Positions 1-59,518 of a stretch of DNA of 59,518 nucleotides are shown here, in pieces (position 1 is the first letter of the stretch; each line of letters opens with the position of its first letter). The stretch lies in NCBI GenBank assembly GCA_002862205.1, contig PKCN01000006.1, positions 1-59,518 on the forward strand. Reading direction: 5' to 3'. The notes beneath the pieces were generated by a model, which was not told where the DNA came from, made no database searches, and was given only the letters and a program-made list of their open reading frames with translations. The translations under genes were made by a program, and so were the position numbers. Source of the DNA: Planctomycetaceae bacterium. Its GTDB lineage: Bacteria > Planctomycetota > Planctomycetia > Pirellulales > Pirellulaceae.

Positions 1-241
1 TGTGACCAAAGTGTGTGTTGCCAGATGGCCAGGTGGCCTTGCAGTACCGAACTTATATTGCGAAGCCGAAAAGTGTGCAGATAGCAATCAAAAAAAGAGT
101 TGGTATTCGCAGAAGCTACCAAGAGAGCGTCAGGACCCGATTCACCGCACCGGATCAGCAACCGTGCAGTCTGGAATGCGACAACGAAACAGGTGCGTCA
201 GCACGATGCTTTCAGGATTCACTGACCGAACACAAAGCGGT
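1..241. other. Window edge, no supported gene
   Basis: Left edge of the window. The overlapping plus-strand reading frames here have no recognisable domain, no ribosome binding site and no plausible protein composition. Nothing can be called; the stretch could be downstream flank of the minus-strand HD-GYP gene or part of a gene cut by the window edge. Confidence 0.4.
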
Positions 242-1606
242 TCAGCCTACCTTCATTTTTGGGTGTGACGGGTGCCACAAAACTGTTTCAAGCACCTGGG
301 GAGACAAACGTATCTGATCCACTTCTGGATCACAGACAGGACGCACCACTGTGGCTTCTCCCAAACCCAAATCGATTCGCTGCCCCTCGGTGCTCTGCAG
401 CACAGGATCTGCGAAACCTGTGCGTGGTCGTCGGATCACCCGAGCCATTTCGCCTGACGCCAATTCAACAATACTGCCCAAGGGATACAGGCTTTCCATG
501 TGCAGAAATGCTTTGATCACACGTGGGTCAAACAATCCACGCCCAGCCTGATGCAACAGTAAGCCCAACGCATCGTGTGGAATGATGCCCCGCCGTTCAT
601 TGGTTGGAAAGATCAACTGAAGATAGGAATCGACCACATTCAAGATGCGAGCGTAGTTGTGAATACGATGGGATTTCACGCCACGGGGATAACCACTGCC
701 ATCAAATTGCTCATGCACCTGTTCCATGGCAATCTGAATCCCTTCTGAGATTTGCGGTACTTCCGCGACACACGATACAGAAACAATTGGATGCTTCCGA
801 TATTCCCACAACTCCTCCTCATTCATCAGCTCGACTGGCTTACGCAGGGCTGGCCCCATGAGATTAAAACCGATGTCATGGAGCAGGGCAGTCAGTCCCA
901 ATTCCAGAATTTGCTGGCCAGTCAGCCCCATTTCAGTGGCAACCGCCATTCCGAGCACCGCCATCCGAATGGACCGGTCATCAACATCACAAGAAGCAAC
1001 CGCTGCGCCGACCTCGCCAATGGTTTGATCATGATCCTCGATCATGGAGCGAGCATAGTTGTTGGCGACTTCAACAAATCCATCCGTGGTCAGCACCACA
1101 TTATCGCTCAACTGCTCACGCAACACTTCAAAGTGTGCTTTGGCGAGCATCTTGACGGTTTCGAGTTCCAGAGAACGTGTTTCGCTCAAACCCTCCGCAT
1201 GACAGTCGACCAGGAGATCCTTGACAGGAGTCGCCTTCGCAATGCGTTTTTTCCGGTCACTCTCACGAGTTAATGCAACGGGCGCAGCATCCTCAACGCA
1301 AATCGTTTCCACATCGCGAGCATCGATTCTCAGCTCTGCAATTTCGCGTTCACGCAGGTTCCTGATCACATCGGCAGTGATGCTGGCGTTTGCCCCCAGC
1401 AACAACAATCCCCGACGATCCTCGACCGGGTGTTTGCAAACCGCGCCAACGCACAGCTCATCCAATGTGATTCCAACGATACCCTGCGACATCTGCCCCA
1501 CACGCAAAGAAGAGTACAGCCCACTGCCACGTCGGCTTTCATTAGAACCATAGGGCGAAAAGTGAGCATTTACAAACATGCATGTGACATCTCTGCACCC
1601 CTCCAT
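242..1606 (-). CDS. HD-GYP family protein with altered metal ligands
   Basis: HD-GYP proteins hydrolyse cyclic di-GMP through a metal centre in a cytoplasmic helical domain. The C-terminal half shows the family architecture: LLHDIG at about residues 238-243, a downstream YRKHP, and HEQFDGSGYP, the GYP loop. An N-terminal region of about 130 residues with no named domain precedes it, and there is no signal peptide or membrane segment. Several canonical positions differ: the usual HSxRVA histidine reads RSIRMA, HDIGK reads HDIGF, and the HHE pair reads VHE. Catalysis may therefore be altered or lost, and the protein may act as a binder or receptor. The start is uncertain: the longest frame is given, but ATG codons at 1579 and 1492 are possible, and the one at 1492 (MSQGIVG) fits the start of the first conserved block. 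It is transcribed divergently from the LhgO-like gene. Confidence 0.8.
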   Translation of the reverse strand: MEGCRDVTCMFVNAHFSPYGSNESRRGSGLYSSLRVGQMSQGIVGITLDELCVGAVCKHPVEDRRGLLLLGANASITADVIRNLREREIAELRIDARDVETICVEDAAPVALTRESDRKKRIAKATPVKDLLVDCHAEGLSETRSLELETVKMLAKAHFEVLREQLSDNVVLTTDGFVEVANNYARSMIEDHDQTIGEVGAAVASCDVDDRSIRMAVLGMAVATEMGLTGQQILELGLTALLHDIGFNLMGPALRKPVELMNEEELWEYRKHPIVSVSCVAEVPQISEGIQIAMEQVHEQFDGSGYPRGVKSHRIHNYARILNVVDSYLQLIFPTNERRGIIPHDALGLLLHQAGRGLFDPRVIKAFLHMESLYPLGSIVELASGEMARVIRRPRTGFADPVLQSTEGQRIDLGLGEATVVRPVCDPEVDQIRLSPQVLETVLWHPSHPKMKVG

Positions 1607-1671
1607 GCGAATAAGCAGTACTTGTCGTACAGGTAGTGACGATAAATCCGGTTATCAGGCGAGCAAGTGCT

Positions 1672-1693
1672 GCGGTGGGGTTTGAACCACCGC
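1672..1693. promoter_or_regulatory. 7-bp inverted repeat between divergent genes
   Basis: GCGGTGG (1672-1678) and CCACCGC (1687-1693) form a perfect stem with an 8-nt loop in the gap between the divergent HD-GYP and LhgO-like genes. It could be an operator or a 5' UTR hairpin. No T-run follows, so a terminator is unlikely. Confidence 0.2.
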
Positions 1694-1799
1694 AAGTCCT
1701 GCATCTACAGCGAACCCAACAGCTTCCTTACAATTGCCGTTTCCAACTGCAGTGCGGCGGCGTTACCCAAAAGCTCGCCATTCCAACAAGGACAATCCA

Positions 1800-3002
1800 A
1801 TGAGCCACTCAGATGTCGTGATCGTCGGAGGAGGCATAGTGGGTCTTGCCACGGCCTTGAAACTGAGAAAGCGATCCCCTGAGCTCTGCGTTCATTTGAT
1901 TGAAGCTGAATCGGACGTCGCTCAGCACCAGTCTGGTCACAATTCAGGGGTGCTCCATTCGGGTATTTATTACAAACCGGGCTCCAGGAAAGCAATTTGC
2001 TGCCGCACCGGCAAACAGGAGATGGAGGATTTCTGTACCGAACATTCCCTTGCCTGGGACAGATGTGGCAAGGTCATTGTCGCTACCAATGAGGCCGAGC
2101 TAACACGACTGGACCAAATCGCAGAGCGAGCACAACTCAACGGGGTCCAGTGTGAACGAATCAACAGTGATCAACTCAGAGAACTTGAACCTGCTGCGGC
2201 TGGCATCTCCGCACTGCACGTCCCTGAAACCGGCATCGTCAATTATCGATCTGTCTGTCAAAAAATGGCAGCACTTCTGCAAGCGGGTGGAGCCTCAATT
2301 GAATTGGGTTTTGAATTGACGAAACTCAGACACCTTTCGGGCGGCCTGGAACTCACAGGCAAATCAGGCAAAAAACTACAATGTGGCAACTTGATCAACT
2401 GTGGAGGGCTGCAATCAGACCGAGTCTGCAAAATGGCGGGAGTGCAGACGGACCTGAAGGTCATCCCGTTCCGTGGCGAATACTACGAACTGGCTCCCGG
2501 CAGTGAGTCCCTTTGTCGCAACTTGATCTACCCGGTTCCGGATCCCTCTTTTCCATTTCTTGGTGTGCATTTCACTCGCATGATCGAAGGTGGTGTTGAG
2601 TGTGGTCCCAACGCAGTGCTTGCGCTGGCACGCGACGGATACCGGTGGCGCGACATCCGCGTGAACGACCTGGCCGAGACGCTCGGTTTCAAAGGATTTC
2701 GAAAACTCGCGACGAAACATTGGCGAATGGGGCTGGGCGAAATGCACCGTTCGATCAGAAAACAGGCGTTTGTAACCGCCCTACAAAAACTGATCCCAAG
2801 CCTCAGACCACATGACCTGATAAGTGGACGATCTGGAGTGAGAGCACAAACAGTTACTCCCGAGGGAGAACTGGTCGACGACTTTCTGTTTGAAAGCAGT
2901 GAGCGCGCAATTCATGTCCTCAATGCGCCCTCGCCTGCGGCAACAGCATCACTGGCAATTGCTGACCAGATTGTGGATAAATTTGCCGAACAGTGTGCTT
3001 GA
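1800..3002 (+). CDS. lhgO: L-2-hydroxyglutarate oxidase-like FAD oxidoreductase
   Basis: DAO-type FAD flavoprotein of 400 residues. The N-terminal Rossmann motif VIVGGGIVGLATA binds FAD. The block HQSGHNSGVLHSGIYYKPGS, at about residues 40-60, is the signature of the L-2-hydroxyglutarate oxidase family (LhgO/YgaF). Members oxidise L-2-hydroxyglutarate to 2-oxoglutarate, usually passing electrons to the membrane quinone pool. The ATG at 1800 was chosen over an in-frame ATG at 1734 because AAGGA lies about 10 nt upstream and the FAD motif then begins a few residues in, as usual. It stands alone on the plus strand and converges on mfd. The exact substrate is inferred from family resemblance only. 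Confidence 0.88.
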   Translation: MSHSDVVIVGGGIVGLATALKLRKRSPELCVHLIEAESDVAQHQSGHNSGVLHSGIYYKPGSRKAICCRTGKQEMEDFCTEHSLAWDRCGKVIVATNEAELTRLDQIAERAQLNGVQCERINSDQLRELEPAAAGISALHVPETGIVNYRSVCQKMAALLQAGGASIELGFELTKLRHLSGGLELTGKSGKKLQCGNLINCGGLQSDRVCKMAGVQTDLKVIPFRGEYYELAPGSESLCRNLIYPVPDPSFPFLGVHFTRMIEGGVECGPNAVLALARDGYRWRDIRVNDLAETLGFKGFRKLATKHWRMGLGEMHRSIRKQAFVTALQKLIPSLRPHDLISGRSGVRAQTVTPEGELVDDFLFESSERAIHVLNAPSPAATASLAIADQIVDKFAEQCA

Positions 3003-3060
3003 ACGATGACGAAAAAAGCAGAGTAAAAGTGACAAGCACCGCAGCAGACAGCCTGCGAAC

Positions 3061-3098
3061 AGGATCGGCGTTGGCAGGGTGTAAAGGATCGGCGTTGG
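3061..3098. repeat. Two-copy 14-nt direct repeat
   Basis: AGGATCGGCGTTGG occurs at 3061-3074 and again at 3085-3098 (period 24) in the 197-nt gap between the converging lhgO and mfd stop codons. No gene is seen in this gap. Confidence 0.6.
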
Positions 3099-3199
3099 GT
3101 GGGGTCAGAGATACAGAACGACGATTGAAGGCATTTCCAGAGGTGGCAGTGCCTACGGTCACCCTCATTCCTGCAGGGCTTACTGACACGGCTCCCCCC

Positions 3200-6100
3200 C
3201 TACCCGATATGCAAGGCGGCTCTGGCAAGCTGCATCCAGCTCGTCCCCACGGCATCGACTTGCATGTTGTACCCCTTGGTCGGTATGTATGCCCGTTTCC
3301 GATCCACAATTCGAATTGGAATGGAACTGTTTTTGACCAACCGTTCCATCTGTCTTCTGTTGGTGTAGTGCAGGATGATGAATCTAGCATCCGATGTGAT
3401 CGCGGCGATCTGCCAGGCGGCCGCGTCAAGCCTCAATTCAGCCAGTTCAAGCATTCGGCTGACGGCGGCAGGCAAGGGTCCAAACCGATCACGCAGTTCG
3501 GCACGGACATCTTGGATCTGCGAGGCATCATCAATTTTTGCCATGCGACGATAGAGATCGATTTTGTGCCGCAAATCAGGTGCATATTCTTCGGGCAGGT
3601 AAGCTTCCACCGGAAGATCAATATCAACATCGGCGGATAACTTTGGTGCCAGATTCTGAACTTGCCGAACAGCATCTTCAAGCAACTGACAATACATTTC
3701 GTAACCAACCGCGGCGATGTGTCCGCTCTGCTGGCTTCCCAACAGATTGCCAGCTCCCCGAATTTCCAAATCCCGCATTGAGATTGCAAACCCGGAGCCC
3801 ATCTGACTGAACTCTTCGATCGCCCGCAATCGCTTGGTGGCTTCGGGCGAAAGATGCTTGTGCTGTGCCACCATCAGGTAGCAGTGCGCCTGATGCTTGT
3901 AGCGTCCCACCCGACCTCGCAACTGGTGCAAATCGCTGAGTCCGTAACGGTCAGCATCATCGATAAAGATCGTGTTTGCGTTGGGAATGTCCAGGCCACT
4001 CTCAACAATGGTTGTGGCGAGCAGAAGATCGAAACGGTGCCCAATGAAGTCAACCATGACTTTTTCGAGTTCCCCTTCTCCCATCTGGCCATGCCCAATT
4101 TCGATTCGCAACTCAGGCACGATTCGCTTCAATCGATCGGCAACCGCATGCATATCTCCGATCCGGTTGTGGACAAAAAACATTTGTCCCCCACGGTTCA
4201 ATTCCCTGATTGCGGCGCGTCGAATCAGATTTTCATCCCATCGGACCACATTGGTCTCAACGGCGCGTCTTTCAGCAGGCGGAGTCTCCAGATTGCTGAT
4301 ATCACGCACCCCCACCAAAGCCATGTGCAGTGTTCTCGGTATCGGCGTTGCCGACAGCGTCATGACATCGACATTGCTGTGTAATGTTTTGAGTCGCTCT
4401 TTGACCGCGACGCCAAATCTCTGTTCTTCGTCCACCACAACAAGACCGAGGCGATTGAAACTCACATCTTTGCTGGCGACCCGATGCGTCCCGACCACAA
4501 TGTCAACGTCACCACGTCGTATATCCTTGACCGTTTCGCGTTGTTCAGCCGCGGTACAGAAACGACTCAATTTCCGGATTTCCACTGGAAATTCAGCCAT
4601 CCGATTCTTGAAGTTGTTGTAATGCTGCTCGGCCAGGACGGTCGTGGGCACAAGCACGGCGACCTGATAACCACTGACCACGGCCTTGAATGCTGCTCTC
4701 ATCGCAACTTCGGTTTTACCGAATCCGACATCCCCGCAGATCAGCCTGTCCATCGGCTTGCCGGATTCCATGTCGTCTTTGCTGATGGCAATGGCTTTGA
4801 CTTGGTCCGGGGTCTCGACATAGGGAAAGCTGGCATCAAATTGTCGCTGCCAGGCATTGTCAGCATCAAACACCAAACCTCGTCTTGCAGTGCGTTCCGC
4901 CTGCATTTCCAATAGTTCAACTGCCATGTCGGTGACCGCTGATTCGGCCGCATTTTTCTGACGCGTCCATGACTGGCTTCCAATTTTTGCAAGCCTCGGC
5001 GTTGTCTTGGTACCACCGACATAGCGTTGCAGCAAACCAATCCGCGATGCTGGTACGTAAATCTTGGTTCCCCCATCAAACTCAATGGTCAAGTGCTCGA
5101 GATGCTGACCATGCTTCTCGATGTGCTTGAGGCCACGATAAAGTCCGATCCCATGGGAGAGATGAACCACGAGATCCCCTGGATCCAGTTGCATCAGACT
5201 GCTGATCGGTTTGCCACGCGCCCGCGAGCGTCCACGCCGAACCGGACTGCGATGGAACAATTCAGCGCCAGTCAAGACGAGAATTCGGGTATCCACAAGT
5301 CGAAATCCACCACTCAACTCGGCAACCACAAGGTGAAGTCGACCTTGCCGTGCAGCATCTGTATCGTGCAACAGTTCTGTGAGTCGTTCACCATCGGCCG
5401 GCGTGTCTCCCACAAGAACGATCTCATCCGCCTTGGCGACGGAATCCAATCGGGTTCGTGTCTCATCAAGAGACAACGCGAACCCATCCGCTGTGGTCGA
5501 GTGCAAATCAACGATCTCATCCCGGTTGCCCGTCGCTAATGTCGTGCCTGTGACCATCCGATACGTGGCAAGAGATTCAATCAGTTCCTGGAACGACATC
5601 AAGTTTGCTGCTTCACCGCTCCGCTTCTTCAGTGCGTTGGCCGATCGCTCACATTCGTGTGGATCGACAACGACAACCAGTGTGTTGTCGGGCAGATACT
5701 CGGCAATACCGCCCAGCCCCTGAGCGCTGGGTGTTGTGATCTCTGCAGCGTCTGGATCTTGGTTATCAGACTCCGTGTACCCAACCTCGGTGATAGCGTC
5801 CTGGTGTTCAAAACGCGGGTCACTCGTGATTCCCACTGCCGCGATTTCGACCTGCTCGAGCGATTCGATACTTCTCTGGCTACCGGGATCAAAACGCCGA
5901 ATCGACTCCACCTCATCACCAAACCACTCGATGCGAATGGGTTGAGGTTGGTCGGCAGAATAGACATCAAGCAGTCCGCCGCGTGCTGCAAATTCTCCGG
6001 GCAATTGTACCGCTGTCGTAGCGGAAAAACCCGATTCAGCAAGCCAACGACGGATCGTTTCGGGCTCAACCTCGTCACCAACCGCAATGCGCCTTGTCGA

Positions 6101-6547
6101 TGCTTCGAGTTGTTCGGGTGTGGGTACCAACTGCATGGCCCCGCCGATGTACGCGGTGACCAGCAAGGGAAGGGCCGCATCAGTATCGCGTGCCACTAAA
6201 CGCTGCAGCACCTGAAGCCGGTCTGCATAATCGTCATCACGAATGGAAGAGGCCGATGCTTCACTGGCCGACAGCGGCAGCGAGACAGCATCATCCACTC
6301 CAAAGGCCAGCGCATCACCGGCAACGACATCAGCATCAGCAGCCTCGGGCAATAACATGAGAATATGGGAGGCATGTCGGGCAATTGCCGCAGCAAATAC
6401 CCCCCGAAGGCTACCCCAAACTCCAGAGAACGCGAGTGGCTGACCCGCCACATGTTCCGATAGGCGCACACCGATCCCAGCACTCTCGTCCAAAAGACGA
6501 GGCACATCGACGAGCTTGCTCACGTTTGTCGTCAAGTGACTTGCCAA
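3200..6547 (-). CDS. mfd: Transcription-repair coupling factor Mfd
   Basis: A 1115-residue SF2 DNA translocase that removes RNA polymerase stalled at lesions and recruits UvrA. In order: a UvrB-homology N-terminal region (LPGEFAARGGLLDVY at about 180-195); the CarD-like RNA polymerase interacting domain (GDLVVHLSHGIGLYRG, around 455-470); helicase motif I GDVGFGKT at about 604; motif II DEEQ at about 704 followed by RFGV; motif VI QLRGRVGR with the TRG region after it; and a C-terminal domain that masks UvrA binding. Length is close to the usual 1100-1200 residues. It begins at ATG 6547 with MASHLTTNV. No frameshift is visible. It acts alone in the cytoplasm, and its neighbours are functionally unrelated. 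Confidence 0.97.
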   Translation of the reverse strand: MASHLTTNVSKLVDVPRLLDESAGIGVRLSEHVAGQPLAFSGVWGSLRGVFAAAIARHASHILMLLPEAADADVVAGDALAFGVDDAVSLPLSASEASASSIRDDDYADRLQVLQRLVARDTDAALPLLVTAYIGGAMQLVPTPEQLEASTRRIAVGDEVEPETIRRWLAESGFSATTAVQLPGEFAARGGLLDVYSADQPQPIRIEWFGDEVESIRRFDPGSQRSIESLEQVEIAAVGITSDPRFEHQDAITEVGYTESDNQDPDAAEITTPSAQGLGGIAEYLPDNTLVVVVDPHECERSANALKKRSGEAANLMSFQELIESLATYRMVTGTTLATGNRDEIVDLHSTTADGFALSLDETRTRLDSVAKADEIVLVGDTPADGERLTELLHDTDAARQGRLHLVVAELSGGFRLVDTRILVLTGAELFHRSPVRRGRSRARGKPISSLMQLDPGDLVVHLSHGIGLYRGLKHIEKHGQHLEHLTIEFDGGTKIYVPASRIGLLQRYVGGTKTTPRLAKIGSQSWTRQKNAAESAVTDMAVELLEMQAERTARRGLVFDADNAWQRQFDASFPYVETPDQVKAIAISKDDMESGKPMDRLICGDVGFGKTEVAMRAAFKAVVSGYQVAVLVPTTVLAEQHYNNFKNRMAEFPVEIRKLSRFCTAAEQRETVKDIRRGDVDIVVGTHRVASKDVSFNRLGLVVVDEEQRFGVAVKERLKTLHSNVDVMTLSATPIPRTLHMALVGVRDISNLETPPAERRAVETNVVRWDENLIRRAAIRELNRGGQMFFVHNRIGDMHAVADRLKRIVPELRIEIGHGQMGEGELEKVMVDFIGHRFDLLLATTIVESGLDIPNANTIFIDDADRYGLSDLHQLRGRVGRYKHQAHCYLMVAQHKHLSPEATKRLRAIEEFSQMGSGFAISMRDLEIRGAGNLLGSQQSGHIAAVGYEMYCQLLEDAVRQVQNLAPKLSADVDIDLPVEAYLPEEYAPDLRHKIDLYRRMAKIDDASQIQDVRAELRDRFGPLPAAVSRMLELAELRLDAAAWQIAAITSDARFIILHYTNRRQMERLVKNSSIPIRIVDRKRAYIPTKGYNMQVDAVGTSWMQLARAALHIG

Positions 6548-6814
6548 GAGTTAAACGACCGTTTTTGTGTGGTTCAACAAGAAACTAACCTGTAACCAAG
6601 GCCAAGGGAACACCCGCCTTTCCCCTCCAGAGTCCCGGCGAGGCCCGCTTCATTCTTATCGGCTGCAAAGCGGTAGCCCGAACGCTTGACCGTCGCGGCC
6701 GCTGATCCTCTGCCAACCGAGCCTGAGTCTGGTTGTGAGAGGCGAAATCGCCACCTAAACTCTGACACGACCCCCTTCCATCAACCGGACCACAGTCTTC
6801 TTCAGGGAAAGCAA

Positions 6815-7858
6815 ATGACCATAGGAATCGGAATCGTCGGTTGCGGCATGATTGCCAATTTTCATGCCAAAGCGATCGCGGATACGGAGGGTGCTGAACT
6901 GGTAGCCTGCGTGGATCGCAACCCGGATCTTGCCAGTGCTTTCGGCGAAAAACAGGGCTGCCGGCCTCACTCATCGCTGGAAGCCATGTTGGCTGACCCT
7001 GCCGTCCAGGCGGTCTCAATCTGCACCCCCAGTGGTGTGCATCTGGATCCAGCCATTGCAGCTGCCGAGGCTGGCAAACATGTGATCGTGGAAAAACCCC
7101 TGGAAATCACCACAGAAAGGTGTGACAAAATCATTGAAGCCTGTGACAAGGCGGGCGTACGCCTCACCGTCACGTTCCAAAGTCGCTTTCATGAATCCAG
7201 CAAACTGATGAAAAAGGCGGTAGAGGCCGACCGTTTCGGAAAGATCACGATGGGCGATGCCTATGTGAAGTGGTACCGAAGCCAGGAATACTACGACAGC
7301 GGTGCATGGCGGGGGACTTGGGCATTGGACGGGGGTGGAGCGTTGATGAATCAAGCAATCCACTCGGTTGATCTGCTTGTCTGGCTGATGGGTCCCGTCG
7401 AAGAGATCAGTGCGATGATGGCGACCATGACCCACGAACGCATCGAGGTGGAAGACGTAGCGGTTGCCAATCTTAAGTTTTCTTCCGGGGCATTGGGGGT
7501 CATTGAAGCCACCACCACCTCCTACCCGGGTGCCCTGAAGCGGATCGAGATCTGCGGCAACCAAGGCTCCGCTGTGCTCGAAGAGGAAGACATCAAGGAC
7601 TGGCAGTTCGCTGAGGAAACCAGCGAAGACGAGACGATCCGCTCGGAAATGGCTGGAAAAACTGAAAGCGGGGGCGGAGCAGCAGACCCATCGGCCATCA
7701 GCCACCACGGACACACCATGGTTTTCGAAGAATTCGTTTCATCCATTATCGAAGACCGTCCCTCCCTCATCGATGGGCACGAAGGGCGTCGCAGCGTCGA
7801 GGTCATTGAAGCGATTTACGAGAGCGCGAAGACTGGACAACGCATCAAGCTGAGTTGA
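6815..7858 (+). CDS. Gfo/Idh/MocA family oxidoreductase
   Basis: NAD(P)-dependent oxidoreductase of 347 residues. The N-terminal Rossmann motif GIGIVGCGMIANFHAKA binds the nucleotide, and VEKPLEI holds the catalytic Glu-Lys-Pro of the family. The C-terminal alpha/beta domain carries MNQAIHSVDLLVWLMG, typical of sugar and inositol dehydrogenases. There is no signal peptide, so it acts in the cytoplasm. ATG 6815 was preferred to the frame start at 6686 because AGGGAAA precedes it and the Rossmann motif begins at once. It is divergent from mfd and converges on the propeller gene. The substrate cannot be told from sequence; a sugar or cyclitol is likely by family. Confidence 0.9.
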   Translation: MTIGIGIVGCGMIANFHAKAIADTEGAELVACVDRNPDLASAFGEKQGCRPHSSLEAMLADPAVQAVSICTPSGVHLDPAIAAAEAGKHVIVEKPLEITTERCDKIIEACDKAGVRLTVTFQSRFHESSKLMKKAVEADRFGKITMGDAYVKWYRSQEYYDSGAWRGTWALDGGGALMNQAIHSVDLLVWLMGPVEEISAMMATMTHERIEVEDVAVANLKFSSGALGVIEATTTSYPGALKRIEICGNQGSAVLEEEDIKDWQFAEETSEDETIRSEMAGKTESGGGAADPSAISHHGHTMVFEEFVSSIIEDRPSLIDGHEGRRSVEVIEAIYESAKTGQRIKLS

Positions 7859-7876
7859 TTTGAGGGGCTTGGGCCA

Positions 7877-7895
7877 CCCACCCATGATGGGTGGG
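7877..7895. terminator. Hairpin between converging genes
   Basis: CCCACCC, a 5-nt loop ATGAT and GGGTGGG form a perfect 7-bp stem in the 47-nt gap between the stop codons of the converging oxidoreductase and propeller genes. Position and stability suit a bidirectional terminator, although neither side has a long T-run. Confidence 0.45.
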
Positions 7896-7905
7896 AATCA
7901 GTCGT

Positions 7906-9732
7906 CTACTCAGCAAGCTTGCTGGGAACAACATCTGCTTGAAGTTCAGGCAACAAGAAGCAGATCACTTCCCGATCATTGCGAACCAACAAGTGTCGGC
8001 CAGCAATGGTCGGTATGTTCCACGTTTTCGCATCCAAAGCCGGTATCCGCAGCTGCTCCCGGTACTCGTTGGCATCCGTGGCGGCAAACACAACTTCTCC
8101 CGCTTCGGATTGCCCAACGATCACGTCATCCACCACCATGATTTGCCCTTGCCCGAGACGCGTACGTCGTCCTTGAATCCACTGTCGCTCTCCGTCCTCG
8201 AGGCGAACCGCTTCCAAAGATCCGTTGCTGATGGCAAACGCCAGCTCGCCAACGACCGCCGCGTGCGTGAACTTGGTCTTCAATACCCGGTTCGACTTCC
8301 AGAGCGGATTGGCATCCCACTGGCCGTTAACGCAGGTAACTTCATAAAGACCACTCCCACCACCATACCCCTTTCCAATCAAAAACCGATTCGTTCCGGC
8401 TGACATCGCCATGGAACAGTTCGCACCCCCGTTGGATTGTCCCGGCCAAGAGACTTCCCAGAGCACACTTCCGTCATCGACCTGATGTCCCGTGATGGTA
8501 CTTTCATTGACTGACACAATTTGCTGCTTGCCGCCAAGTTTGAGAAGTGCCGGTGATGCATAGCTGATCTGACCTTTCCCGGCTGCCCAGAGTATTTCCC
8601 CGGACCTGGCATCAAGTGCGAGCAAACTGCGTCCGGTCTCCGCATTTGCAGCAGGCCCACCGAAAGGAACCACACAGATAGTCTCATCGATAACCAAGGG
8701 TGAAGCCGCCCGCCCCCAGGTGATCATTTCCTCGGACTCCAACTGTCCCCAGCCGGCCAAGGCCAACAGATCGGCGCTCCACACGATCTCCCCTGACTTC
8801 AACTCAACACACCACAGCATCCCCGTCGCCCCCTGAGCGAAAACACGCTCGCCAACAATCGTCGGCGTACTTCGCGGTCCAACGCCACCCAGCAGATTTT
8901 GATGCAGCGACTCATGCTTGATGGCCCAGATCAGTTCGCCGTCACCCAATCGATAACAGGTCAACCATTCCTCGTCCCCCCGTTGCTCGAGCGTCACCGC
9001 CCTGTCTCCAGAGACAGCAAATGCTGACCAACCCGCCCCCAAACCTTGCCGCCAAAGCGTTTTGACCTCGTCAGCAGACTTTGGCACCGAAAACTGGCGA
9101 TTTGGAATCACAGCAGTCCGATCATTCCCCAGGAATCCATTGGAAGGCGTGATTGCAGTGGCGGCGGCTGAGTCCATGACTTCAAAACCGTCAGCTGAAT
9201 CAGCACGCGTGGATTCTCGAGTAGCGGCATCCACGGTACGCATCGCAGGCTGAGTACTGTCGAAGCGAAATGAAAACTGAGGTCGCATTTCCCCGCTGAA
9301 ACCCTCGAATTTGCACAACCCGGCGAAGCCAGCGATCCCCAACACCATTGCCAAGGGAACCACGAGTTCACTCCAACGCTTGCGGGCAAGGCAATGCAAC
9401 TGCACGAGAATGTAACCGCCAAGTACAAAACACAGCAGCACAGTTCCCATATTTGCAATTTGGTGATCGGTTGCTACTGCAGTGAATTGCAAATAACCAA
9501 CCCCTGCGACCCCGAGACACATCGCAATCACCGCACGACGTACGCGGTTGCGCGGTCGCGAGCGTTTCTGTGCTGCTGCCGATCTGGCGCTACTGCCATC
9601 GTCATGAGTGTCCATCTCATGACTCTCAGGTGGCGGACCGTACTGGTTCATTTCATCCGATAAACCGCCTTTTTCTTCATTGGCAGCGTCTTCACTCAGC
9701 GATTCTGATGAACCTGAATCCGAACCTGCCAT
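7906..9732 (-). CDS. Membrane-anchored PQQ-like beta-propeller protein
   Basis: A 608-residue protein. An acidic, disordered-looking N-terminus (1-65) is followed by three hydrophobic segments at about 68-88, 95-115 and 122-142. The rest is a PQQ-type/BamB-like WD40 propeller with recurring units such as LLALDARSGEILWAAGKG, VCVNG and DGSVLWEVSWPG. The propeller is most likely on the outer face of the inner membrane. Its ATG overlaps the stop of the ApbE-NqrM gene in a TAATG junction, so the two are translationally coupled and this is probably the last gene of the nqr transcription unit. No quinoprotein catalytic residues are evident, so a scaffold or assembly role is as plausible as an enzyme. 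A link to Nqr is inferred from gene order only. Confidence 0.8.
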   Translation of the reverse strand: MAGSDSGSSESLSEDAANEEKGGLSDEMNQYGPPPESHEMDTHDDGSSARSAAAQKRSRPRNRVRRAVIAMCLGVAGVGYLQFTAVATDHQIANMGTVLLCFVLGGYILVQLHCLARKRWSELVVPLAMVLGIAGFAGLCKFEGFSGEMRPQFSFRFDSTQPAMRTVDAATRESTRADSADGFEVMDSAAATAITPSNGFLGNDRTAVIPNRQFSVPKSADEVKTLWRQGLGAGWSAFAVSGDRAVTLEQRGDEEWLTCYRLGDGELIWAIKHESLHQNLLGGVGPRSTPTIVGERVFAQGATGMLWCVELKSGEIVWSADLLALAGWGQLESEEMITWGRAASPLVIDETICVVPFGGPAANAETGRSLLALDARSGEILWAAGKGQISYASPALLKLGGKQQIVSVNESTITGHQVDDGSVLWEVSWPGQSNGGANCSMAMSAGTNRFLIGKGYGGGSGLYEVTCVNGQWDANPLWKSNRVLKTKFTHAAVVGELAFAISNGSLEAVRLEDGERQWIQGRRTRLGQGQIMVVDDVIVGQSEAGEVVFAATDANEYREQLRIPALDAKTWNIPTIAGRHLLVRNDREVICFLLPELQADVVPSKLAE

Positions 9733-11060
9733 TAAACATCTACCATTTCATTATCTGGATTATTCTTCATCCGTTTTCGCAAGTCCCGACATGCATCACT
9801 TGGACTGCTGCACAGGGAACAGCTCTCGCTTCCGTCTTCATTCTTTGTTCCGTTGACACCACCGCAGGAGCCACTGATCGAACGCTGTCCGAACAACACA
9901 CCAACGGACATTGCAAAAAGCAGCACAGCAAATGCCACGGCTGTGACAAGGAACATGGTGAAGCGTCCATTGCCCCCAGCTTCCGCCGCTTGACCACCCG
10001 CATCATCAACGTTGCCGTCGCTTGTCAGGTACTGCTTCAACGCTCCATTACCCCTGAGTTGATACCCCGACGGCTCCGTCTCATCACGGGCTACGAGCAA
10101 CACGTCCAACCCCTCGACTTTGGCCAACCGCAGCGATTCTTCGGGACCCAGTACATTCAAAGCGGTTGCCCAGGCATCAGCCGCCATGCAGTTTTTTGCC
10201 ACCACGGTGACGGATGCGAGTGGGTGCTCGATGGGCCAACCCGTGCGAGGATCGATTGTATGAGAATACCGTTTTCCATCGACTTCAAAATAATTGCGAT
10301 AGTCTCCTGACGTTGCCATCGCCAGGTCATCGCTGCCCCCCACATTCAGCGAGTGTGCAATCAGCACGGAATCGGACACTGCATCAGGCATTTGAATCCC
10401 GACTTTCCACCACTGGCCAGCCTTGTTTCCACTGACGGAAACCTCACCGCCAATCTCTGCAAAGACATTGCTGGCACCCTGTTCATTCAATAAGGCAACC
10501 ATGCGATCGACCGCATAACCTTTTGCGACAGCCGACAAATCAATCTTTAACTCTGGAACCGACTTTTTCAGAGCAGGCGGGTCAACACGAACCGACAACT
10601 TCCGATATCCCACAGATTCACGGAGCTTTGCGATCACCCCACCCTCTGGAACGGTTCGTGTTGATGGATCAGGACCAAAACTCCAGACGTTCACCAGCGG
10701 GCCCACGGTCACATCAAAAGCACCCTCTGTCTTCTCTGAAATCACCTGCGAAAACGCAACCACGCTTGCCAATTCTTCGCTGACCGGAAACCAGTCCGTC
10801 GACTTGGATCGATTGAAGCGAGTGATCTCGGAATTTTCGAGATACGTTGACATCTGATCGTTCACATTTCGAAGCAGTTGATCAACGAGAAACGCTAGAT
10901 CTTCTTTCGCCTCTGGCGGATCAAAAATCTTGACGCTGTACGTGGTTCCCATCGTAGGACCTCGCAACTCAAGCATCTGGCCCGGTGTCTGCGCAACCCC
11001 CACTCGGCAAATACAGAGGCAAACGAGCAGGAGCAGGTTTCCAACATGTCGGAAATTCAT
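9732..11060 (-). CDS. apbE: ApbE flavin transferase fused to NqrM-like domain
   Basis: FAD:protein FMN transferase, 442 residues from the chosen ATG at 11060, which starts a signal peptide (LLLLVCLCICRVGVAQ). ApbE hallmarks in order: GPTMGTTYSVKI, FDVTVGPLVNVWSFGP, KIDLSAVAKGYAVD, EIGGEVSVSG, ATSGDYRNYFEVDG, SHTIDPRTGWPIEH and AADAWATALNVLG. ApbE attaches FMN to the Thr of SGAT motifs, as found in NqrB and NqrC here. After the ApbE domain, the last ~85 residues hold one membrane helix (FTMFLVTAVAFAVLLFAM), then GQRSISGSCGG and three further Cys (ESC, SLC, DAC) before RDLRKRMKN. That pattern matches NqrM (DUF539), the Fe-S/iron maturation factor of Nqr. The fusion therefore joins two accessory factors in one chain. 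It lies 268 nt behind nqrF. An in-frame ATG at 11216 is rejected because it would bury the signal peptide. Confidence 0.9.
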   Translation of the reverse strand: MNFRHVGNLLLLVCLCICRVGVAQTPGQMLELRGPTMGTTYSVKIFDPPEAKEDLAFLVDQLLRNVNDQMSTYLENSEITRFNRSKSTDWFPVSEELASVVAFSQVISEKTEGAFDVTVGPLVNVWSFGPDPSTRTVPEGGVIAKLRESVGYRKLSVRVDPPALKKSVPELKIDLSAVAKGYAVDRMVALLNEQGASNVFAEIGGEVSVSGNKAGQWWKVGIQMPDAVSDSVLIAHSLNVGGSDDLAMATSGDYRNYFEVDGKRYSHTIDPRTGWPIEHPLASVTVVAKNCMAADAWATALNVLGPEESLRLAKVEGLDVLLVARDETEPSGYQLRGNGALKQYLTSDGNVDDAGGQAAEAGGNGRFTMFLVTAVAFAVLLFAMSVGVLFGQRSISGSCGGVNGTKNEDGSESCSLCSSPSDACRDLRKRMKNNPDNEMVDV

Positions 11061-11328
11061 GAAATACCACAGACGAAGAAGTCGGTTGCAGCCTGAAATC
11101 GATCCCTGCCCAGTATACGACGGCCGCGTACGCAATCCAAACTTTGCCAGAAGTCGGTTCAAGCGGTCAGCACTTCGAAAGCCCCCCGCACCCCGCCTGA
11201 GACATTGTCCGCACACCGCTGCATGCCGACTGTCCGACCAACATCCAGAACCACATTTGGGCCACGTTCATCTCAAACCAACCCGTCAATTCCCAGAGCG
11301 GCCGGGCCATCACAACCCACCTGCACGA

Positions 11329-12555
11329 TCAGCCACCGAAGTCATCGTAAGCAATGTTTTCGGGCTCAACCCCGAGATCATCCAGCATTTTGAAAACAGC
11401 AGCATTCATCATCGGAGGTCCACAGATGTAATACTCGTTATCTTCGGGTGCTGGGTGTTTCGACAGATAGTTGTCCAGCAGGACCTGGTGGATGAATCCA
11501 ACATACCCGTCCCAGTTGTCCTCGGGCTGAGGCTCAGAGAGAGCGATATTGAACTTGAAGTTCGGGAAATCCTTCTCGATATCCCGGAAATGATCAATGT
11601 AGAACAATTCGCGTAGGCTTCGTCCCCCGTACCAGTAAGAAACTTTACGACTTGACTTCTGCCTTTTGAACAATTCAAAGATATGGCTTCTCAGAGGTGC
11701 CATTCCCGCTCCACCACCGATGTAAACCATCTCGGCCTCGCTGTCCTTGATGAAGAATTCACCATAGGGGCCACTGATGGTCGCTTCATCTCCTGGCTTC
11801 AAGCCGAAGATCCAGCTACTCATCTTTCCGGGTGGCACGTCTGGCAACCGCGGGGGCGGACTGGCAACCCGGATATTGAGCATGATGATGCCCTTTTCAC
11901 CGGGATAATTGGCCATCGAATAGGCACGGACGACTGGTTCATCAACTTTGGACACAAACCGCCAAATGTCGAACTTGTCCCAGTCTTCGCGATACTCCTC
12001 TTCAATGTCGAAATCCTTGTAAGCAACCTCGTGAGGTGGGCACTCGATCTGGATGTAACCGCCAGCACGAAAATCTACATCCTCACCTTCTGGAAGCTCA
12101 AGAACAAACTCTTTGATGAAGGTTGCCACATTCTCGTTGCTGCGTACCTTGCACTTCCACTTCTTGGTGTCGAAAGCTTCGGCGGGAACCTCAACAGCCA
12201 TGTCAGTTTTCACTGCGACCTGACAACTGAGTCTCTCCCCATCAGCCGCCTCTTTCTTGTTGATATGGTCCTTCTCGGTAGCGAGAATCTCACCACCTCC
12301 ATCGCTAATCTTGACCTTGCACTGAGCACAGGTACCGCCACCGCCGCACGCACTACTAACGAAGACTCCGGCGTCAGCGAGGGCACCAAGCAGTTTTCCG
12401 CCCGCGGGTACTTCCACGGTCTTCTGCTCGTTGATCACAATTCTGACGGGTCCCGATGCAACCAACTGACTTTTGGCTGCCAAAATCACGAGCACCAGTG
12501 CCACGACGACGACCGTGAACATCCCAACGCCCAGGACGATATCAATATTTTCCAT
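11329..12555 (-). CDS. nqrF: Na+-NQR subunit F
   Basis: NADH-oxidising subunit of the Na+-translocating NADH:quinone oxidoreductase; 408 residues, the normal length. One N-terminal membrane helix (about 7-27) anchors it. A ferredoxin domain binds a [2Fe-2S] cluster with Cys70, Cys76, Cys79 and Cys111. A ferredoxin reductase domain follows, with RAYSMANYP (FAD), [12 protein letters not shown] (NADH) and CGPPMMN near the C-terminus. Electrons pass from NADH to FAD to the 2Fe-2S cluster and on to the Nqr membrane core. It is the last of the six structural genes, 54 nt behind nqrE. Confidence 0.97.
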
Positions 12556-12609
12556 CTCAAAAGACTCTTGCGCGAGTTTGCTTCTCTAAAAGGAAAGACC
12601 GGCAACGGT

Positions 12610-13242
12610 TTACAACTGAATGCCGCCAAAGGACATGAACGCCAAAGCCATCAAGCCGACCGTGATGAACGTAATACCTAAACCGCGTAGCGGAGGGGGT
12701 ACGTCACTGTATTTCAATTTTTCACGGATTCCTGCGAGAGCGGCGATGGCTAACGCCCAACCCACACCGCATCCCAGACCGTAAACAACCGACTCGGTGA
12801 AATCGTAGTTCTTTTCCTGCATGAACAGCGACCCTCCGAGGATTGCACAGTTCACCGTGATCAAAGGCAGGAAAATCCCCAAAGCGTTGTAGAGGGGAGG
12901 AAAGAACTTGTCCAAAGTCATTTCCAAAATCTGTACCATCGCAGCGATCACACCGATAAAACTGATGAAACCGAGGAACGACAAGTCAACCGTCGCGAAA
13001 TCAACGGTCTCGGTTGAAACAAAGCCGTTCGCCCAGGAGAGCGCCCCTTTCTTGAGCAGGTTGGCATAGATCAACTGATTGACGGGGATTGTGATCGCCT
13101 CGATGACGATCACGGCAAACCCTAAACCAACCGCCGTTTTCACGTTCTTGCTGATTGCCAGAAACGTGCACATGCCCAAGAAGAATGCAAGCGCAAGGTT
13201 CTCAATGAAAACAGCAGTGATGAAGATATTAAAGTAATGCAT
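12610..13242 (-). CDS. nqrE: Na+-NQR subunit E
   Basis: Integral membrane subunit of 210 residues, six predicted helices, related to NqrD and to RnfA. Visible family blocks are [31 protein letters not shown] and [12 protein letters not shown]. With NqrD it forms the sodium channel and carries the intramembrane iron centre through conserved Cys, including the Cys in FFLGMC and VNCA. The ATG at 13242 was chosen because AGGAGG lies 12 nt upstream and the protein then starts MHYFNIF, like other NqrE; a frame start at 13263 would add seven odd residues and overlap nqrD. Confidence 0.95.
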
Positions 13243-13249
13243 GGTTCTC

Positions 13250-13873
13250 TCACGCCTCCTCAATCTGATCTGGCTTGTACGCTCTGATTGCCCAGATCAG
13301 GAACCCGATCAGGAAGAAAGCACTGGGTGGTAGTAACATCAAGTTGTTGGGGTTGTACCAACCGCCATTGCGATCCAGCGGCAGCAGTTCAATTCCGAAC
13401 AATGAACCGCTCCCGAACAGTTCGCGGAAAAACGCGACGAACATCAGCACCAGACCGTAGCCCATGCCGTTGCCAATCCCGTCCAGAAAACTCACCCAAG
13501 GACCGTTCTTCATCGCAAAGCCCTCCGCACGCCCCATCACGATGCAATTCGTGATGATCAGGCCGACGAATACAGTCAACTGCTTGCTGATGTCGTACAT
13601 GTAAGCTTTCAGGATCTGGTCCACCACGATCACCAGCGAAGCGATCACAGTCATCTGCACGATGATCCGGATACTGCTGGGAATGAAGTGGCGGATCGCG
13701 CTGACTGCCAGATTGCTGAATGCTGTCACCGCGATGACCGCAAAACTCATCACCAGCGATGTTTCCATCTTGGTAGTCACCGCAAGAGCAGAACAGATCC
13801 CAAGGATCTGCAAAGCAATCGGATTATTGCTGATCAGCGGATCGACCAGCACATCGGTTGTTTTCTTTGCCAT
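13250..13873 (-). CDS. nqrD: Na+-NQR subunit D
   Basis: Integral membrane subunit of 207 residues, related to RnfE. Blocks typical of the family are [24 protein letters not shown] (split: [24 protein letters not shown]), [15 protein letters not shown] and [13 protein letters not shown]. The Cys in LGIC and TNC are the likely ligands of the iron shared with NqrE. Its ATG shares one base with the stop of nqrC (TAATG), and it ends 8 nt before nqrE, so expression is coupled within the operon. Confidence 0.9.
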
Positions 13874-14709
13874 TACTTTTCTCCCTCACTTGCGGAGGAT
13901 TTGTCGTCGTTAATCTCTTCCTTGAGTTCTCCCAAGTAGGTCCCGTAACCGTCGTCACTGGCCCAGTACCTGATCAAATTCGTTACACCTCGGCTGGTGA
14001 TCGTGGCTCCGGAAAGCCCATCCACTGCATACTCGTCTCCCTTTGGGGCAGGCCCTTTAAAAACCATTGCCGCAGGGGTTCCCGAGGGATCGTAAAGTTT
14101 CCTGCCATCCCACATTGCTTTCCAACGTGGATTGTCAACTTCGCCACCAAGTCCGGGGGTTTCCTTGTGCTGATAAAAAGTCAGCCCCTGAATGGTTTCG
14201 AGGTCACTTTTCAAAGCGAGATATCCGTAAAGCGTGCCCCACAGTCCCTTGCCGTAAACCGGCAACACGACTTGGAGAATTTTGTCTGTCCCCGGTTTTT
14301 TGACGAAGTAAACCTTCATCACCTTGGGCCGACGCGGCTCGCCCGGATTGAAAACAGGGTTCTCGATCGGAATGCTCGTGTCGGGGTTTGCAGCTTCCTC
14401 AACCAGGCTGTACTTTCCGAGATCCTCTGCTGCATCGACATACTTGCCGGTCTGCAGGTCCACCAATTTGGCACTGACATAGGCATTGAGGGTATCGATT
14501 TCCTTCATCGTCAGTTCGTTTGCCTGCACGCCATACTCACCGATCGCCAATCCCGTCGCATCCAGAATGTTCTTCTGCTGGTCCAGTTTGACGTTGGCTT
14601 CCTGCCGTCCACGCAATGACACGGCGGCGGTACTCACGGCAAGTGAGCAAACCACGCACAGGACTGCTGCGACAGCAAGGGTATATCCCAATGAATCACG
14701 TTGTTGCAT
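13873..14709 (-). CDS. nqrC: Na+-NQR subunit C (covalent FMN)
   Basis: 278 residues: one N-terminal membrane helix ([20 protein letters not shown]) and a periplasmic FMN-binding domain. [13 protein letters not shown] near residue 236 is the ApbE target, with FMN bound by phosphoester to the Thr of SGAT. NqrC carries electrons between the 2Fe-2S/iron centres and the FMN of NqrB. It is slightly longer than the roughly 257 residues of Vibrio NqrC, with a charged C-terminal tail ([12 protein letters not shown]). The first 14 bases overlap the end of nqrB, which indicates translational coupling. Confidence 0.96.
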
Positions 14710-15988
14710 AGCGTTTCCTTCTGCTGGATACGTTGAACTGTACTACGTAGTAGTCGATGAGCGGGGCAAACACGTTGCCGAAGAGAATCGCCAACATGAT
14801 TCCTTCGGGGAACGCGGGATTGACCACTCGAATCAAAACCGTCATGAAGCCAATCAAGGCTCCATAGAACCACTTGCCCTTATCCGTCATGGACGCACTG
14901 ACAGGGTCAGTCGCCATGAACACAAGACCGAAGGCGAGTCCCCCGATCGTCAGATGCCAATAGAACGGCACACCCAACATGGGGTTGGCTGCTGCGGATT
15001 CCGGAGAGATACCCGCTACGCCGTTCATCAATAAAGTCGTACCGATCACTCCGCCAACCACGGCAGCCATGATCTTCCACGATCCAATCCCGGTCGCGAT
15101 CAGAATCCCTGCTCCGACAATGCAGAGCAGAGCACTCGTCTCTCCCACACAGCCCTGAATGGTTCCGATGAAGGTACTCATCCAACTGATTCCCTCATCA
15201 CCCCAACGGTAAGCCACCTCGCCAAGTGAACTGATCGCGGGGTTCGCAACCCCGTCTGCTGGCTGAGCGTTCGCCATTTGGCCAAGAGCGGTTGCCCCGC
15301 TGAACCCATCGACCGCAGTCCATACCTTGTCACCACTGATCTGCCCGGCATACGCGAAATACAGAAACGCCCGACTGGTCAAAGCGACGTTCAAGAAGTT
15401 TCGCCCGGTACCCCCGAACACCTCCTTGGCTACGATCACCCCAAAAGCGATCCCGAGAGCCACCTGCCACAACGGTATCGATGCCGGCAGGGTGAGCGGA
15501 AATAGCAGCCCGGTCACAAGGAAACCCTCGTTGATCTCGTGCCCGCGCAACACACTGAACACAAGCTCGACGTGTCCCCCCACAAACATGCAGACCGCAT
15601 AAATCGGTATGAAGAAAATCGCACCCAGGATGAGATTTCCAACAATGTTGCTGGGATCATTCGCAAACCCGATCAGGTTGTAAATGGTGTAATGCCAATC
15701 ACCAACATGATCGATTCCAACAGCCTCCATCTTCTGAATGGCTGAGTTGGCTTGGTATCCGACGTTCCACATCCCAAAGAGGGTCACCGGGACCAACGCC
15801 ATCACGACGGTGATCATCATCCGTTTCAGGTCAATCCCATCGCGGACGTGGGTTTTCCCCGAGGCTACCTCGCCGGGAGTGTACAAAAACGTGTCCAACG
15901 CTTCGTACATCGGATACGCCGCTTCTAAAAGCCCGCCCTTGGCAAACAAGGGGTGAACTTTATCGAGGACGTCACGCAGTGCTTTCAT
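14696..15988 (-). CDS. nqrB: Na+-NQR subunit B (covalent FMN, quinone site)
   Basis: 430-residue polytopic membrane subunit, related to RnfD. The motif [12 protein letters not shown] places the covalently bound FMN on the Thr at about residue 233. Other conserved blocks are [32 protein letters not shown] and [13 protein letters not shown]. NqrB holds FMN and riboflavin and forms the quinone reduction and main Na+ pathway. It starts at ATG 15988, 36 nt after nqrA, and overlaps nqrC by 14 nt. Confidence 0.96.
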
Positions 15989-16024
15989 CTCTATTTTCCT
16001 GTCAATCCAACCAGAGGTTCAGGA

Positions 16025-17371
16025 TCAGCCTTCTCGCTCAATCGTTTCCAAACTGGCACGCAACAAAGAGCCGTATTCGTATTTCCCCGGACACACAAAC
16101 GTGCACAGGGCCAAGTCTTCTTCTTCCAATTCCAACACACCGAGTTGCTGAGCTTCGTCAGTGTCGCGATAGATCAATGACCGCAGCAGTTGTGTGGGCA
16201 AAATATCCAAGGGCACGACTTTCTCGTACGTGCCTAGTGGTACCATCGCCCGCTCGCTGCCGTGAGTGCTCGTCGTGAAGGCAAACTTTTTGTTTGGCAT
16301 GCCAGCCGAGGCAAACACACGTGTCGTGGAATATTTGTCCAACCCGGGCTTTTGCCAACCCAAAAACTCACGCTCGTCACCCTCTTCCAAGAGCGAAATC
16401 TGAGTGTGGTAACGGCCAAGGTACTGGTGAGGCGTCACCGCAGTGTGCCCGCAAAGTACCGAGCCCGATACAGGACGAATCTTGACAGCCTCGTCATACT
16501 GACCGGCAATCAACTCGTCGACACAGGCGCCAAGACAGGTTTCCAATAAACGAGGCTGGGTCACCACTGGACCGCCCAACGAGATCACCCGTCGGTGATC
16601 TACTTTGCCGGTCTGCAGAAAAGTGCCGATCGCGCAAACATCCTGATAACCGATATACCAAACCGTCTTATTGGGCCCGACGGGATCCAGAAAATGAATA
16701 TGCGTGCCCACCAGACCGGCGGGATGTGGTCCGGAAAACGTCTGTAACTCGACCCCGTCAATTCCGTCGCCTGGAATTTCCGCGCCGTCACCCTTACAGA
16801 CAAAAACTTTGCCGTCGACAAGTTGCGTTAACGCCTGTAACCCAAGTGCAAACTGCTCTTTGCGGTCTGCCATGGCGATCGCAGGATCAGCAGCAAGAGG
16901 GTTGGTGTCCACCGCTTGCACAAAAATGGAACTAGGCTTGGAACCCAAAGCAGGTACCTTGCCAAAAGGACGAGTCCGCAGGGCAGTCCAAAGTCCCGAC
17001 AGCCTCAACTGCTCAGTCAAAGCCTCACAACCCAAGTCGACCGGGTCGCGTCCGATTGCACCCTCGAACTCAACGTACCCATCGCCCTCAACATCGATCT
17101 CGATCGACTCAAATTTCCGCTTCGCACCACGATTCACGGCAAACACTTTGCCGGACGCAGGCGACGTGTACAGCACACCAGGGTTCTTCTTGTCCTCGAG
17201 AATCGGCTGCCCAATGGCAACCGTGTCTCCCGAAGCCACCAGCATTGTTGGCTTCATGCCGACATAATCGTCTCCCAGAAGGGCGACGCGGCTGACCGCA
17301 GGGGCTTTGTCAATGTGCTGTTCTGGGCTGCCGAGGATGGGCAGGTCTAAACCCTGTCTGATCTTGGTCAT
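16025..17371 (-). CDS. nqrA: Na+-NQR subunit A
   Basis: Peripheral, cytoplasmic-side subunit of 448 residues, the first gene of the nqr operon. It begins [16 protein letters not shown], the expected start of NqrA. An in-frame ATG at 17449 would add a hydrophobic stretch unknown in the family, so 17371 is preferred although its ribosome binding site is weak. Family blocks include [41 protein letters not shown] and [11 protein letters not shown]. NqrA packs against NqrB near the quinone site. The CRP-like palindrome at 17456-17481 lies about 85-110 nt upstream of this start. Confidence 0.95.
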
Positions 17372-17455
17372 CGCTGTGAAGGTACTCAAAATGACAGTGG
17401 AGGACAGAATGGTTGAAATCATGGCAAACGCCAGCCACACCATCCCCACCGACGC

Positions 17456-17481
17456 GACTTTGTGATTTTTTTCACAAAGTC
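17456..17481. promoter_or_regulatory. CRP/FNR-type palindrome upstream of nqrA
   Basis: GACTTTGTGA (17456-17465), six T, then TCACAAAGTC (17472-17481): a perfect 10-bp inverted repeat. The core TGTGA-N6-TCACA is the binding consensus of CRP-family regulators. It is placed to control nqrA to the left and, from about 420 nt away, possibly the divergent lipoprotein gene. That a CRP/FNR-family factor binds is inferred from the motif. As RNA it would also form a hairpin with a T6/A6 loop. Confidence 0.6.
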
Positions 17482-17901
17482 CTTGCAGTACACCGACGCC
17501 GGGTGGCGAAATGAGACTGACGAGCCGGCAGAAGTTTCAGCGAGCTCGAACGTGGGAAAGCATGCCTCGGTTTGAACCACACGACTCCGTCGGTACAAAC
17601 CGAAGGGGGGGCCGAAAGGGCAACACCGAGAGCGGCCTTTTGCGGTCGCAAATATGCCACAAGCCCAAAGAAATGGCAACGCCACTCCCTCAGCCCCCTC
17701 AAAAATGCCTGCCCCAGACACCTAAGGAAGCAATCTTTTCCGTTAAGTCGCGAGAAGGGTGATAAATTTGGGGTGGGGAAATTCGCCTTTTCTGTTTCAA
17801 ATAGAGGATACCAACCTAGGGCCAAGCGAGCCGCGTATCCACGCCGGGTCGATGCCCTAACGTTATTGGACCACCAAGACACCCTTCCTCTCAACCGATC
17901 A
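17482..17901. other. Intergenic region between nqrA and lipoprotein gene
   Basis: About 420 nt without a supported gene. Long open frames run through it on both strands, but they lack ribosome binding sites and domain signals, and the plus-strand frame is just the upstream extension of the lipoprotein gene. It must contain the lipoprotein promoter; no convincing -35/-10 pair was picked out. Confidence 0.4.
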
Positions 17902-18579
17902 ATGAATGTCATGAAGAATCATCGTTTCACCACCTTGCTGTGCCTGACTATCGCCTGCGTCTACGGAATCACCCTCGCGGGATGTAACACCGAGGAGCCA
18001 GCGAGCACCCAAATAACTTCCACGACAGACGACCATGACCATGGCGACGGCGACCACGATCACGACCACGATCACGATCACGGGGACCATGATCATGGGG
18101 ATCACGACCATGGCGACGGCGATCACGATCACGGGGACCACGATCATGGCGATCACGATCACGGCGACGGGGACCACGATCATGGCGACGGCGATCACGA
18201 CCATGAAGCAGACGGCGACGATGCCCATGCTGAGCACGACCACCCTGCCCACGGTATTCGCGGTGGCCATCTGCTCAAACTCACTGGTGACAAAGAGGTG
18301 GAAGTGCAGTTCACCGACGAGGCAGACAAGTTTGTCGTGCACGTCTCAGACGCAGCCAAGGCCGACACTGTGACCAAAGTGGCAATGAGCACCGAGATTG
18401 CGGGTAAAGTCAGCGACTATCCTCTGCAAAAAGCAGAGACAGACGACGGAGTGGTGTACGAAATCACGAGCCCTGCACTTGCAACGGCGGTAAAAATGGG
18501 TGACGTTGTGAAAACCACGCTAACGATTTCAACCGCAGACGGAGAGATGAGCGGCCTATACAAGCATCACGCCCACTGA
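17902..18579 (+). CDS. His/Asp-rich repeat lipoprotein
   Basis: A 225-residue predicted lipoprotein. The signal peptide ends in the lipobox LAGC (Cys28). Residues about 43-110 consist almost wholly of short DHDHGD units with occasional DGDHDH variants, a classic divalent-metal (Zn, Ni, Cu) ligand array. A C-terminal globular domain of about 110 residues begins at GIRGGHLLKLTGDKEVEVQF; similar domains follow His-rich regions in other planctomycete proteins. The chain ends HHAH. It probably sits at the inner or outer membrane and binds or buffers metal. It is divergent from the nqr operon. Starts at 17902 and 17911 are equally possible. The DNA of the repeat is itself a minisatellite prone to copy change. 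Confidence 0.8.
   Translation: MNVMKNHRFTTLLCLTIACVYGITLAGCNTEEPASTQITSTTDDHDHGDGDHDHDHDHDHGDHDHGDHDHGDGDHDHGDHDHGDHDHGDGDHDHGDGDHDHEADGDDAHAEHDHPAHGIRGGHLLKLTGDKEVEVQFTDEADKFVVHVSDAAKADTVTKVAMSTEIAGKVSDYPLQKAETDDGVVYEITSPALATAVKMGDVVKTTLTISTADGEMSGLYKHHAH
18033..18215 (+). repeat. Coding minisatellite for DHDHGD units
   Basis: A degenerate tandem array of gaycaygaycay-type 6-18 nt units (for example GACCATGATCATGGGGATC) inside the lipoprotein gene, encoding the His/Asp tract in frame. Codon alternation between cac and cat and between gac and gat shows it has diverged under selection for the amino acids. Confidence 0.8.
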
Positions 18580-18981
18580 GCAACTCACTTCGCTGGCTTG
18601 ATCTACCGGCAACGATTGGCTCTTCATCAGGTCCGATTGGGCGCCATCGTTGCTTTGAGTGGACGAGCATCTCTGAATCCAGACGCTGCAAGTCTGGATC
18701 CAGATTCTGATTTTCCGGGAAATCACGGCATACAGTCCGCCGGCGAGAATCAGCGTCCCAGCGGTAATCGCTGACTACCCTTGGATGGCTTGATCGATAC
18801 CGCTGCGGAGTCTCAATTCCGATCGCTGTGCTTGCGACCGGCGGGTCACTTCGACCTGAGGAGCAGTGATTGGCAGGGACAGTTGCGTTCGAGAATACAT
18901 TGACAGCATGAACGTTCGGTCACTCACACTCAGTGCACCACACAACACGCATACAACATTTTTTTACTGGAATTTACTCCT
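18580..18981. other. Intergenic region upstream of typA
   Basis: About 400 nt without a gene. One perfect hairpin is present: ATCCAGAC (18677-18684) and GTCTGGAT (18692-18699) with a 7-nt loop. It lacks a T-run, so it could be an operator or a weak terminator of the lipoprotein gene. The typA promoter should lie in the second half. Confidence 0.4.
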
Positions 18982-20805
18982 TTGCGTCGCCAAGACATAA
19001 GAAACGTCGTCATCATCGCGCATGTCGACCACGGAAAGACCACCCTCGTTGATTGCCTTCTTCGTCAAAGCGGCCAGTTCCGCGACGCCGAGTTGAAAGG
19101 TGAACGCATTCTGGACTCCAATGATCTTGAGCGCGAACGCGGCATCACGATCCTTTCAAAGAATATTGCGATTCCCTACCGCGGCGTTAAAATCAACTTG
19201 ATTGACACACCGGGGCATGCTGATTTTGGCGGAGAGGTCGAGCGAGTCGTCAAGATGGCAGACGGCTGCCTGTTGCTGGTCGACGCCGCCGAAGGTCCCA
19301 TGCCACAAACGAGGTTTGTGCTTGAAAAAGCGCTGCAAGCAGGTGTGCGACCGATTGTGGTGGTGAACAAGGTCGATCGTCCTGATGGACGTCCAGCCGA
19401 GGCATTGGATGAGGGATTGGAACTGTTAGCGGAACTGGGTGGCGACGAACAGCTGGACAATGCTGCATACGTTTACACCAGCGCCAAAGACGGCTATGCA
19501 ACGCTTGACCCGGCAACGCCGAGCAGCGACATGCGTCCTCTTCTTGATCTTCTGGTTGATGCGTTACCCGGCCCCGAAGTTGACGATCAAGCACCCTTGC
19601 AGATGATGGTGACCACGCTCGACTGGAGTGAATATGTTGGCCGGATCGCCGTGGGAAGAGTAGAATCGGGAACTGTTCGACTCGGCCAAACCATCGATCT
19701 CCACCGCAAAGAAGGAGTCAAGAAACAGAAAGTCGGCGGCTTGTTCGTTTTCGACAATCTGGGGCGGGCAGCGGCAGAATCGTCCAAGGCCGGTGATATC
19801 GTCGCAATTGAGGGGATCGCTGACGTTGAAATCGGGGACACGATCGGAGCGGTCGATGCCAACAACGCTCTCCCACGCCTGACAGTGGACGAGCCGACAC
19901 TCGAGATGGTCTTCAGTGTCAATTCATCGCCGATGGTCGGTCGAGAGGGCAAGTATGTCACCACTCGACAATTGAAAGCGAGACTAGAAAAGGAACTCGA
20001 ACGCAACGTGGCGTTACGCGTAGAGATGGTCGAAGGCACCGAAGCCTATGCCGTCAAAGGGCGTGGAGTCCTGCACCTTGCCATTCTGATCGAAACCATG
20101 CGACGCGAAGGCTTCGAACTGAGCGTTGGGAAGCCCCGAGTCATCTTCAAGACAATCGATGGCAAGAAATATGAACCATTTGAAACACTTCGCATCGAGG
20201 TCCCCACCGAAACCATGGGCCCAGTCATGGAACTGGTCGGTTTGAGACGAGGTCAGCTGGAAGAAATGGCCCAACGGGGAGAGTACAGCCTGCTGAAGTT
20301 CCTCGTCCCCTCACGCGGTTTGATTGGTCTTCGCACGAAGCTACTCAATGCGACCCGAGGCACGGCAATCATCCACCATCGCTTTGAAAGCTATCGCCCC
20401 ATCGAAGGAGAAGTCCCCAAGCGGGCCAACGGAGTGCTGATTTCCATGGTCAGTGGGAAAACCATGCCGTTCGCAATGTTCGGGCTGCAGGACCGCAGTG
20501 AGTTACTTGTTCCTGCAGGAATTGAAGTTTACGAGGGCATGCTTGTCGGTGAAAACGCCCGCGACAACGACATGACGGTGAACCCTTGCCGAGAAAAGAA
20601 ACTCACCAATATCCGTGCTGCAGGAAGCGATGAAAATGTCATCCTCAAACCACCACGCGACTTGTCACTCGAAGCCGCCCTGGAGTACATCGAGGAAGAC
20701 GAACTGGTTGAAGTCACTCCCGAGAATATTCGCTTGCGAAAAATCGTACTCAAAGAGAGCGACCGCCGTCGGCTGAACCGAAACGCGGCTGCGGCGATGT
20801 CATGA
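18982..20805 (+). CDS. typA: Ribosome-associated GTPase TypA/BipA
   Basis: A 607-residue translational GTPase of the EF-G/LepA group that binds the ribosome and aids 50S assembly and stress growth. G1 AHVDHGKT is at about 14-21, G2 is the switch I region with RGITI, G3 is DTPGHADF, and G4 is NKVD. EF-Tu domain II, the EF-G domain V-like [23 protein letters not shown] region and the TypA-specific C-terminal domain ([20 protein letters not shown]) follow. Length is normal. The start is TTG: translation from 18982 gives MRRQDIRNV, matching the family N-terminus, and no in-frame ATG exists upstream. The weak start and poor Shine-Dalgarno suggest modest translation. Confidence 0.96.
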
Positions 20806-20928
20806 GACCCGAACACACCTCAAGACAAACAACGTTGCCAGAACAAACCTGAAAAAGAACCAAGCCCGGGGCCCCAGCACCGCTTTGGGGCAATGCGGGT
20901 AGATCGTCCCAACAGCGATCTTTGCTTT

Positions 20929-20976
20929 ACAGTCGCGTGGGATCACAGTCGCGTTGGATCACAGTCGCGTTGGATT
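20929..20976. repeat. 16-nt tandem repeat, three copies
   Basis: Units ACAGTCGCGTTGGATC at 20929-20944 (one mismatch), 20945-20960 and 20961-20976. The array contains the stop codon and last codons of the minus-strand sulfatase, so the end of the protein (NPTRL) is encoded by repeat DNA. Confidence 0.85.
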
Positions 20977-22626
20977 GAAGGGTGTTTGCGGCACATCTCC
21001 GGAGGCGTGCTTACGCAACAACGGTTGCAATCGTCGCATCACTCGTGTCGCTTGCTCGTCTGGCTCTACCGCCAGATTATTGAATTCCATCGGATCAGCC
21101 TGATGATCGTAGAGTTCTTTTCCCGACTCACCGTGAGCCCATTCGGTATAACGCCATCTCTCGGTCCTGATGCTGCATCCCATGACAGGTTTGTCCAGCC
21201 GTTTATCGGCGGGACGCAAAATCTGCGTCACTGCGTATCCCTCCCAGTCTGCGATTGGATTTTCCAGCAGTTTTTGCAAGCTGCGTCCGGCCAACGTATC
21301 AGGAGCCTGAATCCCTGCCAAACCAGTCATTGTCGGATAGATATCAACGAACTCCACGACTCTCGGACTCGCTGTCCCATTGCCGGATTGCCCGGGTGCT
21401 CGGATGATCAGCGGCGCTCTGGCACCTTGTTCAAACAGGGTACGTTTCTGCCAAACTCCGTTATGTTCCCCGAGGTGATAGCCGTGATCACTCCAGAACA
21501 CAACGATCGTATTTTCGGTCAACTCAAGTCGATCGAGAGCCCGCATCAATCGTCCTACCTGGGCGTCAATGAATGACACACAGGCATAATAGGCCTGAGT
21601 TGCTCGCAGCAAAGTTGGACGAGGAAGGCTGTAATTGGGAACAGGGCAATTATGCGCAAAGGCTGCTGTGGGAATGTCAGCGCGGTCATTCTCGGGTGCA
21701 TACGGCAACCTCAAGTCATCCAGCGGGTAGAGATCGAAGTATTTGCGAGGGGCAACATAAGGCGTATGTGGCCGAAAGAAGCCCACGGCCAGAAAGAATG
21801 GCTCTTCACGCTTTGATTGCATCAGGCGAATCGCCTCGGTCGCAATCATGCCATCGGTCTGTTCCTCATCGCTGCCTTGGGCAGCAAGCCAACTCAGGGC
21901 TCCGCTGATTTTGCGATGTGGCTCGGCATTGAAAACCAAACTTTCCTCGGCCTTGTCCCGTCCGATTGGATTGATGGTCTGCATCCAGGACGGTGGATCG
22001 TCAAAACCATCGGTGCCAATGGATGCAGGCACATTGTAGTGATAGATCTTCCCTACCCGCCCCGCAAAGTATCCCGCTTTCTGAAACGCTTGAGGCAAGG
22101 TCACGACCTCCGGGACTTCATCGCGAAAATGGCGATCCAAATCGTAAACCTTGATTTGATCTGGTCGCAGTCCTGTCATGATGGAGGCACGCGTTGGATT
22201 GCACAGCGGCAACTGATTGTACGCTCGCTGAAAACAGACCCCGGTGGCCGCAAGCCGATCAATGTTGGGTGTTTTAGCAATCAGATCGCCATAGCAACCC
22301 AACGAGCAGGCGAGATCATCCACTGCAATGAACAACACGTTGGGGCGTTTCTCTTCTTCTGTCGACTCGCCCGCAGTCAACTCGGGGCCACCCTGCAACT
22401 CGGAGCCGCCCTGCAACTCGGGGCCGGCTTGGCCCGCCGCTGCCTGCAGTTCATCCTTGCCGCTGCATGCAAGCTGTCCAGGCAGCAAAGAAGTTCCTCG
22501 TGCTGGCGATGCGTTTTGTGGCGTCCGGCCTGCCACTTGTTCGGTTGCTGAAAGCTTCGCATCTGCAGCCAGCAACAGCAGCAAACCCGGGACCAGGTAG
22601 AGGGATAATTTCTGTTGCAATTTCAT
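20959..22626 (-). CDS. Secreted formylglycine sulfatase
   Basis: 555-residue sulfatase, closest in layout to iduronate-2-sulfatase-like enzymes. A signal peptide ([17 protein letters not shown]) is followed by an unusual linker of about 70 residues with repeated ELQGG units. The catalytic domain begins [21 protein letters not shown], with metal-binding Asp-Asp. [12 protein letters not shown] holds the CxPxR motif whose Cys (about 142) becomes formylglycine. [10 protein letters not shown] and [16 protein letters not shown] are further family blocks. It hydrolyses sulfate esters, probably of a polysaccharide, outside the cytoplasm. The start at 22626 overlaps the stop of the upstream oxidoreductase (ATGA), so the pair is coupled. 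The C-terminus runs into a tandem repeat. Confidence 0.92.
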
Positions 22627-24092
22627 TGGTCCAACCTCCAACCGTCTCGGTATTGACCCTGAACAATCTGTTCAGCTTCCGGGCAGTTCAATGCTTTCAT
22701 GTTTTCAGCATCCCACTGAATGACTTTGCCTGTTCGCATCGCAACCAAGCCAAGCAAGGTGATCTCCGTCAGTTTCGCACCATAACTGAATTCACTGCTT
22801 GCCGGCGGCCCTCCTTTGATGGCATCCACCCAATCGCGATGATGACCTGCCGAACGTTTTAACGTTTCTTGGGGCGTTAGCACTGACGTGGCATGTTCTT
22901 CTGGATAGATCACCGCTTGGCCCCCGGCCCCGCCACAAAGCATGATTCCTTTGGAACCGACAAACAGCACGCCACGGCGTGGAAGATTCACTGAGTCCGG
23001 CAACTCTTCGGGTGTTGGGGGCAGAAGACCACCACTGTACCAATTCAATCGAACCGGTCCACGATTGCCGCGCGAAGGAAAGTCAAAGTAGCCAATCTCA
23101 CCGAACGGCGCGAGTTCTGGATGACTGGTTCCCGCGGCCCGCATTTCGACGCGGGTCGGCAAGCCCAGCTCGAGCGCCCAAACAGCTGAATCAAGATCAT
23201 GGCACCCAAAGTCGCCCATTGCCCCACAGCCAAAGCTCCAGAAATCTCTCCATGCCACCGGTGTGTAAACCTGATTGAAACCCGGTGGATTCCGCACACC
23301 ACACCAAAGATCCCAATTCAAACCTTTGGGCATGGCCTGAGTGGTGGCAGGAGGCTGCGTCAACGTTTTGTTCCAGCGTGTTGCCGGAACCCACGCATGC
23401 ACTTCCGTAACATCACCAATCGCTCCAGCGCGTATCAGCTCAACGGTCTCGCGAATGGTGTCCTTTGAGTGTCCCTGGTTTCCCAGTTGGGTTGCCACGC
23501 CAGCCTCGGCGGCAACTCGACTGACCAACCTGGCCTCAGCAACATTATGCGTGAGAGGTTTTTCGCAGTAGACATGCTTCCCGGCTCGCATCGCGGCAAG
23601 CGTCACATGCGCATGCATGTGGTCAGGCGTTGCACAGAGCACGGCATCGATTTGAGCACCATGATTGGCGAAGAACTCGCGATAGTCTTCCTGCTGATGA
23701 CAGGTGAAATTTGCCTCGGTTTGTCGATAGTGTTTTTCTATTTCATTACAAACAGGAAGACGTCCTGCCTCACCTCGATAGTAGAACTTGCTGAGATCCC
23801 AATGTTCAGCCGGATCGACCACCGCAGCAATCCGAACATCCTGCAACTTCATCAATTCGCGGGCATTCTGAAGTCCGCGTCCGCCGGCACCAACCAATGC
23901 AACCTGGACTCGGTCACTTGGCGCCGTATGGGCGGGTCCCCCGAGCACATGTGGCTGCACCACCATGGCGGCAGCAGTGACACCTCCGGCCTTGAGAAAA
24001 CGACGCCTGGACGTCCTTGGACAAGCCGCTGCCAGAGACTCTGCATGCTTTCCGTGGTCTATCGATCCCGAATCTGTTGTTCTCGATTCCAT
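22623..24092 (-). CDS. Tat-exported Gfo/Idh/MocA oxidoreductase
   Basis: 489-residue member of the Gfo/Idh/MocA family with a twin-arginine signal ([11 protein letters not shown], about 30-40) followed by a hydrophobic stretch. It is therefore exported folded, with cofactor bound. The nucleotide fold starts [24 protein letters not shown] is the EKP block. [18 protein letters not shown] and the C-terminal [19 protein letters not shown] are typical of the large planctomycete paralogue group. ATG 24092 places the Tat signal properly; the frame extends to 24416 but that part is non-coding in appearance. It is coupled to the downstream sulfatase by a 4-nt overlap, which suggests both act on one sulfated sugar. 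The substrate is unknown. Confidence 0.9.
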
Positions 24093-24222
24093 CAGGCTTA
24101 CTCCCTGTTTGCTGCTGGGCAAAGTGGAAAAACCACCGTCTACCCTCGTCAAAAGTCTTCGACTTGCTACTGTAAGGTATTTGGCGCCAGCCTGTCCCCG
24201 CCTCACGAAGGAGCACCTCGGC

Positions 24223-25071
24223 GTGACTTCCCCCATTCTATTTGAATCGCACTCCCACACACCACTGTGCAAACACGCGTACGGGGACCCGACAGAATAT
24301 GCGGCAACCGCAGAAAAACGAGGCCTTCGGGGCCTGCTGGTGACTTGCCACAATCCCATGCCCAATGGGTTTTCGGCCGCTGTAAGGATGACAGAGAATG
24401 AACTTGATGAGTACATCGACCTGGTGGCAAAAACACGGGATCAATGGCAAGGACGCGTGGACGTGAGGCTGGGCTTGGAAGCTGATTATTTTGAGGGTTA
24501 TGAAAACTACCTCGAACAACAGCTCGCATCGGCAGACTTTCACTTCGTGCTGGGCTCAGTCCATCCGCAGATTCCCGAATTCCGGGCCAAGTACTGGAGC
24601 GATGATTTACGGGAAGTCCAGAAAACATACTTCCGACTTTTGGCAAAGTCCGCAGAAACAGGGCTGTTCGATTCGATTGCCCACCCCGATTTGATCAAGA
24701 ACTTTACCGCCGAGGCTTGGGACTCGGAGCAAATGCTTGATGACATCCGACCCGCGCTTGATCGAATCGCGGCTACCGGCGTGGCAATGGAACTCAACAC
24801 ATCGGGCGTCAATAAAACCATTTCGGAAATGAACCCATTCCCAGCCATGTTGGCCGAAATGAGGTTGCGCAACATTCCTGTCACCTTGGGTGCCGACGCA
24901 CATGTTCCCGAAAGAGTGTCAGATGGCTATGAAGTGGCAATGCAACTCTTGCAGCAGTGTGGATACACCCATGTCAACTTTTTCTTGAATCGGGAGCGTC
25001 AGGAGGTAGCGATCCAAGAGGCGTTGCCCAGCCTGGTGCCCCTACCGAGTCCAAGCGAAGTCGCGCGTTAG
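24223..25071 (+). CDS. PHP-domain histidinol-phosphatase family protein
   Basis: 282-residue PHP-fold phosphoesterase of the HisJ/HisK type, which dephosphorylates L-histidinol phosphate in histidine synthesis. Metal-binding motifs: ESHSHTPLCKHA at the N-terminus, GLEADYFEGYE, VLGSVHPQIPEF, SIAHPDLIKNF and LGADAHVPE near the end. It begins at GTG 24223, preceded by AAGGAG with 9-nt spacing; the frame continues upstream without a better start. It is divergent from the oxidoreductase-sulfatase pair, 130 nt away, and no other his gene is nearby. Role in histidine synthesis is by family; other PHP phosphatase substrates are possible. Confidence 0.82.
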   Translation: MTSPILFESHSHTPLCKHAYGDPTEYAATAEKRGLRGLLVTCHNPMPNGFSAAVRMTENELDEYIDLVAKTRDQWQGRVDVRLGLEADYFEGYENYLEQQLASADFHFVLGSVHPQIPEFRAKYWSDDLREVQKTYFRLLAKSAETGLFDSIAHPDLIKNFTAEAWDSEQMLDDIRPALDRIAATGVAMELNTSGVNKTISEMNPFPAMLAEMRLRNIPVTLGADAHVPERVSDGYEVAMQLLQQCGYTHVNFFLNRERQEVAIQEALPSLVPLPSPSEVAR

Positions 25072-25347
25072 CGACAACCATTTCAACCTCCGCCAAGAGC
25101 AACCGCGAGCAGTTTCCATTGCTTGCATAACAGCGTTTTGATGTTCGCGAAAAAATGTCGGTTTAGATACCCGGCCCGGGCCCTCCGATGGGCTATACTT
25201 TCGCCGCAGCCCCTTGAATTTTGTTTTCGCCTGCGGGGGGGCAAAAGTCGCAAGACCTTGCCCTTCACCTCAGGTGTTAACGAGTGAGTCGCCACGCATT
25301 GGTGAACTCATCTTTCCATTCAGGCAACAGATCAGGGGGCAGATATT

Positions 25348-26352
25348 ATGAAGCGGGATCGACGCAAGCGACTTGAAGCCGTGGTCAAATCGCTCATCAG
25401 CTTGAACGATTTTTCTACCACAGACGCCAAACTCCGATGTTCTGAGACATCACCGGGTTACATTACCCGAACGATCCATCAACTGGCAGATGACGGCCTG
25501 TTGCGTCGAGTGCTGAAGCAAAAACGGGTGCTTTATCGGTGGTCAAATCCTTCCCAAAGAGCCACCTTGGTGCTTCGCTGGATTGATCGAAAAGTAGATG
25601 GGCTGCAAATCAAGCAGAGCGCCGTAGAAGAGCGGCCTCGGGAAAGATTGTTGCGAAACGGTCCCTGCGAATTATCCAACGCGGATCTGCTCGCCATTCT
25701 GATTCATGCAGGCGTCGCAGGTGAGTCGGCGGTCGCGGGCGGTCAGAGAATCGCGAACCGTTTCACATCACGATTACCCGAATTGAGTCATTGCAGCCTC
25801 ACCGAACTCAAAGCGATCAGTCCTGCAGCGACAGGAAACAACTACGCGAAGATCATGGCCGGAATCGAGCTTGGGCGTCGTGTTGCACGAGTCGAGCGGA
25901 TTCCCAAAATTCGTCGACATTCGATCAACAGCACACGCTCGGCAATCGATTATTGCAGTGACCATTTTTCCCGACTGGCCTACGAGGCTGTCCAGGAAGA
26001 GTTCCATCTGGTCACCTTGGATACCAAGCATAAACCCATCAACCAGCACCAGATCACCATTGGAACCCTCGACGCCAGTCTGGTTCATCCTCGCGAGGTT
26101 TTCCGAGCCGCGATTCGTGATGCGGCCTCTGCGGTGATTTTGGTTCACAATCATCCCAGCGGAGACCCGTCCCCCAGTCGTGAAGATGTCATGGTCACCC
26201 AACAGTTGACCGAAGCCGGAAAAATTCTGGGCATCACGGTTTTGGATCATATCGTGGTCGCTTCGGACCACAGCATCAGCATTCGTGAAGCGATTCAGGA
26301 TCAAGCAAACTTTGAGAACAGCTCGAGTCTGCAACTGGTCAACGCGCGATGA
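25348..26352 (+). CDS. radC: RadC/JAB-domain protein with N-terminal winged helix
   Basis: 334 residues in two parts. The first ~75 residues resemble a winged helix-turn-helix (FSTTDAKLRCSETSPGYITRTIHQLADDGLLRRV), a likely DNA-binding module. The rest is RadC: RPRERLLRNGPCELSNADLLAILI, a helix-hairpin-helix-like region, and the JAB/MPN metalloprotease-like motif HNHPSGDPSPSRED at about 267-280 with an upstream Glu (EEFHLV). RadC proteins were once linked to DNA repair; the true role is unsettled. The start is well defined: ATG 25348 follows AGGGGG at about 11 nt. It is monocistronic. The fusion suggests sequence-guided recruitment or self-regulation. Confidence 0.85.
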   Translation: MKRDRRKRLEAVVKSLISLNDFSTTDAKLRCSETSPGYITRTIHQLADDGLLRRVLKQKRVLYRWSNPSQRATLVLRWIDRKVDGLQIKQSAVEERPRERLLRNGPCELSNADLLAILIHAGVAGESAVAGGQRIANRFTSRLPELSHCSLTELKAISPAATGNNYAKIMAGIELGRRVARVERIPKIRRHSINSTRSAIDYCSDHFSRLAYEAVQEEFHLVTLDTKHKPINQHQITIGTLDASLVHPREVFRAAIRDAASAVILVHNHPSGDPSPSREDVMVTQQLTEAGKILGITVLDHIVVASDHSISIREAIQDQANFENSSSLQLVNAR

Positions 26353-26753
26353 CTTAATGAACCACGCGAGCGGGTTTCCTGTTTTGCTTCCCACACAAAA
26401 CTACATCTTGGGAAGACTTAAAATCATTTCCTTGTGAGACACCCGCACCGCAAACAAGCATGGCTGGACCGGGTTAGCAGAGAACTGAATGGCCTTGCAT
26501 GACCTGCAGTCGCTGCACCGCAACTCGGGTAATCACGGCGTACAGCAAACCCACGTTTCCCCCCATAGGACAGCACCCGAATCTTTGGGAAACGTGAATT
26601 TGTGGGGGAATCCCCATCGACTCGATACCCTGTAAACATGCAAACCGACTTATATTTCGCGTTCCGGCACCACCGTGGTGCATGTGTTCCTGCTAGGCTA
26701 ACTAGCCGCATCAAGCCTGCAGGAAGCTCCGAACATATTTTGGGAGAACGTTC
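26353..26753. other. Leader region with several inverted repeats
   Basis: 401 nt upstream of the glutamate-synthase-like gene without a supported ORF. It holds ACGTTTCCC (26553-26561) mirrored by GGGAAACGT (26587-26595); a TGGGG-GAAT-CCCCA hairpin (26603-26616); and GCACCAC-C-GTGGTGC (26667-26681). It looks like a structured 5' leader or an operator cluster. No match to a riboswitch class was recognised. Confidence 0.4.
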
Positions 26754-28391
26754 ATGCGTCACCTCTTCGTCTTTTTCAACGTATGTGCGATTCTGGCGGT
26801 AGGATTCTGCCAGTACTACTATCCACCCTTTGTATGGAGTTGGCTGATCCTCGCCCCGATCCTGATGGTGGGGTGGTACGACATGCTGCAGAAAGATCAT
26901 TCGATCCTTCGCAATTTCCCGGTTCTGGGACACTTCCGCTTCCTGTTTGAGCTGATACGCCCCGAGATCTACCAGTACTTTGTTGAAAGCGATACCGATG
27001 GGGTCCCGTTCGATCGTGATACGCGTTCACTCGTGTACCAACGCGCCAAGGATGTACGCGACACGGTTCCCTTTGGAACAAAAGAGGACGTCTACGAAGT
27101 GGGCTATGAATGGGTCAATCACTCGATGGCTCCCGTTCACAATGCTCCTGAGGACATGCGTGTGACGATTGGGGGTCCAGACTGCACCCAACCCTACTCA
27201 GCCAGCCTGTTGAACATATCAGCGATGAGTTACGGAGCGCTGAGCAAGAACGCAATCTTGGCATTGAGTGCGGGTGCCAAGCAGGGAAACTTTGCGCACA
27301 ACACCGGCGAGGGCGGCATCAGCCCCTATCACGTTGATGGCGGCGCTGATTTGATTTGGCAAATTGGGACGGGGTATTTCGGATGCAGAACCGATGACGG
27401 CAACTTCTCCGACGAACTATTCGAAGCCAAAGCGAACCTCGAACATGTCAAAATGATCGAGCTCAAGTTGTCACAGGGCGCAAAACCGGGGCACGGCGGA
27501 ATACTACCTGCGGCGAAACTCACTGCAGAGATTGCTGCCATTCGGCACGTCCCCATGGGTGCTGATGTCAACTCCCCGCCGGGACACCGCGTCTTCGACT
27601 CTCCAAGAGGCCTATTGGAGTTCATCGCACGACTTCGGAAACTCAGCGGTGGCAAGCCCGTCGGTTTCAAACTGTGCGTCGGTAAACGTCGGGAATTCCT
27701 CTCCGTTTGCAAAGCAATGGTTGAAACAGGAATCACTCCCGATTTCATTGTGGTCGATGGCGGTGAGGGAGGAACAGGTGCAGCCCCTCTGGAATTCTCC
27801 AACCACATTGGCGCTCCGCTTGTGGAAGGTCTGATTTTCGTTCACAACGTGCTGATTGGCTATGATCTGCGCGACCGTATTTGTGTCATTGCCAGTGGCA
27901 AGGTGACCTCAGGATTTGACCTCATGAAACGCTTGGCGCTGGGGGCAGACGCCTGCTATTCCGCACGTGGCATGATGCTCGCGTTGGGATGCATTCAAGC
28001 TCTCAAATGCAATAGCAATCATTGCCCGGTCGGGGTCGCTACCACCAACCCAGCCTTGATGAAAGGTTTGGTGCCCACCCAAAAAAGCTACCGGGTTGCC
28101 AACTTTCACAAGGAAACAATTCAAAGCCTTTCCGAAATGCTTGGTGCCATTGGCCTCAGCAGTCCGGAAGAACTCCAGCCTTGGCACGTGCTACATCGCA
28201 CCACCCCGACAGAAACCAAACACTACGGGGAACTTTACGATTTCCTTGATCCAGGCGAGTTACTCAAAGAACCGCTACCCATTGACTATCGCCGCGCCTG
28301 TCATGCCGCGTCCGCCGATACGTTCGCCCATGTTGATGGTGCTCTGGCAGAGATTCAGACGGAAGATGGAAACGCCCACCAAAGTGTTTGA
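26754..28391 (+). CDS. FMN-binding glutamate synthase family protein, membrane-anchored
   Basis: 545 residues. Two N-terminal hydrophobic segments (about 3-25 and 28-42) precede a domain equal to the FMN/synthase part of glutamate synthase. FMN and substrate blocks: ISAMSYGALSKNAILALSAGA, NTGEGGISPYH, KPGHGGILPAAK and DGGEGGTGAAPLEF. A Cys cluster GCIQALKCNSNHCPVG (C-x5-C-x4-C, about residue 413-424) binds a [3Fe-4S] centre in GltB. The amidotransferase domain that supplies ammonia is absent, so the chain alone is not classical GltB; it may use free ammonia or another substrate. The start follows GGGAGA. No gltD is adjacent, so the electron donor is unknown. Confidence 0.88.
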   Translation: MRHLFVFFNVCAILAVGFCQYYYPPFVWSWLILAPILMVGWYDMLQKDHSILRNFPVLGHFRFLFELIRPEIYQYFVESDTDGVPFDRDTRSLVYQRAKDVRDTVPFGTKEDVYEVGYEWVNHSMAPVHNAPEDMRVTIGGPDCTQPYSASLLNISAMSYGALSKNAILALSAGAKQGNFAHNTGEGGISPYHVDGGADLIWQIGTGYFGCRTDDGNFSDELFEAKANLEHVKMIELKLSQGAKPGHGGILPAAKLTAEIAAIRHVPMGADVNSPPGHRVFDSPRGLLEFIARLRKLSGGKPVGFKLCVGKRREFLSVCKAMVETGITPDFIVVDGGEGGTGAAPLEFSNHIGAPLVEGLIFVHNVLIGYDLRDRICVIASGKVTSGFDLMKRLALGADACYSARGMMLALGCIQALKCNSNHCPVGVATTNPALMKGLVPTQKSYRVANFHKETIQSLSEMLGAIGLSSPEELQPWHVLHRTTPTETKHYGELYDFLDPGELLKEPLPIDYRRACHAASADTFAHVDGALAEIQTEDGNAHQSV

Positions 28392-28444
28392 ACGGAAGCT
28401 CACGCGGTTCACCCACTGCGGCCCTGAACTTTGCACGCACGCCG

Positions 28445-28540
28445 ACACAGAATCGCCAACACAGAATCGCCAACACAGAATCGCCAACACAGAATCGCCA
28501 ACACAGAATCGCCGACACAGGATCGCCGACACAGGATCGC
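28445..28540. repeat. 14-nt tandem repeat, about seven copies
   Basis: Unit ACACAGAATCGCCA repeated head to tail from 28445; five copies are near-identical and the last two carry GAATCG to GGATCG changes. It fills the gap between the converging glutamate-synthase-like and enolase-superfamily genes, about 50 nt behind the first stop codon. Confidence 0.92.
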
Positions 28541-28569
28541 AGTGTAGGAGACCACGTGGTTGCCTTGAG

Positions 28570-29979
28570 TCACTCACGCGAAGCTTGAAAGAGTTCAGGA
28601 TCAGGCAATTCTCGTTCCACTTCCGAAACCCGGTATCCAAACCCGGAGCCGTTGATGGTTGAAAGGTCAAGCATGCCATTGCAACGACGATAAATTCCCG
28701 GATGGACCTGTTCTTCGGGAAGCGAAGCTGCGGGGTAAAACTGCATTCCGTTGGATTCGACCCCCATGATCGTCCCGGCGTGTGCTGCCAGGCGGACATG
28801 CGGGATCTGCGCTAGCATGGGATTGGTCAGATCCTGAACCATCAACGGCATTCCATGTGCCTTTGCCCAGCATAAACTCAACAGTGCCCCGGTCTGGGTC
28901 TTGCAAGTTTTCAGGGCAACACCGGACCAACCGAGCTTGCGTCCCAATTGCACAAACTTCCAGTCATGCGCACTTTCATCGAGAAACAGTGATTTGCGTT
29001 CCGACACACTGAATACATCGATCTGGTTATTTTCCAGGTCATAAGGAAATGGCTGCTCGACATACAGAATGGCCTGATGGATATCAGGCCTCTCCACTTT
29101 CAAACGGTCAAGAATATCATTGACATACTCAGGGTCAGTGACCGTGCAGTTAAAATCAGCAGACAGTGAAGTCACACCCAACTCATGACTCATGTCTCCG
29201 ATGCGCAACAGACGCTCGTAATCCCATGCGGCGTCCGTCCCACGGAGTTTAATTTTCAGACAGGTCAATCCATCCCGCTCGATCCACTCACGCAAGGTAA
29301 CCGGATAACCATCGTTTGGCTCGCCACCTTGGCAATCTGACTTTTCCAGTGGATCCAACCCGCCTACCAAGTGCCAGACCGGAAGGTAATCCGGGGCAAC
29401 ATCAACAAGGAAATCCGAGGGATACTTTCCTGCAAAGTCGACCTCGCCCTTCTCGGACGTCAGGTAATGTGACAAATCATGCGACATGAAAGATTTCTGG
29501 TACGTGTCGTAAATGTCAACCTCATGGAACACCCCGTACGCATCATGCGTCGCCAAATCAAACGCACTGACTGAAATCAGAGCTGCTAAATGGGGCAACG
29601 GTTCGTCGCGATTTGCATTGAACGTATTCAATAGATCAGGCAAGACGTTTTCAATGAATGCATGCCCTATTTCGATGGGGTGTCCACTGACATCCGATGC
29701 AACCCAGGCTTCCGCCAGCATGCGACAGAAGTCAATCATTGCATCGTATCGTTGTTGGTACGTGAGTGTTGCACTCGGCCATGCCCATGTCACGGACAAC
29801 GGAGTTTCACCCCATCCCTTCGCAACCTGCCCATCAGCGCCAGCGACAGTCACTGCAACGCGGATGCAGGTAACTGATGTAACTGATTCTGCCCCAAACT
29901 TCAGAGGCATCCGCATTTCAACCGGCAAATAGTTCACCGCAACCGAATCAATCTGCACGTTATTCTTGTTAGAAGCCAT
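28570..29979 (-). CDS. Enolase-superfamily (mandelate racemase-type) enzyme
   Basis: 469 residues with the two-part enolase-superfamily layout: an N-terminal capping domain and a C-terminal barrel. Barrel motifs seen: LKIKLRG (KxK base, about 241), SADFNC (metal Asp, about 273), YVEQPFP (metal Glu, about 304), LDESAHD (about 333) and KTCKTQTG (second Lys, about 358). These enzymes abstract a proton alpha to a carboxylate to racemise, epimerise or dehydrate acid sugars or amino acid derivatives. The pair of Lys bases suggests the muconate lactonising/dipeptide epimerase side of the superfamily. No signal peptide; cytoplasmic. It lies 54 nt behind the DUF1499 gene and may share its transcript. 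The substrate cannot be assigned. Confidence 0.87.
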   Translation of the reverse strand: MASNKNNVQIDSVAVNYLPVEMRMPLKFGAESVTSVTCIRVAVTVAGADGQVAKGWGETPLSVTWAWPSATLTYQQRYDAMIDFCRMLAEAWVASDVSGHPIEIGHAFIENVLPDLLNTFNANRDEPLPHLAALISVSAFDLATHDAYGVFHEVDIYDTYQKSFMSHDLSHYLTSEKGEVDFAGKYPSDFLVDVAPDYLPVWHLVGGLDPLEKSDCQGGEPNDGYPVTLREWIERDGLTCLKIKLRGTDAAWDYERLLRIGDMSHELGVTSLSADFNCTVTDPEYVNDILDRLKVERPDIHQAILYVEQPFPYDLENNQIDVFSVSERKSLFLDESAHDWKFVQLGRKLGWSGVALKTCKTQTGALLSLCWAKAHGMPLMVQDLTNPMLAQIPHVRLAAHAGTIMGVESNGMQFYPAASLPEEQVHPGIYRRCNGMLDLSTINGSGFGYRVSEVERELPDPELFQASRE

Positions 29980-30033
29980 CAGCCCGACATTCCGTAGATC
30001 TTGTTTACAATTGAGAAAAGACGCTTCTATTTG

Positions 30034-30600
30034 TTAGCCAGCTTGCATCAGCTGTCCAACCAGCTCTTTCAAGTTGCGCGGATTTTGGCCCAAATCACCC
30101 TTACCGACTCGCGATTGACTCTGAGCCTGCACGCGAGTTGCATCACCCTCTGTCCGCAAAACCACGTCAATATCATCCGTGAACCGCATGATAGGGGTCG
30201 TGCGTGTCAATTTCATTTCCACTCCCTGATCGATCTTCTGTTGGTCGACGATCTCCCAACGCCCCTGTTGGTCAACCCATGCGGCAATACGTTCCGCAAC
30301 TTCTGCCGGAGTTCCTTTGATCAAGGGTGGCCTTAGTTGCTGATCGCCAGCATCATCACTGAGTCTGGCATGATTGGTCGTCAAGTCCCGCTTCCAATTG
30401 TCAATTCGTGAAAACACACTCAACATGATGACCGCCGTGATCGTAATACTGATATAAATCGCAGGTCGCTTGGACCGTTTGGTTCCCGATGTTTCCAATC
30501 TTCCAATTCCCTCTTGAACGAACTGTTTCCTATCACAAGCCCCAACCCCGATTCCAGCGTGGACGCTCCCAACGGGGCCGCCTGACGAACCGACCTCCAA
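30034..30600 (-). CDS. DUF1499 family protein with one membrane helix
   Basis: Up to 188 residues. One hydrophobic helix (PAIYISITITAVIMLSVF, about 46-63) is followed by a soluble domain. The C-terminal block DDIDVVLRTEGDATRVQAQS then SRVGKGDLGQNPRNLKELV matches the DUF1499 signature. Function is unknown for the family. The start is uncertain: the first 40 residues look poorly coding, so a GTG or TTG start closer to the helix is possible. It is upstream of the enolase-superfamily gene on the same strand. Confidence 0.7.
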   Translation of the reverse strand: MEVGSSGGPVGSVHAGIGVGACDRKQFVQEGIGRLETSGTKRSKRPAIYISITITAVIMLSVFSRIDNWKRDLTTNHARLSDDAGDQQLRPPLIKGTPAEVAERIAAWVDQQGRWEIVDQQKIDQGVEMKLTRTTPIMRFTDDIDVVLRTEGDATRVQAQSQSRVGKGDLGQNPRNLKELVGQLMQAG

Positions 30601-31374
30601 CCATCCCTTGGACGCATTCGGTCAGCGCTGGCAAAACACGTGGCATGCCGCCGTTTCACGGTTCCCTCCATTTTCCCGCGGTTGACACTCTTCCGCCCAT
30701 TGCCAGCCATTTTCGACGCGTTGTCAGAAGTTCAGAAGCTCCACCCGCCTGACTGGATATCAAAAACCTGATACTGCCAAGTATTTTGTTCATCAGACGG
30801 TGATTCTGCTACCCCTGACAATTCCGTCGGCTTGCCAATTTGGAATTTCGAGCCGCACAGCCACTCTTGTCTGCCTGAACCGAATTCCCTGCCGATGACT
30901 TCGAGCCAATCAGTCGCGTGCAAAAGAACGCAAACTTTCATCGCATTGGGCACCTACCAATGCCTTGTTTCCAGCGTTCCTCGACCACTCCGAGCACGAT
31001 CCGTCTTCCAAGTGACGGGACGGTTTTCCGGCTACAAGACGGCGTCACCCCCGACTCTCCGCTGTCTTGCTTGTTGTCTTTCATTTTCCAGAGACTGGTC
31101 AGGCCACAGCAAAGCCAGTGTTCAACGCTGGTGTTTCCCGAACGTCCATTTCCGATCAGGATCGCTCGAAACAAACAAAACTTCTCTGCAACAACGGCTC
31201 AAACAGGGTAATCTCTAGGGATCCATCAGTGACCTGTCGTTGCACAGAGAACGCTGCGATGAGTTGATAGAGGTGTCCCCATGAGTCAAAATCAGGACCG
31301 TGTTGACGTATTGGCTTGCAAACGCGTTTGGCAAGTTACCTGCTACAAACGAAGTTAAGGGGCTCTCCGAAATC
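30601..31374. other. Long intergenic region, no supported gene
   Basis: 774 nt between divergent genes. Open frames exist on the plus strand (for example 30832-31218), but their translations are rich in Ser, Arg, Cys and Trp with no domain, as expected for non-coding DNA. The 3' end holds the palindrome described at 31315-31335. The region may contain remnants of a decayed gene; I could not recognise one. Confidence 0.35.
31315..31335. promoter_or_regulatory. Operator-like palindrome before PSCyt gene
   Basis: CTTGC (31315-31319), AAACGCGTTT (31320-31329), one G, then GCAAG (31331-31335): a nearly perfect 20-bp palindrome with a CG centre, 40 nt before the start codon of the cytochrome gene. 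CG-centred palindromes of this kind are typical of LacI-family operators; that link is inference. Confidence 0.4.
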
Positions 31375-34300
31375 ATGATGCCAATGCGAATAAAACTTCT
31401 TGCGGGCAAACGAATTACCAGCATCGCCTTGATGGTGCTGATCGGGCTCCTGTCTCTGCTCGCCGGGCTTCGGTGTGCGCACGCCAACGAAACAGGTACG
31501 ATTGATTTCAAAACTGAAATCGAACCCATTCTGCTCACCCACTGCGTTGATTGCCACGGGCCAGATGAACAGGAAAGCGAACTTCGTGTTGATCGTCTGG
31601 CAAGCCTGCTCGCAGGTGGAAATTCTGGGGAACCCGCCATCGTTGCAGGTGCCCCCCAATCCAGTTATCTGCTGAAACTGATCCGGCACCAGGAACCTGG
31701 TTGGGAAATGCCCCCGGAGGGACAATTGACGACTGCTGAGATCAGTCGCATTGAGAAGTGGATCGAACAGGGAGCATCTACCCCTGCATCTTACGGGCCA
31801 GCAAAAGCCACGGCCGAACTGAAACACTGGTCCTTCTTGCCGCTTCGTTCTCCCAACGATGCGACCATCGACAGTCTGGTCTCAGAAGTGCTTCAGAAGA
31901 ATGGATTAAAACTGTCTCCCATGGCAAGCCGACGGACTCTGATTCGCCGTCTCTATCTCGTGATGCTGGGCTTCCCACCCACTCCCGAGCAAGTGCAAAC
32001 GTTTGTGGACAACCAGAGCGAATCGGCCTGGCCCGATTTGGTGGAACGGGTGCTTGCCAGTCCACACTACGGCGAACGCTGGGGAAGCTACTGGTTGGAT
32101 TTGGTCCGTTTCGGTGAAACCCATGGTTTCGAAATGAATCGTGAACGTCCCAATGCCTGGCAATACCGCGACTGGGTAATCAGCGCGTTGAACGACGACA
32201 AGCCGTACAACCAATTTGTTCGCGAGCAGATTGCAGGTGATGCGTTGGGATCTGATGTCGCGACGAGCTTTCTGGTGGCAGGCCCCAATGATCAGGTAAA
32301 AGGGCAAGACCCGAAACTGCGCCTTCAGCAGCGGATGAACGAACTCGATGACATGATCAATACGACGGGGACAGCATTTCTGGGCCTGACGACCGGTTGC
32401 GCACGCTGCCATAACCACAAATTCGATCCCATCAGTCAGCGTGATTATTACGCAATGCAAGCGGTTTTCGCCGGTGTCCAGCACGCTGAACGCGCGATTC
32501 CGCTTTCAACAGAAGCGATTGCCCAAGTTGCCGATTTGGAACAGCAGGTATCAGCGTTAACCCAACAGCTGAAGCCATTTGAAATCATTTCAACGGACGC
32601 CGGAATCCTTCTTGAAGAACCCGTCAAAGGGACACAATCCAACGGTTCCGCTGCAGTCAAACCCGGCAAGACAGCCCATCAGTTCGGAGCGAAAACCTAC
32701 CACTACTGGAAGAACCTCGAGGGTGAATCACTAGTAACATATCGCCCCCAAGTGGAAGGTTCCTACCGCATCTGGTTGAGTTGGGGATCCGGACATTCGA
32801 ATCACAGCACGAACGCAAGATACGTTCTCGATTCTGAAAATCAACGCACTGAACTGGCCACTGTCAATCAACAGTTAGCGGTTGGTGAATCGGGCCCGGT
32901 GAAAAACAAGACAAACTGGAGCGGTTTTTTTGATACGGGAATTCACAAACTCAAACCGACCGATGTGATTTCCATCATTGGCAGTAACGACGGGTCCTTC
33001 GTTACCGCCGACGCAATTTTCCTGCAACCTGCCAGCGTTAAATGGGACAACAGTACCGAACCAAAGCAGCCAGCTAAGCGGGATGCCGTCAACGCAAAAC
33101 TGAACGAAGAATACTTTCCACCGCGCAAAGCCAAATTCGTTCGCTTCACGATCGAAGCCACTAGCAGATCTGAAGGTTGCATCGATGAGTTGGAAGTATT
33201 CTCCAATGGAAAGAACATCGCGTTGGCGAGCCACGGATCAAAAGCGACGTCCTCAGGTGATTTCGTGCATCCATTGCACAACCTGAAGCAAATCAATGAT
33301 GGTGAGTATGGCAATGAGCGGAGCTGGATTGTTAAAGATGCCAAGGGTGGTTGGGTTCAAATTGAATTCCCAGAGAGGATAGAAATTGACCACATTCGAT
33401 GGGGCCGCGACCGCACCGGAAAAATTACCGACCGACTTCCCGTTGGATACCGGATTGAAGCCGCAACCGAAGCCGGTCAATGGCACCTGCTGTCAACCTC
33501 CGAAGATCGATCTTTAAAAAACCAGACAGACAGCAGCGATGCCAATCGCTACCAATTCACGGGCCTGCCCGCATCACAGTCACAACAAGGCCAAGACTGG
33601 CTTGCCACACTTGCCAGCACCAGCGAACGACTCCGAATACTGAAACAGACCAAACGCGTCTACGCAGGCAGCTTTGCCCAACCCGGTCCCACCCATCGCC
33701 TCTACCGCGGTGAAGCGGATGCAAAACGTGAACAAGTGGTCGCAAATGCGATCACAGCGTTCACCAGGCTTGAACTGACGAGCGATACACCAGAACAGAA
33801 ACGCCGACTTGCACTGGCAAATTGGATTTCGAGTGACGAGAACCCTCTGACTCCGCGTGTCATCGCCAATCGCATATGGCAATTCCAATTTGGAACCGGG
33901 ATTGTCGATACGCCAAGTGATTTTGGTCGAAACGGAACCCCACCGACACACCCAGTGCTACTGGATTACCTCGCCCAACAATTGATTGAAAATGATTGGT
34001 CGCTCAAACACCTCCATCGACTGATTCTCAGTTCGCAAACCTGGCAACAAAACGACGAGCCCGATCAGAAGGCGATTCGCATTGATTCCGCGTCAAGACT
34101 TCTGTGGCGTTTTCCCCCTCGGCGGCTCGAGGCGGAAGCTCTTCGTGATTCCATCCTTGCTGTCAGCGGATCGCTCAACCTGAATGCTTCTGGTGGCCCC
34201 GGATTCAATCCTTATGAGGTAGAGATGGAGAACGTAAGACACTACCACCAGAAAAAGTCCTACGGCCCTGCTGACTGGCGGCGGATGATTTACATGACCA

Positions 34301-34635
34301 AAGTGCGGCAAGAGCGGGAGCATGTGTTCGGAGCATTCGATTGCCCTGATGCCAGCATGGTGGTTGCCAAACGGAGTCGATCCACCACACCACTGCAGGC
34401 GCTTAACTTGCTCAACAGCAGGTTCGTCATGCAGCAGGCTGGCCTCTTCGCAGACCGACTGACAAAAGAAGCCAACGATGATTCCGAGCGAATCCGGCTG
34501 GCATGGAATCTCTGTTTCCAAAGAAATCCAACAGAAAGTGAATTACGAGAGAGTATGAAGTTCATTGAACAAACCGGGTTGACCCAATTCACCCGCGCCA
34601 TGCTGAACACGAACGAGTTTATTTTCATTCCCTAG
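31375..34635 (+). CDS. PSCyt1-DUF1549-DUF1553 protein with discoidin-like insert
   Basis: 1086 residues, secreted (LMVLIGLLSLLAGLRCAHA). Domains in order: planctomycete cytochrome C1 with heme motif HCVDCHGPDE (Cys57, Cys60, His61); DUF1549 with a second CARCHNHKFDPISQRDYY heme-like motif; an all-beta insert of about 110 residues; an F5/8 type C (discoidin)-like module (KAKFVRFTIEATSRSEGCIDE and following); and DUF1553 (LALANWISSDENPLTPRVIA, ending NTNEFIFIP). Family function is not established; periplasmic electron transfer linked to polymer degradation is often proposed. The start among three close Met codons is uncertain; 31375 is given. It is followed by a DUF1501 gene, the usual partner. 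Confidence 0.93.
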   Translation: MMPMRIKLLAGKRITSIALMVLIGLLSLLAGLRCAHANETGTIDFKTEIEPILLTHCVDCHGPDEQESELRVDRLASLLAGGNSGEPAIVAGAPQSSYLLKLIRHQEPGWEMPPEGQLTTAEISRIEKWIEQGASTPASYGPAKATAELKHWSFLPLRSPNDATIDSLVSEVLQKNGLKLSPMASRRTLIRRLYLVMLGFPPTPEQVQTFVDNQSESAWPDLVERVLASPHYGERWGSYWLDLVRFGETHGFEMNRERPNAWQYRDWVISALNDDKPYNQFVREQIAGDALGSDVATSFLVAGPNDQVKGQDPKLRLQQRMNELDDMINTTGTAFLGLTTGCARCHNHKFDPISQRDYYAMQAVFAGVQHAERAIPLSTEAIAQVADLEQQVSALTQQLKPFEIISTDAGILLEEPVKGTQSNGSAAVKPGKTAHQFGAKTYHYWKNLEGESLVTYRPQVEGSYRIWLSWGSGHSNHSTNARYVLDSENQRTELATVNQQLAVGESGPVKNKTNWSGFFDTGIHKLKPTDVISIIGSNDGSFVTADAIFLQPASVKWDNSTEPKQPAKRDAVNAKLNEEYFPPRKAKFVRFTIEATSRSEGCIDELEVFSNGKNIALASHGSKATSSGDFVHPLHNLKQINDGEYGNERSWIVKDAKGGWVQIEFPERIEIDHIRWGRDRTGKITDRLPVGYRIEAATEAGQWHLLSTSEDRSLKNQTDSSDANRYQFTGLPASQSQQGQDWLATLASTSERLRILKQTKRVYAGSFAQPGPTHRLYRGEADAKREQVVANAITAFTRLELTSDTPEQKRRLALANWISSDENPLTPRVIANRIWQFQFGTGIVDTPSDFGRNGTPPTHPVLLDYLAQQLIENDWSLKHLHRLILSSQTWQQNDEPDQKAIRIDSASRLLWRFPPRRLEAEALRDSILAVSGSLNLNASGGPGFNPYEVEMENVRHYHQKKSYGPADWRRMIYMTKVRQEREHVFGAFDCPDASMVVAKRSRSTTPLQALNLLNSRFVMQQAGLFADRLTKEANDDSERIRLAWNLCFQRNPTESELRESMKFIEQTGLTQFTRAMLNTNEFIFIP

Positions 34636-34660
34636 CTCACAATGGTTTTCATTCCCTAGC
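34622..34660. repeat. 15-nt direct repeat across the stop codon
   Basis: TTTTCATTCCCTAGC occurs at 34622-34636, where it encodes the last residues and stop of the PSCyt protein, and again at 34646-34660. A further pair, CCCACAATTTCCCTG and CCCACAATTCCCCTG, lies near 34750-34782 in the same gap. Confidence 0.75.
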
Positions 34661-34833
34661 ATCCAACAAGGCACACCGTCCGCGATTGGCATGGCCCAAG
34701 CGGGCTCTCGACTGCTGCCAAGCAACCAGCTCCCAGGACGACAAGACCGCCCACAATTTCCCTGCCCACAATTCCCCTGCCGCAGCAGCAACGCTTCCCC
34801 CTTTCATCCGACTCACTCAGAACTCAACGTTCC

Positions 34834-36294
34834 ATGACCCACCTTCTGAATCGCCGAAATTTCTTGGCAGACACGGCCACCGGCCTGAGCGGAATCGCCT
34901 TGGCTAGCCTGTTGCAGCAGCAACAGCTTCTGTCGGCACCAACTGATCCACTGCGTCCGCAGATCGATGCCAGCAAACCATTCGCATCGCGGGAATCCCA
35001 TCACCCATCGTCTGCCAAACGCGTCCTTGTCATCTTCTGTTCGGGTGCTTGCAGTCAACTCGACACGTTTGACTATAAACCTGAGTTGATCAAGCAACAC
35101 GGCAAACCATTACCAGGGGCGGAAGATCTGCTCACGTTTCAAGGCAAGCAGGGAATGTTGACGAAGAGCCCGTGGGAATTCAAGCCACGTGGCGAATCTG
35201 GAAAGATGGTTTCCGAGCTTGTTCCACAACTCGGTGAACTGGCCGACGACATGTGCTTTCTCCATTCCCTCACGGGGAAAACGAATACACATGGTCCCGG
35301 CGAAAACTTCATGTCGACAGGCTACACCCTGGATGGATTCCCCAGCATGGGCGCATGGACCACTTGGGCGTTGGGGACCGAAAACGAAAACCTGCCCTCC
35401 TATGTCGCCATCTCTGATCCACGCGGCACACCCCAATCCAGTGTCAACAATTGGGGGCCGGGTTTTTTGCCAGCCGCGTATCAGGGGACTGAATTCAACG
35501 CGACCAAACCACTCGGCAACCTTGATATTCCTGAGGGGGTCACCGAAGCGACAGACAAGTCCACGCGAAACTTCCTGAACCGCTTGAACCAACAACATCT
35601 TTCAAAATTCCCTGGCGACACCGAGCTTGCGGCGCGTATATCAAGCTATGAACTGGCGGCGCGGATGCAGTTGAGTGTTCCTGAAGTCACCGACCTTTCC
35701 ACAGAGTCAAAGAGCACTTTGCGCGAGTACGGTGCGGATGACACGACCAATCCTGTAAAAGCGAAATTTGCAAGGAATTGCATTCTGGCCCGCAGATTAC
35801 TGGAGAAGGGGGTTCGCTTTGTCCAGCTATTTAACGGAGCCTATCAAACCGGTGGTGAGGGCGTGAGCAACTGGGACGGACACAAGTCGCTCGCCGCACA
35901 ATACAGCAAACATGGTCCTGTTCTGGATCAGCCTTGTGCCGCAATGCTTCGTGACCTGAAACGCCGAGGCCTGCTGAAGGACACCCTTGTAGTCTGGATG
36001 ACCGAATTTGGAAGAATGCCAACTTTCCAGGCTGGTGCAAGCGGGCGTGACCACAATCCAGATGGTTTCACTGGCTGGATGATGGGAGCCGGTGTCAAGG
36101 CACCATACACCTATGGTGCAACCGATGAATTCGGTCACAAAGCAGTCGAAAATGTCACGACCGTTTACGACTTCCATGCAACCATCCTGCACCTGCTTGG
36201 ATTGGACCACAAGCGTCTGTCGTACTACCACAATGGATTTGAACGGCGTTTAACGGACGTTCACGGCCAGGTAATCAAGGAGGTGCTGACGTGA
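34834..36294 (+). CDS. DUF1501 Tat-exported protein
   Basis: 486 residues of the DUF1501 family, related in fold to sulfatases and alkaline phosphatases. The twin-arginine-like start [16 protein letters not shown] leads to a hydrophobic stretch and export. Conserved blocks: [74 protein letters not shown] and [15 protein letters not shown]. Catalytic activity is not proven for the family. Its TGA overlaps the GTG start of the next PSCyt gene (GTGA), so the two are translationally coupled. Confidence 0.93.
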
Positions 36295-39200
36295 GACGAC
36301 ATGGTGTCGATCACCAGTTGCGATTGCCCATTTTTCTGCTTGTCAGCATTGGCTTCACATCACCTTTACTGCCAGCCAAAGATCCAACCGACGACACCGT
36401 TGGTGACAAGGTAGACTTCAGCACCCAAATCGCACCCCTGCTTCGGACACATTGCATTCGATGCCATGAGCCCGAAAACCGGCAGGGTGATCTTTCGTTA
36501 AGCAACTCCGCTGACTTACTGGCCAACGACGGTGTCATCCCAGGCAACCCTGACCAAAGCCTGCTTCTGAAACTCGTCCGGACAGAGGATGGCTCAAAGC
36601 CTTCCATGCCCAAACAGGGTCCCCCACTTTCCAAAGATGAGACCGATTTATTAGCAAGATGGATTGCGGAGGGAGCTGAGTGGCCCAACGGCATTGAGAT
36701 CCACAGCACGAGGACTTCGAGCGATTCATGGTGGGCCTACCAACCGCTCGCCCCAATGCCAATGACACCACCTGGTGCTTCATTGACGACCAGACAGAAA
36801 GATCAGAATCATGCTGATCCTCTGCACAACGCACAGCTTGTCGACCATTACATTCGCTCGAAACTCAGCACGAGGTCGCTCAAGGGAAGCCCGCGTGCAG
36901 ATCGCCAAGCACTGATTCGCAGGCTGCATTTTGACCTGCATGGATTACCGCCCGCCCCCGAACTTGTGCGGGCGTTCATCAATGATCCCGATCCTAACGC
37001 GTATGCAAAATTAGTTGACCAGTTGCTGCGTTCTCCGCATTACGGCGAGAGGTTCACCAGACACTGGCTGGACTTGGCTCATTACGCAGACACCCACGGA
37101 TTTGAACGCGATCAGCGCCGTGACAATGCGTGGCGATACCGCGACTACGTCATCGATTCTTTCAACGAAGACAAACCTTACAACTTGTTTCTTCAGGAAC
37201 AAATTGCAGGTGATGTCCTTTGGCCTCAAAACCAGGCATCCATCATTGCAACGGGATTTCTAACGGCTGGTCCATGGGACCATGTGGGTCACATTGAAAC
37301 CAAGAGTCCCAAACTGCGGCGAGCCGCGCGTTCGCTGGACCTCGACGACATGGCAACACAAGTCATGACTTCCACCCTGGCCATGACGGTCAATTGTGCT
37401 CGCTGCCACGACCACAAACTGGATCCCATTTCACAGCGTGAGTACTACCAATTGCGAGCCGTTTTTTCTGCCATCAAACGGGACGATCGCGTCATCAGTG
37501 ATTCCGCACTAAGCCAATACGAGCAGCAAAAAGAAGCCATCATCTCCAAACGGGATACCATTGATTATGCAATCGGTAAACTCGAAGGACAGGGCCTGAA
37601 CCTCGCCGATGTGGTTGGCGGGGGAAATGGCTTTGGTACTGGCACTTACCGTGATGGCATTGATACACGTTCGGCCAAGGTCCAAACTCGCGACTTTGGG
37701 AAACTTGGGAATGTCGTCACGAACAAATTCGTTGCATCACCCTTTGAATTCATCGATGGAGTTTTCGTGCCGGAGGGGCATGATGGCGATGCCAAAATAC
37801 CTGTGACTTCCACCGGCATCACCATTACGGGAATTCCCACCACATCCGGTGATGCCTGGGACATGATCCGCAATGGTCCAGTGGCCAGCCAACATTCCAC
37901 TGAATTGTCTGGCACAGACTTCACCCAGGGTGGTCATTCACTGCTGGGCTTACACGCCAACGCAGGAATCACTTTTGATCTCAAGGCAATCCGCTCTGCG
38001 TCGAACTGGAACGAACTGCGTTTCCAAACCAAACTGGGCTACTTCGGGGCAGATGACGGATCCTTTGCCGATGCGTGGATTTTCCTCGATGGCGAGAAGA
38101 TTTTCACTCAGCGTCAGCTGAAACGCTCAATGGGCCTGCAGACCGTCGACCTGCGCATCCCTGATTCTGCCCATTTCCTGACCCTGATCGCAACCGATGG
38201 TGGCAACGGGTACGGGATGGACCAAATTGGTTTTGGTGACCCAAAACTGAAACCTGCGATTCACAACGCATTGGCTCAGGGTGATCACCGCGAATTGGAA
38301 ATTCTGCGTCAAAAACGCGTGTCTTTGACCAAACGCTTGGAGGAATTGGGTGATCCTCCCCGTTTCTATGGTCCGGTGACGGTGGCCACCGCGCCAGTCG
38401 TTCAAGTTTTGGAACGTGGGGACGCTGAGTCACCCACGGGGACGCCATTGCCACCTGCTGCAATGTCGGCCCTCAAAATGCTCAATCCCAGTCTGGGTAG
38501 CCTGACGACACCAGAAGCAGAGCGGCGAGTTGCTTTGGCAAAGTGGATCACGTCCGACGACAATCCGTTAACAGCTCGGGTCATCGTGAATCGCATCTGG
38601 CAATGGCATTTCGGTCGTGGTTTGGTTGCCACATCCAGCGATTTTGGAGCGGGTGGTGAGCTGCCCTCACACCCTGAGTTGCTCGACTGGCTAGCAAACC
38701 TGCTGATCCAACAGCAGTGGTCGCTCAAGAGCCTTCACCGAGTCATTCTGTTGAGCGAGACCTACCAACAAAAGTCAAATTTCGCCCCAGACAATCCTGC
38801 TTGCAAAGTGGATGCAGACAATCGACTCCTGTGGCGGCAAAACCCGCGGCGGATCGAAGCCGAAGCAATCCGCGACTCAGTGCTGTTGGTCAGCGGCAAA
38901 CTGAATCGGCAGCGTGGTGGCCCCGGGTTTGAGGACTTTGATTATCAGGATGCGTACGCCCCCATCTATACCTACATCACAGCGGACCAACCGGACCTCT
39001 GGCGGCGGAGCATTTACCGATACATCGTGCGGACCACACCAGACCGATTCCTGACCACCTTGGACTGCCCAGATCCTGCAAATTTGACTGCCCGACGGGA
39101 AACCACAACCACTCCATTGCAGTCACTAACCCTTTACAACAACGAATTCATGCTACGTCAGGCGGGCTACTTCGCAGAACGCATTGAACAGGATTTTCCT

Positions 39201-39362
39201 CGCAATACGGTTCAACAAGTGCAACGTGCGTTTGAACTCGCTTTGGCACGTTCAGCGACAGAACGTGAACTGCAAATCGCAACAAAACTTGTCCAACAGC
39301 AGGGACTTTTTCTGCTTTGCCGCTCCCTGATGAATTCCAACGAATTTGTTTATGTGGACTGA
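36291..39362 (+). CDS. PSCyt1-DUF1549-DUF1553 protein with NPCBM-like insert
   Basis: 1023 residues with a signal peptide ([20 protein letters not shown]). Heme motif [10 protein letters not shown] in the cytochrome C1 domain; DUF1549 with [18 protein letters not shown]; an insert of about 180 residues resembling an NPCBM-type carbohydrate-binding module ([50 protein letters not shown]); then DUF1553 ending [10 protein letters not shown]. The start is GTG 36291, sharing four bases with the preceding stop and preceded by a strong AAGGAGG at 7 nt. It differs from the first PSCyt protein mainly in the inserted module. Confidence 0.93.
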
Positions 39363-39387
39363 CGTCGCAGCTGTAACGCCGCTCATC

Positions 39388-39455
39388 ATCACCCGCTAAG
39401 GCCCATCACCCGCCACGTCCCATCACCCGCTAAGTCCCATCACCCGCCAAGTCCT
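39388..39455. repeat. 17-nt tandem repeat, four copies
   Basis: Units ATCACCCGCTAAGTCCC at 39388-39404, 39405-39421, 39422-39438 and 39439-39455, with CTAAG/CCAAG/CCACG variation. It starts 26 nt behind the stop of the PSCyt gene and stands before the second DUF1501 gene. Confidence 0.92.
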
Positions 39456-39588
39456 TCAGCGAATCAACACAACCAAGACCTCAAACTTCATTACAATCGT
39501 TCATTCTTGACACCTGCGATTCACCGTGGCCACGCCAAGGTCTTTGATGAGGTGCTCACGGGATTTCGATTTTCGCGAACAAACTGTC

Positions 39589-41049
39589 ATGATGCGTCAC
39601 GCAAGACCTTCTTCAGATCGAATCTCAGGGCAGCGTCCAACCGGGACGTCGAGACGTGATTTCTTAAACACAGCCGCGGGAGGGTTTGGTGGGCTGGCAT
39701 TGTCGACCATGCTGTCGCAAGAAGCTGACGGTCAATCCCACCATTTGGCGACGGCAAAACGAGTCATCCAGATTTTCTGTCCCGGTGGCATGAGTCAGGT
39801 GGACACGTTTGATTACAAGCCAGAACTCCAAAAACGCAATGGCACGCCGTTCGACCCTGGAGGAGAGCTGCAATTTTTTGCTTCGAAGCCTGGAGATTGC
39901 CGTGGCAGCCACTGGAAATTCCGCCAGCATGGCGAATCTGGACTTTGGATGAGTGACTTGTTCCCCCAACTGTCACAGTGCATCGACGACATGAGCTTCA
40001 TCTACTCGATGCATAGCAAAACGGCCTTGCACGGCCCCGCATGCTTCATGATGAACACGGGCTTCACACTGCCGGGATTTCCCAGCATGGGCTCGTGGGT
40101 CACCTACGGTCTGGGGAGTGAAGCGGAAAACTTACCGTCCTTTGTGGTGCTGCCAGATCCCGGAGGCTTGCCTCCCGGTGGAATCATCAATTGGGGATCG
40201 GGGTTCCTACCTGCCACCCATCAAGCCACCACACTCGACACCTCCAACCCTGATCAGCCGATTGCAGACCTTTTTCCCCCGTCTGACTTTCCAAAAGCGA
40301 CTCCCGCCGCCGATCGTGATGGCCTCACCTTCCTCAACAGCCTGAATAAAATCCACCAGCAGTCGCGGACTGGAAACACGGAACTGGATGCCCGTATCAA
40401 AGCATACGAACTCGCAGCACGGCTGCAACTCAGTGCCCCCGAAGTCACCGATCTCACGGATGAAACGGCGCAAACGCGAACTGTCTATGGCCTGGACCAC
40501 CCCGACACCAGATCGTTTGGTCGACAATGCCTGCTAGCACGGCGACTGGTCGAGAAAGGTGTCCGCTTTGTTCAGATCTATTGTGGTGCAGAAAACACGA
40601 CGGCACGTAAAATCCGCCCAAACTGGGACAGCCATGAAGATTTACCGAGAGATCATGGCTACTGGGGTAACGTTCTGGATACCGGCGCGGCCGCCTTGCT
40701 CAAAGACTTGAAACAACGGGGCCTGCTAAACGACACTCTGGTGATCTGCACGACCGAGTTCGGTCGTCAACCGGCGTCTCAAGGCGGTGAAGCACTTGGT
40801 CGCGACCACAACGCAGGTGCATTCACTGCATGGATGGCAGGCGGTGGCATCCGAGGTGGATACGGATTTGGGGCAACTGATGAACTTGGCTTCAAAGCAG
40901 TGCAGTCTCCCACCTACAGCTATGATCTCCATGCAACGGCACTCCACCTGCTTGGCATCGACCACACTCGCTTGGCCTTTTATCACAACGGTATCAATCG
41001 AAGGTTGACCGATGTGCATGGCAACGTATTACGGGACTTGCTCCGCTAA
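39589..41049 (+). CDS. DUF1501 Tat-exported protein
   Basis: 486 residues from ATG 39589 (an in-frame GTG at 39526 and ATG at 39547 are alternatives). The Tat motif TSRRDFLNTAAGGFGG is about 20 residues in, which favours the later starts. Blocks shared with the first DUF1501 copy: [75 protein letters not shown] and LLGIDHTRLAFYHNG. The two copies are clearly paralogous but well diverged. It ends the four-gene PSCyt/DUF1501 array. Confidence 0.92.
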   Translation: MMRHARPSSDRISGQRPTGTSRRDFLNTAAGGFGGLALSTMLSQEADGQSHHLATAKRVIQIFCPGGMSQVDTFDYKPELQKRNGTPFDPGGELQFFASKPGDCRGSHWKFRQHGESGLWMSDLFPQLSQCIDDMSFIYSMHSKTALHGPACFMMNTGFTLPGFPSMGSWVTYGLGSEAENLPSFVVLPDPGGLPPGGIINWGSGFLPATHQATTLDTSNPDQPIADLFPPSDFPKATPAADRDGLTFLNSLNKIHQQSRTGNTELDARIKAYELAARLQLSAPEVTDLTDETAQTRTVYGLDHPDTRSFGRQCLLARRLVEKGVRFVQIYCGAENTTARKIRPNWDSHEDLPRDHGYWGNVLDTGAAALLKDLKQRGLLNDTLVICTTEFGRQPASQGGEALGRDHNAGAFTAWMAGGGIRGGYGFGATDELGFKAVQSPTYSYDLHATALHLLGIDHTRLAFYHNGINRRLTDVHGNVLRDLLR

Positions 41050-41344
41050 CCGTTCTTAAGAATACTCAACCGAGAATGCCCCGGTTGCTTGCCTTGCTGT
41101 TTTGCGTTGCTGTGTGCATCGCAGGGTAAGGGTTGCAGTTCCTGCATTGCTGGCTGGTTTTCAAAAAAGCCGTGGCATTGCAGGACTGTCTCTTGGGCAG
41201 TCCCTGAGTCTTGCCATCAGAAGAATGGCATCACCCCGCTTCACTTGACCCCCGCTTCACATTACCTGTGCTTCTCGTGACGAGTGCTTCCACTGACCAC
41301 TGACACTCCGCTGCACGAACTTGCACGGGTGTCTTGGCAAGCGT
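41050..41344. other. Intergenic region with two hairpins
   Basis: 295 nt between converging genes, without a gene. GGACTG (41183-41188) pairs with CAGTCC (41198-41203), and TGCCAT (41212-41217) with ATGGCA (41225-41230). Neither has a T-run; they may end transcription of the DUF1501 gene. A CCCCGCTTCAC motif is repeated near 41236-41262. Confidence 0.4.
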
Positions 41345-41635
41345 CTACAAGCGTCCGTCTTCTTCCAGCATCTGCTTGTACTCATCGCGTTCGCGGCGCG
41401 TGGCTTCGAGGTCGAAGATGAGATACTTCATATCGAGTCGAAGTTGTGACAACGCTTCCTGAACCAGATTCAGGATGCGACGGCGGCGTGTGCTGCATTG
41501 AACCACTCGCTGCATGGCCGGTGCAACCTTCTCCTGGTAGCGGGCGGGAAGTGATTCGATTGCCTTGGCCATCTCCTGTAATTCGATGGGGGTCTCGTCG
41601 TTCAGCTTTTTGGTGGAACCGATAGTGTTTGGCAT
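41345..41635 (-). CDS. Small conserved-looking helical protein
   Basis: 96 residues, no recognised domain and no signal peptide. The sequence reads as a real protein: balanced composition, a GGAG ribosome site 9 nt before ATG 41635, and helix-rich heptad-like text (LVQEALSQLRLDMKYLIFDL followed by EATRRERDEYKQMLEED) that predicts a C-terminal coiled coil. The centre is basic (CSTRRRRILN), so nucleic-acid or partner binding is possible. It is monocistronic and its upstream region holds a CACGTTG/CAACGTG hairpin. Function unknown. Confidence 0.7.
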   Translation of the reverse strand: MPNTIGSTKKLNDETPIELQEMAKAIESLPARYQEKVAPAMQRVVQCSTRRRRILNLVQEALSQLRLDMKYLIFDLEATRRERDEYKQMLEEDGRL

Positions 41636-42064
41636 CCAGAATTGCTCCGAAGGGTCTACGTGTGGCTTGTTTGTTTGATTGCCATCCGTTGCATCTACAG
41701 TGCCGAAAACTCGGCAGCTGACTCACACCGAGCGCATAACCCTTTTGCAGCAAACCACTTAAAACACAATCCTTGCCATTTCATAAAAAACACACGTTGA
41801 TAAAAAGCAACGTGGTTTCGGCTTGGCCTTGCACTCTAAATCTTGGTATGGAAAGAGCTTACGCCGGCAGCGGAGGCTAGCAACTCTGTGTGGAGTTTTT
41901 TCAACACCACGTCGCTTTCACCACACACCTGGATCTGTGTACGCCTGGGAGAGAGGTCGCGAGAGGCGATTCCGAAGCGTTCGCCAGATTGTTTCCGCTG
42001 CTCACTCCACGGTCAATGATCGATGCCATCACCTCAGCCCGCAATCACTGAAATGCCGCCAAAC
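41636..42064. other. Divergent intergenic region
   Basis: About 430 nt between the divergent 96-residue protein gene and the 900-residue secreted protein gene. CACGTTG (41793-41799) and CAACGTG (41808-41814) form a 7-bp inverted repeat with an 8-nt A-rich spacer, either an operator or a hairpin. No gene is supported. Confidence 0.4.
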
Positions 42065-44767
42065 ATGCAACCTCGGCAAGCCTTGCGTTTTGCCGCTGCT
42101 TGTCTAGCTGGGTTGAGTTGGCTGTTTGCCACAGCTGGATTCGCCCAGATTTTTGATTCGCTGGATGCCTATCCACCGCGTTGGCATCTGGAGAACTCAG
42201 ACTGCGACGCTCGCGTGACCTCACAGGGACACTTGGCAGAAGGCGGCGTGAATGCAGGGGCATGCGAAAACTTGACTTTGCTGGCCGGAAACGGCACCGA
42301 GGCGCTGCTGGTCTACCCGATTGAACCAGTGCAGCCTCTGGATGACCTGACGGCTACGGTTTCGGTCATGAGCGCAAAGAGAGGTGCCCAGGTTGGTTTT
42401 CGCATTCGCTACCCCTATCTGAATGACCCCGAAACAGGTCGGCCAGTCTCGGTTGTGGTTTACGGCGCCAGTTACCAATCCCCTAGCGAGTTTGCCTCGA
42501 TTGGGGTTGGTGCGATCGAGCGGCAAGTCCGCTTGAAATCAGTTGCAGTTCGCCGCGAATATGGCAGCAAAGCTGATTTGCAGGATGCATACGTGGACGG
42601 AATTGTCATCAACGCTTACACCGGTGCAGGGCGATCCGCTTTGCGGATTGATAATCTGCGAGTCAATGGATTGATTCCTGTGGGTGAAGGAATCGCGACA
42701 GGGAATCGCCCACGCCCGCAAGCCACGGTGGTCATGCGGGCTGGGACAACGGGCGGGCCACCACGACGATCAGAGACCCCTTTTGTGCCCGGCAAGATCA
42801 TTCGAATTTTGCAACATAATGGTGAGCCCCTGGCTTGGGTCCGTTCACTTGGATTTGATGCCGTCCTGTTATCCAAACCGCCCGATGTGGCGATTCTCAG
42901 CGAGGCGATCCGCTCACGTGTTCTGATTTACGCCCCACCACCGACATCCCCCGATCCGGAAATACAGGCTTTACTGGAACCCGTTGCTGCGTGGTACATC
43001 GGCATGGGCAAGGCGTTGGATAGTCGTCAGATCGACGACGCAACTCAAACGACCCAACGCTTGAAAAAATGGCCCAGTCGCTGGCAACGCCCGATGATTG
43101 GCGCTCCGTCGGAATCATGGCGGGACTACGCGTCGCTATTAAGTTCCATCATTGATGATCTTCCCCATCGCGTCAGGGGTTTGAACGGTGACGAAGAACT
43201 GGCGCAGATGACTCAAAGAAGGCGGAAGTTGGGCAACCGGATCCCATTGGGTGTCGGGATTGTCAGCATGCCCCCCCAGCCAATGCTCCGGCAGGTCGAG
43301 GCGATTGCTCAGGCCATCGGTGCCCCAGCACCTCAGAGATTCCATTGGCATGCAATGTGGCTCCAAGCGATGCGAAGCCTTGAAGTCACACCTTCGGCGA
43401 TCCTTTACCGCTCGACTCGTTCACTCACATCAGGTGATTCACTCGATGAGCAACGGGCCATGGCACTGAGCTATGTCAATCGAATGGTCGCCATGATCAG
43501 TCCGTGGGTCGTCTCTGCTACCCCCATGACGCCTCCCCGTCTTGCGGGAGCCAATTATCGTTGCACACGACTGGTTACCAACCAGACTGATTTACTGATT
43601 GCAACCTCAACGGCGCAGCGAGGATCCGAGGTGCTCGCTGGTGATGGCGCAACCCTGGACCTCTTGCTAACCCCTGCCGATGCAGCCAAAACAGCATGGA
43701 GATTGACCCACTTCTCTGCTGAACGCATCACGCCCGAATTGACACCCTCGGGTGCGAGGCTCCGAATCGTTTCACCCGATGCAGCCGAGATTCTGATGCT
43801 CAGCAGTGATCCTGCAATGGGAGGACAAGCAAGCCTCTCCGCTCAAAGATTTGCAAGACAGGCTGCGTTGGACCGGTGGCAATTGGCTAGCAACCTGGTG
43901 GCCCAAACCTCTCAACACTGGCAAACCGCGATCGCAACACGCGCCGCTAACCGACAATCCATCTCCAACCTCGTTGGCGTTGCTCAGCAGACACTATCCG
44001 AAGCAGAGCCAATGTTCCGCTCGGGCGATATCGACAGCACACTTAGAATGGCTTGCCGAGCGGACGCCTGGGCAATGCGAAGCGAATGGCAACTTGCCGA
44101 AGCACTCATGCCCAATTGGCCCATGAGAACCAGTTGCCCACCAATCGATATGGGCGCCGCGGAAATACAGACCGTCTGGCGACCACTGATGGATGACCCT
44201 GGCTGGGGACGGAATCTGCTGACCAGCGGCAACCTGGACACCAAGGATTTGATCGGCAACAACCGCTGGACGTTTGGCAAACGCCTGACAACACGTGCCC
44301 ACAGTGAAATGCTTCATATCACCCGTGGAGCCTACGAGGGGCCTGGCGCACTGCGAGCACGAGTGACCTCACTGACGGATGAACCTCTGCCGGGAGGCTA
44401 CGAGGGAACTGTGGTGCAAATCCAAAGCCCCTCGGTGCGCATTTCCGCCGGTCGAGCAATCCGAATCGACGCAAAAGTTCGCACCCTCGGTTTCGGTGGC
44501 CCTCATCAGGGACTACTAATCTACGACAGCATCGGCGGACAACCGATGGGAGTGTTGATTCGCGGTCAAGCCGACTGGGCGACGGTTCGCCTGTACCGCC
44601 AAGCGACTGAGGAAACCGAAGTCCATGTCATGTTTGAGTTGATAGGCGGCGGCGAAGCCACCATCGACGAAGTCGAACTCCGACTCTGGCAACCAGATGC
44701 GATTGGACCGCAACCGATCACGCGTCCCATTGCCAATACTGACCCAAGTGCTCCCCAACGACGGTGA
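42065..44767 (+). CDS. Large secreted protein of unknown function
   Basis: About 900 residues. A signal peptide (LRFAAACLAGLSWLFATAGFAQ) is clear. The N-terminal ~200 residues read as a beta-sandwich (FDSLDAYPPRWHLENSDC through ALRIDNLRVNGLIPVG). A middle part of about 330 residues has alternating helix and strand with the feel of a degenerate TIM barrel (SLGFDAVLLSKPPDVAIL, PLGVGIVSMPPQPMLRQVEA). A helical section and a second beta-sandwich (LRARVTSLTDEPLPGGYEGT to ATIDEVELRLW) close the chain. This resembles a glycoside hydrolase-like core between two carbohydrate-binding modules, but no catalytic motif was identified. Starts at 42023, 42053 or 42065 are possible; no strong ribosome site decides. 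Confidence 0.75.
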   Translation: MQPRQALRFAAACLAGLSWLFATAGFAQIFDSLDAYPPRWHLENSDCDARVTSQGHLAEGGVNAGACENLTLLAGNGTEALLVYPIEPVQPLDDLTATVSVMSAKRGAQVGFRIRYPYLNDPETGRPVSVVVYGASYQSPSEFASIGVGAIERQVRLKSVAVRREYGSKADLQDAYVDGIVINAYTGAGRSALRIDNLRVNGLIPVGEGIATGNRPRPQATVVMRAGTTGGPPRRSETPFVPGKIIRILQHNGEPLAWVRSLGFDAVLLSKPPDVAILSEAIRSRVLIYAPPPTSPDPEIQALLEPVAAWYIGMGKALDSRQIDDATQTTQRLKKWPSRWQRPMIGAPSESWRDYASLLSSIIDDLPHRVRGLNGDEELAQMTQRRRKLGNRIPLGVGIVSMPPQPMLRQVEAIAQAIGAPAPQRFHWHAMWLQAMRSLEVTPSAILYRSTRSLTSGDSLDEQRAMALSYVNRMVAMISPWVVSATPMTPPRLAGANYRCTRLVTNQTDLLIATSTAQRGSEVLAGDGATLDLLLTPADAAKTAWRLTHFSAERITPELTPSGARLRIVSPDAAEILMLSSDPAMGGQASLSAQRFARQAALDRWQLASNLVAQTSQHWQTAIATRAANRQSISNLVGVAQQTLSEAEPMFRSGDIDSTLRMACRADAWAMRSEWQLAEALMPNWPMRTSCPPIDMGAAEIQTVWRPLMDDPGWGRNLLTSGNLDTKDLIGNNRWTFGKRLTTRAHSEMLHITRGAYEGPGALRARVTSLTDEPLPGGYEGTVVQIQSPSVRISAGRAIRIDAKVRTLGFGGPHQGLLIYDSIGGQPMGVLIRGQADWATVRLYRQATEETEVHVMFELIGGGEATIDEVELRLWQPDAIGPQPITRPIANTDPSAPQRR

Positions 44768-44848
44768 GTCACTGCGGCATGGAAACCAAGTCATAAGCCA
44801 ACAACTTCTCTCTCCCTGCACGCCGTTTTAATTGAGTGCGTTTTTGCT

Positions 44849-44904
44849 ACCAGCGGTTATGCTCACGACTGTTCCGCAGCAATAGCACCAGCTGGTATGC
44901 TCAG
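44849..44904 (+). promoter_or_regulatory. 18-nt direct repeat pair upstream of small gene
   Basis: ACCAGCGGTTATGCTCAC at 44849-44866 and ACCAGCTGGTATGCTCAG at 44887-44904 match in 15 of 18 positions with a 38-nt period, ending 33 nt before the start of the 71-residue protein. Two similar sites on nearly the same helix face suggest an operator pair. Confidence 0.35.
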
Positions 44905-44936
44905 TGGAAACGCTTTCCTTCCCCAGAGTTTGTCTC

Positions 44937-45152
44937 ATGCAACAAGTGAAACTATTCAAAAGTGTCGACAATGAACTTCCACAAATGGAAAACCAAATCA
45001 ACCGTTGGATGCGTAAGAGTGGTGCCCGAGTTCTTTCGATCAATGGCAACCTGACCTCCCAATCGGGTTCGGGCGATGGGCCTCTGAATTCGTTTGCTGC
45101 GGGTGACGTGCTGGTGATCGTGTTGTATGAGATCGACAAACCGGCAGGTTAA
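44937..45152 (+). CDS. 71-residue conserved-looking hypothetical protein
   Basis: A short protein starting MQQVKLFKSVDNEL. It has an amphipathic N-terminal half (ENQINRWMRKSGARVLSING) and a beta-type end (FAAGDVLVIVLYEI), which suggests a small alpha/beta fold. There is no signal peptide. Composition and the pattern of hydrophobic residues support a real gene; the GTG at 44904 would add an implausible stretch, so ATG 44937 is used. The ribosome site is weak. It is followed after 117 nt by the promoter of the structured RNA. Function unknown. Confidence 0.65.
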   Translation: MQQVKLFKSVDNELPQMENQINRWMRKSGARVLSINGNLTSQSGSGDGPLNSFAAGDVLVIVLYEIDKPAG

Positions 45153-45269
45153 CCGGAAAAATTCGGGTTCGTGGACATTTTCCGGACAAAAGTTTTGCGA
45201 ACGATGATTGCCATTGCGCGAACCAATGCGACACCTTGTCCGTCTCAAAGGGTGACAGCGTTTTTTCTC

Positions 45270-45298
45270 TTGCCGATCATTTGACTGGCAGTGATAAT
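45270..45298 (+). promoter_or_regulatory. Sigma-70-type promoter of structured RNA
   Basis: TTGCCG (45270-45275), a 17-nt spacer and GATAAT (45293-45298): 4/6 and 5/6 matches to the -35 and -10 consensus with ideal spacing. Transcription would start near 45305, just where the RNA structure begins. Confidence 0.5.
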
Positions 45299-45413
45299 AC
45301 TGCTGTCGGTTCGCGATAACGCGTCGCGAAAGACTTTTTAGTACGAGGAGTGGCTCTTTCTGGTTGGCACCCGGGCCGTGACTCGTCGAACCGTTTTGAA
45401 AGGAGGTGAGCAA

Positions 45414-45455
45414 GTGGATTATTGCTGTACTAGCCAACGGGGTGGAAACCCGTAG
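45414..45455 (+). CDS. 13-residue Cys-Cys mini-ORF
   Basis: GTG 45414 follows a near-perfect ribosome site (AAAGGAGG, 45399-45406) at 7 nt and opens a 13-codon frame reading MDYCCTSQRGGNP, then TAG. The frame is open upstream to an in-frame GTG at 45378, giving a 25-residue option (MTRRTVLKGGEQ added). The stop lies beside the GGAA hairpin. It could be a leader peptide sensing cysteine supply or a small protein of its own. The strength of the ribosome site, better than that of most large genes here, is the main evidence. Confidence 0.35.
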   Translation: MDYCCTSQRGGNP

Positions 45456-45526
45456 TTAAAGTCGGCGGGCCGATACTTCGGTATGGCCACCCCACTCGCA
45501 CATCGAACTGATTGCGAGCAAACAGC

Positions 45527-45569
45527 CCCGCCTGTCGAGACCACCTTGGTCTCGGCAGGCGGGTTTTTT
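45527..45569 (+). terminator. Strong rho-independent terminator
   Basis: A 17-bp stem with one G-U pair: CCCGCCTG (45527-45534) with CAGGCGGG (45556-45563) and CGAGACCA (45536-45543) with TGGTCTCG (45547-45554), a 3-nt loop, and six T at 45564-45569. It ends the structured RNA 204 nt before the lactonase start. Confidence 0.92.
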
Positions 45570-45582
45570 ATTGGGGCTTTGC

Positions 45583-45624
45583 TATGCTAAGCACCCGTTC
45601 GAGTATGCTAAGCACTCGTTCGAG
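45583..45624. repeat. 21-nt tandem duplication
   Basis: TATGCTAAGCACCCGTTCGAG at 45583-45603 and again, one base different, at 45604-45624, directly behind the terminator and upstream of the lactonase gene. Confidence 0.85.
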
Positions 45625-45772
45625 TAAGTTAGGCAGCCACAAGGATATTCGGCGGCCCTGCAAGAAGGCGTGTTCGTGCTTCCCATTGCTTGGACTCAAT
45701 CCGAAGTGCCCGCAATTCTGCTCGTGCGTGTTGAAACGCCCGAGCGCACCCCGCCCGCCAGGAACCCCATTC

Positions 45773-46957
45773 ATGCTGTTGCTCACTCGCCGCGTGCTCT
45801 CTCTTGCCCTCGCCCTTGGATTCTCAATGTCGTTTCCAGTCGGACCGAATACACAAGACCTTGCTGCTGAAGAAGTTGAACAAGCCAAGAAAATTGACGT
45901 TTGGATCGGCACTAGCGCTCGCAAACCCAGCAAAGGCATCTACCACTGCCTGCTAGAGACCGGCACTGGCAAGCTATCTGAACCCAAACTGGCAGCGGAG
46001 ATGAGCGGCCCCGGCTTCCTTGCCCTGCACCCCGATCAACATCATCTCTACGCGGTGGGAAAATTACACGGTGTACCATCGGTCGTCGCGTACCGAATCG
46101 TTAACGACGGCAAAGAATCCGCTTTGCAACTGGACAATGCCCTGCCCATTGGCGATGGCACTGCTGCTCACGTTGCCGTTGACCCCACAGGCCAAATGGT
46201 GCTCACCGCGCAATACGGGGGTGGGTCAGTAGCAGCGTTCTCACTCAAGCCCGACGGATCACTTAACTCAGCCACCGATCTCATCAAACACGAAGGTGGC
46301 TCTCGGGCAGTGCCCGGACGTCAGGATGCATCACACGCACACTGGGTGGGTTTTTCACCCGATAACCGTTTTGCATTCGTTCCTGATTTGGGGCTCGATA
46401 AAGTAGTGATCTACAAGATTGATCCGCAAAATGCAAAGCTGACCCTACATGGCTATGGCGAAGTCCCCGCCGGCGGAGGCCCAAGGCACATGAAGTTTCA
46501 TCCCAATGGAAGAATCATCTATGTGCTAAACGAACTTGCTCTCAGCGTGACGGTGTTTGATTACGACTCGGACAAAGGAACGATGATCGCCAGGCAAACC
46601 ATTCCCACGATCGCACCAGAATTATTACAAAAAGAACTGTTCAAGAGTGCGTCCGAAATACGCGTCCATCCGAGCGGAAAATTTGTCTATTCAGCCAACC
46701 GTGGCCATGACACGATCACCGTCTTCCGTGTTGACCAAGCCAGTGGCGAATTGTCTGTCATCGAAGTCGAACCTGTCCGAGGGGCCACCCCACGCAACTT
46801 CAACCTCGATCCCTCAGGACGCTGGTTACTCGCTGCCGGGCAAGATTCACACACGCTCGCCTCCTTCGCTGTCAACACGGATACAGGTGAACTCACTTAC
46901 AACCGCAGCAACGTCACAGCACCTTCTGCGATCTGCGTTCTTTTTCAGCACGAGTGA
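45773..46957 (+). CDS. Lactonase, 7-bladed beta-propeller (YbhE/Pgl-like)
   Basis: 394 residues with a signal peptide (LLLTRRVLSLALALGFSMSF). The body is the 7-bladed propeller of the 6-phosphogluconolactonase/muconate lactonase family: GTSARKPSKGIYHCLLE, GPGFLALHPDQHHLYAVG, AHVAVDPTGQMVLTAQYGGG, HAHWVGFSPDNRFAFVPDLG, GPRHMKFHPNGRIIYVLNE, EIRVHPSGKFVYSANRGHD and ATPRNFNLDPSGRWLLAAGQ. The cytoplasmic enzyme opens 6-phosphogluconolactone; an exported one more likely acts on another lactone. ATG 45773 has AGGAA 9 nt upstream and starts the signal peptide; the frame extends back to 45512 through the terminator and repeat, which is not coding. Confidence 0.9.
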   Translation: MLLLTRRVLSLALALGFSMSFPVGPNTQDLAAEEVEQAKKIDVWIGTSARKPSKGIYHCLLETGTGKLSEPKLAAEMSGPGFLALHPDQHHLYAVGKLHGVPSVVAYRIVNDGKESALQLDNALPIGDGTAAHVAVDPTGQMVLTAQYGGGSVAAFSLKPDGSLNSATDLIKHEGGSRAVPGRQDASHAHWVGFSPDNRFAFVPDLGLDKVVIYKIDPQNAKLTLHGYGEVPAGGGPRHMKFHPNGRIIYVLNELALSVTVFDYDSDKGTMIARQTIPTIAPELLQKELFKSASEIRVHPSGKFVYSANRGHDTITVFRVDQASGELSVIEVEPVRGATPRNFNLDPSGRWLLAAGQDSHTLASFAVNTDTGELTYNRSNVTAPSAICVLFQHE

Positions 46958-47470
46958 GCTGGTAACTCCCCACTACTGCTGGTGCGTGGATTTGCTGTTC
47001 GTCAAATCGAATTGCCGACGCTTGCTTCGAGCGCGAGCTCGACTAGCACCTTTGGTAGCTGAACGCTAGTTCTGCGCCACAGACAAATCAGACCCGAGGA
47101 CCGATCGCGAAATGGGTGACCTTGCCTGCTGCAACAGCTAGCTAGCCAAAAATCACAAGCCTTCCCGCTGCAGCTAAGCGAGATTATCTCATGTGCAAGC
47201 GTTAGCCACTTGCAGCATCGACCAGAGCAACGTGTGCCCAGAGTCACAGCACAGCGGGCGTAAGTGCCCAGAGTCACCGCACAGCGGGCGTAAGTGCCCA
47301 GAGTCACAGCACAGCGGACTCGTGTGCCCAGAGTCACAGCACAGCGGACTCGTGTGCCAGAGTCACAGCACAGCGGGCTCGAGTGCCCAGTGCAGACGAG
47401 ATTCACCGGCGAGGTCGACAGGAGGTGCTCTAGCAGTCGAGATGCAGCGAGCTGCGTACTGCACGCGGGC
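46958..47470. other. Intergenic region dominated by a minisatellite
   Basis: 513 nt between converging lactonase and BON-domain genes. The second half is the 30-nt repeat at 47234-47390. A minus-strand frame through it (47002-47406) translates into Cys-rich repeats and is not considered a gene. Confidence 0.5.
47234..47390. repeat. 30-nt tandem repeat, five copies plus partial
   Basis: Unit of 30 nt starting GTGCCCAGAGTCACAGCACA and ending GCGG plus a variable five- to six-base tail (GCGTAA or ACTCGT). Copies begin at 47234, 47264, 47294, 47324 and 47354 (29 nt, one C lost), with GTGCCCAG at 47383. Copies abut with no spacers, so it is not a CRISPR array. Confidence 0.93.
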
Positions 47471-48049
47471 TCACTTGACGACGACGATCTTGTTTTCCAC
47501 TTTCCGTACGCCGGGTTCCAACTGAACCAACAACTGACTCATGCGGCGATCCCTCTCACTCGCGACCGTACCGATGAGAATTGCGGTACGCCCTTCCATT
47601 CTGACCCGAATGCCGCGCAGCGACGGTTTTCCTGCTACGTTCATGAAACGCTCAGTAGCGACCTGCTGAACCAACTGCGGAGACCTTGGGGCGACCTCAA
47701 TGGCGGAACGCAAACGTGTGCGAATGGCTGATTGAGTTGCCTGCCCGCCACCATTATTGAAAGCGTTGAAGAGGCTTCCTAAGCCCCCAAATCCACCGCC
47801 CCCAAATGCACCGCCTCCAAATCCACCGCCTCCTGCGGAAGAATTGGTGCCGGTAGGGCCACTCGCACCAACGGTGATAGCCGCAGCAGAACCAACGCCC
47901 CCCGAACGGTCCACGTTCAAGAACTCAGCATCAGCTTCACTCGTGTCAAACGCGTCATCGGTACCGCCGGAAGCAGCAGTCTGAGCATGAAGAGCAGATG
48001 CCATGACCAAAGAAAAGAGCAGTGCAGCAGGAATTTGAAAGCGGGTCAT
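47471..48049 (-). CDS. Secreted BON-domain protein with Gly-rich linker
   Basis: 192 residues: signal peptide (IPAALLFSLVMASALHA), an acidic region (DDAFDTSEADAEFLNVD), a Gly/Phe-rich segment (GGGGFGGGAFGGGGFGG, about 75-92) and a C-terminal BON domain (TAILIGTVASERDRRM then LEPGVRKVENKIVV). BON domains bind phospholipid or tether proteins to membranes; OsmY is an example. Its role is probably in the periplasm or cell envelope. The start at 48049 (second of two Met) is arbitrary. It is divergent from the DUF3352-like gene, with four TAGTC motifs between them. Confidence 0.82.
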   Translation of the reverse strand: MTRFQIPAALLFSLVMASALHAQTAASGGTDDAFDTSEADAEFLNVDRSGGVGSAAAITVGASGPTGTNSSAGGGGFGGGAFGGGGFGGLGSLFNAFNNGGGQATQSAIRTRLRSAIEVAPRSPQLVQQVATERFMNVAGKPSLRGIRVRMEGRTAILIGTVASERDRRMSQLLVQLEPGVRKVENKIVVVK

Positions 48050-48245
48050 CAACCGGTTCCTTGACGATACAAAGCGTTACGAACGGACAAATCTAGTCTC
48101 GATAGTCCTATTAACGGCTAGTCTAACGTTTAGTCCGTTGCTTTGCTTTGCAAAATTCTTGCGGAACGACCAAGACACGGAGGGTTATGTCGAATAAAAC
48201 GGACATCTAGAGTTCCGCCTTTCCATACAAGCAACCGAGCGTTCC

Positions 48246-50129
48246 ATGCGTCAGCCCATTTGTAAGTGGTTTTTTCTCCTTGCCCCGATCGCAATTTGCG
48301 TGAGTCTCGGGCTGCATCAGGATTCCATGGGTGCCGAGGAGGACACCACGCCGGGTGCTCCGCGTCTGCTGCCCAAAGATACGTTGGCCTATATCCGCAT
48401 CGACAATGTCGACGACATGCGTTCTGACATGGCAGACTCGTCGATGGGCCGCATGATGAGCGATCCCAAACTGAAGCCGTTTGTGAGCGAGATCTACACG
48501 ACGCTGGCGGAATTATTCGAACAATTCGGGTCGCAAATCGGATTGTCACTCGAGGAGTTACTTGCCATCCCTACCGGACAGGTAGCGGCCGCAGCAATGC
48601 CGGCCAATCTTTCGGATCGGGATCAGGAATTGGCAGAAGACGAAGCTGACAGCGATTCAGCTGACGCCATTCGCCGCCGAATTGAACGTAAACGCGAACA
48701 ACAGAACGCAATTTCAGGGATGTTCATTCTGGAAGCAGGCAAGAACCTCGACAACATGATGTCATTGGTCGATCGCCTTGAGGAACAGATGATCCAAGGT
48801 GGCTTTGTTCGCCGCACCAGCAAGGTCAAAGGAACAACCATCGTCAAGCTGCTGCCGCCTCGACAGGGGCCACCCGAAGTTGAGTACTTCACCAAAGAGG
48901 ACACTCTTGTGTTTGGCATCGGCCACGACACGGCGGCAAAGGCATTGGAACAATGGGACGGTACCAGTGCAGAGGACTCTCTTGCAGATCGGGCAGATTT
49001 CACTTCCTTGATGTCGCGGTGCATTGGTGCCGAAGACACTCGCCCCCAACTGACTTTCTTTTTCGACCCCTATCGTTTTGTTGAACGTCTTGTGAATCGA
49101 GGTGGTGCAGCAGCCCTGGTTTGGCCCTTGGTAGAAAATCTCGGCATCAGCAAGATTCGTGGTATTGGCGGAAGCAGTTTTCGAGGAGGAGAAGTATTTG
49201 AAGATATCGCGCACATGCACATCCTGCTCGACCCGCCTCGAGATGGCATGTTCGGAGTGTTGCGTCCTGAGACAGGTGACACAGCGCCACCCAAATGGGT
49301 CCCCGACGATGTTTCAGGCTACACAACCCTGAACTGGGACTTCGAGCAAACCTATGAGAATCTTGACAAACTGATTGCAACCTTTCAGGGTGCGGATCCC
49401 ATGAAACGCTTTGTGGAAGAACCAGTCAAACAGACAATGGGTGTTTCCATCAAGGAAGATATCCTCGAAAATCTGACTGGGCGTTTCGTCACCAGCAGTT
49501 GGATGGAGCCGCCAGTACGCCTGAACAGCCAAACACGTCTGTTTGCACTGGAGCTGAAAGACAGCCTGAACGCCAAGGGTGTCATCGCCAAAATTCGCGA
49601 TAAGCGTCCCAATGATATCGAAGTAGAAACGATTGGCGGCGTCGTCGTTTACGGCTCAAAAAATGAACGCCAACGCAACCTGCCTGAGAACTTTCGCCAA
49701 CCCAGACCAGGCTTGATCATTCTCGGCAAGTGGCTGATTTTCAGTGACAGCCGCAAGCTTCTGACGCGAGTGACGCAAGCCAATGCTGATGCAAGGCCGC
49801 GTCTGGTCAATGTGCCCGAGTACGATCTGGTCAGCAGTGAATTGGGTGGCAAACTGGATGGTGAAAAACCATTCATGGTCGCTTTCATGCGAGGAGCTGA
49901 TTCCATTCGCCAGGTCTACGATCTGGCAAAATCTCCCGAAACCGTGCGGTTCATACGTGCGTCGGCAGACGACAATCCATTCGTCGGCAGAATAATGGGA
50001 CTGTTGGACAGAAACGAACTGCCAGATTTCAAAGAGTTCGAGAAATACTTCGCACCCACTGGCAGCTTCGCTTACGACGAACCGGGCGGCATGCACATTG
50101 GCTGGTTCACCCTGCGAGCGGACGAGTGA
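48246..50129 (+). CDS. DUF3352-like secreted protein of unknown function
   Basis: 627 residues with a signal peptide (WFFLLAPIAICVSLGLHQ). The mature start GAPRLLPKDTLAYIRIDNVD matches a pattern seen at the head of many planctomycete periplasmic proteins related to DUF3352, which read as tandem alpha/beta repeats. A charged helix follows (RDQELAEDEADSDSADAIRR to RERK-like segment), then LFALELKDSLNAKGVIAKIR and IGGVVVYGSK. No catalytic or binding motif was found. It has a weak ribosome site, and a hairpin follows its stop. Confidence 0.7.
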   Translation: MRQPICKWFFLLAPIAICVSLGLHQDSMGAEEDTTPGAPRLLPKDTLAYIRIDNVDDMRSDMADSSMGRMMSDPKLKPFVSEIYTTLAELFEQFGSQIGLSLEELLAIPTGQVAAAAMPANLSDRDQELAEDEADSDSADAIRRRIERKREQQNAISGMFILEAGKNLDNMMSLVDRLEEQMIQGGFVRRTSKVKGTTIVKLLPPRQGPPEVEYFTKEDTLVFGIGHDTAAKALEQWDGTSAEDSLADRADFTSLMSRCIGAEDTRPQLTFFFDPYRFVERLVNRGGAAALVWPLVENLGISKIRGIGGSSFRGGEVFEDIAHMHILLDPPRDGMFGVLRPETGDTAPPKWVPDDVSGYTTLNWDFEQTYENLDKLIATFQGADPMKRFVEEPVKQTMGVSIKEDILENLTGRFVTSSWMEPPVRLNSQTRLFALELKDSLNAKGVIAKIRDKRPNDIEVETIGGVVVYGSKNERQRNLPENFRQPRPGLIILGKWLIFSDSRKLLTRVTQANADARPRLVNVPEYDLVSSELGGKLDGEKPFMVAFMRGADSIRQVYDLAKSPETVRFIRASADDNPFVGRIMGLLDRNELPDFKEFEKYFAPTGSFAYDEPGGMHIGWFTLRADE

Positions 50130-50136
50130 GGCAAAT

Positions 50137-50158
50137 CGAGCCCCCCTTGATGGGCTCG
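50137..50158 (+). terminator. Hairpin behind DUF3352-like gene
   Basis: CGAGCCC (50137-50143) and GGGCTCG (50152-50158) with an 8-nt loop, 8 nt after the stop codon. A perfect 7-bp GC-rich stem, but without a T-run. Confidence 0.4.
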
Positions 50159-50422
50159 TCCATATGCTTCCTCCCAAACGTCAAACCATGCCGACCCTGC
50201 CGGATCGGTGTGGTTTTTTCACGGAAACGCGGACGCACAACTCGGCGATGAGACTTGAGCACCGCTCAGTGAGTTCGGCATGGCGACAAATGAGAATGAG
50301 TCGGCACACAACACCCCCTCAAATGCTGCCGCCGGCTTGCCTGCCTCCACCTCAAAAGCAACAGGCAACATGACTATGCGTTTCCAAACTGGCACCTCCC
50401 CATTTCCACAGGCCACGTCACC

Positions 50423-51799
50423 GTGTCACCCTATCGCAAACTGAATCTGTTCGCATTCGCATTTTGCACTGTTTTTGTTTTCGTTCTGACATTTGGCAGC
50501 ACGCTTGCAGAGGAACGTAATAGCAGGCTTGAAACGCTGGGGCCGTACAAGTACGAGCCTAAACCAAGTGACCAGGCGTTTGCAAAATTCAATCCACGAC
50601 TCGCCCCGGCACCGGGTCCACTGCTGCTGAAACGGGGCGATCGCCTGGCGATCATCGGAGACTCGATCACCGAGCAAAAAATTTACTCCCGCATCATCGA
50701 AACCTATCTCACAGTCTGTGTGCCCCAATATGAGATCACGACGCGTCAATATGGCTGGAGCGGTGAACGCACAGAGGGATTCCTGAATCGCATGGATCAG
50801 GACTGCCTGAGATTCAATCCGACGCTTGCGACGCTGGCTTATGGAATGAATGACACGCGTTATCGCCCCTTCGACTTACTCAATGGAAAATGGTACCACG
50901 ATCATTACAGCGCGATAGTAAAAAAGCTCAAGGACTCCGGCGCTCGAGTGGTCGTGGGTTCACCAGGTTGCGCTGGCAAAATAGCCAGTTGGGTCAAATC
51001 AAGGTCCGGTACCCTGGACGAGCATAACCTTCACCTGTGTGCCCTTCGCGACATTGCTCTACAGGTGGCAGAGGAACAGGACGTCGCCTTCGCCGACATT
51101 TTCTGGCCGATGTACCAACAACAGATATTCGCAGCAAGAAAGTACGGCACTGCTGCAAAGCCCTATGAGATTGCTGGAAGCGACGGAATTCATCCGGGCG
51201 GTGCGGGTCATTTGATGATGGCCTATTGCTTCCTGCGTTCGATGGGTCTGACTGGTGACGTAGCCACCATCAAATTTGACAGGCAAACCGACACTGCCAC
51301 AGTCAGTGCTGGCCATCAAGTCACTGCATGTCAACTCGGTGCCATCAGCCTGAACAGTCAACGCTACCCGTTCTGTGCGGACGGTCCCGTAGATCAGGAT
51401 GATTCGATCAGATCCGGAATGTCGCTGGTACCGTTCAATGCGCAGTTGAACCGTTTCATGCTCTACGTGTCAGGGCTCGACGCGGCGCATGGCAAGATCA
51501 CATGGGGGCAACAATCGGTGATCGTTGATCGTGAGAAACTTCAGACCGGTGTGAATTTGGCGGCCTTATTTCCTGTCAATCCATTCACTCAAGCATTCCA
51601 AGCCGTGGACTCGGCAGTCGCTGCAAAGCAAGCATTCGAAACACAACAGGTCAAACGTGTGTTTCACGGCAGTGAGGGAAAAAACGATTTGGAATCAGCT
51701 GTCGCACGCACGGAAAAAGAGCGTGCTAAGCTCGTCGCGAGCATTGCGGCTGCCAGAACGGCGGTTGCTCACCAGTTGGTCATCCAACCCGTTGAATGA
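50423..51799 (+). CDS. Secreted SGNH/GDSL hydrolase
   Basis: 458 residues, starting at GTG 50423 with a signal peptide (LNLFAFAFCTVFVFVLTFGS). SGNH family blocks: block I AIIGDSITEQ (catalytic Ser), block II YGWSGERTEG (Gly), block III YGMNDTRY (Asn) and block V DGIHPGGAGH (Asp and His). The enzyme is an esterase of the periplasm, often acting on acetylated or acylated glycans. A C-terminal region of about 170 residues with beta and helical text follows. The gene is preceded by about 290 nt without a gene, and no better ATG start was found. The substrate is unknown. Confidence 0.88.
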   Translation: MSPYRKLNLFAFAFCTVFVFVLTFGSTLAEERNSRLETLGPYKYEPKPSDQAFAKFNPRLAPAPGPLLLKRGDRLAIIGDSITEQKIYSRIIETYLTVCVPQYEITTRQYGWSGERTEGFLNRMDQDCLRFNPTLATLAYGMNDTRYRPFDLLNGKWYHDHYSAIVKKLKDSGARVVVGSPGCAGKIASWVKSRSGTLDEHNLHLCALRDIALQVAEEQDVAFADIFWPMYQQQIFAARKYGTAAKPYEIAGSDGIHPGGAGHLMMAYCFLRSMGLTGDVATIKFDRQTDTATVSAGHQVTACQLGAISLNSQRYPFCADGPVDQDDSIRSGMSLVPFNAQLNRFMLYVSGLDAAHGKITWGQQSVIVDREKLQTGVNLAALFPVNPFTQAFQAVDSAVAAKQAFETQQVKRVFHGSEGKNDLESAVARTEKERAKLVASIAAARTAVAHQLVIQPVE

Positions 51800-51814
51800 C
51801 CGACGGCAGTGATT

Positions 51815-51853
51815 TCAACCGGGTTGTGAAATCAACCGGGTTGTGAAATCAAC
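51815..51853. repeat. 17-nt tandem repeat containing a small palindrome
   Basis: TCAACCGGGTTGTGAAA at 51815-51831 and 51832-51848, with a third partial TCAAC. Each copy contains CAACC-G-GGTTG, so transcripts could form a hairpin. It fills the 59-nt gap between the converging SGNH and SLBB genes and may end transcription both ways. Confidence 0.85.
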
Positions 51854-51858
51854 AACGC

Positions 51859-53112
51859 TCAGTTCACTGAGACAGCGTCAAAATTGACTGGATAGATCTG
51901 ATAGATACCTTCGCTGAACACCTGCCGAATCCAATTATTCAGACGTGTGATCGGCTTATCAGGAATGATGATTACATCGCCGTCGCGCAGCCAGATTTCA
52001 TCCGCTGGTGTGGGCCGCTTGCCGAACACCGCACCCTGAAGATCCAACATGGTGGAAACCAGCCGCCAGTCCTCGGCGCGTCGCATGACGACCACCTGTC
52101 GCATGTTGCCCTCGGGCAAATGGCCGCCCGCTGAAGCGATTGCTCCCAAGATCGTCGTGGGCCCATCCAAAGTGACTCGCGATGGCGTGCCAACCTGCCC
52201 CAGCACGTGGACAAAGTGTGGTGCCTGAGCAGTCAGAATTGGTTCCGCGTCAATCCCGACCACAAGTTCACCGTAGCGAAGGTTGATTTCCCTTTTCAGT
52301 TGGGCGAGCGTGAAGCCCTGAACACACACCTCTCCGATTCCCGGTAGCCTGATTTTTCCATCCGGCATCACCACCAGATTGAGTGCCTGCTGATTCAACC
52401 CACTCGCTCCACCCACCGCACTTCGGATATCGTCGGCCAACGTATTGGTCTGGACTGGAGTGACGTCGATTGCCGGTTCGTCGTACAAGTTCAAATACTG
52501 GGTTTCCAACACCTCACGCAACTGGGAAACCGTCAACCCTGCCGCATGCACCTCTCCTAGCAAGCGAACGGTAATCGTACCGTCCGGCAATATCGTCAGA
52601 CCGCGTTCCAGCGTTCCCCGTTGCAAATCAGGATGCACGGTAGAGTCGATCATGACCTGATCCCCAGGGGTCAAACGGTAAGCTCCCTCTTTTTGCCGCC
52701 GTGTAATCAGATAAATCACCTGCAATTGATCACCGGGTCGCAGACGGTACTCACTGAGGTGTGCAAGTCGCGAGGGTCCGGCATATCCGCCTTGAGCATA
52801 GGGGCCAAAGTCCAGCGGCTTCATATCGGTCCAGCGTTGCTCCGCACCACAGCCGCACGCACAATCCACTCCCATCATGCAGGGCTGACACGCACCACGG
52901 CAGGGATAGCCGCCGGGAACATTGCGGCATCCACAATTGTCCGCAGGCAGTTGCTGCAGTGTGCCAGCGAGGTCACCCGAAGTTTCCTGAGCGTCAGCCA
53001 CTTGGCTCGACAACAGCAATGAAGCAACAAGAAGCAGGCATCGCATTGCAAAAGTCATCTGCATCTGAAGGGTTATCAAGACACTACCCTGACGATTGGT
53101 TTTCAAATTCAT
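51859..53112 (-). CDS. Polysaccharide export protein (Wza-like, SLBB)
   Basis: 417 residues from ATG 53112; earlier and later Met codons are possible. A signal peptide (MRCLLLVASLLLSSQVADA) is followed by a Cys-rich segment (eight Cys in residues 60-88), then the export domain. EYRLRPGDQLQVIY and YRLTPGDQVMIDS open the Poly_export region, and SLBB-like repeats include LPDGTITVRLLGEVHAAGLT and MPDGKIRLPGIGEVCVQG. HVLGQVGTPSRVTLDGPTTI, then WLRDGDVIIIPD, end it. Such proteins form the outer-membrane exit of capsule or exopolysaccharide. It lies 25 nt behind the TPR-like gene, probably in one transcript. No glycosyltransferase is adjacent. Confidence 0.9.
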   Translation of the reverse strand: MNLKTNRQGSVLITLQMQMTFAMRCLLLVASLLLSSQVADAQETSGDLAGTLQQLPADNCGCRNVPGGYPCRGACQPCMMGVDCACGCGAEQRWTDMKPLDFGPYAQGGYAGPSRLAHLSEYRLRPGDQLQVIYLITRRQKEGAYRLTPGDQVMIDSTVHPDLQRGTLERGLTILPDGTITVRLLGEVHAAGLTVSQLREVLETQYLNLYDEPAIDVTPVQTNTLADDIRSAVGGASGLNQQALNLVVMPDGKIRLPGIGEVCVQGFTLAQLKREINLRYGELVVGIDAEPILTAQAPHFVHVLGQVGTPSRVTLDGPTTILGAIASAGGHLPEGNMRQVVVMRRAEDWRLVSTMLDLQGAVFGKRPTPADEIWLRDGDVIIIPDKPITRLNNWIRQVFSEGIYQIYPVNFDAVSVN

Positions 53113-53137
53113 TGGTGGCAAAACGATCATTTCATCA

Positions 53138-54631
53138 TCACCAGATATTCCTGACCGACTCTGCAAATCGCTTGAACAGGTTGGGTTTGGCTTCGATTTC
53201 TGCTTTGCTCCCGTAGGGCAGGGCGTCAATCGGATTAACGCTTCTCTGGTCTTGCCTGATCGCAGACGGTGCTTGAGGCTGAATGCGTTGGGTCACGCTG
53301 ACTGGCGTGGCTTGTTGGGTCACGCTGACTGGCGTGGCTTTCAGACTGCCACGTGCAGATGAAGGCATCACGGGCTTGGAGATCGCAGCAAAGTCCTGTG
53401 GCGAAAGTTCGGTAATCGCTGGCACATGGGCGGCCTTGACGATCGAAGAAGGAGCAGCTGGCAGCGTGGCAATCAGTTGCTGGGCCTCAGCCTGTCGACC
53501 CGTTTGATACAACACCGCAATGTACGCCTGAGTCGTGGGCTCGTCCTTCTCAATCGAAAGCGAATGGGACAAAGCCCATCTGGCCTCCTCCAACAATCCC
53601 ACATCGAGCAGATGCATTCCCAGCCGCGATGCCAAACTTGAGTTGTCTGGCTGTCCCTGAAGCGCGGCACGCCGCAAACAGAGAGCCGTTGCGTTGTGCA
53701 ACTTAGGTACCTCATTCTGCTTCAGATAAATCGCAGCCAATAAATCCATGCCCTGCGCTGCCTCAATACTTCGTGAAGCAATCTCAGCCAAAGCGATTCG
53801 TGCGGAATCAAGATAGCGGTCAGCTGCGTCACTGCCGCTCAGAGTGTCGCATGGCAAGCCGTCAAGTACATCCGTGCTGTGAGAAATCGCCATCCGAGAA
53901 ATCACAGAACCGTCAGCTGCTCCGTACATGCCTGTGAAATCACGTGCTTCGCGGATCGCAGTGCGGGCGAACTGCAGTCGCCCGGTTGCCGTCCGACGAC
54001 GAATTCCTAACTGAACCTTGGCCAACTCCCGCTCCTGCAAATCAATCCCCTCGGCAGCACAGCGAAATGCTTCCCACACCGTTGCCTCGGCCGATAACCA
54101 TGCCGCAGAACTGTATTCGATACTGGCACGATCAATCAATACTCTGGCTCGCCTGGCACAATCAGATGCACTGCTTGACCTCAACCAACGTACCTTGCCA
54201 CCGGATTGAGGTGTAGCAATCGAAGTCACACCACCATTCAATTCTGTTGGCGTAATGCTCGACTCCGCTGAACACCGCTGCAAAGCACCCGGGGGACGGC
54301 GTTGCAGCGGCTCATTGGCAGCCCGTAACTCAAGCCGCTCAAATGCCATCTTTGTTTTCCAAGCCGCTCCTTCAAAATTTTGATCACTTGATGCCTGTAT
54401 CTCTGGCGTGCCCGAGTCGATCGGGGCTGACACGCCGGGAAGTCGCCTGAGTGCTCCCCTTGCCTCGCCCTGTGACCAGGACGCCGTCTGTCCCGATGAC
54501 GCTTGCCCATCGAAACCATCATACTGATCAGGCTCTGACGCTTGAGCCGTCATTACCGAAGCTGAACAAGCGAGTGCGACTGCAAAGCGTCTGCAAACTC
54601 GATGCGCCCGTTGCGAGGTGGTCATTTTCAC
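53138..54631 (-). CDS. TPR-like secreted protein
   Basis: 497 residues with a probable signal peptide (FAVALACSASVMTAQA). The centre has helical repeat text that fits tetratricopeptide-like units: ALAEIASRSIEAAQGMDLLA, NATALCLRRAALQG, LGMHLLDVGLLEEARWALSH and AYIAVLYQTGRQAEAQQLIA. The C-terminal part contains a duplicated ATPVSVTQ unit and ends FKRFAESVRNIW. It directly precedes the SLBB export gene, so it may assist secretion or assembly of the exported polymer; this is inference from position. No enzyme motif is seen. Confidence 0.75.
   Translation of the reverse strand: MKMTTSQRAHRVCRRFAVALACSASVMTAQASEPDQYDGFDGQASSGQTASWSQGEARGALRRLPGVSAPIDSGTPEIQASSDQNFEGAAWKTKMAFERLELRAANEPLQRRPPGALQRCSAESSITPTELNGGVTSIATPQSGGKVRWLRSSSASDCARRARVLIDRASIEYSSAAWLSAEATVWEAFRCAAEGIDLQERELAKVQLGIRRRTATGRLQFARTAIREARDFTGMYGAADGSVISRMAISHSTDVLDGLPCDTLSGSDAADRYLDSARIALAEIASRSIEAAQGMDLLAAIYLKQNEVPKLHNATALCLRRAALQGQPDNSSLASRLGMHLLDVGLLEEARWALSHSLSIEKDEPTTQAYIAVLYQTGRQAEAQQLIATLPAAPSSIVKAAHVPAITELSPQDFAAISKPVMPSSARGSLKATPVSVTQQATPVSVTQRIQPQAPSAIRQDQRSVNPIDALPYGSKAEIEAKPNLFKRFAESVRNIW
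53288..53340. repeat. 24-nt duplication inside TPR-like gene
   Basis: TTGGGTCACGCTGACTGGCG plus TGGC occurs twice, 27 nt apart, encoding ATPVSVTQ twice in the C-terminal region. It is in frame and keeps the gene open. Confidence 0.8.
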
Positions 54632-55061
54632 GTTTCCAAAAAGACATCAACGAAAACACCCCCCTGAGGTGTCCCACCAGTACAGATCGGATCATTGACG
54701 CAAATAGCATGGCTAAACCCAGGCACGATGTTCGCTACAACCAGACCTGCCCCGACAAACCGGAAGAATCGTCATATCTTCGCTCTCGCGATGACCTGGA
54801 CCCCCAAAAGCAAGTGCCGTCAGGTTTGCTATCATTGCAACAGCGTGCTTCTGCGGCCCTCTTCCGCCACACACCGATCGTCGAATGATCAATCCGCAAT
54901 TCATCCATCAAACGGGGCTCAAAGGCAAGGTTTGAAAGACCTTGGCCAATCACCGATGGACTCCCCGCCGGGCCAACGACTCACCCGCGAGTTTCCCGAC
55001 CCCGCAGAAGACGGAGAAGCCAGACACCCCGCTGCGTATGCTCGCGGGGGCAGCGAGCGTT
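54632..55061. other. Intergenic region, no supported gene
   Basis: 430 nt upstream of the minus-strand TPR/SLBB pair and behind the next minus-strand gene. It should contain the promoter of the export pair. No clear promoter pair, hairpin with T-run or coding frame was found. Confidence 0.35.
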
Positions 55062-56696
55062 CTAATTGGTTGTCACGTTCTCAGCCTTTCGGCTCCAGAA
55101 ATTTCGTGCGGCGCGGACAAAGGGGACATGACGCTGCAGTTCCTGGGGCGGCAAGCGTTTCAGTCGTTCTTCATAGTCACCCAGCCATTGTTGAAAGAAG
55201 TCCACAGATTCACGAGTGATGCGTGGCTGTCCTTCAAACTCGAAGTACCACGGCGCGCTCATGGCGGCTCGGAAATGATCTTCGTAGAGTGTCACCACAC
55301 GAATCGTAACCCAGCCACTTTCCTTGGCATTGACCGGCGGTAGCATCCCGCCTGCCTTCGCAAACTCATCGAGCCGTGCGCTATAATGGACTTTTCCATT
55401 GTGGATCACCTCGAGGTACTCCACCGGGTCACGCACGGCCAGCTGTAGTTCTGCTTGCAACTGCAGCACCTCGCCGGGCCGCGCTTTGAACACGTATCCG
55501 GGCAGCTGGCCACCCAACATGGGTCGCAGCATTGGCCCATTCGTGGCCACGCTCTGTCCTTTCCAGGCAGCGTTCCACCATTCCACATCAGAAGCAACTC
55601 TGACTGCTTTATCTGGACCGTCGTTGTAGCGTTGCGATGGCTTTGCCACATAGAGTCGATTGTATCCCACGGGAGTTTGCCGCGCTCGATCTCCAGACCC
55701 TGCCAACGGTGGGATTCTGAAACCGGCTTCCAACAAGTTCCAATAGATTTTTTCGGCCCATCGCCCGAGGGATTTATTGCCACCCAAGCTGACACCCTGC
55801 GGCCCCCTTCCATCGGCGATGGACAACACCTTGCGATCCAACCTCAGCCAGTCTCCCAGTATAAAAAAACCGTCCACCTGACCGCTGGCAAGCCATACCG
55901 GAACTTGCCATGCAAAAGGATTTTCGATTGCGATTTTCACCTCATCCTGTGCCCCCAACTGGACCATCTTCTCAACAGGGATCAATGAATTGGTTTCTTT
56001 CTCTTTTGTTATCCCAGTTCCTGCTTGGACCGTTGTCTTGTCATCAGGCTGTCTCTCGGAGGGTGGCTGCGTTTCTGGCAGGTAAAAGACGATCCCATCA
56101 TGGTGAGCAGCATTTTCATTGATCCAGGACGGCTCATTCTTTGGCGGTTCATCATCACGTCGTCCAGCAATCGGTTTAGCATCCACGTGCCCCAGAACCG
56201 TCGCAAGGTGAAGATCTTCAGACGCCATCCTCAGGGGCAGGTTATAGGGTGACGCAGGGACACAGCAATCCCCACTGGTCCACCCTTCCTGAAGCATTTC
56301 CACCATCCGCGGTAGGGCAACAGAATGCTCATCCAGGCTTGTACGCTCCAAAGCAAAATTACCTGTGATGATTCGATACTCGGGCCCCCGGATCATGCTG
56401 AATCGGTACTGGCCATCCGGCAGTGACAACTCGGCCGACCGATCCAACACCACCCCCACCCCTACGGGAACTGTTTTCCGAACGGTCACGCGTCTGCCCG
56501 GTGCATCAGCACGTTGGACCACCATCCGCGTGATCACAGGTGACTCATCAGCCTCTTCGCGCACTGCAACCGTCAAGCTACCACCAGCAGCATGGGTGTC
56601 ACGCAACGAGTCAGTCACGGCAATGGTCAGCCACAACATTCCTGTGCACAGCGTCAACCTTGCCACTTGCGGCATTTGAAATTTCATTTCACTCAC
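55062..56696 (-). CDS. CehA/PHP-like protein lacking metal-binding residues
   Basis: 544 residues from GTG 56696, preceded by AGGAG at 8 nt; ATG 56687 is next, and the ATG at 56849 has no support. A signal peptide (LTLCTGMLWLTIAVTDSL) is followed by a beta-rich domain, then a region laid out like the PHP domain of CehA/McbA proteins. Where active relatives have SGDLHVH before the RAEDLH block, this protein reads SGDCCVP before MASEDLHLATVLG. Later blocks (ATNGPMLRPMLGG, KARPGEVLQLQAEL, EYLEVIHNGKV) match the C-terminal part of the same family. It is therefore probably secreted and non-hydrolytic, perhaps a binding protein. The assignment rests on remembered family motifs. Confidence 0.72.
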   Translation of the reverse strand: MSEMKFQMPQVARLTLCTGMLWLTIAVTDSLRDTHAAGGSLTVAVREEADESPVITRMVVQRADAPGRRVTVRKTVPVGVGVVLDRSAELSLPDGQYRFSMIRGPEYRIITGNFALERTSLDEHSVALPRMVEMLQEGWTSGDCCVPASPYNLPLRMASEDLHLATVLGHVDAKPIAGRRDDEPPKNEPSWINENAAHHDGIVFYLPETQPPSERQPDDKTTVQAGTGITKEKETNSLIPVEKMVQLGAQDEVKIAIENPFAWQVPVWLASGQVDGFFILGDWLRLDRKVLSIADGRGPQGVSLGGNKSLGRWAEKIYWNLLEAGFRIPPLAGSGDRARQTPVGYNRLYVAKPSQRYNDGPDKAVRVASDVEWWNAAWKGQSVATNGPMLRPMLGGQLPGYVFKARPGEVLQLQAELQLAVRDPVEYLEVIHNGKVHYSARLDEFAKAGGMLPPVNAKESGWVTIRVVTLYEDHFRAAMSAPWYFEFEGQPRITRESVDFFQQWLGDYEERLKRLPPQELQRHVPFVRAARNFWSRKAENVTTN

Positions 56697-57215
56697 GATT
56701 GCATCTCCTAAATTCCAATGCCGGGAGCGGCCTACTACCTGCAGCGCCCCTACAACCTCCCTTGTCCCGCTGCAACTCAAAATCGAAGTGGATCGAAACC
56801 CACTCGGATTTGCGTTAACAGCAAGCCCTGCCTGACCCTTCGTACTCATTTTACTCGCAAATCACAGCATCGACGCTTTTCGATACCCCCAGCCGGCCAT
56901 GATGGGGGATGCCGGGCACCGGGCAAAGCCTGTGAACCGTGTCGTCCAAATGTAACAGTGCTCGAAATGTTTTACCGCAGAGCGATCTGCCCGCTAGAAT
57001 GTGGTTTGGTACCGGAAAGCAAACCCGCAAAGCAGAACTTGGCAGCGGCAACGACGCCCCATCGCCGGAATCTCCCACAGCATGACATTTCGGCCGGTCT
57101 CGAGTTACCTGAGATTTCCTTCCTGTTTTCAATGGCTAGGGTTTACTGCCTGACCGCTCGCTTCCCTGTGAATTCCCCTGGCGACGATCCGTCGCCCTCG
57201 TTTTGAAAGCCTTCA
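56697..57215. other. Divergent intergenic region with candidate promoter
   Basis: 519 nt between divergent genes. For the arylsulfatase, TTTACC (56971-56976), an 18-nt spacer and TAGAAT (56995-57000) form a fair sigma-70 pair, which implies a 5' leader of about 210 nt. A plus-strand frame (56718-57206) has no ribosome site or domain and is not called. Confidence 0.35.
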
Positions 57216-59429
57216 ATGAAATTGTTTCACCTCCGCCCAGCCGCCTGTTGGCTGACAATCACACTGGCCACCTTGATTTCATCGGTCACGACCAACGATC
57301 GATCCGTCGCAAATGCTGCCGATAAGCCAAACATCATTTACATCATGTCGGACGACATGGGTTATTCCGACATTGGATGTTATGGCAGCGAAATCAACAC
57401 GCCAAACTTGAACTCACTGGCAGAGGATGGCATACGCTTCACCCAGTTTTACAATACTGGGCGTTGTTGCCCCACACGTGCGAGTCTGCTGACGGGCTTG
57501 TACCCGCATCAGGCAGGCATTGGTCACATGATGAATGACCGTGGGCATGACGGCTACCGGGGTGAATTGAATCGGCAGTGCGTGACGATTCCTGAAGTGC
57601 TTGGCTCGGCTGGCTATCGCTCTTACTTGTCGGGCAAATGGCATGTCACCAAGGCGACCAACCCCAAGACGGACGCAGACAAACACAACTGGCCATTGCA
57701 GCGAGGTTTCGACCGCTTCTATGGAACCATTCATGGTGCGGGCAGCTTCTTCGACCCTAACACGCTGACACGCGACAACACATTCATATCTCCCTTCGCT
57801 GATCCGGAATATCAACCGGAGCAGATGGCCAATGGCGAATACTATTACACCGATGCGATTGCTGATCACGCAGTACGTTTCATACGCGAGCACCACTTTG
57901 AATCTGACGAACAACCATTCTTCATGTACGTCAGCTTTACCGCCGCACACTGGCCAATGCATGCCCTTCCAAAAGACATCAAAAAGTACAAAGGCAAGTA
58001 TGACGCCGGTTACGACGCAATCCGGGAAGCCCGCTATGAGCGAATGATTGAGTTGGGACTGATTCAGCGTGGAAACACCGAGAACTGGCCGATCGATGAT
58101 GGATGGAAAGAGAAAGAATTCTGGGAGTGGGACAAACGCAACATGGAGGTGTATGCCGCCATGGTTGACAACATGGACCAGGGCATCGGGCGGATTGTTC
58201 AGTCGCTCAAAGACACCGGACAATTCGAAAACACCCTGATCTGCTTTTTTCAGGACAATGGTGGCTGCGCAGAGAACTACGGGCGGGGTGGCAAAGGCAG
58301 GGAGCGTTCCGGGACAGCGGACCGAAAACCACTTGCTGCAGACTATCTGCAGCCTGACATGACTCCCAAGCAAACACGGGACGGCTACGCCATGAGGACA
58401 GGCAAAGGCTCAATGGCGGGACCAGCGGATACCGCGATCGGCTATGGCCGAGGCTGGGCCACTGTTTCAAACACTCCGTTCCGTGAATACAAGCACTACA
58501 CACACGAGGGTGGCATCGCGACTCCGTTGATTGTGCATTGGCCTGATAAAATCAAAGAAGGTGGAAAGCTGGACAATACCCCCGGGCATCTGATCGATCT
58601 GATGGCGACCGCGGTTGACGTCGCAGCAGCAGAGTACCCCAAAGTATTCCACGATGGACAGGCAATCAAACCCATGGAAGGAGCGAGTCTGGCGCCCCGA
58701 TTCCAGAACCAGCCAATCGAGCGTGAAGCTATTTATTGGGAACACGAGGGAAATCGTGCCATTCGAGTTGGCAAGTACAAACTCGTCGCAAAAGGTGCCC
58801 GTGGAGCCTGGGAATTGTATGACATCAATCAGGACCGCAGTGAACAGAATAATCTCAGCGTCAAACAGCCATTTCAAACCACGAAGCTGACAAAAATGTG
58901 GCAAGCCTATGCAGAACGCGCGAACGTGTTGCCGTTGAATCCACGTTCAACAAAAGCAACCACCAACAACCACAAGCAGAAACACTTTGAGTTGAAGCAT
59001 GGCGCGGCACTGACAAGCAACCAAGCACCCTACCTCGAACAACGAGGCTTTCAAATCAACGTCACAGCCAACGTTTCCGGAGATGGGGTGATTGCGGCTC
59101 AAGGTGGATCAAACCATGGCTGGGCACTCTATATCAAGCAGGGAACACTTCGTTTCGCAATAACGCGTTCCGGAAAACAGACTCTCTTGGACACTGAAAC
59201 TGCAGTCAGCGGTAAAGTCAGTATCGAAGCTCGACTGACAAAGTCCGGCAAACTGAAAATCAATCTTAACGGCGAATCAGTCGCAGACATCAAGCTGGAA
59301 GGAACGCTCACCAGCCAACCCCTTGAATCTCTTGAAGTCGGCAGCGACTCCGAGGGTGTTGTCGGCAAATATGTGCAGCCATTTCCTCTCAAGGGAAAGG
59401 TTGACAAGTTTGTCATCGACATTCTGTGA
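57216..59429 (+). CDS. Secreted arylsulfatase with C-terminal lectin-like domain
   Basis: 737 residues. Signal peptide (CWLTITLATLISSVTT), then a sulfatase domain: KPNIIYIMSDDMGYSDIGCY (metal Asp pair), GRCCPTRASLLTG with the CxPxR motif (Cys84 becomes formylglycine), SGKWHV, FFQDNGGC and GGIATPLIVHWP. After about residue 590 an extra ~145-residue domain follows, with beta-sandwich text (QINVTANVSGDGVIAAQGG, WALYIKQGTLRFAI, LKINLNGESVADI), resembling laminin-G/concanavalin-type lectin folds that bind glycans. The enzyme cleaves sulfate esters, probably from an algal polysaccharide, with the added domain holding the polymer. The stop codon lies at the first base of a tandem repeat. Confidence 0.94.
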   Translation: MKLFHLRPAACWLTITLATLISSVTTNDRSVANAADKPNIIYIMSDDMGYSDIGCYGSEINTPNLNSLAEDGIRFTQFYNTGRCCPTRASLLTGLYPHQAGIGHMMNDRGHDGYRGELNRQCVTIPEVLGSAGYRSYLSGKWHVTKATNPKTDADKHNWPLQRGFDRFYGTIHGAGSFFDPNTLTRDNTFISPFADPEYQPEQMANGEYYYTDAIADHAVRFIREHHFESDEQPFFMYVSFTAAHWPMHALPKDIKKYKGKYDAGYDAIREARYERMIELGLIQRGNTENWPIDDGWKEKEFWEWDKRNMEVYAAMVDNMDQGIGRIVQSLKDTGQFENTLICFFQDNGGCAENYGRGGKGRERSGTADRKPLAADYLQPDMTPKQTRDGYAMRTGKGSMAGPADTAIGYGRGWATVSNTPFREYKHYTHEGGIATPLIVHWPDKIKEGGKLDNTPGHLIDLMATAVDVAAAEYPKVFHDGQAIKPMEGASLAPRFQNQPIEREAIYWEHEGNRAIRVGKYKLVAKGARGAWELYDINQDRSEQNNLSVKQPFQTTKLTKMWQAYAERANVLPLNPRSTKATTNNHKQKHFELKHGAALTSNQAPYLEQRGFQINVTANVSGDGVIAAQGGSNHGWALYIKQGTLRFAITRSGKQTLLDTETAVSGKVSIEARLTKSGKLKINLNGESVADIKLEGTLTSQPLESLEVGSDSEGVVGKYVQPFPLKGKVDKFVIDIL

Positions 59430-59518
59430 TGCATCAGCGATCTGTGATGCATCAGCGACCGGGGATGCATCAGCGACCGGGGATGCATCAGCGACCGGGG
59501 ATGCATCAGCGACCTGTG
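59428..59518. repeat. 18-nt tandem repeat at window end
   Basis: GATGCATCAGCGACCGGG units at 59428-59445, 59446-59463, 59464-59481, 59482-59499 and 59500-59517; the first and last end in CTGT in place of CGGG. The array starts inside the arylsulfatase stop codon and runs off the window. Confidence 0.93.

Follow-up and report, generated by a model that had tools for sequence, protein, structure and literature searches.

The window analysed here, a 59,518-nucleotide stretch from a Planctomycetaceae bacterium (contig PKCN01000006.1), contains on its forward strand a predicted RNA gene with its own transcription signals, an extensively paired body and a mini-ORF whose codons themselves take part in pairing (Table 1). 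The elements are tightly packed, to the extent that the two final bases of hairpin H2 (45487–45488) overlap strand B3′. The minimum-energy fold of the locus has −112.8 kcal/mol and lies below all of 200 shuffled sequences (200/200; z −4.38). The UUCG tetraloop and the 13-codon ORF behind the Shine–Dalgarno (SD) sequence AAAGGAGGTGA, both read from the DNA in a preliminary description of the locus, are present. The same description had assigned the RNA to no known family, and Rfam 15 agrees: no family reaches its gathering cut-off in the window, and below threshold the region matches CrfA best (17.8 bits, where 38 are required). Plasmid records gave no match to the RNA, and the literature consulted on planctomycete small RNAs, RNA motifs, the peptide, SD usage, dual-function RNAs and Rhodopirellula-1 does not describe it.

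Table 1. Features of the RNA locus, in window coordinates
Feature	Position	Strand	Remarks
Discrete RNA gene (predicted)	45270–45569	+	promoter, pseudoknotted body, extended SD, 13-codon ORF, intrinsic terminator
Sigma-70-like promoter TTGCCG-17-GATAAT	45270–45298	+	9/12 matches; aligned in relatives
Transcription start (predicted)	near 45305	+	
H0, 5′ hairpin TTCGCGA-TAACGCG-TCGCGAA	45310–45330	+	matched stem changes; loop NNACG(C/T) kept
K5′, GTTGGC, domain II loop	45363–45368	+	partner: ORF nucleotides 45433–45438
Extended SD, AAAGGAGGTGA	45399–45409	+	GGAGG-to-GTG gap 7 nt
Mini-ORF, GTG start at 45414, 13 codons, peptide VDYCCTSQRGGNP	45414–45455	+	
Mini-ORF stop, TAG	45453–45455	+	
K3′, GCCAAC (S-Q codons)	45433–45438	+	pairs with 45363–45368
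B5′, GGGGTGG (within R-G-G codons)	45439–45445	+	pairs with 45487–45493
Hairpin T, strand 1, GGCG tetraloop (45464–45467), strand 2	45456–45475	+	directly 3′ of stop
H2, hairpin GGCCgAUAC-UUCG-GUAUGGCC	45468–45488	+	covariation
UUCG of H2	45477–45480	+	read from the sequence
B3′, CCACCCC	45487–45493	+	helix B covariation
H3, hairpin CTCGC...GCGAG	45495–45518	+	seen by eye in alignments
Intrinsic terminator, 17-pair stem + T6	45527–45569	+	

The promoter and the 17-pair terminator with its T6 tract, which had likewise been proposed earlier, are both in place. A scan for such sites proves little by itself, since it returned three promoter-like sites against a shuffle mean of 1.3, with an overlapping site at 45252–45280 of equal score, and three terminator-like sites against 3.1 in shuffles. 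Comparison of loci adds that a promoter with at least 8 of 12 matches lies upstream in 56 of the 80 H0-anchored loci (11% of shuffles), the end of the −10 element being 11 nt from H0 in 26 of these 56, and that a comparable terminator is present in 83 of 100 loci (2 of 500 shuffles). These figures point to a free-standing transcript with a promoter and a terminator of its own. Just 3′ of the terminator, a 21-bp unit is repeated 2.1 times (45583–45626), and a 30-bp tandem unit in 5.3 copies (47234–47390) separates the lactonase gene from the BON-domain gene.

BLASTN recovered the RNA in 30 of 60 genomes (counting the own genome): 21 of 22 in the own genus, 8 of 15 in the rest of the family and 1 of 23 in other families of the order. 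A covariance model built from 21 loci, with H2 as the sole structure included (R1), matched, within the order, 181 of 396 genomes, and among the matches listed there is a single one per genome except in G015 and G337. In the phylum, R1 matched 26 of 294 genomes; two of these matches (L217 and L218) are antisense 16S 3′ ends and were discarded as false. A second model for the deep-branching form (R2), trained on seven deep loci with no sequence from the own family, matched 90 of 392 phylum genomes, of which 8 belong to the own family (own genome included), 21 to other members of the class and 61 to lineages elsewhere in the phylum. The window locus is the sole R2 match in the own genome at E ≤ 0.01 (E 1.7e-4). 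Thirty R2 loci were fetched from the 90 match genomes, four of them from training genomes, and 28 combine a site resembling an SD with a terminated short ORF and a motif of the G[GA]CGG type, with the loop motif of deep loci defined more loosely (GTGGG also accepted); the other two, L297 and L299, failed the ORF check. When one form of the deep variant was searched as a pattern, 3 of 392 genomes matched. Both models include the SD–ORF stretch, so that loci lacking it would escape them. In the locus tables, L170 is absent, having been displaced by a spurious second match, and L236, which has no strict SD, was admitted under a looser rule.

With its two search models, the assignment to a new RNA family is well supported. 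Judged from the aligned loci, the RNA is conserved with matching base changes across the phylum, probably that of the planctomycetes, an attribution suggested by the gene content (DUF1501) and by the preliminary description. The preliminary description had staked its case on conservation and compensatory changes in related genomes, and both were found: the RNA recurs in half of the 60 genomes searched by BLASTN, and helices B, K, T and H2 covary, which places the observation beyond chance. The loci share kinship, so that all shuffle counts given here overstate significance.

The frame of the mini-ORF is maintained across the family, in which its length ranges from 10 to 16 codons. Among 119 locus entries (105 distinct), the start codon is GTG in 101, TTG in 18 and ATG in none, and the stop codon is TAG in 61, TGA in 31 and TAA in 27; in 86 distinct near-group ORFs, which leave out the deep loci L214, L215, L216 and L219 and keep L263, the stops are TAG 39, TGA 26 and TAA 21. 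The use of all three stop codons at a nearly identical place argues for termination rather than for a sequence motif. The start-to-GGTGG distance, which replaced ORF length in multiples of three because the latter is circular, amounts to 27 nt for 83 of the 100 distinct loci, with 16 of the 17 variants deviating by a multiple of three (all five deep loci, L214, L215, L216, L219 and L263, were left out of this test and of that for K). In 62 ORFs of equal length, differing codons are synonymous in 20.2% of cases in frame, whereas the shifted frames give 10.9% and 11.1%; the mean BLOSUM62 scores are 0.27 versus −0.16 and −0.25. From these comparisons we conclude that the frame appears to be under selection, and that it is the translation of the frame that is selected. 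The presence of an SD is partly given by construction, as the models contain the SD–ORF stretch, whereas the frame is not. The 11-mer AAAGGAGGTGA occurs four times in the 7.77-Mb genome, the same as the backward control, and the own 16S 3′ end was not found in the draft genome at up to one mismatch. Five ATG starts occur among 24 deep loci and rest on a looser SD-to-start spacing.

Two helices, K and B, pair the codons of this frame into the RNA fold. For K, the matched pairing score over 98 near-group loci is 13.65 versus 11.91 (sd 0.19) after permutation, a value reached in 0 of 2000 permutations, and with one locus per distinct K3′ strand it is 12.39 versus 10.54. Examples of exchanged strands are GTTCGC/GCGAAC in L134 and CCGCT/AGCGG in L268; some near loci, such as L243 and L237, have no K. 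The helix is not part of the minimum-energy fold, and such folds cannot hold pseudoknots. For B, 86.0% of the cells are paired over 96 loci (0 of 500 shuffles as high) and 26 cells have changed on both sides versus 7.7 in shuffles (0/500). Two weaker measures give 5 pairs with double changes versus 3.2 (a value reached in 28 of 500 shuffles) and 13 pair types versus 10.8 (48 of 500). The chosen register is the best slide by paired cells and by covariation score, and slide +3 exceeds it in double-change cells (33). Variants include GGGGAAG/CTTCCCC, which keeps the amino acids R-G-S, as well as GGGGTCGT/GCGACCCC, GGGCTGCGCA/TGCGCAGCCC and GTGGGTTGCG/CGCAACCCAC. Folded as single sequences, B beats shuffles (at most 5 of 100 as good) in 59 of 100 near loci, with a mean of −20.6 versus −15.6 kcal/mol, and in 7 of 24 deep loci (−21.4 versus −17.9 kcal/mol).

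The strand GGGGTGG had been proposed to choose between a local hairpin and pairing with the downstream CCACCCC. The long-range half of this proposal holds, in that all seven B pairs are present in the minimum-energy fold of the window copy and covary among relatives. The local hairpin spanning the stop codon fares differently: 12 of 108 loci have it better than shuffles (at most 5 of 100), and the window copy is not one of them (56 of 100). It was rejected as a general alternative fold.

The peptide itself has to be weighed as a possible effector. Under this reading the RNA would be a dual-function molecule whose structure merely sets the amount of a short active peptide, and the excess of synonymous changes and the better BLOSUM62 scores in frame fit it, as does an arginine at position −5 that is kept in 53 of the 62 equal-length ORFs (codons CGR 47, AGR 6). 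The codon bias is confounded, however, the R-G-G codons holding B5′ and the S-Q codons K3′; the peptide thus appears conserved in the near group, with a selection signal that both helices confound. The conserved cysteine codon is TGT in 49 of 62 ORFs and TGC in 1, which suggests a constraint at the RNA level. Beyond the near group, to which the consensus V[ED]xxC[TS]SQRGGxx is confined, the peptides are different: deep loci encode, for example, VKYDCTKGLRN, VSDCTKGLHS, VIDCTSRSGLR and VGSPNRRPSS, so that SQRGG, KGLR/KGLH and RRPSS alternate between lineages that all keep the SD, the short ORF, helix B and G[GA]CGG. Translation rather than the peptide is therefore what probably matters, and the odds seem clearly to be against an effector peptide. 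L236, which lost the SQRGG frame through a one-base difference, keeps helix B and an ORF of 14 codons that still ends close to the usual stop position; that the RNA persists there also counts against the peptide. The ending RGGNP is restricted to one part of the family, and the first of the two adjacent Cys codons encodes cysteine in 17 of the 62 ORFs, which disfavours a sensor of Cys starvation. The case for a Cys-sensing or peptide-effector reading built on the adjacent Cys codons and RGGNP is accordingly weak. The earlier suggestion that this is a new regulatory or dual-function RNA is supported in part, namely for the structured RNA, the translated-looking ORF and the alternative folds.

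The alternative folds lie directly behind the frame, where hairpins T and H2 are mutually exclusive because both use the middle strand (strand 2 of T). In 87 sequences, T is paired in 82.1% of cells and has 75 double-change cells versus 32.8 in shuffles (0/500). This alignment (A8) comprises 87 of 105 rows, with the loop placed where the stem is longest, and a fixed anchor agrees with it, giving 80.2% paired versus 71.9% and 79 double-change cells versus 36.0 (0/1000). The T loop, G[GA]CG, begins 4–10 nt past the stop codon, and the stem has three contiguous pairs in the window copy and up to eight elsewhere; L250 has no T-type loop. H2 shows 105 double-change cells versus 36.1 in shuffles (0/500). 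Over the family, these data suggest what is also characteristic of attenuators, namely mutually exclusive hairpins that share a strand next to an ORF. The minimum-energy fold of the window copy contains neither T nor H2; the space inside B is taken by a third small hairpin. RNAalifold applied to the first MAFFT alignment (A1) found merely six pairs, without double changes, a poor result that is due to misalignment of the variable 3′ part.

At the 5′ end, H0 (searched 70–95 nt upstream) forms a stem of at least six pairs around an NNACG(C/T) loop in 80 of 103 loci versus 4 of 1030 shuffles. In part of the family, the loop region of H3 carries an GATCACCT-like sequence complementary to the SD. 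Pairing between SD and linker (at most 2 of 50 shuffles as good) is found in 35 of 107 loci, and the window copy is not among them (35 of 50); masking of the SD was therefore rejected as a universal feature. In L202, L228, L249, L251, L265 and others, GGATCACC(T) lies within a GGATC...GATCC hairpin 3′ of helix B. Its letters are those of the usual 16S rRNA 3′ end, which makes it a mimic of the anti-SD beside an extended SD.

Leader-peptide switches are known as appendages of the genes under their control, and the preliminary description had suggested that the RNA might be a leader of the lactonase gene. The attenuator-like anatomy fits this, as does a lactonase gene downstream in 12 of the 20 fetched same-genus loci. 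In six others of the 20 (L128, L131, L133, L134, L140 and L143) the upstream genes are preserved and no lactonase appears in the 1.5 kb examined, and the remaining two end at contig ends or gaps. Across the family, the nearest downstream ORF (at least 100 codons within 1.5 kb, called by length and not by annotation) shares the strand of the RNA in 39 of 76 loci and has the opposite orientation in the other 37, and upstream neighbours are almost equally divided (40 and 41). With two ORFs considered per side, no cluster of similar neighbours covers more than 5 of 83 loci; five of the 83 repeat a genome. Because downstream ORFs face both ways, the RNA is not a lactonase leader; this suggestion was rejected, and a cis-acting leader or attenuator of any neighbouring gene is very improbable. 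Among the 76 loci with a downstream ORF there is no shared or consistently oriented downstream gene, as would be expected of a riboswitch or of an RNA with a conserved cis target, nor the same-strand gene that belongs to an attenuator. Two genes upstream of the RNA have no Pfam match: a small ORF (44937–45152), which accompanies the RNA in 15 loci of the genus as well as in L144 (52–85% identity) and not in L135–L138, and a 914-aa protein (42023–44767) found upstream in 18 of the 20 fetched same-genus loci.

tmRNA, too, is widespread and has a short frame enclosed in a pseudoknotted body. A degenerate or variant tmRNA, or another housekeeping RNA, would agree with the usual single copy, the wide distribution in the phylum and the short ORF in a pseudoknotted body. 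The tag frames of tmRNAs are not known to have an SD, whereas the window RNA has both an SD and a start codon; no tRNA-like domain was noticed in it, no Rfam family including RF00023 matches in the window, and the own genome has a separate tmRNA (G000:C255, 160.5 bits). Identity with tmRNA was rejected, and the housekeeping reading as a whole is very improbable.

Closer parallels are found among RNAs that are read by ribosomes. The trp-type ribosome-dependent attenuators combine a translated short ORF, mutually exclusive structures and an intrinsic terminator (PMC7298713). The likeness extends to the short ORF, whose frame and stop are conserved here, to the exclusive hairpins and to the intrinsic terminator; the differences are that the window RNA has no conserved downstream gene and no conserved run of sensor codons, and that its terminator lies outside the competing hairpins. 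The Sinorhizobium meliloti RNA rnTrpL (peTrpL) is an attenuator RNA with a 14-aa leader ORF that acts in trans (PMC7298713); it stems from a trp operon leader and begins with the ATG of that leader, whereas the window RNA belongs to no operon leader and carries an extended SD. The Downstream-peptide motif or yfr6 of cyanobacteria is an RNA of ~250 nt with a short ORF and indels in threes (PMC2864571), in which, according to that study, conservation is limited to the 5′ UTR with the ORF behind it, in contrast to the ORF of the window RNA, which is paired into the fold. The closest logic is that of trp-type attenuators and rnTrpL, with an anatomy that also recalls yfr6. The Rhodopirellula-1 candidate motif of 2010, compared here by its table entry, is given for Planctomycetes and Proteobacteria with cis-regulation marked 'y' and no Rfam accession (PMC2864571), and may be identical to the window RNA.

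Taken together, comparison of the loci supports a promoter, a terminator, a short frame behind an extended SD, helices K and B, and the alternative of T or H2; transcription, translation, switching and output are what we infer from these. We tentatively favour, with a chance just short of even, a ribosome-operated switch encoded by a free-standing gene of ~265 nt, with an output most likely in trans, as no neighbouring gene is common to the loci. Without a ribosome, the RNA would adopt a closed form with K, B and T, in which the SD might additionally be masked by the GATCACCT-like loop in part of the family. A translating ribosome would have to open K and then B. The footprint of a ribosome at the stop codon would span strand 1 of T, because this strand starts directly 3′ of the stop; strand 2 could then pass to H2, and the CCACC and GATCACC strands would be freed. 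The peptide would probably be a by-product, and the output in trans could consist of the freed anti-SD-like strands pairing with mRNAs, or of the binding of a protein or of the ribosome. The lack of T and H2 in the minimum-energy fold of the window copy slightly lowers the probability of such a switch. A more far-reaching version, which is conceivable and yet rather unlikely, would make this a phylum-wide class of RNA with the ribosome as its ligand and an irrelevant peptide, in which a ribosome that has bound the extended SD and stands at the stop codon flips K, B and T to H2 and thereby releases anti-SD-like strands (CCACC, GATCACCT) that broadcast the state of the ribosome or of translation in trans.

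The same SD could instead serve a ribosome decoy or hibernation RNA, in which the extended SD and the locked ORF would trap 30S subunits or stall 70S ribosomes under stress. The long SD at a fixed spacing and the GTG or TTG starts in 119 of 119 near-type locus entries are compatible with such a role, as is the position of K and B just beyond the footprint of an initiating ribosome, the start-to-B distance falling below 27 nt only in L234 and L236 among 100 loci. In deep loci, however, B is nearer to the start, and a conserved stop codon, a conserved frame and an exchange between T and H2 would be superfluous for a decoy, which we regard as improbable.

The preferred reading, that of a ribosome-operated switch, is of interest in a phylum in which the species studied have a small share of SD-led genes (PMC5397173), and in a wider PVC group for which one table gives eight described small RNAs in all (PMC9029176). 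What is found here is an anatomy like that of a leader peptide, standing alone, usually present once per genome, and extending across a phylum for which small RNAs have rarely been described. Should the switch prove real, this RNA would be a ribosome sensor that acts in trans.
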